From Zingiber officinale (taxonomy: Eukaryota; Streptophyta; Magnoliopsida; Zingiberales; Zingiberaceae): DNA of 64,000 nt. The notes under the pieces were generated by a model that saw only the letters and a program-made list of their open reading frames with translations, made no database searches and had not been told where the DNA came from. This document shows, piece after piece, positions 1 through 64,000 of the stretch. The DNA is taken from positions 38,291,511-38,355,510 of the forward strand of contig NC_056000.1 of assembly GCF_018446385.1 (NCBI RefSeq). Reading direction: 5' to 3'. Positions within the stretch are counted from its first letter, which is position 1. Every line of letters starts with the position of its first letter. A program made the translations under genes and the position numbers.

Positions 1-1681
1 AGGAAGCTAATAAAAACCTGGCAATGGTGATAGAAGAAAAGGATAGTCTAGTAGCAGCAAAGGATATTGTGATTGCTGATATGGAAGCTATGCTTAAAGA
101 AAAGGATCAACAAATAAGTGAACTGCGTAAAGAACGGGATACGAGTGGCAACAAGGCTGACACTATAAATTCTGACGTGGATAACAGAATTTTAACTGTA
201 AAAGACAAAATCATAGCCGATGCCGAAAATAAGATTAAAGAGCTCTAACAAGTCATACAGAGCATATCAGGGGAGCCAAGAGCATCAGAAGGCATAGACC
301 CAGCATCAGAAGGCATAGACCCTAATCTGCTTATAATTCCAACTAATTTTCGGGTAGGCCCCAAAAGAAAGAGAACCCAGAGAAGGTTGATATCCCAATG
401 CACCAAAAAAAAAGGCAAACAGGTTGTTCTTAGTGTCGAACCAGATGCTCCTGCACCATCAAAGACAGAAAATACAAGTTCATCACAGATAGAAACACAA
501 TGTCATGAAATTAACAAGGTCAAAACCAAAATATTGAAGGTACGGTCGAGAGTAGGTAAGTTGTTATTTTAGAATCCTTAATGACATTGTATTATTTTAA
601 TTATCTCAGCAAGCAAAAATATTTTTTAAAAAGAGCAAAGATGATGTGATAGCCGATGCATTGTTGAAGCTCAGTCAGTTAAGGTAACGTAGTTGCCAAC
701 CTAAATTCTTAACCCACATGTCAACAAAGGATTATTATTGGAGGTTAATGATAATTTTTTTATTTTCAATTTAGTAAATACCATTGACTGTATACTTGTG
801 TGTAGGGTGACGGTGCAACCAATATGGGCAAATGATAATTTCTCCTTAGATATGCAATCTTTTATGACAATATTTGATTGGACACAATATACCAATGGGG
901 ATTGCATAAATGTTTATTGGAATATTCTTGCTAATGAAGCCAAACACTCTAACTCACCATACCACCCATCCATATTTTGTGGGATTGGATTCCCAGTATG
1001 TCCCTTATCTCATTGTAAATTGTTTAAATTATATATTGGATGCAGTCACCATAATAGCTCTATTATTTGTATAGGACTAGTTCGGAATGATGCACGTGGA
1101 TGCATTGAAACAAACTGCAAAGACAGATGACGACAAGGACATTAGATATATTTTTTGTCCTTTACATAACCAAGATGATCATTGGCATCTAAGGGTCATA
1201 GACCTGGAGGAACGACAAATAATTCATTATAACTCTCTTGGCACCACAGAAAATTACACTTCTGTTTTTAATCAAACTGTAAGTAACAAATTTCTTATAT
1301 CCAATAATCATTGTTTATGTATTAATTACTATGGTTTGATATTTGTAGGTGTTGTTTTTTAAGGAGCTGAACTGGTCATACTATCACATATGGTATAAAG
1401 GTTTAGAACCATTCTCCGGGAGAGAGTATAAAATGATGCAAGTTATTGGCCCCACACAAAGCAAATCGTAAGTATTAGTGTATGTTCCATAATAATTCTA
1501 TTTGCCTTTTCTATGATGGATTGTGCATTTGTTTTGTAGGTTGGATTGTGCTTTTTTTATAATGCGCTATGCAGAGAGTTTGATGTTCCGGAGATCTACA
1601 GACTTTGTACAAGCTGATATGAGAGCTTATAGATTTAGACTTGGACACAAAATCATGTCTGACAAAAATTTTAAACTATAG
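1..1681 (+). pseudogene. Ulp1-like C48 cysteine protease gene, 5' truncated by window, premature stop
   Basis: The first exon in view encodes a Lys/Glu-rich coiled coil (residues like KEKDQQISELRKE) and is open from position 24, but a TAA at 246-248 breaks a frame that otherwise continues to about 555 through basic, Ser-rich sequence. Later exons are about 606-690, 806-995 (IWANDNFSL, N-terminal part of the protease domain), about 1083-1278 (YIFCPLH, then HWHLRVID and HYNSL), 1350-1469 and 1541-1681 (LDCAFFIMRYAE). Each is bounded by GT/AG sites. The His (in HWHL) and Cys (in DCAFF) of the Ulp1/SENP family are present; the position of the catalytic Asp reads Asn (YNSL). Known members remove SUMO-like modifiers; the role here is unknown. 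The stop makes this copy probably dead, unless the exon is spliced differently. Confidence 0.75.
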
Positions 1682-1789
1682 AAATAGAGAACAATTGTAA
1701 TAATTTATTGTAGTAATGATTTACTGTTTGTGTAACTAAAATTTATGGTGAATAAAATTATTGTAAATTAAATTTATAAGAAAGGATAC

Positions 1790-3900
1790 CATACCAAGGC
1801 CACTTTGGGCCTGATATCCAAGCATATCAGGCCCAACGGAGGCTGATTGCATTTTAAATTTTTCCCAACACCTATAAATATTTAAACATTTATTTGCCAC
1901 CAGATTCTGAGTCCTTGCAACTCCAGAATACCACTAGCGCTGAAATGGGTCCAATCCGATGTGTCTAGGTCCATCAGTGGGTTTTGACCAAAACCCACTG
2001 ATGGCCCTCCCCTACTTGGATTTTCATGAAATCAAGTCCCCTGTGAAGGTCATGGTGGGGAGATGGTATTTATGCTGTCAAACATAATTTATACACCATG
2101 GATTACGAAGTATGGCTCCGTGCCAGTTGGCACGGAACAGTGCACACCTTTTCTTTTCTACCCTATGGAAGATGACTATTAAAATTGATGTTATTTTATT
2201 ATTTTGATCAGACCCCTGTAAGAATGCTTGGAGTTTATATTAGGGGGAGATAGAATACTGCTTTATTAAATGATATTCATATCAGGCCCACGTTGGGCCC
2301 TCCCCTACTTGGATTTTCATGAAATCAAGTCCCCTGTGAAGGTCTTGGTGGGGAGATGGTATTTATGGTGTCAAACATAATTTATAAACCATGGATTACG
2401 AAGTATGGCTCCGTGCCAGTTGCCATTTATAAGTGCCAAGGCGACTTTGGGCCTGATATGCTTGGATATCAGGCCCACGTTGGGCCTGATATCACGTTGG
2501 GCCTGATATCCAAGCATATCAGGCCCAACGGAGGCTGATTGTATTTTAAATTTTTCCCAGCACCTATAAATATTTAAATTATTATTTGCCACCAGATTCT
2601 GAGTCCTTGCAACTCCAGAATACCACTAGAGCTGAAATGGGTCCATTCCGATGTGTCTAGGTCCATCAGTGGGTTTTGACCAAAACCCACTGATGGCCCT
2701 CCCCTACTTGGATTTTCATGAAATCAAGTCCCCTGTGAAGGTCTTGGTGGGGAGATGGTATTTATGGTGTCAAACATAATTTATAAACCATGGATTACGA
2801 AGTATGGCTCCGTGCCAGTTGCCATTTATAAGTGCCAAGGCGACTTTGGGCCTGATATGCTTGGATATCAGGCCCACGTTGGGCCTGATATCCAAGCATA
2901 TCAGGCCCAACGGAGGCTGATTGTATTTTAAATTTTTCCCAGCACCTATAAATATTTAAACATTTATTTGCCACCAGATTCTGAGTCCTTGCAACTCCAG
3001 AATACCACTAGCGCTGAAATGGATCCAATCCGATGTGTCTAGGTCCATCAGTGGGTTTTGAGCAAAATCCACTGATGGCCCTCCCCTACTTGGATTTTCA
3101 TGAAATCAAGTCCCTGTGAAGGTCATGGTGGGGAGATGGTATTTATGCTGTCAAATATAATTTATACACCATGGATTACGAAGTATGGCTCCGTGCCAGT
3201 TACCATTTATAAGTGCCAAGGCGACTTTGGGCCTGATATGCTTGGATATCAGGCTCACGTTGGGCCTGATATCCAAGCGTATCAGGCCCACGTTGGGCCT
3301 GATATCCATGCATATCAGGCCCAACGGAGGCTGATTGTATTTTAAATTTTTTCCAGCACCTATAAATATTTAAACATTTATTTGCCACCAGATTCTGAGT
3401 CCTTGCAACTCCAGAATACCACTAGCGCTGAAATGGATTCAATCCGATGTGTCTAGGTCCATCAGTGGGTTTTGAGCAAAACCCACTGATGGCCCTCCCC
3501 TACTTGGATTTTCATGAAATCAAGTCCCTGTGAAGGTCATGGTGGGGAGATGGTATTTATGCTGTCAAACATAATTTATACACCATGGATTACGAAGTAT
3601 GGCTCCGTGCCAGTTGCCATTTATAAGTGTCAAGGCGACTTTGGGCCTGATATGCTTGGATATCAGGCCCACGTTGGGCCTGATATGCAAGCATATCAGG
3701 CCCAACGGAGGCTGATTGCATTTTAAATTTTTCCCAGCACCTATAAATATTTAAATTATTATTTGCCACCAGATTCTGAGTCCTTGCAACTCCAGAATAC
3801 CACTAGAGCTGAAATGGGTCCAATCCGATGTGTCTAGGTCCATCTGTGGTTTTCACCAAAACCCACTGATGCCCCTCCCCTACTTGGTTCTACCTGAAAT
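1790..3900. repeat. Five to six tandem copies of an about 400-bp palindrome-rich unit inside MULE A
   Basis: The phrase CCCTCCCCTACTTGGATTTT recurs near 2006, 2298, 2697, 3080 and 3493, with a diverged copy near 3865. Each unit contains (a) the palindrome GGGCCTGATAT-spacer-ATATCAGGCCC in one to three copies, (b) a TATAAATATTTAAA stretch, and (c) the hairpin CCATCAGTGGGTTTTGACC / AAAACCCACTGATGG. Units differ mainly in the number of (a) palindromes. Short open frames here come from the repeat and do not look like genes. The block separates the 3' ends of two convergent Ulp1-like genes. Confidence 0.9.
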
Positions 3901-4363
3901 CATGTTCCCTGTGAAGTTCTAACTGGGAAGATGGTATATTTGGTGTCAAAACGTATTTATACCCCATTTCTAATAAGGTATTGCTCCGTGGCAGTTGGCA
4001 CGGAACCTAGTGACGTGCTCTGAAAACCTCCGTTGGTCCGAGCCTATTTGATTTTTTAAACAATCTCAACTGTTACCATGATTTCAGTTTTGAGAAGATA
4101 GAAATGGTGCGCATTACAACTTATATACATTGTCTCTTTCCACTGATAAGCACCAGCATTGCATTTTGTATTTTGTGATTTATATTTCTGACTAATCACT
4201 ATGCAATATTATTAATATTCCAGTGACCGTTTCTAATTTTCTCATACACTACATACCACCGTATTATACAACAAAGACTACATACAAAGATATTAAAAGT
4301 CCTACACTACGTAATAATTGCATTTACAATCTATACAAGTTTTTGCCTTACAAGACTGGATAT

Positions 4364-7300
4364 TTAATCCAATGTTTGAAAATATTTATCCCTCAAAATT
4401 GCTACCATTACATCAATTCTAATCTTTTTCATGTCTCCTTGTTTGAAGTCCATCTTCATATCATATAGGAGACATCGAATGTATTGCATCACAAAGAAGC
4501 CACAGTCAACGCTGTAAAGAACAACAGCATTTTAATTGTCAATAATTTTTTATCAATTATTTATATTCACACCTTGTGCTCGATTTACCTTGTTTGTTGT
4601 TGTGGACATTCAATTGTGCGAGAGACCCATCTATCAAACGGATAATGCCTTTCCAAGTTTGGATGAATAGCAGCAACGTGCTCACGACTATATAATTTAA
4701 AATCTGATACCTGAACATTGAAGAGGAAATTTTCATTTTCCATCAACTAGCATTTATATTAAAATACAAACAATATCATTATTATTAGATGCTTACCGCT
4801 GCTTCAAATTCATATTTGTATTTACTTCCACTTGCAAGAGAATTGTACTGATTGAACGTCATTGATTTGGTGTCGACCACCAGCAAGTGGAAGTGTGCAT
4901 TATCACTGCACAAAGGTATAAATATATACCTTACCTCTTCATCTCGTCTATCCGTCTTTATCATGTGTTCGAAGGCAAACTTACTTGACGATTTCATTAA
5001 TGACTACAAATATGCAAAGTCATACATACATAACCAACTAATAAAAAGAATTCTATTTTTAACTATAATCAAATCAATTCCTTACTGTGAAGAATGTTGA
5101 ACAATATATTGACTTGTTGTATGTGCTTCCAGACGGGAATGCCCCCCTAAATAAAATTTTACAATACGTGTCGATTACATCCCCTCTTGTCAACATTTCT
5201 CCATTCACACCAGATAAAAGGGAATACAAATTTAAACAAAAGGGTGGTTCCTCCCAAACTATATCATTTGTAAACCTACAAAGTAAACAAATCACAGATT
5301 ATTTTTACAAATTCCTTTTTGATAACCTTAGCCCAAATATGTAATCAGATATGCATATATTATACTTTACTATTCAACTATTTAATTTACGTACTTTATT
5401 TCCTCCAAGGCTTTTAACAAGTGCGCCACCTCTTTGTCTTGTTTTTTTTTCTTGGAAGACTTAAATTGCTTCTTCACATACTATGCATACAAACAAAAAA
5501 GGCAATTAGATAATCCATTATATCTAACAAATTGCAAAGAAATTTGCATATATCGTCTTACAGCAATTGCTTGTTTCCTCATTTTGTCATATTTGGCAAA
5601 CATTTCTACATCCTTGTCTGCCTCTTCATCAGATTTATCTTCCATCATTTGTACAATATTAATTTCTTCTTCCATTTCATCCAAACCTATTTTTCCTTTC
5701 CCCTTGCCCACAACAACATATTCTTTGACAAATTTTTTTCCTTCTCCTATACTTGTAACTTTTTCCGCAGGCTCACTTATATGTATATTTCTACGCTGCC
5801 TCTTAGGTAAAGTTTTGAGCCACAATGGACTATCAATTGGAGTATCCCTGTAATCATAGCGACTTCTGTCACGTCCTCTCCTACTTCTTGTTGTAACACC
5901 TACAGGTTCAATTTGAGGATCGTCTACAAGCTCGCTATATTGAGATTCCATGCCTTTTTTTTCAACTATTTTAAGTAACTCTTTCACCCTCTCCTTCAAT
6001 TGCATGTTCTCCATTGTTAGCTCTTTATTTATATTTGCTTGCATAATGCAATTACAACAATCCTTATTAATCTGCCTTCCTCCTACACTCACTTCAATTT
6101 GTGATGCCTCCATTGCATGTGGACTGCCCTCAACGCCAGCAAGGTTCTCAACCAATGATCTTTCATCTTGGTTAGGGATTAGGTTAATCACAACCTGTAA
6201 GAATATTAAACCACATGTTAAAACCATACTTTTTTACCAAACTATAATCAAAGTATTCTAAATTTACCTCTTCAGATGAAACTTGGTTAATCATTTCTCT
6301 CACCTTACTAATATGTGAAGGAATATTCCTCCACTTATTTATTCTGGCTCCTTTTATTTTGTATGGTTTTTGGATTGGAACATGCTCCAAAAACCATACC
6401 TGATTCACCATGACAAGGGTTAACTATTTTATAATTGTTCGCAAAATATTAAAAATTTTCACACAAATTAAACACTTACTGCCAAAAGACCAGCAAATCC
6501 CTTTAGGTAAGGGAGGTTGGTGTTAGCATGTTTTGTCTCAGTTGATGAAAATATGTCCCCAATCTTAGGTAATTGTGGAGCCATAAATTCATGGATTGAT
6601 TCAACCCAGTTGAATCTATCAAGATTCTCAAAATCATCTACTATATCTATAAGACTTAACGGGACCTTATATGTACTAGAAGAAAATAAGACACAAACAA
6701 ATATATACAAAATATAGAATTTGCAAAATAATAAAACATCATCTTCGACTTCAACGCGATTGCCATAAAATTTAAGCAACTCCTCAATTCTTGATCTAGT
6801 AGCTTCTTTTTTGTTTGAAAAGTAAGTTAGAAAAAGGTCACTGGATGCTTTAGTTGAATCAATCGGAATTGAAGCTCCTCGGTCTGCAATACCGAGCAGC
6901 AATGAAACGTCTCCTCTTGTGAAGCAAACCGGAACACCTAACCAAGTTAAATTATTATTAGAATTCTACCAACACATACAAAAGTATTAGGAACACCGTG
7001 GACATGATACAATGTCATATCAAGAACTGATACTCCATCGTATCAGGCCCACGTTGGGCCTGATAAGATGCCGTATCAGGCCCACGTTGGGCCTGATACG
7101 GCATCGTATCAGCCCCAAGTTTAGCAAACGCTTAAATTTTACCATACAACTACTTTGTAATTAAAATACAAATTTATAAATTGTACCTGAGAATCTAAAG
7201 GTTTGACTACTTGAATCCCAATTTTCAAATATATTTACCAAAATCCCACGGATGTGCTGCATATCTTCTATGTCCAAAAAAATACGAAAGGGTGACTGTT

Positions 7301-7573
7301 TGATCAGCACTATGTGTCGGTCATGTAAAATAACACCGCCTCCATGCGTTCCTTTCTTCGTGGATGGTTGAAAAAAACTTTTAAGTGACCGAGGACACTG
7401 TTCCAATGCAGTTTCTGTCCAACATCAACTGAACCCTATACTTTATAAAAATAAAAAAATTTAAATCATACTAGTTCAGCTTCTCAATATCACAGAGTTT
7501 GTAAAATGATAACCTTTACAGCTAATTGATGTGGCGAGGATGATGATTTGCCCGATCGACGTCTTTGCGCCAT
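4364..7573 (-). CDS. Ulp1-type C48 cysteine protease carried by MULE A (10 exons, 748 aa)
   Basis: Ten exons join in phase: 7573-7514, 7397-7187, 6937-6480, 6399-6268, 6194-5562, 5480-5395, 5275-5086, 5003-4797, 4710-4589, 4511-4364 (2247 nt with stop). All introns have GT/AG ends; the exon 1/2 junction is the least certain. The protein starts MAQRRRSGKSSSS. Exons 2-4 form the conserved N-terminal domain found in plant Ulp1 transposon proteins (motifs LLLGIADRG, LDRFNWVESI, AVWFLEHVPIQ). Exon 5 is a charged, partly coiled-coil linker with a basic RSRRGRDRSR stretch. Exons 7-10 form the protease domain with TFNQYNSL, HFHLLVVD and VDCGFFVMQYI. The His and Cys are present, with Gln upstream of the Cys; the Asp position is Asn. 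The family deconjugates SUMO-like modifiers, but substrate and activity here are unknown. No frame-breaking change is seen, unlike the facing paralogue. Confidence 0.85.
7030..7112. repeat. Palindrome cluster GGGCCTGATA...TATCAGGCCC in intron 2 of the Ulp1 gene
   Basis: Two to three back-to-back copies of TATCAGGCCCACGTTGGGCCTGATA lie between the exon ends at 7187 and 6937. It is the same palindrome family as in the 1790-3720 tandem array and in MULE B at 54768, 55130, 55830 and 56205. It would form a strong hairpin in the pre-mRNA of either strand. Confidence 0.85.
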
Positions 7574-7859
7574 TATGATACTAGCTGATTAATGTAATGT
7601 AAACCCTAGAATCCTTCACTGATGGCTCACGAACACTCTTGATTTTTAATTAAACTGAAATGCTAGCTAGATGGCGCTTGAGAAAAACTCGAACTGATGG
7701 CTCACGAACACTAAACTAGGGTTTCACAAGACCGAGCTGCACTCGCATGTCACGAAGGAGGGAAGTACCCTAATGATCGTTTTTTTTTTAATATCTAAGT
7801 TTTTTAAAAATGTGGTTCGGATGCCTGGGAATTGATGACTGATCAGAGGTGTTGGTTGG

Positions 7860-7985
7860 CGGTAGGGTTATATTCGGTAATATACATCACTTACCTGCGC
7901 CTTTTGGTAAATACAAAACCGTAATGCGCTTTTTGGTAAATACATTAACTGTAGTACGCCTTTTGGTAAATTACCGTTAAAAGAG
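7860..7985 (-). repeat. Terminal region of MULE A with ACCAAAARGCG sub-repeats and candidate 9-bp TSD
   Basis: Reading inward from 7976 on the minus strand, TTTACCAAAAGGCG occurs at the tip and again twice at roughly 40-bp spacing (one copy AAGCG). MULE B carries the same terminal run plus an internal ATCAAAAGGCG copy. Subterminal repeats are often transposase binding sites in Mutator-type elements, which is the likely role here. TTAAAAGAG at 7977-7985 is the predicted target duplication. Confidence 0.7.
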
Positions 7986-8054
7986 CAATATTTATTACCC
8001 TCGATGCTACGTATGGGGAACAAGTCGGTGCACTCTCCCCAGCGACATTACTAA

Positions 8055-9607
8055 GGGCAACTGTAATGCTTGTTAATAGGAGGTGTTATAACACTCCTTG
8101 ATGTTAACACCCATTGTGGAGGGATGTTATAACACCCTCCCACTTTGAACGCGTTCAAAGTACAATTCTTGTACAATGGGTGGGCCAGCCAACCCTTGGC
8201 TGACCCACTCATAGTGTTTTTTTTTTAATTTTTTAATAATTGAATAAAATCCTAAAATTAAAAATAAATAAATAAAATGAGTAACTAATAAATAATAAAG
8301 ATATTTTTAATAATATTATTATTTATTTAAATTTTATTTATTTAATATGATATAATTTTAAATGCACGGTGGGACCCATGACTAATAAGTATTAAATGTG
8401 GATGAGAGAGATGTTATAATGTATTGAACGCGTTCAAAGTACAATTTTTGTACAGTAGGTGGGCCAGCCAACCCTTGGTTGGCCCACTCATAGTGCTTTT
8501 TTTTTAATTTTTAATAATTGAATAAAATCCTAAAATTAAAAATAAATAAATAAAATGGGTAACTAATAAATAATAAAGATATTTTTAATAATATTATTAT
8601 TCATTTAAATTTTATTTATTTAATATGATATAATTTTAAATACACGGTGGGACTCATGAATAATAAGTATTAAATGTGGATGAGAGAGATGTTATAATGT
8701 ACGCGTTCAAAGTACAATTCTTGTACAGTGGGTGGGTCAGCCAACCCTTGGCTGGCCCACTCATAGTGTTTTTTTTTAAATTTTTTAATAATTGAATAAA
8801 ATTCTAAAATTAAAAATAAATAAATAAAATGGGTAACTAATAAATAATAAAGATATTTTTAATAATATTAATATTCATTTAAATTTTATTTATTTAATAT
8901 AATATAATTTTAAATGCACGGTGGGACCCATGAATAATAAGTATTAAATGTGGATGAGAGAGAGATGTTATAATGTATTGAACGCGTTCAAAGTACAATT
9001 CTTGTACAGTAGGTGGGCCAGCCAACCCTTGGCTGGCCCACTCATAGTGTTTTTTTTTTAAATTTTTAATAATTGAATAAAATCCTAAAATTAAAAATAA
9101 ATAAATAAAATGGGTAACTAATAAATAATAAAGATTTTTTTAATAATATTATTATTCATTTAAATTTTATTTATTTAATATGATATAATTTTAAATGCAT
9201 GGTGGGACCCATGATAATAAGTATTAAATGTGGATGACAGAGAGATGTTATAATGTATCGAACGCGTTCAAAGTACAATTCTTGTACAGTGGGTGGGTCA
9301 GCCAACCCTTGGCTGGCCCACTCATAGTGTTTTTTTTAATTTTTTAATAATTGAATAAAATCCTAAAATTAAAAATAAATAAATAAAATGGGTAACTAAT
9401 AAATAATAAAGATTTTTTTAATAATATTATTATTCATTTAAATTTTATTTATTTAATATGATATAATTTTAAATGCACGGTGGAACCAATGAATAATAAG
9501 TATTAAATGTGGATGAGAGAGAGATGTTATAATGACTATGTGACAATGAACTACATACTTTTTGATGAGGTGACGGATATTATAACACGAATACATTACG
9601 GGTGCTC
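8055..9607. mobile_element. Non-autonomous PIF/Harbinger-type element (TSD TAA)
   Basis: The left end GGGCAACTGTAATG and the reverse complement of the right end GAGCACCCGTAATG match at 11 of 14 positions and resemble the GGGCACCCGTAATG-type termini of PIF/Harbinger elements. TAA flanks both ends (8052-8054 and 9608-9610), the expected 3-bp duplication. No transposase gene is present; nearly the whole interior is a tandem array. The length (1553 bp) is large for a Tourist-like MITE because of that array. Confidence 0.72.
8145..9540. repeat. Five tandem copies of an about 280-bp unit
   Basis: AACGCGTTCAAAGTACAA begins units near 8148, 8427, 8701, 8981 and 9262. Each unit carries a near-perfect palindrome (GTGGGCCAGCC-AACCCTT-GGCTGGCCCAC), a poly-T run, a very AT-rich 150-bp middle and the closing GATGAGAGAGATGTTATAATG. 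Copies are highly similar and differ by small indels in the T tract, so the array expanded recently inside the Harbinger element. Confidence 0.92.
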
Positions 9608-9610
9608 TAA

Positions 9611-12228
9611 GAATTCAATTGATGGAACTTCTTTTATATACCCCATAGAACCTTCCAAGCAATATGTTCCTCCTATTCCAAAATATTAGTAAGCTCTTCC
9701 CTCATACATATTATCTTTGCATACTCATACATAATTCAAAAAAAAAAAAAAGTGTTTAGATAAGTTCGAAGCCATTACTGATACATACCGCGCGATACGG
9801 CTCACGTAACGGACATTGACACAAGTAAACCATCAAGCTAACAATACAACATCAATACACGTGAGGAGGAGAAACAACTGAATAATATTCCTTGTTGTTC
9901 AACATGGGCAAGATTCGACTTCAGAAGCCTAACATCTCTAAACTTCATAACTTAGGACCTTCCATCAAGTGTTGACGTACTTATAATTACTATTAGTGAA
10001 TCGTTTCACTAATCGGTAGTATATTATCATTTGTAGATCTTTCAAGTCGGAAGGCTCCTTGATTAGATAAAATAAACCTACACCTCATTTTATTAACAAA
10101 ATTTTGTATAACACATGAACATTTGAAAACTTGAAAAAAAGCCAACATACAGAGTGAGTTAGAATAAGATGAACTAAACCTTAATTTGCATATTTTAAAT
10201 TAATTAATCATTGATTTAAATATGTTTATAAACTTGTAAAATACTTTATAAATATGAAATACAAATCATATTTGAATAAATATAAAAATAATGATTGATA
10301 TATTAATTTGGCAAATGTTTACAAATAAATATATATAATTTAAACACAATATTATACTAAATTAAAGTTTATTCAAATGAATTCAATTATTTTTACCAGT
10401 GATTTTTTTTAAAAAATTATTCTAAATGACAATCATTCATTATAATAAAAACATATTATATTTATTAAATGTTTAATGATGTTATTAATTACTCACTTCT
10501 AAAAGAAATATTATTATTTTGTTTTTATATATATTATCTGTTAATTCTTATCTATTAGTGACTTGGAATTTAGTGTTTAAGATTATATTTGAAAGAATAA
10601 TTATTTTAAATTTATTTAGTAAATATGCAGAATTCAATTGAATCTTATTTATTTTATTGGAATGTAATAATTATCATCATACTCATCTTTTAACTATTAT
10701 TATTATTATTATCTCTTTTCTTATTTTTTTATTATTAAAATTTGTCTTCCTTTAACGAGAGTTTGAAAATGGATGCACTGATTTGGGGTTCAAAGACCAA
10801 AGTGACAGCTAAAGGAGGCTACCTATAAGTATCGTAAATGAGCTCGTTTAAAATTGTTTGATAAAGTATCAATAAAGTTTAAAATGAACAAAGTCATTGA
10901 AAAAATTGTCTGACTTTTGATGCAAGTTGCCTTGAGCTCCATAAGTTTAAATGTTAATAAGCTTCGAATTTGAATTTGTTTAAAACTTTTGTATTTTAAA
11001 ACTTATTTAATTGATTAATATGATATTATAAATTTATTTGCTTATAAGCTTATTTTCAATTTTATTAATGAATATATATACGAATTTATTTATTTAATTT
11101 AATAAATTATTTAAACTTATTCATTTAATTAACCTGTTACATATTTAAACAAACATAAATAAATACTTACCAATTGTCAAACATCAAATTTGCTCATAAA
11201 CTCAGTTGATTTATAACCCTACCTGCAATCAAGTCGATATGTTAGGAAAGTCGCTTGTTACAATCAAGCCTAAATGAACTAATGAGGGCCAACCATTTCC
11301 GACCTCTAAAACTTGGAGGATCAATCAGAGATGCAATGGAGTTCTATCTACACGACTTTTACAAGATCTTGTTGATGCAAAATCTCTACAAGATCTTGTT
11401 GGGGCATGTTAAATCATTGCAATCAGTGCAATTTTGTTGCAATTGAATTATAAATTGATTCTTCTTAGCTGTACTGATGCAAAGATAACATGGGTGGGCC
11501 AATGTTAATGTAGCGATGACATTTAGTTAATAAAATCATTACCCCAAGGACACAAGTGCCCATCTTTTTCCTAGGGCAACATTCAACATTTAAAAATATA
11601 TATATATATATATTACTACACACATAATGAGCATTTCAATCTCATAATATAAATATTATAATACTAGGAAAATTTTAAAAGATATTTTAATATTAATAAA
11701 ATTTTAGAAGCATTTTGAAAACATATTTTAATATGACAAAATCAAAACAAAGTGATTTTTGTCTAAATACCTCCAATGTTCTCCTTCCTCCTCGGTCAAC
11801 ACCGGAGCAATGGCCATTGCACACTTCATCCTTGCTAGTCTCCCCTCCTCCATCCGTGGCAACCACTCCTTCATCGGCACAGTAGATTTATGGCCTACAG
11901 CATCTTCTCCCACCTGCTTCAGGTGGGTAGATTTATTGTTCTGAAGCCAAAAAATGAGAATGCTGAATGCAATGTAATCGAAGCCAGTTCCTCTTTATTA
12001 CAAAGCAATTGAAAGAATGAGATGGCAAACTGGCGATCCTCAAAACTAACTTAGCCAAAATTGTCAGAGTTCATCATCCATACTCTTTGGGTATTCGGCA
12101 TTCAGTATTCCACATGATGATCACTGCCCACTCGCTTCATTCAGATTATAGCAATGTGAGGCACAAGCTGATGCGTGGTTTAACGTCTAAAAGAATTGTA
12201 GTAACTTTGATGGATGAATGGAGACTGA
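9611..12228. other. AT-rich intergenic DNA, no gene seen
   Basis: Strongly AT-rich sequence with short T/A runs and an (AT)n tract near 11600-11615. Open frames at 11255-11446 and 11728-11913 are short, with no recognisable domain or splice context. The segment just below 12229 is the 3' flank of the RETICULATA-RELATED gene. Confidence 0.6.
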
Positions 12229-15200
12229 CTAGGAGGAGGAAGCATTTGCTTTTCTTCTGATGGTTCGCTTTCGGTGTGGTTTCGAGGGTATGGAGTCTGG
12301 TTCATCGCTTCCCTGCTTGAGACCCGGCAACCAGAGACCCATCATGGCAGTGTGATTCGAGATATGCCACTTTGATGATGGATTTTCTATAGCATTTGAT
12401 GGTTTGTTGTATGGTTTCGGTAAATTATCTGACTGAGATAGAGTATCTGCTTCCACCCCTAGCGAAGCTAGCCTCGATGCCTCACCAAGATGAGCATTCA
12501 AAATTCTGCAAAATAAATGATAAAATCAGGGCATGGAGTGCTTGATCAAACTGTGAGGCGAGAGATGAGACATCAGGAAAATGAAATGAAGTTAAAACAA
12601 CTGCAAAACAATCTACATAGAGTCACCAAAATGAACCGCACAACAACAGACCTAAATGCTAATACATGTCGGTGTCAAGTTTAAGAACTCTTTACTTCTT
12701 TTCCAGTAGAACTCACTATAAAATAAATGCAACTATACAAGTTATCTAGGGACAACTAAGACCGGTTAGTAGGAGCCATTCAGAAGAAATTCCACTTACA
12801 AAGTTTATATGATTGTTCTACAAAAAATTTAAAGCCCATGCTTGCTCGATACTGACATTTTATACGATGCTTGTTTATAGGTGAACTTAGGAGTTTCTAT
12901 ACATGGAAACATGTGTGATATCTACAGGTGCCTTCAGTTTAATATGTATTTGATATGTTGAATTATTCATTTGTCTTCCTTTGCTATATTCTTGATGTAT
13001 TTGAATATTCTACTCTTCAACCATGATATGTTGGATATGCAGTTGCTTTTTGCTACTGCCAAGACATTCGACATGTGTTCTTTAGAATACATGTTCAATT
13101 GCTCCTATGTAATCGAGCTATTTGTTTATATCTTAAATCGTTTTAAGTTACACTTAGTTAAATGTCTTCATCCACTTCTATTGACTTGCTTCAAATTGTT
13201 TTAAAGTTGTTTGGTCCTGACTTTCAGATCTTAGTTGCTCCATAGTAAAACATGACATATGACGATATCTGTAAGCATTGTTATCTGCATTATTATTGTG
13301 GGCATAAGTATTTATCATCTTTTCTCCGTCTTTTTTTTTGCCTACTCACGTTTAAGATGAATACCATACTTTTTGTCTATGTGAAATTTCTCCATTACAG
13401 GTCCTTATTAGTTGCCAGGTGAACTATATTTCTGCAATTCTTCTATTGTAATTCTACCTTTATCGTATGATAAAAGACATTATAAATTACTGAATCAGGC
13501 CAGCATTGCACTTGCTAAAATATCACCAGCCGGTTGGTTATGCAGGAATTAGCAATAAAAGAGCAATAAGGGATGTACCTCAATGCTGTGCTAAAACAGA
13601 AAGCAACCTTTAGAACATCAAAGTGATTGATCATAGCTCTATCAACTCCATTCAAAATCTGATAACGCAGATTTGCATAAAACCCTAAATAGGCGCCATA
13701 TCCAAGAGCGTTGGTGCTCACAGAAGGGACAGTCACTGACAACCTGCCAAATGTAAGTTCAAGCAAATGTCAAGGTCGGATTTTGACAGCAGATGGATGA
13801 GTACTATACAAAGGACACTAATCCATTTATACATACCTCTCATCCTTCTTGGAAGAAAAAAAGTTTGATAGAACACTTTGAACAGTTCCTGCAGTAGATC
13901 CAAGTAGAGAAAACTCAGCAGCTTTGTAGAAGAAAGAATAAACTCTTTTCTGCAAGTCAAATTCCCTCATGAGATAGTCCTTCTCAAATATGTTGTTAGG
14001 AAGTTTCTGAATACTGTTTTGTAAGTCAGTCCGGAATGTATTCCCATATGAGCGACATGGTGCAAGAGACCAAACGATAATTCCATTACAAGTCATGACG
14101 GTTAGAATATTTAGGAGTGCCAAATGCCATTCTTGCTTAATCCTGTCAAAGAACATAAGACTTAAACATGAACATAATATTTGAGAAAAAAAACAATTCC
14201 CCATTAATATCAGACAAACAGTACCTCTCTTTTCGATTCTTGAATTCCCACCAAGCAGAATAGGCACAAGTCGCACTCTCTTCTAGAATTAGTTTATATA
14301 AAAATGATGGATCTGCAATCATCCTGCATATCAAAGTAGAAGTTGAAACATGGAAAATAATTAGAAGGAATATAGGAGAATAACAAAGGTTCAGGAACCA
14401 CCAATATCAAATCCATGTATCTTAAAAAATTTCTAAAAGATACTTTTCATTCTAAAAGTGGTTCCCATGGTAGCCCCCTCCCTCAGGATTCAAAAGGAAC
14501 CAGGAGGCTTCTGATGTATTTTGTAGGAGTTAAGGATCTACTCTTTATCATCAAAAGATTGTGAAGTTTCTATGGCTTCTACCAGAAAGCTCCTTAAATT
14601 GAGAAAAAGAGGGACAATTTACCATTGGAAGCCCCTCTTACAATGGAAGTACCAATGGGCCTCCTCTATTCAGACTTAGCCAAAACTGCTCTAATTTGAA
14701 TCAGAAAACCCTTTTTTAATCGCCATAATGCTTTATTCAGCCGAAAGTTGATTTACAAATTAGCCTGAACTCATTTTACACTCTCATTTTGCTATAAAAA
14801 TAGATATTTTAGGATTCTCCATGTCTGAAGCAATAATTTGGTACCTCTTTACTAAGAGAGATGAAACTTTGTGATTTGGGGACCACAAGTTGATTTGCAA
14901 ACATATCCAATTTTATGCAAAAGTGAGGGCACAAGCTATTTTTCAATTAGCATGGGGCTTGAACAAAACATTAAAATGATTAAAATGAGTTTCCTAATTC
15001 AAAATAGGGGCACTACTAGAGATGTAGTCAAGAGGAGCGTTTTTTGGTTAAATCTTTTAGAGGGACACCAGTTGGAAGTTCCACTATAAGAGGAGTGCCC
15101 AATGGTAAATTGCTCAAGAAAATACTATCAGATTGACTTACTCTTATATGGTTGATCTAATTATGAATATGCACTATCATAACTCTATCATAAGCGACAT

Positions 15201-15863
15201 AACATATATAATCAAACATCATAACTCTATCTTGGACCTCTTGGTGTTGTTGGTTAGTTCATTTCTTTGTCAGCATAGTACAATGTAGTAATAAAATAAT
15301 CACAATCATCAAATCCATTTACTTTTTCTTAATTTTTTAAAAAAAATCTAGAAGTAGTTATATTAGCAAATTAAGTTTCCAAAAAGGGTTATAAATAAGG
15401 AAAGAGAGGAATGTTTATAAAGTGCATCTTCCATATTTACAATAGTGTTAATACATTTTCCCTTAAGTCTAAAAGATCAACATGGTTTCTTCAATATACA
15501 GTTTCCTTAAAATTAAAAGTGAGCACGTAATGTCAGAAATTTATATAAGGATACTTTGGCTTGGATGAATTTTGCTCAATTAAAATGTTTGTATAGCATC
15601 CTCCAAAGATACTTCTTTGTTTGCATATGAATTTCTTCCGGTGGAAACAAAAAGGCTTAGCCTAAGTCCGCTCACGAGCTATTCGGGCCTCAGTTCGAAA
15701 AAAAGTACGTTCGAGTTCGTTCGATTAAGTTAACGAGCCAAGTTCGAACTTGATTTCGAGCTCGAAAACATTATCAAACCGAGCTCGAGCTTAACAGTAT
15801 TTGATTCATGAGCTTGCAAACATATTCATTTAGAGACTCACGAACATATTCGTTAAGAGACTC

Positions 15864-15922
<59 letters not shown>

Positions 15923-18400
15923 ATGAATTTTAAATATAATAATATCTTAATAATTATTATAAATAAATATCTTAAACTAGATCGAACTAAGCTCGTTTAA
16001 CTTTTAAACAAGCTATTTTCAAACTGAGCTCAAGTCATTCGTGAGCTATTTAATTTTATTACGAACCGAGTTCGAGCTTAAGAATTAAAGCTCGAATCGA
16101 ACTCAAGCCGAACTCGAGTTTAGGGGAAAACGAACCTAGCCAAGCTCGAGCCTTTTACTTTTACTGTTCAGCTTGGCTTGGTTCGATTACACCCCTAGGC
16201 TTAGCCACACACTATTTTATACCGACTATGAAAACAAACAATAGGCCTATGGTCTTTCGGTGTAACTCTCTTATTCACATACACTAAATATGATTCTTTG
16301 TCTAAGTTGAATAGAGTAACCACATCTTGACTTCTTCAACATCAATCAAGGGTATCTTTTGATAGAGTAAACAAGCGAGATAAAGCATGTAATAATAATT
16401 GAGGTCAATACATCCATGAAATTGGTTACCCTCTTTCATAATAATTAAGTATAGCATAGAATTTCATTTATTTTCATCTCACCAAAACATAGAGCATTAA
16501 ATTTAAACAATAAAAACTATCCATATGGGAACATATAAATCTTAGTATTAGACAACCATTACCTTCCAATGAATGCCCTGGATAACCATTCAGGAGTGCT
16601 TCGAGAGACAGCTCTTGTAACTGTTGGCCTTGCATTAAATGCCAAGAATTGGACCATTTGAGCAGAACTCACTAATCCCTGCAATATTTAAACCATTATG
16701 ATAGGTTAGAAGTTTCCTTGACTGTCGAAAGGACGAAATACACTAATTCATACACTATTTTATCGACTGATGAATGAATATAGGAAATATACCAATTCAT
16801 AAGCTTGTCGAAGGCCAGCAGGCAAGTCTATCATGCTTTTATACCACTCCTGAAGCACAGAGTCTACAAATTTTCTGTCAAAAAGCTGGCAATGCACAGT
16901 AGGTAGTTAAAATTTACCATTAGCTAAACTCCAACAAACATGGCTGACAAAAATCTGGTCATGCTATCATATGAAAAAAGGAATTTGCAAACCTCTTGAA
17001 ACACTATACGCCTTCTAAATAATCCACCATCATCTCCTTCATCTCCTTCATCGAAATCATCAAAGTAATCATCATCATCATCATCACCACCATCATCTCC
17101 TCCACCCCCACCATGAAAAATTTTCTTTCCAATATCTCCACCTCCGCCACCAATTGCCGTCTGGATCATATAAAAGATGCAAATCAAAACTTTCCAAGCA
17201 TGTCAAGCAAGGCCTTCATTGACAATATTAACTATGACCAAGAAATGATTGGTACAAGATAGAAAGTCTCGGACATAAATTGGCTCAGTCTTTTTTATCT
17301 TAATTATTTACCTAAACCTTGAAGATTATTCAAATTTGACCACTATTTGATATCTCCATCCTGATCATGTCCGTTATTACCAAAGTTGTTAGAAGATTCA
17401 CATGTCATCGGACCCATATTAACTTACATAGACACAAACTCACAGTGTTGCCAATGTCAAAGCAATACTGAAGCCAAAATTTATTCTAAGTGAGTGCAAT
17501 AATACTACTTTAAAATAAAAAATATCTATAAATTCAAAATGTGAGTTCATATTAAAGGAAGAGTAAAAAAAATTCAAATTTATTATCTTTTAATCACTAG
17601 AATTCACAGAGCCAATATATATGCATATAATGATTTTGAAAAACCCATATTTTGTTATATTTAAGTATATTGTTTATTTATGCAAAATTTCGCTGATTCA
17701 CTTCCCCTAATGTGCAGAAACTAAGTAATCGCTCCGCATGGATTGGAAATTCCAATCCCATTCTTTAGCGAATTCATTTGGTTGAGAAGTACAAAGAAGA
17801 GCTCTGACAGTTAAACTGGGCTTTCAAATCCCACTGAAAGTGGCTGAATTTCTAGATTCCATCAATTTTCTTTACTACATTACTTGCATGCCCAATTCTT
17901 ACTCAGTAACTTGCATTCTAGAAGCGTATAATGACAAGCTAATAAAGTATTTTGAGAAATGAAATTCTGATTCCTATTCGTTATCTCCATACCTCGGGGT
18001 TGGATCTCATAGACTTCTTAGAAAGATCAAGCTTGGACTTCTCCAAGGTCACCGCACCGATGGCCCCATATTTCCCCCCTTTCATCATCGGCATCGAGGC
18101 TGCGGGAGTAGCGGCTGGCGAGGAGCAGAAGGTAGCCTCGGCCACCGACGGAAGAGAGAAACACCGCTCGAGCGCATCCATGAAGTCAGGACCAACAGGC
18201 GCCGCGGTGGCCGAGGCGGTGATTCTAGGCACGGAGCGGGGCATCCTGGGGCGGAGTTTGGCGGGGGAGAGTAAGAACGGACGGATTCTGAGAAGAGGAA
18301 TGCATGGGTAGGGAGAGAGCGAGGTGGCCGGAGAGGTCGTTCTGGGACGGTGGAGGGCCATGGGTTGCAGCGGCGGGGCGGTCGCGGCGTGCAATGCCAT
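12229..18400 (-). CDS. RETICULATA-RELATED (DUF3411) family protein, plastid-targeted (8 exons, 543 aa)
   Basis: Exons 18400-17993, 17160-16993, 16885-16793, 16678-16563, 14323-14225, 14142-13837, 13743-13579 and 12505-12229 join in phase (1632 nt), all with GT/AG introns. The N-terminus (MALHAATAPPLQ, Ser/Arg/Pro-rich, few acids) looks like a chloroplast transit peptide. Exon 2 gives a Gly/Asp-rich acidic linker. The core has the family signatures MIADPSFLYKL, LAPCRSYG, FDLQKRVYSFFYKAAEFS, SVSTNALGYGAYLG and YANLRYQ, with hydrophobic segments in the second half that suggest an envelope membrane protein. The basic tail (KRTIRRK) and LGVEAD motif resemble the RER4/5/6 subgroup. Family members affect leaf mesophyll development and plastid metabolism; the biochemical role is not established. 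Intron 4 (16562-14324) is large and holds a MITE. Identification is from remembered family motifs. Confidence 0.88.
15663..16196. mobile_element. MITE-like repeat rich in GAGCTCGA / TTCGAGCTC motifs in RER intron 4
   Basis: The segment is flanked by an exact 10-bp direct repeat AGGCTTAGCC (15653-15662 and 16197-16206), consistent with a target duplication. Both halves contain inverted GAGCTCGAGC / GTTCGAGCTT stretches typical of a dispersed plant repeat ending GATTACACCCCT. A long (TA)n tract lies in the middle. No coding capacity. Superfamily not determined. Confidence 0.65.
15867..15919. repeat. (TA)n microsatellite, about 26 units
   Basis: Uninterrupted TA dinucleotides inside the MITE-like repeat in intron 4 of the RETICULATA-RELATED gene. 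Confidence 0.97.
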
Positions 18401-18442
18401 CTCCTCTCCGCCGTCGCCTCTGCCTCGTTTTCAACGGCACCC

Positions 18443-18450
18443 TCTTTATA
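18443..18450 (-). promoter_or_regulatory. Probable TATA box of the RETICULATA-RELATED gene
   Basis: The minus strand reads TATAAAGAGG about 43 nt upstream of the ATG at 18400. A start site 25-35 nt downstream of it would leave a very short 5' UTR; the in-frame second Met (residue 14) is an alternative start if transcription begins later. Confidence 0.45.
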
Positions 18451-18540
18451 CAACTCTTCCGAGTCCCGACTTAGCGTACGACTTTGGGCACCAGTTGAGA
18501 CGCACATCGACCGTCGAACCGACCTCGACATTAATAAATA

Positions 18541-19430
18541 ATTAAGAAAAAATTAAAATGAGACAATTTTATTATGCAGAAAACTTTCCATAGTTTTTGT
18601 TATTTACCAAATTTTCTAGGGAGAGTTATAAACCTAATTCAAAACGCCCCTCTCAATCATTTTAATTTCTGATGGAGTGAGAATTGACAATCGAGATCAG
18701 ATCTCCTACATCATAAAAAGTGGACAGGAAATATGATTTGATCGTAATTGATTATAAATTTTTCTTAGATTTATTATCCACATATTATAATTTAAATGGA
18801 TAATCGGAAATCATCTAAAATTGTCGGAAGCGGACAAATGTCTAAGTTGGCATTGAGCGGGATGATCTCCAGCCGCATATTTTGACCTAAATTATAATTT
18901 GATGGAGACAATGAACCAAATAAAAGATCACAATTAATTACAATCAAATTATAATCACGATTTGATCATAATTAAAAATGATCAATTCCTAATCTATTTT
19001 TTTAACCAAGATCCGTTCCCTCACAACCACATGTGATAATATTTGACAAGTTTAGGTCCAAAGTTTGGCCATACGTAATTGGTCAAACAATTTGATAACA
19101 CGATGGTCAAATGGTTTGACCAGTGCTCATTGAATAAATATCTCTTAATTTTTAAGATTATTAATCATATCGATCGAAATTTAAAATTATATAAACTTTC
19201 TATTTGGGTGGCTTCCACTTTCAATTTGAAAGTTAGGACAATCTAACAAAATTGCCAAATCAGTCTAAGTCGGTTGGGGCGACCGAAAGTCTGGTTGGTC
19301 AGCCCAAAAATACCCATTGAGTTTCTAATGATTGGGAAATCAAGTTAGATCAACTAACGGAAATTTTAAAGACTTAGGCATCCGAATGTTGAAAGAAATT
19401 ACTGGAGCAGGGCGAAGTTATCAGGGCTTT
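18541..19430. other. Intergenic, no gene seen
   Basis: AT-rich upstream flank of the RETICULATA-RELATED gene. It has several repeats of GATTATAATTTGAT-like sequence in both orientations (18700-18970), which suggests an old palindromic element, but I could not define ends. Confidence 0.5.
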
Positions 19431-20738
19431 TTAGGGTAGTCCTATGTTTTTTAAAAGAGACACGAGACTATAGATGTTCTTAGTAGAATCGTCAGTTGAT
19501 GTGTTAAATTTTAATATTTTTGGCAGGACAGACAGGTGTTTACCAACTTGTGAACATCCCTCTGCAAAGTAGGCCAAAAATACCCGGCCAGGAGTACCTT
19601 GCGAGCTAATCACGACCTCCTACATGACTGTCGCAGCATCCCAGATGTATTTCTCGCAAGGCTTGGTCCGCCTCCTCCATGCCCAGGCATTTGAGTAAGG
19701 GTCTAGAGAAGGACCTCTTGTAGAGCTGATCCCCGATCATAACATAAGCATGAGCTTGCTTCCTGACCAGTCGTGATTCTTTAGGTCAGCCGGTAAGATA
19801 CCCTGCCTAAGATAGCTGATCATGGGTGCCCGCCAATCAATAGTTGTTTCCCTATTATTTTGCAAATCTATCTGAGCTATAAGGAAGGTTTGCGCCGTTG
19901 ACCGGTCTAACACCCAAGTGGTTAAGAAACTGGTCATCTTTGCTAGCTCATCTGTCTTCTCATTCTCCGCCCTGGGGATCTTGGTTACCATGATTTCTGC
20001 AAATTCCTCTTTCATCTTCTCATAAGCTTCCCGGTATACTTGTAATTTATCACAATTTATCATAAAGTTGTCGGCCACTTGCTGAGTTACTAGTTGGGAA
20101 TATGAGTAAATGATTACCCAAGCAGCCCCCACATGCCGAGCTGCATGTAGTCCTACCAACAAAGCCTCATATTCTGCATCATTGTTAGTGGCTCGAAAAT
20201 TCAATCGGATAGCCAATTGGAGTATATCCCCTTGGGGAGATATCAACAAAACCCCGACCCCACTTCCTTGATGAGTGGTCGACTCATCCACATAGACCTT
20301 CCAGGTTTCTTCAGGGTTGGTCTGATGAATTTCTGTTAAGAAATCTGCCAAAGCCTGTGCTTTGATGGCTGTGCGCGGCTGATATTGTATGTCATATTCC
20401 CCTAACTCCGTCGCTCATTTGATAAGCCGACCTGCAACTTCTACATTAGTCAGGGCTCTTCCCATGGTGCTATTGGTTAGAACTATGATAGGATGTGCTA
20501 AGAAGTAAGGTCTTAACCGCCGAGTCATAAGGACCAATCCATAAACCAACTTCTCAAGGGTCGTATATCGAGACTCGACCCCTTTTAATAGATGACTGAA
20601 GAAATACACTGACCATTGTACATTATCATGTTCTTTAACAAGCACAGCCCCTACGGCCTTGGGGGTGGCAGATAAGTAAACCCATAATGGTTCTCCAACA
20701 ACCGACTTGAATAAAGATGGCAGAGCCTCCAAATACAT
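19430..20738 (-). pseudogene. Gypsy RNase H and start of integrase
   Basis: Reading from 20738 down: the RT-linked RNase H region (GEPLWVYLSATPKAVGAVL), an in-frame stop near 20417 where a Trp codon is expected before AT(E)LGEYDIQY, then a plant-type RNase H (WKVYVDEST, NNDAEYEALL). The second catalytic region reads IYSYSQL where IYSDSQL is expected, so a catalytic Asp is lost. The integrase zinc-binding region follows (LREIHLGCCDSH, later TCLSC) with a stop and a one-base frame change. Non-functional. Confidence 0.85.
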
Positions 20739-20748
20739 CTTCAGCTCC

Positions 20749-21460
20749 TCAAAAGCTTGGGTACATCTTCATCCCATTGGAACTTGGAGGCTTTCCTAAG
20801 CACTTTGAAGAAAGGAGCAGCCCAGTCTGTAGCTCTGGAAATGACAGGGTTGTTATTCTGTAGACCAGCTTCTGGGTTTCCTTCAAATTCTGGGGAGGCT
20901 GCATATCACGTAGTGCCCGAACTTTTTCTGAATTAGCTTCTATTCCCCGCTCGGTCACCAAGTAGCCTAAGAATTTTCCTCCTTTAGCCCCAAACAAACA
21001 TTTCAAGGGGTTCAGCTTCAGCCCATATTGCCGGGGAGTCTTGCAGGTTTCTTCTACATCCTTGATCAGGTTCACGGCTAAGGGGGACTTAATGAGTATA
21101 TCGTCCACATAAACCTCTACGTTGTGCCCGATCTGCTCCTGGAAGATCTTGTCCATCATCCTTTGGTACGTGGCTCCTGCGTTCCTGAGACCGAAGGGCA
21201 TAACAGTATAACAGAAGGTACCATCAGCCGTAATGAAGCTAACCTTTTCCTGATCCTCCACCGCTAAAAGAATCTGATGATACCCCTGGTAGGCATCCAG
21301 CATGCAGATCCTCTCATAACCGGCAGTTGAGTCCACCATCTGATCAATCCGGGCCAGAAGATAGCAATCCTTGGGACTAGCTCGGTTGAGGTCTTGGAAG
21401 TCTATGCATACTCTCCACTTATTGTTGGGCTTTTTCACTAAGACCACATTAGAGAGTCAG
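20749..21460 (-). pseudogene. Gypsy reverse transcriptase fragment
   Basis: A frame from about 21447 to 20749 encodes KWRVCIDFQDLNRASPKD, DAYQGYHQI, MPFGLRNAGATYQRMMD and the catalytic YVDDILIKS box, all typical of Ty3/gypsy reverse transcriptase. The PKDCY-IDQMVDSTAGY wording points to the Tat/Athila side of the family. The frame is closed upstream by a stop and downstream by a frameshift, so pol is not continuous. Confidence 0.9.
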
Positions 21461-21642
21461 GATAGGAACTGCACTTCTCAAACGTGCCCTGCCTTCCTGA
21501 GCTGATCCACCTCGGCTCTGATTATTTTATTCTGGTCTGTTGAGAAGTTTCTTTTTTTTTGCTTGATCGGTCGGGAGTCCGGCAGTAGATGTAACTTGTG
21601 CTCTGCTACCTCAAGCTTGACCCCAGGTAACTTCTCTGTAAA

Positions 21643-22758
21643 TCAGGCGAAGACATCCCAGTTACGGATCAAGCATTGGACTAACTCTTCCTTGAGAGGA
21701 GGAAGGTCGCTTGCCAAGCGAGTTAAACTTTCAGGGCGTTCAGCGTATAATTGCACCTCCTCCCAGGGGATGAGTTCTTCGGCTATAGGTAAAGGCTCTC
21801 TTTGAACAGCATGGACGCCCCCATCTTGCATCCTTTGATTCTTCCTAGCCTCCACCCGTACCATATCAATATAGCACCAACGAGAGACCCTCTGCTCTCC
21901 CTTGACTTCCCCGACCTGCTCGCCCACGGGGAATTTAATTTTTTGATGGAAGGTAGAAACAACAGTCCTAAATTCATGCAGGGCGGGCCTTCCCAAGATG
22001 ACGTTATAAGAGGAGGGGGAATCCACCACTATAAAAGTGCTCCTCTTAGTGCGCACCAACGGCTCGGTGCCCAGAGATATGGCCAGCTTAATCTGACCAA
22101 TTGACTTCACCTCATTGCTTGTAAATCCATATAGAGACGTAACCACAGGTTGGAGTTTAGTGGCATCGATCTGCATCTCCTCGAATGCAGTTCTAAACAA
22201 AATATTAACCGAGCTCCCGATGTCAACAAAAACCCGAGCCACTCGGCTGTTGGCGATAATGGCCTTGATGATAAGGGCATCATCATGAGGCAGCTCCAGC
22301 CCTTCCAGGTATGCTGGCCCGAAACTTATGACAGGGCCAGAAGCCTGCTCCTGGCTGCATCCTACAATGTGGACCTCCAAGCGACGCACATGAGACTTGC
22401 GCGCTCTTCCCGAATCTCCATCAGTTGACCCTCCAGAGATCATGCCAATCTCTCGAACAGCAGCGTTGCCTCTATTCTCAGCCTCCCGAACTACCTCCGA
22501 CTCCCCCCCCCCCCCGACTGATTTGATGAGTACTGGTCCCGCTAGGTCGGGGCGGGGTTGCTCGGCCTGTCCAACCACGGCTCGCTGCTCTTCTATCATC
22601 TTGAGTACTTGAGGGGCTAGCTCGGGCGACGGTAAGCCTAACTCTGTAGGCCGCTTGGAATCCCGAGTGAACTGGAAACAATGATTAGTATCATGAGTAC
22701 GAGATCGATGATAAGTGCAATACCGACTGTTCCACGGTCCAGGTCGGGGAACATGCAC
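21643..22758 (-). pseudogene. Gypsy gag 3' end and aspartic protease
   Basis: The frame begins with a Cys/His knuckle (YCTYHRSRTHDTNHC) and continues to a retropepsin-like domain: VARVFVDIGSSVNILF (active site; the usual DTG/DSG reads DIG), YNVILGRPALHEF downstream, and a linker to RT. Ile in place of Thr/Ser next to the catalytic Asp suggests an inactive protease. It is cut off from gag upstream and from RT downstream by frame breaks. Confidence 0.85.
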
Positions 22759-22836
22759 AGTTGCGACTCGGGGGGCTGGTCTAACCTCCGGCCCGGGATG
22801 GAAGGTAGGTTTGGCTTCCCGAGCGCGCGACAGGGG

Positions 22837-23814
22837 TTAAGGAGGTGGTTGAGGCACCCTTCTTTCCGACTTATTGGCAGATGGAGGCGGTCTCTCGGCT
22901 TTCCTCCGAGCCGCCTGTGCTTCTTCTACTTTGATATGGCAAGCGACCTTTTCCACCATCTCATCAAAGTTCCGAGCGGGATTTTTGATGAGATATCTAA
23001 AGAATTCTCCTTCTCCTAATCCATAGACGAAAGCGCTTATAAGAATCTCTGAAGTGGCAGTGGGGACGCCCTGGGCCACTTGGTTGAAACGGTTGATATA
23101 ACTTCTTAAAGGCTCGGTTGGCCCTTGCATAAGAGCAAAAAGGCAATGATCCGTCTTCTGATATTTTTTGCTGCTGGCAAAACGGCGAAGGAAGGTCGTC
23201 TTGAAATCCAAGAAATATGTGATGGATCCTTGAGGTAGTCCATCAAACCACTTTAGTGCCGAGCCAGCTAAAGTGTTCAAGAAAACTCGACACTTGACAA
23301 CATCACTATATTGATGCAACAGGGTTGCATTCTTGAACTTGCGCAAATGATCCTCTGAGTCTTTACTCCCGTCATATTCCCCGATCGACGGAGCCCTGTA
23401 GCCCTTAGGTAACTTCTCATCCAGAATCCTGGCCGAGAAAAATACTCTCTCGTCCGGATCTTCCGGGAATACTTTTGGTATGATGAGAGTCTTCCCTTTC
23501 TTCAAGTCTCGGGGCAAGGAACTCTCAGCCATGGAGACTTGAGGCTGTTCTTTTATAAGGCTGAGGTCATGGGGTCCTGGTTGATAATACCCCATGTCAA
23601 GCTCGCAATAAGGAACCTGAGGAAACCCCTCGGGTTGTTTTCTCTTAGAGCCCCGATCTGAAATAGGGACGGGTTCTTTGGAAGCTTCAATAGGAGCTTG
23701 GCGGGGTCGCGAGACAATCGCTTGCTTCTCGGAGGCTGCTCGCCTCTTGGCCTCCTTGAAGAGTTCATATTCTCCTGCGGTCATGGTGACGTTGATACAG
23801 CCAGACTCCTCCAT
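22837..23814 (-). pseudogene. Gypsy gag
   Basis: Starts at the Met of MEESGCINVTMTAGEYELF, 50 nt past the LTR end, after the GGTATCGTCTGTGGGAAC leader typical of this lineage. The capsid region contains YDGSKDSEDHLRKFKN, GSALKWFDGLP, FLRRFASSKK and LRSYINRFNQVA, the standard retrotransposon gag (PF03732-type) order. It ends early at 22837, and the zinc knuckle is in another frame. Confidence 0.88.
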
Positions 23815-24439
23815 CTTCACGTTCCGGAACAGGTTGATATGTTCCCACAGACGATACCAAATTTGATCCCGTCCGGAAGCTGAGTCGGATGAAGGCAGGT
23901 CTTGATGTACTAGAAGTTGACGGAAAGTCGCTGCGGCGTCCGATCTACCTAGCACCCTCCGGAAGGGCTCGCACGGGCGGATGACGATGAAAAATGACCA
24001 GGATGATGACACTACGGCTCTGCGCACACTCAGACGAGTCCACGAGTCGTTAGAGACCAGAAATCAGGGAAAAAGTCCCCTGGTCAGGTCCTCCGATGCT
24101 CAAGTCAAGTACTTTTTCCCCGGAAAACACAGAGAAAGGACGAAAAGTAAAGACTAGTGAGAAATGATGAGTGAGCATACCTGCATAAGGGACAAAGCAT
24201 CCCTTTTTATACTGCAATGGATGTTTCTGGGCTCTGACGGGTGTCAGGGAATATCGGCTATCAAGCTTTGTCTGGCGATGAATAACACGCGACACCTCCT
24301 CATATGCTGGCGACAAAATCAAAGGAGTAATGAGCCCCGACTGTTAGCATATTCCCTGACACACTGATTATTCTTTGACAGACAGTTACGATTCCTTGGC
24401 TTGTTTGTCCTGTAGTGCCTGGACGCTAGGTCTGCATTC

Positions 24440-25420
24440 CGTGGTCTATACTCCGACCTGCTACTATATGCTGTTATTCATGGTTCGTATGCCCCGACTT
24501 ATACGCCAGGTCTGTATCCCGACCTGCTTCGATCCGCTGCTATCCATAGCTTGTACGTTCCGACCTGCACGTCAGGTTTGTATCCCGACCTCCTTCGATC
24601 CGCTGCTATCCATGGCTTGCATGTTCTGACCTGCACGTCCGGTCTGTATCCCGACCAACATCTGTTTACTGTTATCTGTGGCTTGTACGTTCCGAACTGC
24701 ACGCCAGGTCTGTATCCCGACCCACATCTGTTTACTGTTATCTATGGCTTGTACGTTCCGATCTGTATCCCGACCCGCATCTGTTTACTGTTGTCTATGT
24801 CTTGTACGTTCCGACCTGCACGCCAGGTCTGTATCCTGAACCGCATCTGTTTACTGTTATCTATGGCTTGTACGTTCCGACCTGCACGCCAGGTCTGTAT
24901 CCCGACTCGTATTTGTTTACTGTTATCCATGGCTTGTACGTTCCGACCTGCACATCAGGTTTATATCCCGACCTGCTTCTGTCTGCTGTTATCCATGGCT
25001 TGTACATTTCGACCTGCACGCCAGGTCTGTATCCCGACCCGCATCTGTTTACTGTTATTCATGGCTTGTACGTTCCGACCTGCACGTCAGGTCTGTATCC
25101 CAACCTGCTTCTGTCCGTTGTTATCTATGGCATGTACGTTCCGACTAGTATGCCAGGTCTGTATCCCGACCTGCCTGTGTCCACTATTATTCATGACCTG
25201 TACGTTCTGACTTGTACGTCAGGTCTGTATCCTGACTTGCCTCTGCTGTTATCCATGGTTTGTACGTTCCGACCTGCACGTCAGGTCTGTATCCTGACCT
25301 GCTTCTGTCCGCTGTTATCCATGGCCTGTACGTTCCGACCTACACGTCAGGTCTGTATTCCGACCTGCTTTTGTTTATTATTATCCATAGCTCGTACTTC
25401 CCGACCTGTACGCCAGGCCT
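24440..25420. repeat. Tandem array of about 66-bp units in the gypsy LTR
   Basis: About 14 imperfect units of GTACGTTCCGACCTGCACG...CAGGTCTGTATCCCGACC. Each unit contains a short hairpin, GACCTG-CACGC-CAGGTC. The long open frames across it (for example 24551-25210 plus) come from a unit length divisible by three and do not encode a protein. The same array type recurs at 45000-45640. Confidence 0.9.
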
Positions 25421-25564
25421 GTTTGGCGCCAGAGGCCTTCCTTTCCTAGCCTTTGCCTGGCCTGTGGGCTCAATCCTTAGCTGTGTCTGGCCCGTGGGCC
25501 CAGTTCTTGATCGCTATCGAGGCTGACTATTGTCCAACTTGCAATCCTATCCTTTGACTGCCCT

Positions 25565-25840
25565 GTCAGCTAAGACTTTGACCCTGGCCACGCAAGCTTG
25601 ACTTCTGACCAGCCACGGAGGCTGGACTTCTAACCTCCACGTAAGCTTGACTTCTGACCAGCCACGGAGGCTGGACTTCTAACCTCCACGTAAGCTTGAC
25701 TTCTGACCAGCCACGGAAGCTGGACTTCTGACCAGCCACGGAGGCTGGACTTCTGACCAGACACGGAGGCTGGACTTCTGACCTCCACATAACCTTGACT
25801 TCTGACCATTCTGTAATCTTGACTCCTAACCACATCATCT
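25565..25840. repeat. Tandem GACTTCTGACC / CCACGGAGGCTGG units in the gypsy LTR
   Basis: Seven or more units of about 25-30 bp (CTTCTGACCAGCCACGGAGGCTGGA), several with the hairpin CCAGCC-ACGGA-GGCTGG. This is the U3 start of the LTR; the matching array is at 44815-44960 in the second LTR copy. Confidence 0.88.
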
Positions 25841-25869
25841 TACTGACCCCACGATAATGCATCGTATTA

Positions 25870-26424
25870 GCTATATTGTCGAATTTGATTAAATGGTCCT
25901 CGAGATCAGTTGACCTATATACTCCCAAATCATCAATGATCTATAGTGAGGTGGCAACTGATTGTCGAGGATCTCTTGGGAGAACTGTTTGTTAAATTGC
26001 TAGGGTGAGTCGTCGAGTCATAGTGCTTTGCCTTTCCATGTGTCTCGAACAGGTGCATTCTCGGAAGATGAACCTTGCATCCTTTCAGATCGGTCATGCT
26101 TTTCCGAGGGTGTGTGGAATAATGCCCGGTGGTACGGGATTGGTGTGTTTGGTGCTTGCTGGTGGTTTGGCTTGCGGCTGACAGGGTCTTCCGCTCGAGT
26201 TCTATGGTTAGCTCTCTAGCCTATCACCGATACAGCTACGTCATTCGATGCTCGACAGTTGGCTGTCATCTCTTGTTGTTGCTACACCATCTTTGTAGCT
26301 CGAGCATTTATTAGTATCTCCAGCTCTTCTTGGGTTAACGTCACGGTGATGAGTCGTCCAACGTCTTCCATCTTCACGTCTCAGATGTAGGTACAGTTCC
26401 CATAGACGGCGATAAATATAATTC
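25870..26424 (-). pseudogene. Gag remnant of an older gypsy element
   Basis: The minus strand downstream of 26424 reads YRRLWELYLHLRRE, a diverged form of the gag leader seen in the younger element, and near 25930-25870 TDLEDHLIKFDNIA, a classic gag motif. Frame breaks lie between. It is interrupted at 25870 by the younger gypsy element, which gives the relative age. Confidence 0.7.
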
Positions 26425-26941
26425 TGTTCGAAAGTTGAGAAGATGGTAGGTTGGGAATGTGGCTTTGCAGTTGACTTGACGAAGACTCCTCGTTGTCTTG
26501 CAAAAACATAAGCGTTAGTGTCGGGTCGGGAAGGGATTCCCGACGTTGGCCCTTCAACGCTCAAGTCAGTTCTTGGCTCAGTGGAGAAGAATAATATAAA
26601 TGAACAATGACCTAGAGCGTGTAGAATAACAAAGTATCGCATACTTTCACCTGTGGATGGAGACCCCCTTTTATAGTGCCACTATAACGCATGTGCACGT
26701 ATCTCAAAGCATATGCACATTTTCTAAAGTGTCTTAAGAAAAGATAAGTCAAAAAGTCTCTAACACATTTCCTTAAGCGAGCATACAAATCTCTGATGTG
26801 ATATGCTAGAAGTTTCCGAAGTACTATTTGCTTACTAGACATTCTCTGTTGTCGGAAGCACAAACTTTCAAAAAAGTACAGTGAGAAATATATGTGGGTC
26901 CTGCTATAGGTCGACTAGGAGCCGCTCGATAAGGACATCAC
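26425..26941 (-). repeat. LTR remnant of the older gypsy element, interrupted
   Basis: On the plus strand it begins TGTTCGAAAG next to the gag leader at 26424, so the minus-strand LTR end is CTTTCGAACA. It is broken at 26941 by a copia-type solo LTR. 28568-28789 and sequence after 39654 are probably its continuation, since the intervening solo LTR and hAT are flanked by exact TSDs. The far end was not located. Confidence 0.55.
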
Positions 26942-28567
26942 TGTTGATACAATCTGACCTGGATGTTGTTTTGCTGTTAACACTGATTTAAGTTTGTATC
27001 AGATATTTAACTCAGATTGATTACTAATCTAGGTTGACTTGGTTGACCTGATTGAAAAAGTCCTAACTGAGATGTTAGGCAGTTGGAAAGTCCTGGTGAG
27101 TGAAGCCAGGCAGATTGGAAATCCTGGTGAGTGAAGTCAGGTGAAAACCCTAGTGAGTGAAGCTAGGTGCAAGTCCTGGTGAGTGAAGCCAGGCAAGGGA
27201 AAATCCAGATGGATCAAGGGTGATCGGACATCTGGTGTTGAAAAGTCCAAGAAGGAAACTTGGCATGCGAAGTCAGAGAGGGCTCGGTAGCTCGTTCTCT
27301 GGACCTGAGGGAGTCGGAGAGGGCACGGTAGCTCGTTCTCCGGATTAGGTCAGAGAGGGACCTAAGTGGACATTCCATGGCACATTGGATAGGTCGGTAG
27401 ACCGATCCAGTGACACATGAATCAGTGGATCGGTCGGCAGACCGATCCGGTCGAGTTCCATGGATCGGTCGATGACCGATCGGATGACACTCGAGCACCG
27501 AGTGAAATCTGATCGGTGCGATCGAAAACACTCGAGCACATCGAATCGATCGGTCGTGAGACCGATCGGAGAAGAGCCGGCAGAAGAAAGAAAGGGGTGG
27601 ATCGGTCTGTGGACCGATCCACACTCAATCTGATCGGTCCCTACGACCGATCAGAATGACCTCAGACCGATCAGGCTGTTGCCTGATCGGTCCAAGGCAC
27701 TGAGATCGGTCTAGTGACCGATCCACACACTCTGATTTGTTCGCTGTATCAGCGATTCCTTTACTGCTTTTGATATACCTCATTCATTTATGTGATATAA
27801 TCCTCTGTGCTATTAGCTTTTGAGTTTGCAGGTTAACAGGTATCATTCCAAGCCTAATTTCAAATTAAGTTCATAAGAGGAATGCGACAAATGGTCTGTA
27901 TGGTGCATTTGAGGCATCAACGGCTACTGATCTGCTGCGATCCGCTTGACTCCTGGGATTGGTTCGAGCTCGAAGACGCCAGTGATGACTGCGATATCAT
28001 TGGTGTGAGTTCGAGAACCGGTAAGGAGGAAGAGGGATTGGGCTGCTGATTTGCGTAGTTTTGACCGGATCGGTGTGAGAGATCAGGTTTGAGAAGCGAT
28101 AAAACATGAGAGGAGAGAATAGAACAACAACAAGAAAGCTTGAAAGAAAAGTCTGTGCGAAGTTCTTGAGCTCTCGGGTGACAGCGTTCTCTGCTACTGA
28201 TCCTCGCGTGGTTGTAAGCATTTTTCATTCTCCTTTGCCACCGAGCTTCTGTAAGTCTTGTGCTTTAACTTAGATATTTCTTGAGACGTTGTGGGGAGGT
28301 TACTCCACCGAGAAGGAGGATTTGTAGCCGGAAGTTATCCGGGGTGCGATCTACCGAAGATCAAGGAGTCGTCCACCTTACGGACACGCCGAGGAGTAGG
28401 GGCAAGTTATCCCCGAACCTCGTAAATCCTATTGTTAGTGTGTCTGTGTTTTTCTTTCCTTTAGTTGTCTAATTCCGCTGTGCTAACAATTATCTGTGTA
28501 GAAGTTTTGTTTAAGTTTTTAGAAAGGGGCTATTCACCCCCCCCTCTAGCCATCTAAGATCCCAACA
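26942..28567 (+). mobile_element. Copia-type solo LTR (TSD ATCAC)
   Basis: Starts TGTTGATACAATCTG and ends GATCCCAACA, flanked by an exact 5-bp duplication ATCAC (26937-26941 and 28568-28572). Its internal order of modules matches the LTRs of the gag-only elements: a CCTAAC/GTTAGG hairpin, four CCTRG-TGAGTGAAG-CYAGG hairpins (27060-27200), a GATCGGTC/GACCGATC hairpin cluster, and TATTCACCCCCCCCTCTAGC near the 3' end. No internal domain remains, so it arose by LTR-LTR recombination. Confidence 0.88.
27370..27725. repeat. Cluster of GATCGGTC...GACCGATC hairpins in the solo LTR
   Basis: About eight copies of GATCGGTC-(3-6 nt)-GACCGATC in 350 bp, with different loop sequences. They occupy the place where the related LTRs carry GGATCGATCC-ATG-GGATCGATCC-type hairpins. 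Open frames through the cluster (27214-27624) are repeat by-products. Confidence 0.85.
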
Positions 28568-31500
28568 ATCACCAGCTTGGCTGCACTGAATGGAGCTATC
28601 AGCTTGTTCTCCACTCGGCCTTATTATTATCGGAGAGGCATATTGCGTCTGATCGACCCAATTGGCCAGGTGGCGGATTGGGTAACTTGGTTTTTAGCTA
28701 TGGACTACTGTAAGTTGTGGAGGGTAACTGTTCAGTTGGTCCAATCGGCCATTTACGTTCGATCATCTCTAGAGGACTGCTCGGCCACCCAGGGGCGGAG
28801 AATTATATGGGCAAAGCTGGGCACAAGCCCAGCAGAAATTTAAAAATTTTAAGCCTAGGTATATATATTTAAAGCCCAGTTGTAATTATTAAATCAAATT
28901 CATTCATTTTTAAAGCTCAATTCAAGGCCTAGGTTATTAATAGCTGATTATTAAATCATTATTAGATAAAGCATTAAAGTCACCTACTAAAGTCACTAAA
29001 CCCTAAATTATTCACAAAGAAAGTGGCGGCTTGCAAAAACAGTGGCGGCTTACAAAAAAGTGGCGGCTTGGAAAAGTTTGAAGAAAATTCTCTTAGGTTT
29101 GTATTTCGATTTTATTTATATATAATAGTATAATCAATTACATAGTATATAGATTACGTTTTTTTAATATTATGTAAATATATTAAGATTTTTGTTTTCT
29201 AGGGTTGAAATTGAACATTGGGGATTTTAAAATTTCTAAAATTTAGGATTGAAAATGTAAACATTGATATCTAGTTTATATTTGTTCAAAGAAGATAAAT
29301 TTGTGAAAATTTTTAGGGTTGAAATTTGAAAATGTTGTGTACGGTTGAAATTTTTATCTTCATATTTGAAAATGTAGATAAATTTGTTTCATTTGTTAGC
29401 TTCCCACATGTTCGAAGTGTATTTTTTAAAAAATTATTTTTGAAAAATGATTTTACTTGTTATTTTATATTTATAATTGTGTTGTTCGAAGTGTATTTTT
29501 TAAAAAATTATTTTTGAAAAATGATTTTACTTGTTATTTTATATTTATAATTGTGCTGATTCTTTTTAATTGAACTTATATTATAGGTTAAAAAAAGTAA
29601 AGAATTTGCAATTTGAATTGAATTAGCTTAAATAATTTAGACTTACAAAATTTATTTTGATTACATGTGAAATATTACAATGAAGAATCAAAAAAACTTT
29701 GATTTCTTCAGAAAGAAGAATGATGAATCAACAAGTGATTTAAATGGGCCAAATAACATATTTCCTTGTATTTCAGAACCAGCATCTACTAAAAGACCAA
29801 GACTTGAAAATGAGACTCTTAATGAACCGCTTTCGAATTCGAGTAACAATTTGCAATATGTTTCTGATCCTGGAATTCGCATCCCAATTTTACAACATCC
29901 CATTGAACTTCAAGATGAGGTAAGAAGAACATATATTGATAAAGGGTCAATTCAACCTATATATTATTATCCTTTTATTGAATGTGAAGGTCAAAAGCGT
30001 ATATTCCAATCTTCTTGGTTTCAAAAATATCCTTGGCTTGAATTTTCTATTGAGAAACAAAGTGCATTTTGTTTCCCTTGCTATGTTTTTGACACTAACT
30101 CAGCACAATTTGACACATTCACTGTCACGGGATTTAAAAATTGGAAAAGAGTTAATTGTAAAAATTGTCCATTCAAGAGACATGAAGGAGATGGGAATTC
30201 AAGACATAGCTTTGCCATGCGAAAATGGGGAGATTTGAAAAATCTTGATCAGCATATTGATAGAAGATTAGAAAAACAATCTTCTAAGCAAATTGAGCAA
30301 AATCGGTTGCTCTTAAAGGTGTCCATAGAAAGTGTGAAGTTTCTTGCTATGCAAGGTTGTGCTTTTAGGGTCATGATGAATCAATTGCCTCTAAAAACCG
30401 TGGAAATTATTTGGAATTGGTAGCTTTGTTGGGAAGAATGAATCCAGAAATTGGTAGTACTTTGGAAAAAGCATCTAAAAATGCAAAGTACACATCACCA
30501 GAAATTCAAAGAGAGATTTTGAAAATTATTGCTGATATTGTGAGGGATAAAATTCGTGCAGAAATTGGAGAAGCCAAGTTTTGTATCCTCGTTGATGAAG
30601 CAATTGATGAGTCAAGTAAAGAACAAATGGCTATCATTTTAAGATATGTTGATCGGGATGGGTTCATTAGAGAACGATTTTTTGAAGTTGTTCACGTTGA
30701 AAATACAAGTGCATTAACTTTGAAAAAAGAGATATGCAATGTATTCAACCAATACAATCTGTTAACTGAAAATCTAAGGGGGCAAGGCTATGATGGCGCA
30801 AGTAATATGCGTGGGGAATGGAATGGACTCCAGACTTTATTTCTTAAAGATTCTCCACATGCTTATTATATTCATTGTTTTGCTCATAGACTACAACTTG
30901 CTTTAGTTGCAGTTTCTAAAGAAGTGCATGATGTTTGGCATTTCTTTTCAACATTAACTTCGGCTATTAATTTTGTTGGTTCATCTGCTAAACGTCAGTT
31001 TCAATTGAAATCTATCCAAAAAGCTGAAATTAATGATTTGATAAAATTGGGAGAAATTGACATTGGTATTGGATCTAATCAAGATTGTTCTTTGGTACGA
31101 GCTGGAGCTACTCGTTGGAGTTCACATTTCAACTCTGTTAGGAGATTCATTAGTTTGTTTGGTTCAGTGAGTACACTTTTTCAAGATCTTGTCGACAAAG
31201 GTCCCAATAGTAACATTCGAGGAGAGGCTAAAGGTTTGTACTTGGATATAAAATCATTTGACTTTGTATTTGTATTATTTCTAATGCATGAAGTTTTGGG
31301 AATATCAGATAAGTTGTGTCAGACATTACAGAAGAATGACATAGATATTTTGAATGCTATAAATTTGGTTTATACTACTAGACTAAATCTTCAACAGATC
31401 CGAGATGATAGATGGGAAGGATTTCTTTGGAGTGTGTTGAAGTTTTGTGAAAGCAATGATGTTGAGGTGCCAGACTTTGATGATTGCTACACACGAGGTA

Positions 31501-31915
31501 CAAAACGTTCTTGCCAGCAGAAAAACAATATAACAATCCATGATCACTATCATTTTGAAATATTTAATGCAGTAATAGATTTTCAGTTGATGGAATTGAA
31601 TGAAAGATTTCCAGAGGGCACAATAGAACTTCTTACTCTCAGTAATGCTTTGAGTCTCGTTGATGGATTCAAATCATTTTCTCTGTCTGACATTTGTTCT
31701 CTTGTTGATAAATTTTACTACTATGATTTCAATCTAGAAGAAAGAGGAGATTTGGAGAGAGAATTAGATCATTATAAATTTGATATACCGCGTCATGCGC
31801 AGTTTCAGAATCTTAATTCTTTGCATCATTTGTGCCAAACATTGGCCAGAACGACAAAGTCAGTTATCTATCCTTTGATTGATAGGTTGGTTCGATTAGT
31901 TTTGACTCTTCCAGT

Positions 31916-33340
31916 TGTTAGGACCAAAAGTAGCTAGAGGGGGGGGATGAATAGCTCGTCGCGTTCGCTCGGTGCTCGGCGTTGCTTGTTCCTTCAAAGA
32001 TGTGCAGCGGAAAATATAGAAACAAATACAACAACGCTAACACGGTTGGTTTTACTTGGTATCCACCTCACAAGAGGTGACTAATCCAAGGATCCACACC
32101 AACACACACACCCTCCACTAAATAAAACTCTCCTTTATGGTAACTACCAAGGGCGGAGAAGCCCTACAAGACTCAATACAAGAAGAGAGGGAAAGGATAC
32201 AAGAAATACAAGCTTACAATGAGTACAAAACCCTAACCCTAGCTTCTCTTCTTGGCTTTGATCCGCCTCTTGACTTGGAGAGCTTCCAAGATCCTTCAAG
32301 AACTGGCGATCTGAGCTTTGTGAGCGCTGTGGAGGGAGAGAGCTCGAGTGAATCGGTGAAGAGATACCGCAGCCATCGCGCCTGCAGCTATAAACGACGC
32401 TAACGGCCGGATCCCGATCGATTCGAATGTTCCCAATCGATCGGGAGGCTTTGGATCGATCCACGGATCGATCCGGCGCTTAACTAGCTGCCGATCGATC
32501 CACGGATCGATCCGACGCTTATCGCGAGGGCCCCCAATCGATCCATCGATCGATTGGGACCTCTGATCGATCCACGGATCGATCCGAGGCTCTCCATCAG
32601 ACAGTCGGATCGATCCACCGATCGATCAGAGCCGGATCGATCCATCGATCGATCCAAAGACTTGGTTTTGTCCAAAACCAAGTCCTAAACCTCCCAAACC
32701 AACATCCGGTCAACCTTGACTGTTGGTATGTCATGCCTAGCATCTAGTCACCCTTGACCGCTAGGACTCCCTTACCAAGTGTCCGGTCAATCCCTTTGAC
32801 CCACTTGGACTTTTCTCTGTGCAAGCATCCGGTCAATCCTTTGACCTACTTGGACTTTTCTTTCATGCCAAGTATCCACAATCCTTTGACCTACTTGGAC
32901 TTCCCAAAGACTGATGTCCGATCATCCTTGATCCATCTGGATTTTCCCTTGCCTGGCTTCACTCACCAGGGCTTTCACCTAGCTTCACTCACTAGGGTTT
33001 TCCATCTGCCTAGCTTCACTCACTAGGACTTTCACCTAGCTTCACTCACTAGGGTTTTCACTCTGCCTAGCTTCACTCACTAGGACTTTCACCTGGCTTC
33101 ACTCACCAGGATTTCCATCTGCCTAGCTTCACTCACTAGGACTTCCTTCTGCCTGGCTTCACTCACCAGGACTTCCATCTGCCTAACATCCCAGTTAGGA
33201 CTTCCCAGTCAAGTATCCAGTCAACCTTGACCTACTTGACTCTTCTTCAATCAATATCTTATTGTCAAACATCTAAACCCAAACCAAGACTCAGCTTGGT
33301 TACCCAGGTCAACCTTGACCTGAGGGATATTGCACCAACA
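31916..33340 (-). repeat. 3' LTR of gag-only element 1 (1425 bp)
   Basis: Plus-strand limits TGTTAGGACC and TTGCACCAACA (minus strand TGTTGGTGCAA...GGTCCTAACA). It contains, from U3: nested TTGACC/GGTCAA hairpins, eight CCTRG/CYAGG hairpins (32950-33180), a GATCGATCC hairpin cluster (32410-32665) and a poly-C stretch near its 3' end. Confidence 0.93.
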
Positions 33341-33354
33341 ATCTCCCCCTTTTT
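33341..33354 (-). other. Polypurine tract of gag-only element 1
   Basis: On the minus strand AAAAGGGGGAGAT directly precedes the LTR start TGTTGG; this is the normal plus-strand primer site. Confidence 0.8.
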
Positions 33355-35736
33355 GATGTTTGATAATACCACAATAACACTTACAATCCCATATGTAAGT
33401 TAGGCTAATCCCATAGCCTCCTTCTTCATGCCACTAGGTAATGAAAGCATAAATTAAGCTCTTCATTCTCCCCCTAAGAGGGCAAACTCCCTCTAGGTAA
33501 TGAAAGCCTAACTTATTCCCTTTCATGAGTCCTTTCATTCTCCCCCTATGACCTTCCCATAGGTAATGAAGGACTAAGCTTAACCATACATTCTCCCCCT
33601 ATTGGCACACATCAACCCATCGTTGGACACACATCAACCTATGCTCCAATTCTGGGCACACTTCAACAAATCCATTTGTTGAAGACTCTCCCCCGAAGAG
33701 TTGCTCATCGTTGTTCACAACATCACTCGTTGTGATCAACACGATAATGAAGGTCCCATACCCTTCATTTATCCTTAACTTCTCCTCAATGTAGACAAAT
33801 ACCCAACCTTGAGCATTATCTACCACTTGAGTGTCCACTTGAAATAATGAGGATATCCATCCCCATTTCTCCCCATTTCAAGTTTAAATGCTCAACTTTG
33901 AGCAAGTTCACAATGAAGGTTAACCACCTTCCAAGGTTCATGAAAATAATTTTCATGTCTTTAAAGAGTCTCCCCCTAAAGACATGGTGGTAACTTCGTC
34001 ATTGCACCAACAATGACTTGGAATCCCTAAACCTTTAGGAAACCCAAATTTAGAAGTTTTGAGGTTCAAATATTCAAAATTTGAAACAACCTCAACCTAA
34101 ACTTCTACTTAGTCTTCGTTAACCAATCCATCCTTGTTTTCAACATGAAAACACCCTTTGTATGTATACAAATGTATTTAAGGAGCTTGGAATGGTTACC
34201 TAGACTAAAGGAGGTTCAAAGATGCTGAAATCAGGCTTCCCATCAAAATCAGAATTGGATCGATTGAGTTGGGTTCCAATCGATTGAACCTTTCTGAATC
34301 GATCCACGGATCGATTCAGACTCTGAATCGATCGGCTGATCGATCCAGCGAGCTTCTGCTCGCGGGAATTGCCGTTTGAATCGATCCATGGATCGATTGA
34401 GGCACTCCAATCGATCCATGGATCGATCGTAGCTCGAAGTTGCTGAAATTCCATTTCATCAATTCGAAACCCTAGAAAATTCTACAAAAATCCAAAAATC
34501 ATGAAATTTCGTGTAGACATTATTTAGGGTATAATTTATCATGGAAAAATAGTTTTATATGAAAATACATTATATTTTCAAAGATTGACACAAACTTGAA
34601 AACTTGTAAAAACTTTAGTGTTTTTCTTCAAGTTTGTGTCTAACTATTCAATGGTGATTACTATCAAAAGATAGCCTTCACCAAGGTTTTCCAAAAACAT
34701 TTTAAAACCATTTTCAAAACCAATATCCCATCACATTCCTTGGGCTTAATGCACATGACTTGTACATTAGCTTTCCCAATGATGGGAAAACACATAACTA
34801 TGTGTTTTGATGAACCTAAAACTCAAAAGAATGCACTAAATCAACATCTTGAGTTTTGTTCATCATCCTAACATCTCACTTGTATATAATATGCACTAAA
34901 ACACATACAAGTCACCTTATAGTTTTTGTGAGATGTAGATTTTGGTTTTACCATAATCTAGGGATCATGCATATTTATCTAGGCATTTTAGAAATATTAG
35001 ACATCCACCTAGGATGTCACTTGTCAATAAGTGTCGTTAGATGCCATTTGTCCTTAATTACAAGGAATTAAACTTAATGCATGATTATGTTATGGCATAC
35101 ATCAAAAGAAAATAATTTTCAAAAGAAAATATCCTATTGCTACATGATGTATGAATGTCATGACATGGTATTTTTAAATTTTTCATAATAAAACATGAAT
35201 GCAAAAATAGACATGATGTCATGGCATATGATGGGCAAACAATCATGACAAGGTTTAGCATAAATAAAATATACCTAGATTAACTATCTAAGTATCCTTA
35301 AAGTCTTAGCTAAACTTACAACTTAAACCTAGATTGCCCTAAAGTGCTTCAAGAAAATGCCAAAGCCTAAGTTTGCATTTCTTATTCCCTTGATTAATTT
35401 ATGCCAATTAAAATTAAGCATATTCCTCAAATGTTGGCATATTCCATTTTTCCTCAAGAGTAACACTTTTAAATTTAAGGCCCGGATTGCCTTAAATTGC
35501 CTAAGAACATACCAAAAACCCAACTTGATAGTTCTTATGAATTTTCCAATATGTGCCATTTAAGATTAAAATCAATTCTTCCACCATTAGGCACATTTTA
35601 CTCTTTCAAGGAGTAATCAATAATTTCATTTCATTTTCAAAGGTTAACTAAAACCTTGAAAATGCTCCTTGAATGTCAATTTCCTCAAAGTTGGGTTAAC
35701 TACCCTTCTAATCGGAGTTGACACTCTCTAACCCAT

Positions 35737-37527
35737 CTATGGGGTAGAGAAGATGCTCCTAGGAACCCAACACCTATTGGTGCTCCTTGGATGCTCTAGG
35801 TACTCATTAGGGATAACTTCCCTAGATACCTTCCTAGCGACCTTGTTGGGCTTCTTAGAAGCCTTGGTCACATTTTCTAGGTCAACTCTAGGGATAACCT
35901 TTCTTGTGACCTTGTTTGTGACTTTCTTAGACTTCTTAGAAGTCTTAGTCACATTTATTGCAAAAATACTCTTAGGGATGACTTCCCTATTATTTTTGGC
36001 TTGACCACTAGACCTAGGGTTTGTTCCATAACTATATGGAACTCTATGGTAAGAGGGCACATCCTTCTTAGCCTTTGGTTTGTATCCCAAACCTCTATGG
36101 CCATTGGATGGCTTTTGTACCCCTAAACCTAGGTTATGCTCATTTTGCCCTAATAGGATATTTTCCATCCTTTTTAGGGTCTTTTCCATTTTATCAAGCC
36201 TTGATCTCAAGACTTGATTTTCTATCACTAAGTCCTTAGTTTTTGGTTTTTCATTTGATCCATGAGCATTTTTATTCTTGGGCTTGTATCTATTATCCTT
36301 AGTGTTCTTGCCTAGGTTTTTACCCACATTTCTAGCCTTAGGGATAGTAGTTTTGGCATGTAGGGCCACATGCTTTTCCTTAAAGCCCTCATGTTTCCTA
36401 TTCTTATGGTAAATCGCATTAAAATGATAAAAATTTGACCTAGCATGCTTTTTACCATTTTGCAAGGGAATAGGCTCAATGAAAGTTACCTTCCTTTTTA
36501 CCTTGGAGGCTCCCCCTTGACTAGTGCCTCCTTGAGCCTTGACCATCTTCTTCCCCTTGGGGCATTGACTTCGGTAATGCCCTTTTAGTTGACACAAGAA
36601 ACACACAATGTGCTCCTTGCTCTTCTTTGTCCAGGGGGTGGTCACCTTGGGCTTCTCCTTGCCCTTTTGTGCCACTTGGCCCTTCTTCTTGGCCAAGTTG
36701 GGACACTTGCTCTTATAGTGCCCATGTTCCCTACACTCAAAACATATTATATGATTTTTATTATTAATTGAAATATTTATACCTTTGCTTGTAGGGGTGG
36801 CATCTTTTTCTTTGGATCCGGAGGTAGAAGCTTCCTCTTGATCGGACCTTGATTCTCGTCCATTTGATTTTTCTTGACTTGTGGAGGTAGAAGCTTCTTC
36901 CTCCTCTTCTTCTCTTGACCCGGATGTAGAAGCTTCTTCTTCTTCTTGATCCGGTGTCACCAAGGATTGCTCCCCCTCAATCCTAGAGGTGGAGGCTTCA
37001 TCATCTTGAATATGAAACAAGGAGTATGCTCCCTCCTTGTTCCCTTCGTTGCATTCCCTTGAGGATGAAGCTTCTTGGATTTCCTCTTCTTCGGAGGTTG
37101 AGTATCTCTCAACCTCGGAGTCCTCCTCTTGGTCTTGCTCCAAAGAGTCACCCTCTCTGGATTCTTCATGATCTTGTACAGTGGAGGGGATCTCTTCATG
37201 AAGCTTAGCCAATTTGCTCCAAAGTTCCTTTGCATCTTCAACTTCTCCAATTTTGCAAAGAATGGTGCTTGGCAATACATTGACCAAAAGCTTGGTCACT
37301 TTGTCATTTGTCTCGCACCTTTGGACTTGTTCCGGGCTCCATTTGCTTTTCTTTAGAACTTTGCCCTTTGAATTTTTTGGAGCCTTGAAGCCTTCCATTA
37401 GAGCAAACCATTGCTCTATCTCCATCATAAGAAAATTTTCGATTCTTGATTTCCAAGAATCGAAACTCGTAGAAGTGTATGGTGGAGCCACCCTTGTGTC
37501 AAATCCAAGCCCATCTTGGAATTGCAT
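35737..37527 (-). CDS. Retrotransposon Gag (copia type) with two CCHC knuckles, element 1
   Basis: An open frame of about 596 aa from the first ATG (MQFQDGLGFDTR); the frame extends 19 codons further up without an ATG. The N-terminal part (SFDSWKSRIENFLM, later LLVNVLPSTILCKIGEVEDAKELWSKL) is the copia-type gag fold. The middle is a Ser/Glu-rich acidic repeat region. Two zinc knuckles follow, CFECREHGHYKSKCP and CFLCQLKGHYRSQCP (C-x2-C-x4-H-x4-C). The tail is Lys-rich and basic, with VTKTSKKSKKVTNKV repeats. It would package element RNA; no pol follows. Confidence 0.9.
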   Translation of the reverse strand: MQFQDGLGFDTRVAPPYTSTSFDSWKSRIENFLMMEIEQWFALMEGFKAPKNSKGKVLKKSKWSPEQVQRCETNDKVTKLLVNVLPSTILCKIGEVEDAKELWSKLAKLHEEIPSTVQDHEESREGDSLEQDQEEDSEVERYSTSEEEEIQEASSSRECNEGNKEGAYSLFHIQDDEASTSRIEGEQSLVTPDQEEEEASTSGSREEEEEEASTSTSQEKSNGRESRSDQEEASTSGSKEKDATPTSKGINISINNKNHIICFECREHGHYKSKCPNLAKKKGQVAQKGKEKPKVTTPWTKKSKEHIVCFLCQLKGHYRSQCPKGKKMVKAQGGTSQGGASKVKRKVTFIEPIPLQNGKKHARSNFYHFNAIYHKNRKHEGFKEKHVALHAKTTIPKARNVGKNLGKNTKDNRYKPKNKNAHGSNEKPKTKDLVIENQVLRSRLDKMEKTLKRMENILLGQNEHNLGLGVQKPSNGHRGLGYKPKAKKDVPSYHRVPYSYGTNPRSSGQAKNNREVIPKSIFAINVTKTSKKSKKVTNKVTRKVIPRVDLENVTKASKKPNKVARKVSREVIPNEYLEHPRSTNRCWVPRSIFSTP

Positions 37528-37645
37528 CTTGAAGTTGAGCTTGATAAAGTCTTGAGCTTGAAGAATTTGCTCCAACTTCTTCACCCTCTAGCTTTTCTTG
37601 TTATACTTGACCCTTCCGGCGATGATTCCGGTGAAGAGCAACCAA

Positions 37646-37657
37646 GCTCTGATACCA
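37646..37657 (-). other. Primer-binding site (initiator tRNA-Met), element 1
   Basis: The minus strand reads TGGTATCAGAGC 3 nt after the LTR end at 37660, complementary to the 3' end of plant initiator Met tRNA, as usual for copia elements. Confidence 0.92.
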
Positions 37658-37659
37658 CT

Positions 37660-39089
37660 TGTTAGGACCAAAAGTAGCTAGAGGGGGGGGGGGGATGAAT
37701 AGCTCATCGCGTTCGCTCGGTGCTCGGCGTTGCTTGTTCCTTCAAAGATGTGCAGCGGAAAATATAGAAACAAATACAACAACGCTAACACGGTTGGTTT
37801 TACTTGGTATCCACCTCACAAGAGGTGACTAATCCAAGGATCCACACCAACACACACACCCTCCACTAAATAAAACTCTCCTTTATGGTAACTACCAAGG
37901 GCGGAGAAGCCCTACAAGACTCAATACAAGAAGAGAGGGAAAGGATACAAGAAATACAAGCTTACAATGAGTACAAAACCCTAACCCTAGCTTCTCTTCT
38001 TGGCTTTGATCCGCCTCTTGACTTGGAGAGCTTCCAAGATCCTTCAAGAACTGGCGATCTGAGCTTTGTGAGCGCTGTGGAGGAGTTGGCGAGAGCTCTG
38101 GAGTGAATCGGTGAAGAGATACCGCAGTCATCGAACGCCTGCAGCTATAAACGACGCCAACGGTCGGATCCCGATCGATTCGAATGTTCCCAATCGATCG
38201 GGGAGGCTTTGGATCGATCCACGGATCGATCCAGAGCGCCTCTGTGCTCTGGAAACGCGCCTGGATCGATCCACGGATCGCGCGAAGGAGCGATCCACGA
38301 TCGATCCAGACTCGATCGCTGGGAATCTGGATCGATCCATTGATCGATCCAGAGCCTGGATCGATCCACCGATCGATCCAGAGCCTGGATCAATCCACCG
38401 ATCGATCCAGCACTTGGTTTTTGTCCAAAACCAAGTCCTAAACCTCCCAAACCAACATCCGGTCAACCTTGACCTGTTGGTATGTCATGCCTAGCATCTA
38501 GTCACTCCCTTGACCTGCTAGGACTCCCTTACCAAGTGTCCGGTCAATCCCTTTGACCCACTTGGACTTTTCTCTGTGCCAAGTATCCGGTCAATCCCTT
38601 GACCTACTTGGACTTTTCTTTCATGCCAAGTATCCATCAATCCTTCGACCTACTTGGACTTCCCAAAGACCGGATGTCCGATCATCCTTGATCCATCTGG
38701 ATTTTCCTGCCCGGCTTCACTCACCGGGGCTTTCACCTAGCTTCACTCACTAGGGTTTTCCATCCGCCTAGCTTCACCACTAGGACTTTCACCTAGCTTC
38801 ACTCACTAGGGTTTTCACCGCCTAGCTTCACCACTAGGACTTTCACCGGCTTCACTCACCGGATTTCCATCCGCCTAGCTTCACTCACTAGGACTTCCTC
38901 CGCCTGGCTTCACTCACAGACTTCCATCCGCCTAACATCCCAGTTAGGACTTCCCAGTCAAGTATCCAGTCAACCTTGACCTACTTGACTCTTCTTCAAT
39001 CAATATCTTATTGTCAAACATCTAAACCCAAACCAAGACTCAGCTTGGTTACCCAGGTCAACCTTGACCTGAGGGATATTGCACCAACA
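37660..39089 (-). repeat. 5' LTR of gag-only element 1 (1430 bp)
   Basis: Same limits as the 3' LTR. It differs from it mostly by 1-3-nt losses in the hairpin arms (for example CCCGG/CCGGG or shortened TTCACCA loops). Followed outside (39090-39339) by a second copy of PPT-side internal sequence instead of the hAT target. Confidence 0.9.
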
Positions 39090-39339
39090 ATCTCCCCCTT
39101 TTTGATGTTTGACAATACCACAATAACACTTACAATCCCATATGTAAGTTAGGCTAATCCCATAGCCTCCTTCTTCATGCCACTAGGTAATGAAAGCATA
39201 AATTAAGCTCTTCATTCTCCCCCTAAGAGGGCAAACTCCCTCTAGGTAATGAAAGCCTAACTTATTCCCTTTCATGAGTCCTTTCATTCTCCCCCTATGA
39301 CCTTCCCATAGGTAATGAAGGACTAAACTTAACCATACA
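39090..39339 (-). other. Extra copy of internal 3' region outside the 5' LTR
   Basis: Nearly identical to 33341-33590 of the same element, including the normal PPT next to the LTR. Its outer end is TGTATGG followed at once by the TSD copy CCAGT. See the first finding for the mechanism proposed. Confidence 0.9.
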
Positions 39340-39662
39340 CCAGTTTCTACAGCAACTACAGAACGAGCCTTTTCAGGGATGAAACTCATTAAGACGCCAC
39401 TTCGTAATAAAATGGAAAATGACCTTATGGCCAATACCATGGTTGTTTATATAGAGAGGGATATTGCTCCAGGTATTGATACAGAATTTATCATAAACAA
39501 GTTTGATGTATTGAAAAATCGCAAAATACAGCTTAAATAAGAATTCGGTATGTTTATTTAGTTTCTTTTATTTTTATTATGTGAAGTTCAAATTAATATG
39601 TAAAAACATTTTGCCCAGTGCTCACCAGGAAAAATATTGCTGGCTACGCCCCTGCGGCCACC

Positions 39663-40584
39663 CATAGTTCTCGGCTTCATAGTCCACTTGGCCCGGCAAA
39701 TTTGACCATTTAACTTTAACTTCCGTGTCAGTTGATCTTTACTATTTTGACCCACATTTGGTGACCATCTTTATCAAGGTATCAGCCTCAATCTGGAAAC
39801 ACCGAGAAATGTCGAACTTAAGTTTGAGTTACGAAACAAGAAGCATTCACATCGTAAAGGCAAATTTTCCAAGTTTTTTCAAGAGAGACAGTTGGTAGTA
39901 TGAAGAAATCTTGAGATAGAGATTGTGTTTATCTTTATGGTTCAATGTATAGAAGGATTAATTAAACTTTGTCATTTTCGAACACTTCATCAGCCATCGC
40001 CATGTAGTTTCAGTTTCATGCATATTTTGTCAAACTTGTCATTTCGAGTGGATTCTTTGCATCAATGATAAGACTTTAATTTGACAAAACATGCATGAAA
40101 CCAAATTTGCCTTTTTTTTTCAATATCCACGTATACCGTTATTACAATGATTAATTATGAACGTGATCAATCTCACAAAAAATTTTCACACCCTATTAGG
40201 ATAAATTAAATCCGCCATACTAAAATTTTCAAATTCCTTGAATGTAAGGTCATGAGTAAGATTTGAATCTTCGTTACTCGGGAGTTGGTCACAGCATCTA
40301 CTATTGCACCATAATCTTGGTACAAACTAAATTTATTTATTGGGGCAAAATATGAAGTCATACGGCTCCTTCAAGATGATCCCACATTGGATAAATCAAG
40401 AGAGTTATTTGTCCTAGTGTAATGACCCTAGGGAGGCCAGGCACCAAACCAAAATTGCTTATGACTTTGATTCATTTACCACCTTAATAATCATCATCAA
40501 ATTGATAAAGTACGTACGAGTCACATAATCAACCATTCATAGTTAAAATTAAACTAGCAAGATGATAGTGAAGTAATGCAATCA
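39663..40584. other. Intergenic, 3' flank of P450 copy 1; small foldback at 40012-40102
   Basis: No gene seen. TTTCATGCATATTTTGTCAAA and, 40 bp on, TTTGACAAAACATGCATGAAA form an inverted repeat (MITE-like foldback). Part of it, TTTGTCAAACTTGTC, recurs inverted near 57940-57960. Confidence 0.55.
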
Positions 40585-42151
40585 TTAAACAGGTAGTTTA
40601 GCAAGTAGATGAAGAGGGGTCTTCTTGTGCATGGTGATTCCTAATGTCTCCTCCATGTCCAATTCATGCACCTCCGACGGCAGCTCCCAGTCAAAACTAT
40701 ACAAGAGATTCGCCAGCGCCAGCTCCACCACCGCCACCCCGAAATTGATCCCCGGGCAGATCCGGCGGCCGGCTCCGAAGGGGAGAAAACAAAAGTCGTG
40801 GTTCCCCCTGAAGTCGACCTCGCCGCCCAAGAATCTCTCTGGCCAGAATTCCTCGGGGTCGCTCCAGCCGTCGGGGTCTCTGCCGATGGCCCTGGAGTTG
40901 ACGAACACTCTCGTTCCCGCCGGGACCTCGTAGCTTCCGACGGTGCACCGCTCGGTGGTTTCGCGGGAAATCCCGAGAGGGGCCGGCGGGTGCAATCTGA
41001 GGGTCTCCTTGATGACCAATTTCAGGTAGTCGAGGTTTCCGAGGTCGGACTCTTCGACCTTGCCCTTGTAGCCCACGGCCTGCCGGAGCTCCTTCTGCGT
41101 TCGCTCCATGACTTTAGGGTTCCTCATCAGCTCCGCCATTGCCCAAATGATCGTGGCAGAGGAGGTATTTGTTCCCGCCAAAAAGATGTCCTGGAATCCA
41201 TTCGCCGATCAAAAATTAATGGGAAGATCTGCGAAGATGTGAATGGATTACCGTTAGAAGAGCCTTGACATGATCCATGCTCTTGATGATGTTTTTGTCC
41301 TTCGGATTCCGGTGTAGTCGGAGCAATAGATCGACCATGTCGACCTCGTCGTGATCCTCCCGGGAGAGGTGCTGTGCGATCACTTTGTTGTGGAGGTCGT
41401 TCAGCTGATTGAATACCTTCTCCAGCCTCGCCTGCAGGCCGTCGAGCTTGTGGAGCCACCGCAGCCGAGGGAAGAAGTCGCCGGCGGAGAACCCTCCCAT
41501 CAGCTCCCCTGCCTCCGCGAGAATCCGGTCGATGTCGTTGCTCCCTCTGCCATCGCCGCCGAACGCGGTGCGGCACACGATGCTGTTCGCCAGCGCGAGC
41601 ATCATCCTGCTGAGGTTGACCGGCGACGACGATGGATGGTTGCGTATGGAGGCGACGGCGCAGGCCACCTCCTCTTCCCGGACGGCCCGGAAGGACTGCA
41701 CGCGCGCTGCGCTCAGCAGCTCCACCATGTAGACCTTGCGCGCCTGGCGCCAGTACTCGCCGTGCGGGGCGAAGGCGACGTCGAGGAGCCCGTAGCTTAG
41801 CTTGGTGGCGGCGAACAGAGCCGGGCGGCCGGAGAAGGCGAGATCGTGGTGCTTGAAGACGTCGCGAGCGGCGGCGCCGCAGGAGACGACCAGCGTGGGG
41901 ACGGAGCCAAGGCGGAGGTACATAAGCGGTCCGTGCTGGGCGGCTAGTGCGGAGAGGGAGAGGTGGGGGGCGTTGGTGCTCAGTTGGTGAAGGTTCCCGA
42001 TGATGGGCAGCGGCCGCGGCCCCGGCGGGAGCTTGGCTTTGGATTGGCGATCTCTTCCTTCGCCGCGCTGACTCCGCCGTAGAAGAAGGAAGAGCAGAGG
42101 AATCGAGACGACGCAGCAGAAGAACAGAATGCAACCGTTTGGATTCATCAT
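40585..42151 (-). CDS. Cytochrome P450, CYP71 clan, copy 1 (2 exons, 501 aa)
   Basis: Exon 1 is 42151-41252 and exon 2 is 41190-40585, with a 61-bp phase-0 intron at the position typical of A-type plant P450s. The protein has an N-terminal membrane anchor (ILFFCCVVSIPLLFLLL), a Pro-rich hinge (KLPPGPRPLPIIGNLHQL), the C-helix WRQARK, an I-helix AGTNTSSA (usual AGTDTS), a K-helix KETLRLHPP (ExxR), WPERF, and the haem loop FLPFGAGRRICPG with the Cys ligand. Full length for the family. Such enzymes oxidise specialised metabolites at the ER surface; the substrate cannot be read from sequence. A 7-bp duplication at the start puts an out-of-frame ATG (42155) just before the real start. Confidence 0.93.
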
Positions 42152-42201
42152 TCATGGCTGTGGAATCAATTGGAATGGAGGAGCATTCATATAGAGGATG
42201 A

Positions 42202-42207
42202 CACGTG
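42202..42207. promoter_or_regulatory. G-box (CACGTG) upstream of P450 copy 1
   Basis: ACACGTG lies about 50 bp above the start codon. The same motif is kept at the same distance in copy 2 (62596-62601) within flanks that have otherwise diverged. bZIP/bHLH factors are the usual binders of this motif; it may lie in the 5' UTR. Confidence 0.5.
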
Positions 42208-42229
42208 CGTTTCGGGAGCTCAGGAAGAA

Positions 42230-42865
42230 CTGCCACCGTTAGGATTAGGAGAAATTATAGAAGAATTAAGAGTAAAAAATTAAAAAGTGCGTCTCAGATG
42301 CATGAACGTTCCAAAAAAATCAAAAGAACGAAAGAACGCCTTATTTTCCAAGAATACTTGCAGCTACGATTAACTGCTACGCTGTATAACAGTTTAAATA
42401 TAATGTGATTATAAGAGATGGGCTAGACTCCTGAACAATCATAGTTTAAATTTCATTCAGGCACATTATACGTGAGTATTTGAAAAAATTATGAAAATGG
42501 ATGGTCATGATTTATTTGTGCTTTTTAATTTATCCTAATGTCTATCGAAAATTTTTATAGGATTGAACCTATTACTTAAAAAATTAATCAAATCATAAAA
42601 ATTAGATATCTAAATTATAAAAAAATGTAATATATAATAATATTCTATAACTGTTACCATGTGTATTGATAATATAATATTATTATAGTATTGTAGCTAA
42701 TACTCAGTACTTTTTACCATTGTTTTAAAGTTATTTTGACTAATTTAAACTCGTTTTAATAAAATTTAAATAATTTTAATCAATTTGGTAATTTAGGACT
42801 CTAACAAAGTTGGTAAAAAGTATTTACCATAGTAGTATTCAAATTTAGGGTTTAAAATTTTAAAA
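42230..42865. other. AT-rich spacer, no gene seen
   Basis: Upstream flank of P450 copy 1 up to palindromic element C. The open frame 42205-42408 has no recognisable feature. Confidence 0.5.
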
Positions 42866-43739
42866 TATAATAGATAAGTTTTTAAAATATTCAAATCATG
42901 TATCATAGTTTTAAAATTATCAAATCACGTACCTACTTTCCATTTTACCCTCATCTTCAAACCAATTCAACTGGAAAAATAAATCAGTTGAATCGATTTC
43001 ATTCTATTTGAAAAATTCATCAGCCGATTTCGATCAAAATCGACTAATGGACTTAGAGAACTCGGAATGATATGAAATCAATTTTTATATATTTGTTTAG
43101 TTCTTCTGATTGTAAAAATGCTATCAAATATCAATTTGACCCACTATATCGAGGGCGGTGATTTTTTTAAATACGAATATATTCAAAAAATTACTCTATG
43201 TTTAAAAAATCACTGCTCTTAATATATTAAATCAAATTGATATTTGATAGCATTTTTATAATCAGGAGAACTAGACGAACACGTAGAAAATGGTTTCATG
43301 TCATTTCGAGGTCTCTATGTCCATCAGTCGATTTTGGCCGAAATTGACTGATGAACTTAGAGACCTTGAAATGACATGAAATAAGTTTCTATGTATTCGT
43401 CTAGTTTTCTGATTGTAAAAATGCTATCAAATATCAATTTGATCCAATATATTAAGAGTAATGATTTTTTAAATATGAATATATTTAAAAAAATTAATTT
43501 GTATTCAAAAAATCACTGTTCTCGATATATTAGGTCAAATTGATATTTGAAAGAATTGATATAATCATAAGAACTAGAAGAACTCATAGAATTTGGTTTC
43601 ACTTCATTCTAAGCTCTCTAGGTCCATCAACCGATTTTGGCCGAATGAACCTACATTGATTTTATTTAGATTCATTTGATCATAGTTTCAAAAAAAAATC
43701 GCTGCTCTCAATATATTGCGTTAAATTGATATTTGATAG

Positions 43740-44459
43740 TGATACGATGATAAGGGGGGAGCCCACCTTGGGAAAGGCCTTCGCCACAGGGAAAGTCAAA
43801 GTCGAGACGGTCAGCACCCCCTATCACAGGCCGGGCGGGCGAGTGGGTCGCCCGACCAAGATACGAAAGGCCCGAGTTGACATCATCAATAGCTCGCCCC
43901 CCAGGCGAGCTAAGATGCTCAAGACAGGAATGAAGGCCAAAGTGTCTGCAACAGCAGGCCGAGCGGCCACCCTGTTCAGCTGAGCCACAGACACTGAGGG
44001 ATATCCTTCTATATCCTTTTGGGAGTTAGTGTCGCCGACAAGCGGCATGTTCGAACAGAGGATCGTACGACAGAAGCTTCCACTGTCACTTCAGATATAT
44101 GCTCGGCTTGTTAAGGTACTGTGTCAGGGACACTTTACTGACATGACTATTCGCGAAAGGTTTAGGATAGTGCGCCTGCTTTAAGAAGCGTGCACACACG
44201 CTACAGGAACTCTATATAAAGGGGAGTCCAAGCATCGATGGAGGTATGCTTTTCTCGTGATCTCTACAATAGCGCTACAGTTTACTTTGCTTCTTGCTTC
44301 ACCGGAGACTGACTTAAGCGTTAGAGGGTCATCGTCGGGGACCCCTTCCCCGACTCGGCACTGACGTTGCCTGTGTTGCAAGCAAGCGTGAGGTCCTTCG
44401 GAGGTCAACAGGAGTGTCACGTCCCTAGCATCCACTTCCTCGACTTTCGGACAAGATTA
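43740..44459 (+). mobile_element. Gypsy-type solo LTR (TSD GATAG)
   Basis: Starts TGATACGATGATAAGG and ends CGGACAAGATTA (ATCA expected; one change), flanked by exact GATAG at 43735-43739 and 44460-44464. It has a TATATAAAGGGG box at about 44213. The start and the end (CTTTCGGACAAGAT) resemble the gypsy LTR at 23864-25869, but it lacks the tandem arrays, so it is a related subfamily. Confidence 0.8.
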
Positions 44460-44999
44460 GATAGTATTTTTACAATCAAGAGAATTAGACGAACATATAG
44501 AAACTGATTTTATGTCATTTCAAGATTTCTAGGTCCATCAGTCGATTTCGACCGAAATCGACTGATGGACCTTAAGATCTTGAAATGACATGAAATTAGT
44601 TTCTATGTATTTGTCTAGTTCTTCTGATTGTAAAAATACTATCAAATATCACTTTGACGTAATATATTGAGAACAGTGATTTTTTTAAAATGAATATATT
44701 CAAAAAATTAATTTATATTCAAAAAATCATTGTTCTTAATTATTAGGCCAAATTAATGTTTGATAGTGATACGATGCACGATAGTGGGGTTGGACAGTGG
44801 ACGTGGTCGGAGGTCAAACCCTCGGGGAGGTCAGAAGTCAAGCCTATGAGGCAGTCAAAAGTCAAGCTTGCGTGGCGGTCAGAAGTCAAGACTACGTAAT
44901 AGTCAAAGGTCTGCCCGTGGGGCGATCAAAAGTCTCGCTTATGTGGAGGACAAAGGTTCATATTACAGAATGACCCAGGGCGGATAGAAGCAACATTCA

Positions 45000-45640
45000 G
45001 AGGTCGGGTCTGTCTGGCAAATAAGAATGCAGACTGGCCTGGATGCGTCGTACAGGTCGGGATGTGCCAACCAAGGATACAGGTCAGGACTTATAACCTT
45101 GTGGCACAAAATACAGGGACCAAAGCGTACAGGTCGGGATGTGTCAATCGAGGATACAGGTCAAGACTTATAATCTTGTGACACAGAATACATGGACCAA
45201 AGCGTACAGGTCAGGATGTGACAACCGAGGATACAGGTCAGGACTTATAGCCTTGAGGCACAGGACACATGGAAAAGCGTACAGGTGGGGATGTGACAAC
45301 TAAGGATACAGGTAAGGACTTATAGCCTTGCAGCACAGGACACATGAAAAAGCGTACAGGTCGGGATGGGCCAACCAAGGATACAGGTCAGGACTTATAG
45401 CCTTGCGGCACAGGACACATGGAAAAGCGTACAGGTCGGGACAAACATAGGGAATCAGACGAAATTAGACTCAGACGTACAGGTCGGGACAGACGGAATC
45501 AGGCTAAGGTGTACAAGTCGGGACAAACATAGGGAATCAGACGAAGGCGTACAAGTCAGGACTTATAGCCGTACGACTCAGGCAGGACTCATGGATCGAC
45601 GCATACAGGTCGGGACTCAGGATAAGCAGAACCATACTAG
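45000..45640. repeat. Tandem array of about 65-80-bp units (GTACAGGTCGGGAT...) in the gypsy LTR
   Basis: Around nine units of AAGCGTACAGGTCGGGATGTG-CAACCAAGGATACAGGTCAGGACTTATAGCCTTG. Counterpart of the 24440-25420 array in the other LTR copy, with different unit details. Confidence 0.85.
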
Positions 45641-45908
45641 GGTTTAACAGGTCACGACTTACAAGGTAAGGCAGGTCGGAAGCTCACAGAACAGATCACA
45701 CAGGACAGGGATGGACACATAGGTTTGGAGTTGTGAAGCAGCAAATGCAGGTCAGGAAAGGTAGGTCTACACCCACAGGTCGAGGCCGGCAGATACAGGG
45801 ACCCAGTCTAGGGTTAACAGATCAGGGCAGGCATACACTACACGACAAACAAGCTAGGGAATCGTAACAACCTGTTAGGAAATAATCACTGCTTGTCAGA
45901 GAATATGC

Positions 45909-47560
45909 TGTTGGTGCAATATCCCTCAGGTCAAGGTTGACCTGGGTAACCAAGCTGAGTCTTGATTTGGGTTTAGATGTTTGACAATAAGATATTGATT
46001 GAAGAAGAGTCAAGTAGGTCAAGGTTGACTGGATACTTGACTGGGAAGTCCTAACTGGGATGTTAGGCAAAATGAAAGACCTAGTGAGTGAAGCTAGGCA
46101 GTATGAAAGTCCCGTGAGTGAAGCCGGGAGGAAAGTCCCGTGAGTGAAGCCAGGCAGGAAGTCCCGGTGAGTGAAGCCAGGTATGGAAGTCCCGTGAGTG
46201 AAGCCAGTAGAAGGAAGTCCTAGTGAGTGAAGCTAGGATGGAAATGGTGAGTGAAGCCGGTGAAAGTCCTAGTAAGTGAAGCTAGGCGATGGAAATCGTG
46301 AGTGAAGCCAGTGAAAGTACTAGTGAGTGAAGCTAGGCAGATGGAAATCCCGGTGAGTGAAGCGGTGAAAGTTCTAGTGAGTGAAGCTAGCGATGGAAAA
46401 CCCTAGTGAGTGAAGCTAGGTGAAAGTCCCGTGAGTGAAGCCAGCAAGGGAAAATCCAGATGGATCAAGGATGATTGACATCTGGTGTTGAAGTCCAAGT
46501 AGGTCAAAGGATTGACCGATACTTGGCACAGAGAAAGTCCAAGTAGGTCAAAGGGATTGACCGGATACTTGCACAGAGAAAGTCCAAGTAGGTCAAAGGG
46601 ATTGATCGGATACTTGGCACAGAGAAAGTCCAAGTAGGTCGATCAATGATACTGGCACAGAGAAAAGCCCAAGTGGGTCAAAGGATTGACCGGACACTTG
46701 GTAAGGGAGTCCTAGCAGTCAAGGGAGTGACTAGATGCTAGGCATGACATACCAACAGTCAAGGTTGACCGGATGTTGGTTTAGGAGGTTTGGGACTTGG
46801 TTTGGACAAAAATGCCGGATCGATCGATGGATCGATCCGCCTGTCCAGCGAATCAGAGCCTCGGATCGATCCGTGGATCGATCAGAGGTCCCAATCGATC
46901 GTGGATCGATTGACGCTGCTTCGCGCGATAAGCGCCGGATCGATCCGTGGATCGATCCGTGCGTTTCCCGAGAGCACGGAGGCGATCCGGATCGATCCAA
47001 AGCCTCCCCGATCGATTGGGAACATTCGAATCGATCGGGATCCGACTGTTGGCGTCGTTTATAGCTGCAGGCGTGTGATGGCTGCGGCATCTCTTCTCCG
47101 ATTCACTCCAGATTTCTCGCCAGCTCCTCCACAGCACTCACAAAGCTCAGATCGCCAGTTCTTGAAGGATCTTGGAAGTTTTCCAAGTCAAGAGGCGGAT
47201 CAAAGCCAAGAAGAGAAGCTAGGGTTAGGGTTTATACTCATTGTAAGCTTGTAAGCTTGTATTTCTTGTATCCTTTCCCTCTCTTCTTGTATTGAGTCTT
47301 GTAGGGCTTCTCCACCCTTGGTAGTTACCATAAAGGAGAGTTTTATTTAGTGGAGGGTGTGTGTGTTGGTGTGGATCCTTGGATTAGTCACATCTTGTGA
47401 GGTGGATACCAAGTAAAACCAACCGTGTTAGCGTTGTGTGTTTGTTTCTGTATTTTCCGCTGCATATTCTTGAAGAAACAATCAACGCCGAGCAACGCCA
47501 AGCAACGAGCGAACGCGACGAGCTATTCACCCCCCCCTCTAGCTACTTTTGGTCCTAACA
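45909..47560 (+). repeat. 5' LTR of gag-only element 2 (1652 bp)
   Basis: TGTTGGTGCAATATCC...TTTTGGTCCTAACA. Contains the CCTRG-TGAGTGAAG-CYAGG hairpin array (46075-46450, more degenerate than in element 1), nested GGTCAA/TTGACC hairpins (46490-46780) and the GATCGATCC hairpin cluster (46815-47040). Confidence 0.92.
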
Positions 47561-47562
47561 AG

Positions 47563-47574
47563 TGGTATCAGAGC
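47563..47574 (+). other. Primer-binding site (initiator tRNA-Met), element 2
   Basis: TGGTATCAGAGC, 2 nt after the LTR end. Confidence 0.93.
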
Positions 47575-47692
47575 GAGGCCGCTCTTCACCGGAATCATCG
47601 CCGGAAGGGTCAAGCATAACAAGAAAAGCTAGAGGGTGAAGAAGTTGGAGAAAATTCTTCAAGTTCAAGATTTTATCAAGCTCAACTTCAAG

Positions 47693-49471
47693 ATGCAATT
47701 CCAAGATGGACTTGGATTTGACACAAGGGTGGCTCCACCATATTCATCTACAAGCTTCGATTCTTGGAAATCAAGAATCGAAAATTTTCTTATGATGGAG
47801 ATAGAGCAATGGTTTGCTCTCATGGAAGGTTTTGAAGCTCCCACAAATTCCAAGGGCAAAGTACTCAAAAGGAGCAAGTGGAGCCAAGAGCAAGTCCAAA
47901 GGTGCGAGGCCAATGACAAAGTGACCAAGCTTTTGGTCAATTTATTGTCAAGCACCATCCTTTGCAAAATTGGAGAATTTGAAGATGCAAAGGAACTATG
48001 GAGCAAATTGGCCAAGCTTCATGAAGAGATCCCCTCCACTGTACAAGAGCAAGAAGTATCCAGAGAGGGTGACTCTTTGGAGCAAGACCAAGAGGAGGAC
48101 TCCGAGGTTGAGAGATGCTCAACCTCCGAAGAAGAAGTTCAAGAAGAAGCTTCATCTTCAAGGGAATGCAACGAAGGGAACAAGGAGGGAGCATACTCCT
48201 TGTTTCATATTCAAGATGATGAAGCCTCCACCTCTAGGATTGAGGGGGAGCAATCCTTGGTGACACCGGATCAAGAAGAAGGAGAAGCTTCTACATCCGG
48301 GTCAAGAGATGAAGAGGAGGAAGAAGCTTCTACCTCCACAAGTCAAGAAAAATCAAATGGAGGAGAATCAAGGTCCTATCAAAAGGAAGTTTCTACCTCT
48401 GGATCCAAAGGGAAAGATGCCACCCCTACAAGCAAAGGTATAAATATTTCAATTAAAAATAAAAATCATATTATATGCTTTGAGTGTAGGGAACATAGGC
48501 ACTACAAGAGCAAGTGCCCTAAATTGGCCAAGAAGAAGGGCCAAGTGGCACAAAAGGGCAAGGCGAAGCCCAAGGAGATCATCCCCAACACAAAGAAGAG
48601 CAAGAAGCATATTATATGCTTCTCTTGCAATCAAAAGGGGCATTACCGAAGTCAATGCCCCAAGGGGAAGAAGGTGGTCAAGGCTCAAGGAGGCACTAGG
48701 CAAGGGGGAGCCTCCAAGGTAAAGAAGAAGGTAACATTTATTGAGCCTACCCCTTTACATTATGGTAAAAAGCATGATAGTTCTAACTTTTATCATTTTA
48801 ATGCAATTTACCATAAGAATAGAAAGCATGAGGGCTTTAAAGAAAAACATGTGGCCCTACATGCCAAAACTACCCAACCTAAGGTTAGCAAGGTAGATAG
48901 ACACTTGGGCAATAACTCTAAAGATTTTAGATACAAGCCCAAGAACAAAAATGCTCATGGGTCAAATACTAAGGACTTAGTGAGAGAAAATCAAGTCTTG
49001 AGGTCAAGACTTGATAAAATGGAAAAGACCCTAAAAAGGATGGAAAATATCCTATTAGGGCAAAATGAGCATAACCTAGGTTTAGGGGTACAAAAGTCAT
49101 CCAATGGCCATAGAGGTTTGGGATACAAACCAAAGGTTAAGAAGGATGTGCCCTCTTACCATAGTGTTCCATATAGTTATGGAACAAACCCTAGGTCTAG
49201 TGGTCAAGCTAAAAATACTAGGGAAGTCATCCCTAAGAGTATTTTTGCAATAAATGTGACTAAGACTTCTAAGAAGTCTAAGAAAGTCACCAACAAGGTC
49301 ACAAGGGAGGTTATCCCTAGAGTTGACCTAGAAAATGTGACCAAGGCTTCTAAGATGCCCAACAAGGTCACTAGGAAGGTATCTAGGGAGGTTATCCCTA
49401 GTGAATACCTAGAGCATCCAAGGAGCACCAATAGGTTTTGGGTTCCTAGGAGCATCTTCTCTACCCCATAG
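47693..49471 (+). CDS. Retrotransposon Gag (copia type) with two zinc knuckles, element 2
   Basis: Open frame of about 592 aa from the first ATG (MQFQDGLGFDTR). Same layout as the copy at 35737-37527: gag core (SFDSWKSRIENFLM), acidic Ser/Glu repeats, knuckles CFECREHRHYKSKCP and CFSCNQKGHYRSQCP, Lys-rich tail ending FWVPRSIFSTP. Both copies keep the frame open although their non-coding parts have diverged, which points to selection on Gag until recently. No pol downstream. Confidence 0.9.
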   Translation: MQFQDGLGFDTRVAPPYSSTSFDSWKSRIENFLMMEIEQWFALMEGFEAPTNSKGKVLKRSKWSQEQVQRCEANDKVTKLLVNLLSSTILCKIGEFEDAKELWSKLAKLHEEIPSTVQEQEVSREGDSLEQDQEEDSEVERCSTSEEEVQEEASSSRECNEGNKEGAYSLFHIQDDEASTSRIEGEQSLVTPDQEEGEASTSGSRDEEEEEASTSTSQEKSNGGESRSYQKEVSTSGSKGKDATPTSKGINISIKNKNHIICFECREHRHYKSKCPKLAKKKGQVAQKGKAKPKEIIPNTKKSKKHIICFSCNQKGHYRSQCPKGKKVVKAQGGTRQGGASKVKKKVTFIEPTPLHYGKKHDSSNFYHFNAIYHKNRKHEGFKEKHVALHAKTTQPKVSKVDRHLGNNSKDFRYKPKNKNAHGSNTKDLVRENQVLRSRLDKMEKTLKRMENILLGQNEHNLGLGVQKSSNGHRGLGYKPKVKKDVPSYHSVPYSYGTNPRSSGQAKNTREVIPKSIFAINVTKTSKKSKKVTNKVTREVIPRVDLENVTKASKMPNKVTRKVSREVIPSEYLEHPRSTNRFWVPRSIFSTP

Positions 49472-51850
49472 ATGGGTTAGAAAGTGTCAACTCCGATTTG
49501 AAGGGTAGTTAACCCAACTTTGAGGAAATTGATACTCAAGGAGCATTTTTAAGGTTGTGTTAACCTTTGAAAATGAAATGGAATTATTATTTACTCCTTG
49601 AAAGAGTAAAATGTGCCTAATGGTGGAAGAATTGATTTCAAACTTAAATGGCACATATTGGGAAATTCATAAGAACTATCAAGTTGGGATTTTGGTATGT
49701 TCTTAGACAATTTAAGGCAATCCGGGCCTTAATTCAAAAGTGCTACTCTTGAGGAAAAATAGAATATGCCAACATTTGAGGACATGTTTATTTTCAATTG
49801 GCATACATTAAATCAAGGAAATTAGAAATGCCAAATTTAGGCTTTGGCATTCTCTTGTAGCACTTTAGGGCAATCTAGGTTTAAGTTGTAAGTTTAGCTA
49901 AGACTTTAAGGATACTTAGATAGTTAATCTAGGTATATTTTATTTATGCAAAATCTTTCCATGATTGTTTGCCCATAATATGCCATGACATCATGTCTAG
50001 TTTTGCATTCATGTTTTATTATGAAAAATCCAAAAATACCATGTCATGACATTCATACATCATGTAGCAATAGGATATTTTCTTTTGAAAATTATTTTCT
50101 TTTGATGTATGCCATAACATAATCATGCATTAAGTTTAATTCCTTGTAATTAAGGACAAATGGCATTTAACGACACTTATTGACAAGTGACATCCTAGGT
50201 GGATGTCTAACATTTTTAAAATGCCTAGATAAATATGCATGATCCCTAGATTAGGGCAAAAACCAAAATCTACATCTCACAAAGACTATAAGGTGACTTG
50301 TATGTGTTTTAGTGCATATTATATACAAGTGAGATGTTAGGATGATGAACAAAGCTCAAGATGTTGATTTAGTGCATTCCTTTGAGTTTTAAATTCATCA
50401 AAACACATAGTTATGTGTTTTCCCATCATTGGGAAAGCTAATGTACAAGTCATGTGCATTAAGCCCAAGGAATGTGATGGGATATTGGTTTTGAAAATGT
50501 TTTAAAATGTTTTTGGAAAACCTTGGTGAAGGCTATCTTTTGATAGTAATCACCATTGAATAGTTAGACACAAACTTGAAGAGAAACACTAAAGTTTTTG
50601 CAAGTTTTCAAGTTTGTGTCAATCTTTGAAAATATGAAGTATTTTCATAGAAAACTATTTTTCCGTGATAGTAAACGCCCTAAATAATGTCTACACGAAA
50701 TTTCATAATTTTTGGATTTTGTAGAATTTTCTAGGGTTTCGTTGACCGAAATGGAATTTCAGCAACTATCGAGTCTGATCGATCCATGGATCGATTGAGT
50801 TCTGAATCGATCCATGGATCGATTCAAACGGCAATTCCCGCAGCAGAAGGCGTCTGGATCGATCACCGATCGATTCAGAGTCCGAATCGATCGGTGGATC
50901 GATCAAAGGTTCAATCGATTGGAACCCAACTTCAATCGATCCAAGTTGCTGGTTTTGGCTGGGAAGGCCTGATTTCAGCATCTTTGAACCTATTTGAGTC
51001 TAGGTAACCATTCTAAACCCCTTAAATACATTTGTATACATACAAAGGGTGTTTTCATGTTGAAAACAAGGATGGATTGGTTAACGAAGACTAAGTAGAA
51101 GTTTAGGTTGAGGTTGTTTCAAATTTTGAATATTTGAACCTCAAAACTTCTAAATTTGGGTTTCCTAATGTTTTAGGGATTCCAAGTCATTGTTGGTGCA
51201 ATGACAGAAGTTACCACCATGTCTTTAGGGGGAGGGACTCTTTAAAGACATGAAAATTATTTTTCATGAACCTTGGAAGGTGGTTAACCTTCTGTTGTGA
51301 ACTTGCTCAAGGTTGAGCATTTAAACTTGAAATGGGAAGAAATGGGGAGTGGATATCCTTATTATTTCAAGTGGACACTCAAGTGGTTGAAAATGCTCAA
51401 GGTTGGGTATTTGTCAACATTGAGGGAGAAGTTAAGGATAAATGAAGGTTATGGGACCTTCTTTATCGGGTGATCACAACGAGTGATGTTGTGAACAACG
51501 ATGAGCAACTCTTCAGGGGGAGAGTCTTCAACAAATGGATTTGTTGAAGTGTGCCCAGAATTGGAGCATAGGTTGATGTGTGTCCAACGATGGGTTGATG
51601 TGTGCCAATAGGGGGAGAATGTATGGTTAAGCTTAGTCCTTCATTACCTATGGGAAGGTCATAGGGGGAGAATGAAAGGACTCATGAAAGGGAGTAAGTT
51701 AGACTTTCATTACCTAGAGGGAGTTTGCCCTCTTAGGGGGAGAATGAAGAGCTTAATTTATGCTTTCATTACCTAGTGGCATGAAGAAGGCTATGGATTA
51801 GCCTAACTTACATATGGGATTGAAGTGTTATTGTGGTATTGTCAAACATC
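49472..51850 (+). other. Long 3' non-coding region of gag-only element 2
   Basis: No open frame of note. It has hairpins of the ATCGATCCATGGATCGAT type at 50775-50945 and three roughly 90-bp repeats each with GGGGGAGAATG and TTCATTACCTA (51610-51780). The corresponding region of element 1 (33355-35736) is conserved in order. Confidence 0.8.
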
Positions 51851-51862
51851 AAAAGGGGAGAT
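51851..51862 (+). other. Polypurine tract of gag-only element 2
   Basis: AAAAGGGGAGAT immediately before the LTR start TGTTGG at 51863. Confidence 0.8.
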
Positions 51863-53421
51863 TGTTGGTGCATATCCTCGTGTCAAGGTTGACTGGTAAC
51901 CAAGTCGAGTCTTGGTTTGGGTTTAGATGTTTGACAATAAGATATTGATTGAAGAAGAGTCAAGTAGGTCAAGGTTGATTGGATACTTAATGGAAGTCCT
52001 AACTGGATGTTAGGCAAAATGAAAGACCTAGTGAGTGAAGCTAGGCAGATGAAAGTCCCGTGAGTGAAGTCGGAGAAGAAAAGTCCCGGTGAGTGAAGCC
52101 AGGCAGAAGGAAGTCCGTGAAGCCAGGCAGTAGGAAGTCCTAGTGAGTGAAGCTAGGCGATGGAAATCGGTGAGTGAAGCCGGTGAAAGTCCTAGTAAGT
52201 GAAGCTAGGCGATGGAAATGAGTGAAGCCAGTGAAAGTACTAGTGAGTGAAGCTAGGCGATGGAAATCCTGGTGAGTGAAGCCGGTGAAAGTCCTAGTGA
52301 GTGAAGCTAGATGGAAAACCCTAGTGAGTGAAGCTAGGTGAAAGTCCCGTGAGTGAAGCTGGGCAGGGAAAATCCAGATGGATCAAGGATGATTGGACAT
52401 CCGGTGTTGAAGTCCAAGTAGGTCAAAGGATTGACCGGATACTTGCAAGAGAAAAGTTCAAGTAGGTCAAAGGATGACCGGATACTTGGCACAGAGAAAG
52501 TCCAAGTAGGTCAAAGGGATTGACCATAATTGGCACAGAGAAAAGTCCAAGTGGGTCAAAGGATTGACCGGACACTTGGTAAGGGAGTCCTAGCAGTCAA
52601 GGGAGTGACTAGATGCTAGGCATGACATACCAACAGTCAAGGTTGACCGGATGTTGGTTTAGGAGGTTCGGGACTTGGTTTTGGACAAAATCAGCGCCGG
52701 ATCGATCGGATCGATCCGCACTGCCTCGTCAACAGAGCTCGGATCGATCCGTGATCGATTCAGAGGTCCCAATCGATCGCTGGATCGATTGGGACACCGC
52801 CGCTGCTGAGCAGCGCCGGATCGATCCGGATCGATCCAGCGCTTCCCGAGCACGAGGCCGGATCGATCCGTGGATCGATCCAAAGCCTCCCGATCGATTG
52901 GGAACATTCGAATCGATCGGGATCCGACCGTTGGCGTCGATATAGGCCGCAGGCGCACGATCTCTTCTCCAGATTTCTCGCCAGCTCCTCCACAGCACTC
53001 ATAAAGCTCAGATCGCCAGTTCTTGAAGGATCTTGGAAGTTTTCCAAGTCAAGAGGCGGATCAAAGCCAAGAAGAGAAGCTAGGGTTAGGGTTTATACTC
53101 ATTGTAAGCTTGTAAACTTGTATTTCTTGTATCCTTTCCCTCTCTTCTTGTATTGAGTCTTGTAGGGCTTCTCCGCCCTTGGTAGTTACCATAAAAGAGA
53201 GTTTTATTTAGTGGAGGGTGTGTGTGTTGGTGTGGATCCTTGGATTAGTCACCTCTTGTGAGGTGGATACCAAGTAAAACCAACCGTGTTAGCGTTGTGT
53301 GTTTGTTTCTGTATTTTCCGCTGCATATTCTTGAAGAAACAATCAACGCTGAGCAACGCCAAGCAACGAGCGAACGCGACGAGCTATTCACCCCCCCCTC
53401 TAGCTACTTTTGGTCCTAACA
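51863..53421 (+). repeat. 3' LTR of gag-only element 2 (1559 bp)
   Basis: Same ends and module order as the 5' LTR; about 90 bp shorter through many small losses, mainly in the hairpin array (52020-52370) and the GATCGATCC cluster (52695-52920). Confidence 0.92.
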
Positions 53422-54258
53422 TATGCTAACGATCTGGTGCTCATCGTCTGCTGATTCCTTCCTAGACCTATAGGAGAACACCACATGTCATTCATCGCCA
53501 GACAAAGTCTGACATCCGATATTCCCTAACACCCGTCAGACTCCAAAAGCCCCCATTGCAGTATAAAAAGGGATGTTTTGTCCCTTATGCAGGTACGCTC
53601 ACCTGTCTTTTCATTCTCGTCTTTTACTTTTCGTCCTTTCACTATACTTCTGGGGAAAAAGTACCTAACTTGAGTGTCGGAGAGCCTGACCCGGGGACTT
53701 TTTCCCTGATTCTTGGTCTCTAACGTGGGGCAGCTTGTCTCAGTGTGCATAGAGCCCTCGCGTTATCATCTCGGTCATCATCCCCCGTCATCCGCCCGGG
53801 TGAGCCCTTCCAACGGGTGCCAGATCAACTAGGCTTCGCAACGACTTTCCGTCAACCTCCAGGACAGTACAGCCCACCTCTGTCAGAGTCAGCTTCCAGA
53901 CGAGATCAAATAGTATTTTTACAATCAGGAGAACTAGACGAACACATAGAAACTTATTTCATGTCATTCCGAGGTCTCTAACTCCATCAGTCGATTTTAG
54001 TCGAAACTGGCTGATAGATTTTTCAAACAGAATGAAATTGATTCAACTGATTTGTTTTTCCGATTGAATTGATTTAAGGATGGGGCAAAAATGGGAAGTG
54101 GGTATATGATTTTATAATTTTAAAACTATGATATGTGATTCAGATATTTTAAAAACTTATCTACTGGATTTGATAAAAAGCTGTATAATATTTAAGGTTT
54201 AACTATAAGCCTATAACTTATAACTGTGTAGCAAACTATAACAACTCCTTAATAACTT

Positions 54259-56747
54259 CGGCAATTTACCAAAAGGCGTAGGTAGAGATTTAAATTTATC
54301 AAAAGGCGTATGCTACTTTGGTATTTACCAAAGAACATATTTTTTAAAGTGCATTTCCTATTTTATCGTCCTGACAATTTGACTTTTTCTACCGTTTTCT
54401 TTTCTTCACTATATTTCTATCTCTTCTCTTTTTTTATCAGCAGAACATATGAACAACATTAGTCAATTTTTTCATAACATTTTAATACATTTGAAGAAGC
54501 AAAAATAAACAACGAATAGCATATTTGAACTCCTTGCAATTTCAGAAGTTCATTGGAACTAAAATGAGTGCAATCAGAGCTCTCTAGGTCGATCAGTGGG
54601 TTTCGGTCAAAACCCACTGATGGACCTAGAGAGCTCCGATTGCACCCATTTTAGTTTCTATGGATTTCTAAAATTACAAGGAGTTCAAATATGGTATTCA
54701 TTATTTATTTTGCCTTTTCATAGATGTTAACATGTAAAATCAAAGAATCGGCAAAAAAACCCAGGTTGGGCCTGATATGGAATCATATCAAGCCCAACGC
54801 GGGCTTTTTTGTCGATTCTTTGATTTTGTATGTTAACATCTATGAAAAGATAAAATAAATAATGGATACTATATTTGAATTCCTTGTAATTTTAGAAATC
54901 CATAGAAACTGAAATGGGTACAATCGGAGCTCTCTAGGTCCATCGGTGGATTTTGACAGAAACCCATTGATCGACCTAGAGAGCTCCGATTAAACCCATT
55001 TCAGTTCCTATGGATTTCTGATGTTGCAAGGAGTTCAAATTTAGTGTCTCTTATTTATTTCGACTTTTCATAGCTATTAACATGTAAAATCAAAGAATCG
55101 GTAAAAAACTACACGTTATATCTGATATTGACTCATATCAGGCCCAATGTGGGTCTGATATGGAAATATCAGGCCTAACATTGACCTGATATGATTCTAT
55201 ATCAGGACCAACTTCCATGTTGCAAAAATTTAATCTTTTGATTGTTATAGATTTCAGTTTCTAGTATGTTTCCTTCTGCACAGGAAAATATTGGTATGTA
55301 AAATTCATATGTTTCATTCTGAATAAATTAGTAAGTTCTTGTTAAAGATGAACTAAATTGGTTACATCCTAAACTTTAAAAATGCACTTTGTTGACCATT
55401 CTAAATACCTTCAATTTTGGTAACAAAAAAAGAGAGGGAAAATAAAGCAGAGCTTTGAAAATTTGTGAAAGGCGGTTGCTTGAATGATGTAAGGATCTGA
55501 CTAACATCCAAGTTTAAACTAATTTACTATCCTCTTGTTTTGTTGGATTAAGCACAGTTAAAATAATGATTAAATTGCACTTGAACGATTAATCATCTAG
55601 TCATAACTAAAGTTAGTTATCTGTTTTACAGCTGTCACAGTCAGAGAAATTACCACAACGACAGTCTTTTCTCATAATCAATCTTTTTATTATTTTTCAT
55701 ATACACAAAGCATGTATAATCTCTAAACCCAATTTGTAAAAGGTACATTGAGTATTACCGGGTCACATGTAAACCACGACTATCAGAAAAGGCTATTGAA
55801 TTTTTGCAACATGGAAGTTGGGCTTGATATGGAATCATATTAGGTCCACATTGTGCCTGATATGATTCCATATCAGGCCCACGCTGGGCCTTATATGAGT
55901 TTATATCAGGCCCAACGTGTTGTTTTTTGTCGATTCTTTGATTTTGCATGTTAACATCTATGAAAAGTTGAAATAAATAAGGCACCAAATTTGAACTCCT
56001 TGCAATATCAGAAATCCATAGGAACTGAAATGGATTCAATCGGAGCTCTCTAGGTCCATTAGGACCTAGAGAGCTCCGATTGAACTCATTTCAGTTTCTA
56101 TGGATTTCTGATGTTGCAAGAAGTTCAAATATGGTGTTCATTATTTATTTCAGCTTTTAATAGATATTAATATATAAAATCAAAGAATCGATAAAAAGAC
56201 CCACGTTGGGCCTGATATGGACTCATATCAGGCCCAACATAGGCTTTTTTTGTCAAATCTTTGATTTTACATGTTAACATCTATGAAAAGGCAAAATAAA
56301 TAATGGACACCATATTTGAACTGCTTGTAATTTTAGAAATCCATAGAAACTGAAATGGGTGCAATCGGAGCTCTCTAGGTCCATCAGTGGGTTTTGACCG
56401 AAACCCACGGATCGACCTAGAGAGCTCCGATTGCACTCATTTTAGTTCTAGTGGATTTATGAAATTACAAGAAGTTCAAATATGCTATTCGTTGTTTATT
56501 TTTGTTTCTTCAAATGTATTAAAATGTTATGAAAAAATTGACTAATGTTGTCTATATGTTCTATTGATAAAAAAAAAGAGAAGAGAGAGAAATATAGTAA
56601 AGAAAAGAAAACGATAGAAAAAGTCAAATTGTCAGGAGGATAAAATAGAAAATGCACTTAAAAAAGTATGCTCTTCGGTAAATAACAAAGTAGCATATAT
56701 CTTGTGGTAAATTTAAATCTCTACTTATGTCTTTTGGTAAATTATCG
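54259..56747. mobile_element. Non-autonomous Mutator-like element B with long TIRs (TSD TAATAACTT)
   Basis: A perfect 9-bp duplication TAATAACTT flanks it (54250-54258 and 56748-56756). The termini are CGGCAATTTACCAAAAGGCG and, reverse complemented, CGATAATTTACCAAAAGACA; inverted similarity runs more than 400 bp inward (54259-54690 versus 56320-56747). The inside holds at least four long hairpins around CTCTAGGTCCATCAGTGGG and several GGGCCTGATATGGA-type palindromes. No gene. Terminus and modules match Ulp1-bearing MULE A. Confidence 0.92.
54525..56470. repeat. Serial long hairpins and GGGCCTGATAT palindromes inside MULE B
   Basis: Long hairpins (each arm 50-80 nt, apex at AAACCCACTGATGG-type sequence) at about 54525-54690, 54885-55045, 55995-56130 and 56320-56470. 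GGGCCTGATATGGA/TCATATCAGGCCC palindromes at 54768-54800, 55130-55210, 55810-55915 and 56200-56245. The two kinds alternate, giving a nearly mirror-symmetrical element. Confidence 0.88.
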
Positions 56748-59700
56748 TAATAACTTTTATAATTGTTATAAAATAATTTTGATTAATTCAACGTGATCCT
56801 GAACGAATTTAAACAATTTTTATCTAAAATATTTTGATATAATAATATTTTATATATAATAATTTTTAATTAAAATAATTAATGTTTTTATATTATATTT
56901 TTTAGCAGGTAGGACTAATTGCTACTTCTTATAAGTAGATATTGAACACATCGAATAGATAGTCGTAGTTATTATAAGAATATTGAAAGTTGAGATATTT
57001 TTAAAAAATGAAACGTCCTGACTTTTTATGGAAAAGAGATGTCCACATAACATTTAGTAATAGTTAATCCTTAATTATATTTCTTCCTTTCATTTTTCAT
57101 TTTTGTTTGTTGGTGTTGTCATATGAGATCATGACGTCATGAGGTTGAAATTTAGTGACTTTAGTGTATTCGAGTATGTTTTTTTTTTTTTTTTAATATC
57201 TCGGTCATCTCTAGAGACGAATGGATAGAAACGCTGAGTGAACAAATCACCTTATATCACATGATACATGTGCAGCAAAAGAAAGCTAAAGTGATTGATG
57301 TCATCTAATCACCCACTCTAAGAAATAAAAAACAAATGCTCTACTCATTTTTATTACTCAAATTACCTTTCCTTATAAAATTATAATTCATAATTACTAC
57401 AGTACACTAACTTGGTGTGCACGTATTATAATAACTATTAATCATAACTATTATTTATTTAAATTTATTTCGAAAAATGATAAATTTAGAAAAAGAATCT
57501 CAATGAAATATTCAAGGTCCTTAGACACATAAAATGATGAGCCCATAAAAAATGAAATTATAAATCATAAATTTATATGTATATCTTTGATAATTTCATT
57601 AAGATTTTTCTTTAAACTTATCACATCTCATTTATCTCTCTTTATTTTTTTTTAGGTCGGCATTAAGGAAACAGTTGAGTTGACAATTTTTATTATAACA
57701 TATGCAAGTTATAATTTATAATTATTACAATATGTTATTAATTAATATTGACTTGACTAAGATTATATTGTAGTTGTATGTGCATAGATGAGATCCTATT
57801 TAATTAAAGTTGCTATAATATGTACACATGTGAGATATTATTCAAACTAAGTAAATTTTTTCAGGGTTAGTCATTTTAGTGGATGTAAGTTGGATAGATG
57901 CACACTTAAAAAAAAATGCAAATAATTCACTCGAAAACGACAAGTTTGACAAAACATAGCCGATGAAGTGTCCAAGTTGTCCAAGTTATTCATTTGTACA
58001 GTTTGATGAAGTGGACCTCTGCATTATTGACACGGAAGAACAGAAATAATGGATGAACTAAAGAAATTAAAGTGATACTCAGGTATAATAATACTCTTTG
58101 ATTGCACAACTCTCAATTCGCAAATCGCAATCCTGAGATCTAGTAATCTGTTAAGGTTTTAGAACATAATTCTTTATAAATGCACGGTTAACATTAATAT
58201 GAAAGGATTTATAGTATCTAATTCGAACTTTAGTTTTTTTTTTCTTTTATATTTTATTAATATGACTTAAGTTTCGAAGGAATCTTACCGGGATGAGTTT
58301 TGACGCCCTCTAACGCATGTGAATCCATACAGATCTGGCTACGTTGCAAGAGGAAATTTCATCTTCGATCCTCAGTGCAGTGGTGTATTTCAGCAGAGAA
58401 ATATCCTTTTATAGGATTTTTATTTGTGTAAGAGATATTCGGGATGGCCGTGAGCTCCTATCTTTAATTAATTATCTCAAGACGATCAAAGAATCTTTTA
58501 GTAAGGAATCAAATTAAAATAGTGTCAAATATGAGAATTAATTACCTCAAGACGTAAGCTCCTATCTTTAATTAATTACCTCTAGACAGTGATACATTTT
58601 ATTTATTTAGAAATTTTTTAAGAATTTTATTGATAAATATAGTTCACAAATTTTACTCATAGTATTATTTATGAATAATTGACGAATTTTAACATTAATA
58701 AATAGAATGTTGGAAGTTATTCCACAATTTATCGGCGATTGTCACCAGAGTTATAAAAAATAATCTGACTTGAAATTACAAAAACAACTTAGAATTATTC
58801 ATTAAGATGGCTTGAATAGATAATCTCAAACTGTCAGTTAAGATTAGGTTGATATGCTTCTTTTGTCTAAGTGATGTTCCCGAAAAGGAACACTGCAGCC
58901 TGAACCCGAGTGAGTTGTCGCAAGTAGGAAGACTCCTCCAAGTGCTTCTCAAGTGTTTCCCAAGTTTGAATAGGAAGTCGAGTTGAAACACCGATTTTCT
59001 AAGTTCTAAGTCTGGACGTCGAGTGCTAAGCTTACTGAGTGGAAGCTTAGTGTTCCTAAGTTGAAGTCGAGTGCTATTGAGTCGAGATGCAAGTCGTCTG
59101 ACTACCGAGTTCGAATGGGTCGTCCAATTGGGAAAAGGAAATGTCGAGACTTGTGTTTGACGTAGTTTCCTTAAAATAAATTCATCCTCTCCAACAATGC
59201 TTCAAGGTTACGATGAACATCTGTTTCCCATGATACAATGACAATACCACAAACATAATTTATCACAGAATGTTTGTGTCAAATTGAGAAAATTCCCAAT
59301 TACTATCATGGGACCGTTGATCGAAATGGACAATAGAGAGGAAAATAGGGGGAACGAAGGTGGAAGAGAATTTCTTTGTTTTTGCTTATGCTCTTGTCTA
59401 CTGCTTATGGTCATGACCTCCTCCTTATATCGGAGTTCAGACATTAGCTACAACAAATGGCCGAATAAAGGTCATTCATTGTCTTTCGACTGTTTCAATC
59501 GATGGTTACAAATTCTACATTAATTTTATGTTAATGCATCCATTACACTTGAGTAACAAGCAAAAAAATAATTTGGATAACAAAACAATGATTGATTTGC
59601 TTGGGTAAATTTTAACCCAATCGATCTAACATTCAACACGTGCAAGTTAGTTTAGTACAATATGGATCCTAGATTGCACCCCCAACACAAATGTATATGA

Positions 59701-59749
59701 AAGAGAGTCTCTCCTCATGTATATGTTATAACTTTATTATTTTTTTTTA

Positions 59750-59945
59750 GTTGACACTAGGTATTCTCATCGGCTATTATAGTAAATCGGAAAGCGCTAA
59801 TGGAGATCCATCCAAATGGCCAACAATCTTAAGTCCGCTTCTTACTAAAGGAAAAATCTCCTACAGTGCACATAATTAAAATTCGAACCTTAGATCTCTC
59901 AATTAGCCGTTGAAGAGTCTAACTATTACACAATTGCCCCCGGGG
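59750..59945 (-). mobile_element. Possible tRNA-derived SINE
   Basis: The minus strand reads GGGGGCAATTGTGTAATAGTTAGAC ... AATTGAGAGATC...GGTTCGAATTTTA, which resembles the A/B-box head of plant SINEs such as Au (B box GGTTCGA), followed by about 120 bp of unrelated body. The A box is a poor match and no TSD was found. Confidence 0.35.
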
Positions 59946-60719
59946 CAACTTCAATATTTATAATTCCATATAAACTAGCCATCATACCTTAAAATTCCTA
60001 ATGTGAGATTAAAATTTCCATTGACAATGGAGTTTTTTCCATCAACTACTCTTTTTCATTCGTAGTTTTTTCCAACACATAACACATATGAAAGCTTATT
60101 CAATTAATTGATCTTATATACAATTGAACAAGTATAAATAATTTTTTTTTATCAAGTTGAATACTAAACTTATCCATGTTTTTTTTATAATAATCAAAGT
60201 ATCTTAATTTTATGATTCGACTAATTTTGAAGGTGACCAACTCAACCTAATAAAAATTTTTCATTGACTATCAGGATAAATCAGGAAGTTTAGATGAGTC
60301 ATAGCGGACACATCACAAGTAATTCAAATTCCTTAGAATGAGTCTTGACGGACAACTTAATGTCACAAGTAATTCGAATTCCTCATGTATAATCTACCCT
60401 AGGTGATATTGGAACTCTTTTTACCTTGGGAGCTCGTCCCATTGTTTACTATCGTACTATAACCTCGGGAGCAATACCAAACTTATTCTATTTTTTGATA
60501 ATCTAAATATGCGACTCTTACAATCTTGTTCTAGAAGTGACTGGTCCAACTCTATAAAAATTTTTCATCAACTATCGAAGTAAATTAAAAACGATAGATA
60601 AATTTTAAGGGACAATCCAACGCGTCATGAAATTTTCAAACTCAACTCTCTGAATATAATATGCACTGGATAAAATTTGAATATCTATTACCTAACAAGT
60701 CTGTCCCATTTTCACCGTA

Positions 60720-60880
60720 CCCCCGGGTAACACCAAACTTACTGTTTTTTTGGGCGGTTGATTATAGGTTTTGACAACCGTACGAATCATATACCGTGGC
60801 CCCGGGTAACACCAAACAAATTGTTTGTTTGGGTGGTTGATTATAGGTTTTGACAACCGTACGAATCATATAATCATCTA
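60720..60880. repeat. About 85-bp tandem duplication in the 3' flank of P450 copy 2
   Basis: CCCCGGGTAACACCAAAC ... GGTTGATTATAGGTTTTGAC-AACCGTACGAATCATATA occurs twice back to back; a third partial copy (GGGGCAACACCAAAT...GACAATCGTACGAAT) lies at 60897-60935, inserted in sequence shared with the 3' flank of copy 1. Confidence 0.85.
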
Positions 60881-60979
60881 ACTAGCAAGATGATAGGGGC
60901 AACACCAAATTTACTATTTTGACAATCGTACGAATAATATAATAATCAAACTATGATAGATAGTGAAGCAATACAGTTA

Positions 60980-62543
60980 TCAAACATGCAGTTTAGCAAG
61001 TAGATGAAGAGGGTTCTTCTTGTGCACGACGATTCCTAATGTCTCCTCCATGTCCAATTCATGCACCTCCGACGGCAGTTCCCAGTCGAAACTATACAAG
61101 AGATTCGCCAGCGCAAGCTCCACCACCGCCACTCCGAAATTGATCGCCGGGCAGCTCCGGCGGCCGGTTCCGAAGGGGAGAAAACAGAAGTCGTGGTTCC
61201 CCCTGAAGTCAACCTCGCCGCCCAAGAATCTCTCTGGCCGGAATTCCTCGGTGTCGCTCCAGCCTTCGGGGTCTCTGCCGATGGCCCAGGAGTTGATGAA
61301 CACTCTCATTCCCACCGGGATCTCGTAGCCCCCTACGATGCACCGCTCGGTGGTTTCGCGGGGAATCCCGAGAGGGACCGGCGGGTGCAATCTCAGGGCT
61401 TCCTTGATGATCAATTTCAGGCAGTCGAGGTTTCCGAGGTCGGACTCTTCGACCTTGGCCTTGTCTCCCATGGCCTGTCTGAGCTCCTTCTGCGTTCTCT
61501 CCATGACTTTAGGGTTCCTCATCAGCTCCGCCATTGCCCAAATGATCGTGGCAGAGGAGGTACCGGTTCCCGCCAAAAAGATGTCCTGGAATCCGTTCGT
61601 CGATCAGAAATTTATGCTAAGATCTGCGAAGATGTGAACGGATTACCATTAGAAGAGCCTTGACACGATCCATGCCCCTGATGATATTTTTGTCTGTCGG
61701 ATTCCGGTGTAGTCGGAGCAATAGATCGACCATGTCGACCTCGTCGTGATCCTCCCGGGCGAGGTGCTCTGCGATCACTTTGTTGTAGAGATCGTCCAGC
61801 TGATTAAAGACCTTCTCCACCCTCGCCTGCAGGCCGTCGAGTTTGTGGAGCCACCGCAGCCTGGGGAAGAAGTCGCCGGCGCAGAACCTTCCCATCAGCT
61901 CCTCTGCCTCCGCGAGAATCCAGTCGATGTCGTTGTTCCCTCTGCCATCGCCGCCGAACGCGGTGCGACACACGATGTTGTTCGCCAGCACAAGCATCAT
62001 CCTGCTGAGGTTGACCGGCGACGGCGATGGATGGCTGCGTATGGAGGCAACGGCACGGGCCACCTCCTCTTCCCGGACGGCCCGGAAGGACTGCACGCGC
62101 GCTGCGCTCAGCAGCTCCACCATGTAGAGCTTGCGCGCCTGGCGCCAGCACTCGCCGTACGGGGAGAAGGTGACGTCGTTGAGCCCGTAGCTGAGCTTGG
62201 TGGCGGCGAACAGCGCCGGGCGGCCGGAGAAGGCGAGATCGTGGTGCTTGAAGACTTCGCGAGCGGCGGCGGCGGAGGAGACGACCAGCGTGGGGACGGA
62301 ACCAAGGCGGAGGTACATGAGCGGTCCATGTTCGGCGGCAAGTGCGGAGAGGGCGAGGTGGGGGGCGGCGGAGCCCAGTTGGTGCAGGTTCCCGATGATC
62401 GGCAGCGGCCGCGGCCCCGGCGGGAGCTTGGCTTTGCATTGGCCATCTCTGCCTTCTCCGCGATGACTCCGGCGAAAGAGAAGGAAGAGCAGAGGAATCG
62501 AGACAACGCAGCAGAAGATCAGAATGCAGCCGTTTGGATTCAT
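60980..62543 (-). CDS. Cytochrome P450, CYP71 clan, copy 2 (2 exons, 500 aa)
   Basis: Exon 1 is 62543-61647 and exon 2 is 61585-60980; the 61-bp intron matches copy 1 in place and length. Start ATG at 62543 (MNPNGCILIFCC), anchor (ILIFCCVVSIPLLFLLF), hinge KLPPGPRPLPIIGNLHQL, WRQARK, I-helix AGTGTSSA (acidic residue replaced by Gly), K-helix KEALRLHPP, RPERF, haem loop FLPFGTGRRSCPA (last Gly replaced by Ala). Cys ligand and ExxR are intact and no frame break is seen. Very similar to copy 1 along the whole length, so a duplicate. Activity may be altered by the I-helix and haem-loop changes; substrate unknown. Confidence 0.92.
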
Positions 62544-62595
62544 GGCTGTGGAATCAATTGGAATGGAGGAGCGTTGATAAAGAGAGAGATGGGGA

Positions 62596-62601
62596 CACGT
62601 G
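62596..62601. promoter_or_regulatory. G-box (CACGTG) upstream of P450 copy 2
   Basis: GGACACGTGGCG about 53 bp above the ATG; the conserved counterpart of the motif at 42202-42207. The flanking GGC makes it also an ABRE-like match. Confidence 0.5.
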
Positions 62602-62649
62602 GCGACGTTTCGGGAGCTCAAAAAGAACTTGTACGGAGAAGTAAAGGAT

Positions 62650-64000
62650 AAATTATTGAAGAATTAGGGGTGTTCTTTTAAGGAATTTCATTTATTTTTT
62701 TATGATGAGTTTTATAAAGTTGATAGTTTTTTTATCAACTTTTATAGCATTGCATGTGATAGATTTTACCGACATTTATACATTTTTCTTATCAATCATT
62801 ATATAATACTACAGTCATATCTAACGATTAAGAAGAAAATTTTATTCTCATATATATATATATATATATATAGAAAAAAATAAAAGTAGAATTTCTCAGG
62901 ATGATTTTTAATTTATTCTTATTGATTTCACACGTTCTATTATAATTTTGATGGTATTTAAAAAATACTTGATTTGTTATCTCTCCATACATTGATATTG
63001 ACTGGTTATTTTTTATATCAAATAATTGATCAAAGTAATCATCATCATGAACATGCTCTGGTAAGAATGATGAAACTTATTATCTAGTTCAACTAAAAAT
63101 TCATCAAAATGATACTTCTTACAAAGAAAAATATATAATCTGACACAAGCCAAAACAACTCAACTTGTGTTGTATATAAAAATAGATGAGCTATTTTGAA
63201 TATTTTAAACCGCGATTTAAATACTCTCAATGACGATCTTCAAAGAGGCATGATGAAGATTGAGCAACTCCTTTTCATTTTCTAGGTGATGACTGTTGGG
63301 GTTGCAAGGTTGCAAACATAGTCCTATATTGAAAATACATGGGAAAGATCATGGGTTTATAAGAGAAAAAATATCTCCATTGGCATGAGACATTTTGGGG
63401 AGAGCCCAAGAGCAAAATCATGAGGGATTAGGCCCAAAGTAGACCTTTGTGCAGTAAATTCTTAAAGATGATAACATACACCTCAAAATGGAGTCAAACA
63501 TTGACACCGATTCAAATATCCACCATCCACAAAACATATTTACCTATCAAATCATATTCATGGAATAAAATGATCAAATATAAATAACATATGCAATTTT
63601 GAAAAAAGAAAAATCCCATATCACAAAACCAAAACAATTGATTAAACAAGAGTGGATGCTTCCAACAATAGATTTAAAAAAAAAATACAAAGCACCACAA
63701 TTTTTTTCGGACGAACCAAAACAATAAAGTCAAACAGTATAATCCTAATAAATGTTCACCTGTCTGTGAGAGAGATCGAATAAGAGTCGAGAAAATGGAA
63801 AGAGCGCTTGATTAACATATGGAACTCGAATTCAATGACGAAGGAATTCAATCTAGGAGCAAGAAAGAGACAGAATCATGGAGAAAGGGAAAAAAGAGGC
63901 GATGATGGTCAAAAAGAGAAAGACATGTTGAGTTAAAAGTATAAAGAAAACTCACGGATGAATAAATGACTTTTTATTTTTTATTTTTTTTAAAGTTTAC
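62650..64000. other. AT-rich intergenic DNA with (TA)n and a possible TRIM fragment
   Basis: (TA)n at 62851-62872. No gene seen to the end of the window. Confidence 0.55.
63294..63460 (+). repeat. Possible fragment of a small (TRIM-like) LTR
   Basis: TGTTGGGGTTGCAAGG start, a GGGTTTATAAGAG TATA-like box, then GGGGAGAGCCCAAGAGCAAAA and GGGATTAGGCCCAAAGTAGAC, wording common in short plant LTRs. No end, PBS or TSD could be found, so it is probably truncated. Confidence 0.4.

Follow-up and report, generated by a model that had tools for sequence, protein, structure and literature searches.

Insertions of a gag-only Sirevirus-type element in Zingiber officinale that start directly after an upstream polypurine tract

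Introduction

Sireviruses are known to carry multiple polypurine tracts (PPTs), and the role of the upstream ones was left open (Bousios et al. 2010, PMC2829016). In that work, 4 of 63 upstream PPTs were followed by AT and none was linked to TG, and the upstream tracts were said to be without a correct attachment site. The second or central PPTs of Ty1 and HIV-1 lie in coding sequence, kilobases off, and are described as outcompeted for strand transfer (PMC2829016; PMC5371799). Aberrant HIV-1 DNA ends are described as being inserted by host enzymes with an abnormal junction (PMC8705849).

Here we describe an element from a 64,000-nucleotide stretch of Z. officinale DNA (the window). It is like the Sireviruses in its PPT octamer, AT/TG attachment site, upstream octamers and inverted repeat, and perhaps in a C-rich stretch near the LTR end (PMC2829016). 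It differs from those of PMC2829016 in two respects: its three nearest upstream octamers run into AA/TG, and one upstream octamer has integrated ends, flanked by target site duplications (TSDs), directly after it. With the Ty1 and HIV-1 tracts it would have in common that the plus strand can also start at a second origin, upstream of the terminal PPT (PMC2829016; PMC5371799); here, however, that origin would be 250 bp away and its strand would set the end of the insertion. Like the aberrant HIV-1 integrations of PMC8705849, it is a provirus with a wrong end, but the exact TSD at both ends here points to integrase. Ty3 PPT recycling (PMC5371799) is alike in producing more than one plus strand per molecule, one displacing the other, which would suit one rearranged copy discussed below; in Ty3, by contrast, both strands start at the same PPT.

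Results

The minus-strand insertion at 31916-39339 (Table 1) is a gag-only Sirevirus-type Ty1/copia element. It has the TG...CA ends and 5-bp TSD by which LTR retrotransposon insertions are recognized. Of the two CCHC zinc-knuckle matches in the gag-like frame, one passes the Pfam cut-off and the other falls short of it; the homology search with this frame gave only one marginal match (62% over 3% of the query). There is no pol-sized frame in the element; the longest non-gag minus-strand frame of the internal part is 112 aa. The primer binding site (PBS) is presumably of the initiator methionine tRNA type.

Table 1. Features of the element, its target site and a second family member (window positions; a slash marks a boundary in element orientation)
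Feature	Position	Strand	Remark
Interrupted transposase frame, upstream part	30369..31915	+	Pfam DUF4371
TSD CCAGT	31911..31915		at element's U5 end
3' LTR, 1425 bp, TGTTGGTGCA...GGTCCTAACA	31916..33340	-	
Terminal PPT octamer AGGGGGAG plus AT	33341..33350	-	abuts TG of 3' LTR
Internal source of extra 250 bp	33341..33590	-	248/250 identical to 39090-39339
Upstream PPT copy at -125, AGGGGGAG-AA/TGAAGAGC	33466..33475	-	
Upstream PPT copy at -197, AGGGGGAG-AA/TGAAAGGA	33538..33547	-	
Upstream PPT copy at -250, AGGGGGAG-AA/TGTATGG	33591..33600	-	putative origin used here
Gag-like open frame, 616 codons stop to stop	35737..37587	-	
PBS TGGTATCAGAGC	37646..37657	-	
5' LTR, 1430 bp	37660..39089	-	
Extra 250 bp outside 5' LTR, beginning TGTATGGTTAAG at 39339	39090..39339	-	
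TSD CCAGT, second copy	39340..39344		
C-terminal remainder of interrupted transposase frame	39345..39540	+	in-frame join to 31915
Second family member, canonical 5' end	45909..53421	+	TSD TATGC; internal control

Measured against the criteria of PMC2829016, the element has AGGGGGAG-AT/TGTTGG at 33350-33341, which places the octamer 10 bp from the 3' LTR. Several identical octamers lie upstream: those at -250, -197 and -125 fall inside the 0.5 kb that holds most of them in Sireviruses, and others are at about -628 and, twice, in the gag part. There is also an inverted repeat with its left arm next to the terminal PPT: the arm, TCAAACATC, stops 14 nt short of the LTR, and its complement is found at LTR position 68. 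In the window's 3' copy, the repeat is exact over only 9 bp. A candidate for the C-rich integrase signal, CCCCCCCC, was identified by eye 23 nt before the LTR end. Many GGATCGATCC-type palindromes occur; the Sirevirus criterion is a repeated palindromic motif with a CGG-CCG core in the LTR. The full 16-mer LTR/PBS junction of PMC2829016 was not seen in the element: the junction reads CTAACA-AGTGG, one base off ATTGG in its last five, and is accompanied by the PBS.

The preliminary description had placed the insertion inside a reading frame, between exact copies of CCAGT. We located both copies, and joining the two flanks rebuilt an empty site with a single open frame (...LTLPVSTATTERAFSGMK...). 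The insertion therefore added 7424 bp, to the base, along with a single copy of the TSD. We take the interrupted DUF4371 frame to be a hAT-like transposase.

Outside the 5' LTR, the element carries 250 bp of its own internal sequence, as had been noticed at the outset; no gap is needed to align the two copies of this segment. Read in the direction of the element, the outer end is ACTGG/TGTATGGTTAAG, the internal copy of the segment's start reads AGGGGGAGAA/TGTATGGTTAAG, and the true PPT-LTR junction reads AAAAAGGGGGAGAT/TGTTGG. The extra segment thus starts at a TG right after an octamer and AA. This octamer had been called a PPT-like run; its role as an origin gains support, but it is no chance look-alike, being a duplicated AGGGGGAG tract typical of Sireviruses (PMC2829016) that is used repeatedly. 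Both copies of the segment have an AATAAG variant near -197; at 32 other loci, 35 occurrences were read and all of them lacked it. The extra segment therefore most likely came from the same element's template. An equally valid description is that both LTRs are about 1.68 kb long, start with TGTATGG and have the -250 octamer as their PPT.

A search for other copies starting at this base beside a TSD had been proposed, and it returned seven further loci with different TSDs. We searched the genome for exact TGTATGG ends without the A that precedes them internally. Eight copies, the window's included, were non-A-preceded, and 742 were A-preceded. An exact 5-bp TSD was present at the far end in all eight (CCAGT, TAATT, CCAAC, GTTTC, AAAGC, CGACT, CTAGT and TGCGT), and in none of 56 mismatched flank pairings did the TSD match, which excludes chance. 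The search selects for TG at a fixed base, but not for the 5-bp TSD; an end beside a TSD whose last base is A falls outside the eight, and perhaps two or three of this kind are within the 742. The eight copies adjoin different flanks (40 bp compared by eye) and are spread over five contigs. An assembly artefact might be suspected, as the junctions are known from the assembly alone and the family is highly repeated; with eight such loci, different flanks, matching TSDs and an in-frame empty site, we give it a negligible probability.

Six of the eight finish, at the far side, in the normal U5 end GGTCCTAACA. Only the window copy, L041 and L042 are otherwise ordinary LTR-internal-LTR elements; five (L039, L040, L043, L044 and L045) are rearranged or have extra or missing LTR parts. 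L039, L040 and L043 contain inversions within one TSD-bounded insert, rearrangements that look like reverse-transcription template jumps. L040, whose start adjoins the end of an older LTR, is the weakest case: its TSD came from a scan for CCAAC, and the sequence at its far end belongs to another family's LTR. The heavy internal rearrangement of some copies could suggest that integrase inserted the normal end alone and host repair joined the aberrant one. Host joining, however, should give variable ends and no exact TSD, whereas a TG at the same base and a TSD were found in eight of eight; we regard this alternative as extremely improbable.

Perhaps the extended copies are remnants of tandem arrays (LTR-internal-LTR-internal-LTR) or of nested elements from which an outer LTR was deleted? 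Tandem arrays with a shared LTR do occur in the family (L046, L047 and L050). We compared the extended copies with these three and rejected this origin on the TSDs: a deletion would neither end at one base after a PPT in eight of eight copies nor leave exact 5-bp TSDs, and the empty site is exact. There is scarcely any likelihood left for it.

A distinct subfamily that inherits longer LTRs starting with TGTATGG, without any choice per cycle, is suggested by the structure, which does not differ formally from that of an element whose LTRs are 1.68 kb long. Against this, internal copies were sampled at 29 places, and in all 29 the same segment, at 99% identity to the window, runs into an ordinary LTR start with T before it. 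Nor do the extended copies appear to form one tight group, with only about 79-91% identity to the window's LTR. LTR retrotransposon transcription starts and ends in R; the extended end would therefore be absent from the RNA, which counts against inherited long LTRs. We consider such a subfamily very unlikely. Because the RNA of an extended copy would equal that of a canonical copy, every case would be a separate event.

In L045, the extra segment is followed by positions 1 to about 869 of the LTR, and then by AT/TGTTGGTGC and a full LTR. Its partial LTR has 7 mismatches of 896 to the adjoining LTR and 56 of 897 to the 3' LTR. L045 thus seems to combine two strands, of which one started from the upstream PPT and the other from the normal PPT. 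Its AT matches an untrimmed strand primed at the normal PPT and so fits a dual origin, with agreement by chance of 1 in 16 for two bases.

To gauge frequency, we examined 31 A-preceded copies on contig C2 below 86 Mb, two of which sit inside the rearranged L039. A canonical start preceded by non-T was present 5.3-5.8 kb upstream in 21 of them. Scaled to 742, this gives roughly 500 canonical ends, compared with 8 extended ones; as a very rough estimate, the extended form makes up 1-2% of insertions. In a small unbiased sample of four ordinary loci (L048-L051), L051 is canonical with TSD GAAAC and L050 is a tandem array.

The -125 tract, which also has AA/TG, gave no non-A-preceded ends genome-wide with the exact pattern. 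An octamer followed by TG is thus insufficient, and some filter has to be invoked. In sequence, TGTATGG is similar to both normal ends, TGTTAGG of U5 and TGTTGG of U3; TGAAGAG is unlike them. The exact search at -197 used the window's AATAAG variant, which is in none of the 29 sampled copies, and its 0 matches are uninformative.

Discussion

We think it highly probable that the plus strand of the extended copies was begun at the -250 PPT and that strand transfer and insertion of both ends by integrase followed. An RNA primer left at the octamer of the upstream tract would start the plus strand in reverse transcription. The strong-stop DNA would then comprise the 250 bp, U3-R-U5 and the PBS; it would perform the second strand transfer and so determine where the linear DNA ends on the left, the right (U5) end being normal. 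Integrase would process the TGTATGG end by removing the AA and insert it along with the normal U5 end, which would produce TG...CA ends and a 5-bp TSD. LTR length would be set by PPT choice, and the extended copies would be elements whose U3 had been lengthened by 250 bp. An ectopic PPT had been proposed from the window alone; the order of parts, the TG end, its position after the octamer, the TSD, the recurrence and the fit of L045 bear this out, while the priming, transfer and trimming steps keep the standing of a model.

A broader reading can also be drawn, to which we assign about even chances as a whole. The duplicated PPTs of Sireviruses would be working alternative plus-strand origins, with U3 length decided anew per cycle; the end preference of integrase would select the insertable strands, and dual-origin molecules would yield chimeric and two-U3-ended insertions. 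Within this reading, priming probably occurs at several octamers.

Our literature search turned up no account of integrated copies that had started from a Sirevirus upstream PPT. The ends of these natural insertions indicate that an upstream PPT can start a plus strand that goes through strand transfer and is integrated. The role of upstream PPTs can thereby be tested, by a count of end positions, in any genome where such elements are abundant, and the extended copies provide natural data on the end sequences that integrase accepts. LTR boundaries are not set by sequence alone, which bears on LTR annotation and dating. If the duplicated tracts do serve as alternative origins, the length of U3 would be decided at each replication cycle.

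Structure and insertion site of the window element

The preliminary description placed 250 bp of PPT-proximal internal sequence outside the 5' LTR of this element, within an exact CCAGT target site duplication (TSD), and this arrangement proved to be real. In the element's own orientation, an ACTGG TSD is followed by the extra segment, the 5' LTR, the PBS, a gag-like frame, a linker with copies of the polypurine tract (PPT), the 3' LTR and ACTGG again. Aligned with its proposed source, the extra segment was identical at 248 of 250 positions to the final 250 bp of the same element's linker. It starts with the TG after an octamer copy, AGGGGGAG-AA; the normal LTR start comes after AGGGGGAG-AT. 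Joining the flanks without the insertion restored the open frame of a Pfam DUF4371 gene, which we take to be hAT-type. Hence, the insertion is exact. The gene is also broken upstream of the insertion, its domain being split across two frames that overlap at 30369-30423.

A variant near -197 (distances are from the 3' LTR start) occurs in the internal copy as well as in the extra segment, and in none of 35 occurrences examined in 32 other loci. The two copies therefore most likely derive from a single template. The window also contains another member of the family, with an ordinary 5' end and the TSD TATGC.

Features of the window element and its surroundings
Feature	Position	Strand	Detail
Window element	31916-39339	minus	gag-only
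5' LTR	37660-39089		1430 bp
3' LTR	31916-33340		1425 bp
Extra segment	39090-39339		250 bp
Linker source of extra segment	33341-33590		250 bp
Linker octamer at -250			then AA/TG, TGTATGG
Linker octamer at -197			then AA/TG, TGAAAGG
Linker octamer at -125			then AA/TG, TGAAGAG
Octamer AGGGGGAG at about -628	33970-33977		then AC/TC, without TG
DUF4371 (hAT-like) gene	29671-31915
Second family member	45909-53421

Over 1399 aligned positions, the two LTRs of the window element show 85 differences, and a second alignment placed 73 of these in columns 400-1000, the palindromic-repeat part. The extra segment differs from its source at only 2 of 250. In three other extended copies (L041, L042 and L045), LTR pairs diverge by 3.3-7.6% and segments by 0.4-0.8%. 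This gap could reflect rapid change in the CpG-rich repeats, or recombination involving more than one RNA.

Recurrence of the extended end

TGTATGG preceded by A marks the internal, linker setting, and any other preceding base marks a candidate extended end. The 3.09-Gb genome was searched for exact matches to the 29 bases from TGTATGG with any preceding base except A, which gave eight places; the A-preceded form occurred 742 times. All eight changed to a different flank at exactly the same base (40 bp, compared by eye), and in all eight the 5 bases before TGTATGG matched the 5 bases past the far end. The TSDs were CCAGT, TAATT, CCAAC, GTTTC, AAAGC, CGACT, CTAGT and TGCGT, and none of the 56 mismatched pairings agreed. 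The far end was the normal U5 end GGTCCTAACA in six copies, the window's included, an inverted canonical U3 end in L043, and a U3-type end of another family's LTR in L040; this last end was found by scanning for its TSD, and L040 carries less weight. The suggested search for further members beginning in this way beside a TSD thus yielded seven more. When the window's extra segment plus LTR start served as query, 40 matches were scored, and the 30 retrieved as loci were read: 29 were internal and one was the window itself.

How frequent are such ends? LTR starts with a non-T preceding base numbered 1633, including solo and related LTRs. Of the 31 A-preceded copies on C2 below 86 Mb, 21 had a non-T-preceded LTR start 5.3-5.8 kb upstream, which scales to about 500 canonical ends for the 742, against 8 extended. 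Extended ends therefore make up roughly 1-2%, an estimate rather than a count, with about a quarter of ends missed on each side (TSDs ending in T among canonical ends, in A among extended ones).

Origin of the extended end

In LTR retrotransposons, as in retroviruses, the plus-strand primer sets the 5' end of U3. Priming at -250 would give a strong-stop DNA of 250 bp plus the LTR; its second transfer would form the left end, and the right end would remain a normal U5 end. The extended copies show this combination. A plus-strand start at the upstream PPT-like run, put forward earlier from the window alone, is supported and is strengthened by the seven further cases. The exact 5-bp TSD means that both ends were joined by integrase, without host repair, whereas abnormal HIV-1 DNA ends are joined by the host in the published view (PMC8705849). 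In formal terms, such an insertion has LTRs lengthened by 250 bp, and PPT choice therefore sets LTR length. RNA from an extended copy would begin and finish in R as usual. The following cycle would then drop the extension, which would make every extended copy an independent event.

Apart from the extended end, three of the eight copies (window, L041 and L042) have an ordinary LTR-internal-LTR structure. Of the other five, L045 is the most informative. It opens with its TSD and the extra segment; next come LTR positions 1 to about 869, then AT joined to TGTTGGTGC with a complete LTR, an internal part, LTR and TSD. An AT between PPT and LTR is the dinucleotide normally removed by integrase, and its presence points to a junction of two origins: copying seems to have run right to the end of a strand that started at the normal PPT, and to have gone on along one that started at -250. 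A match of two bases arises by chance 1 time in 16, and the case that both origins were active together, read from this junction, is good but not conclusive. L039 and L043 contain inversions inside one TSD-bounded insert. In L043 (503-3551, oriented), both ends of the insert are plus-strand start ends: one is the upstream-PPT end, the other a canonical U3 end in inverted orientation. L040 (502-8664) is an inverted chimera of this family and a second one, whose LTR is short (about 210 bp by eye). Its flank at TGTATGG is the end of an older LTR, into which it apparently inserted one base from that end. The shapes of L039, L043 and L040 would be easiest to produce by template jumping in reverse transcription. 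In L044, related sequence replaces the 5' LTR. Three further loci (L046, L047 and L050) are tandem arrays of the same family whose successive units share an LTR.

Choice among upstream octamers

An exact genome search found no non-A-preceded ends at -125, although the -125 string is present in 29 of 29 sampled copies and the -250 string in 27 of 29. With eight ends against none, equal yield from the two sites is unlikely (one-sided 2^-8 = 0.004). Priming may be weaker at -125, but we prefer selection by integrase as the reason because TGTATGG resembles both natural ends, TGTTGG (U3) and TGTTAGG (U5). The octamer at about -628, which no TG follows, can serve as a built-in negative control when end use is judged.

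Relation to Sireviruses

The element is gag-only, and its Sirevirus assignment rests on non-pol features: it shares with the published signature (PMC2829016) the octamer, the AT/TG site, the clustered upstream octamers and the inverted repeat. Three other features are ambiguous: a C-rich stretch 23 nt from the LTR end (judged by eye), an LTR/PBS junction reading CTAACA-AGTGG, which departs by one base from the expected final ATTGG, and numerous palindromes in the LTR. The same paper describes upstream Sirevirus PPTs as lacking correct attachment sites and poses their role as a question, whereas here three upstream octamers are followed by AA/TG. In the literature searched, mostly outside subscription papers and at the level of titles, abstract openings and selected passages, no description of integrated copies that started at an upstream PPT turned up, which is weak evidence of novelty. 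Multiple PPTs in Sireviruses were already known; the extended copies add natural evidence of their function.
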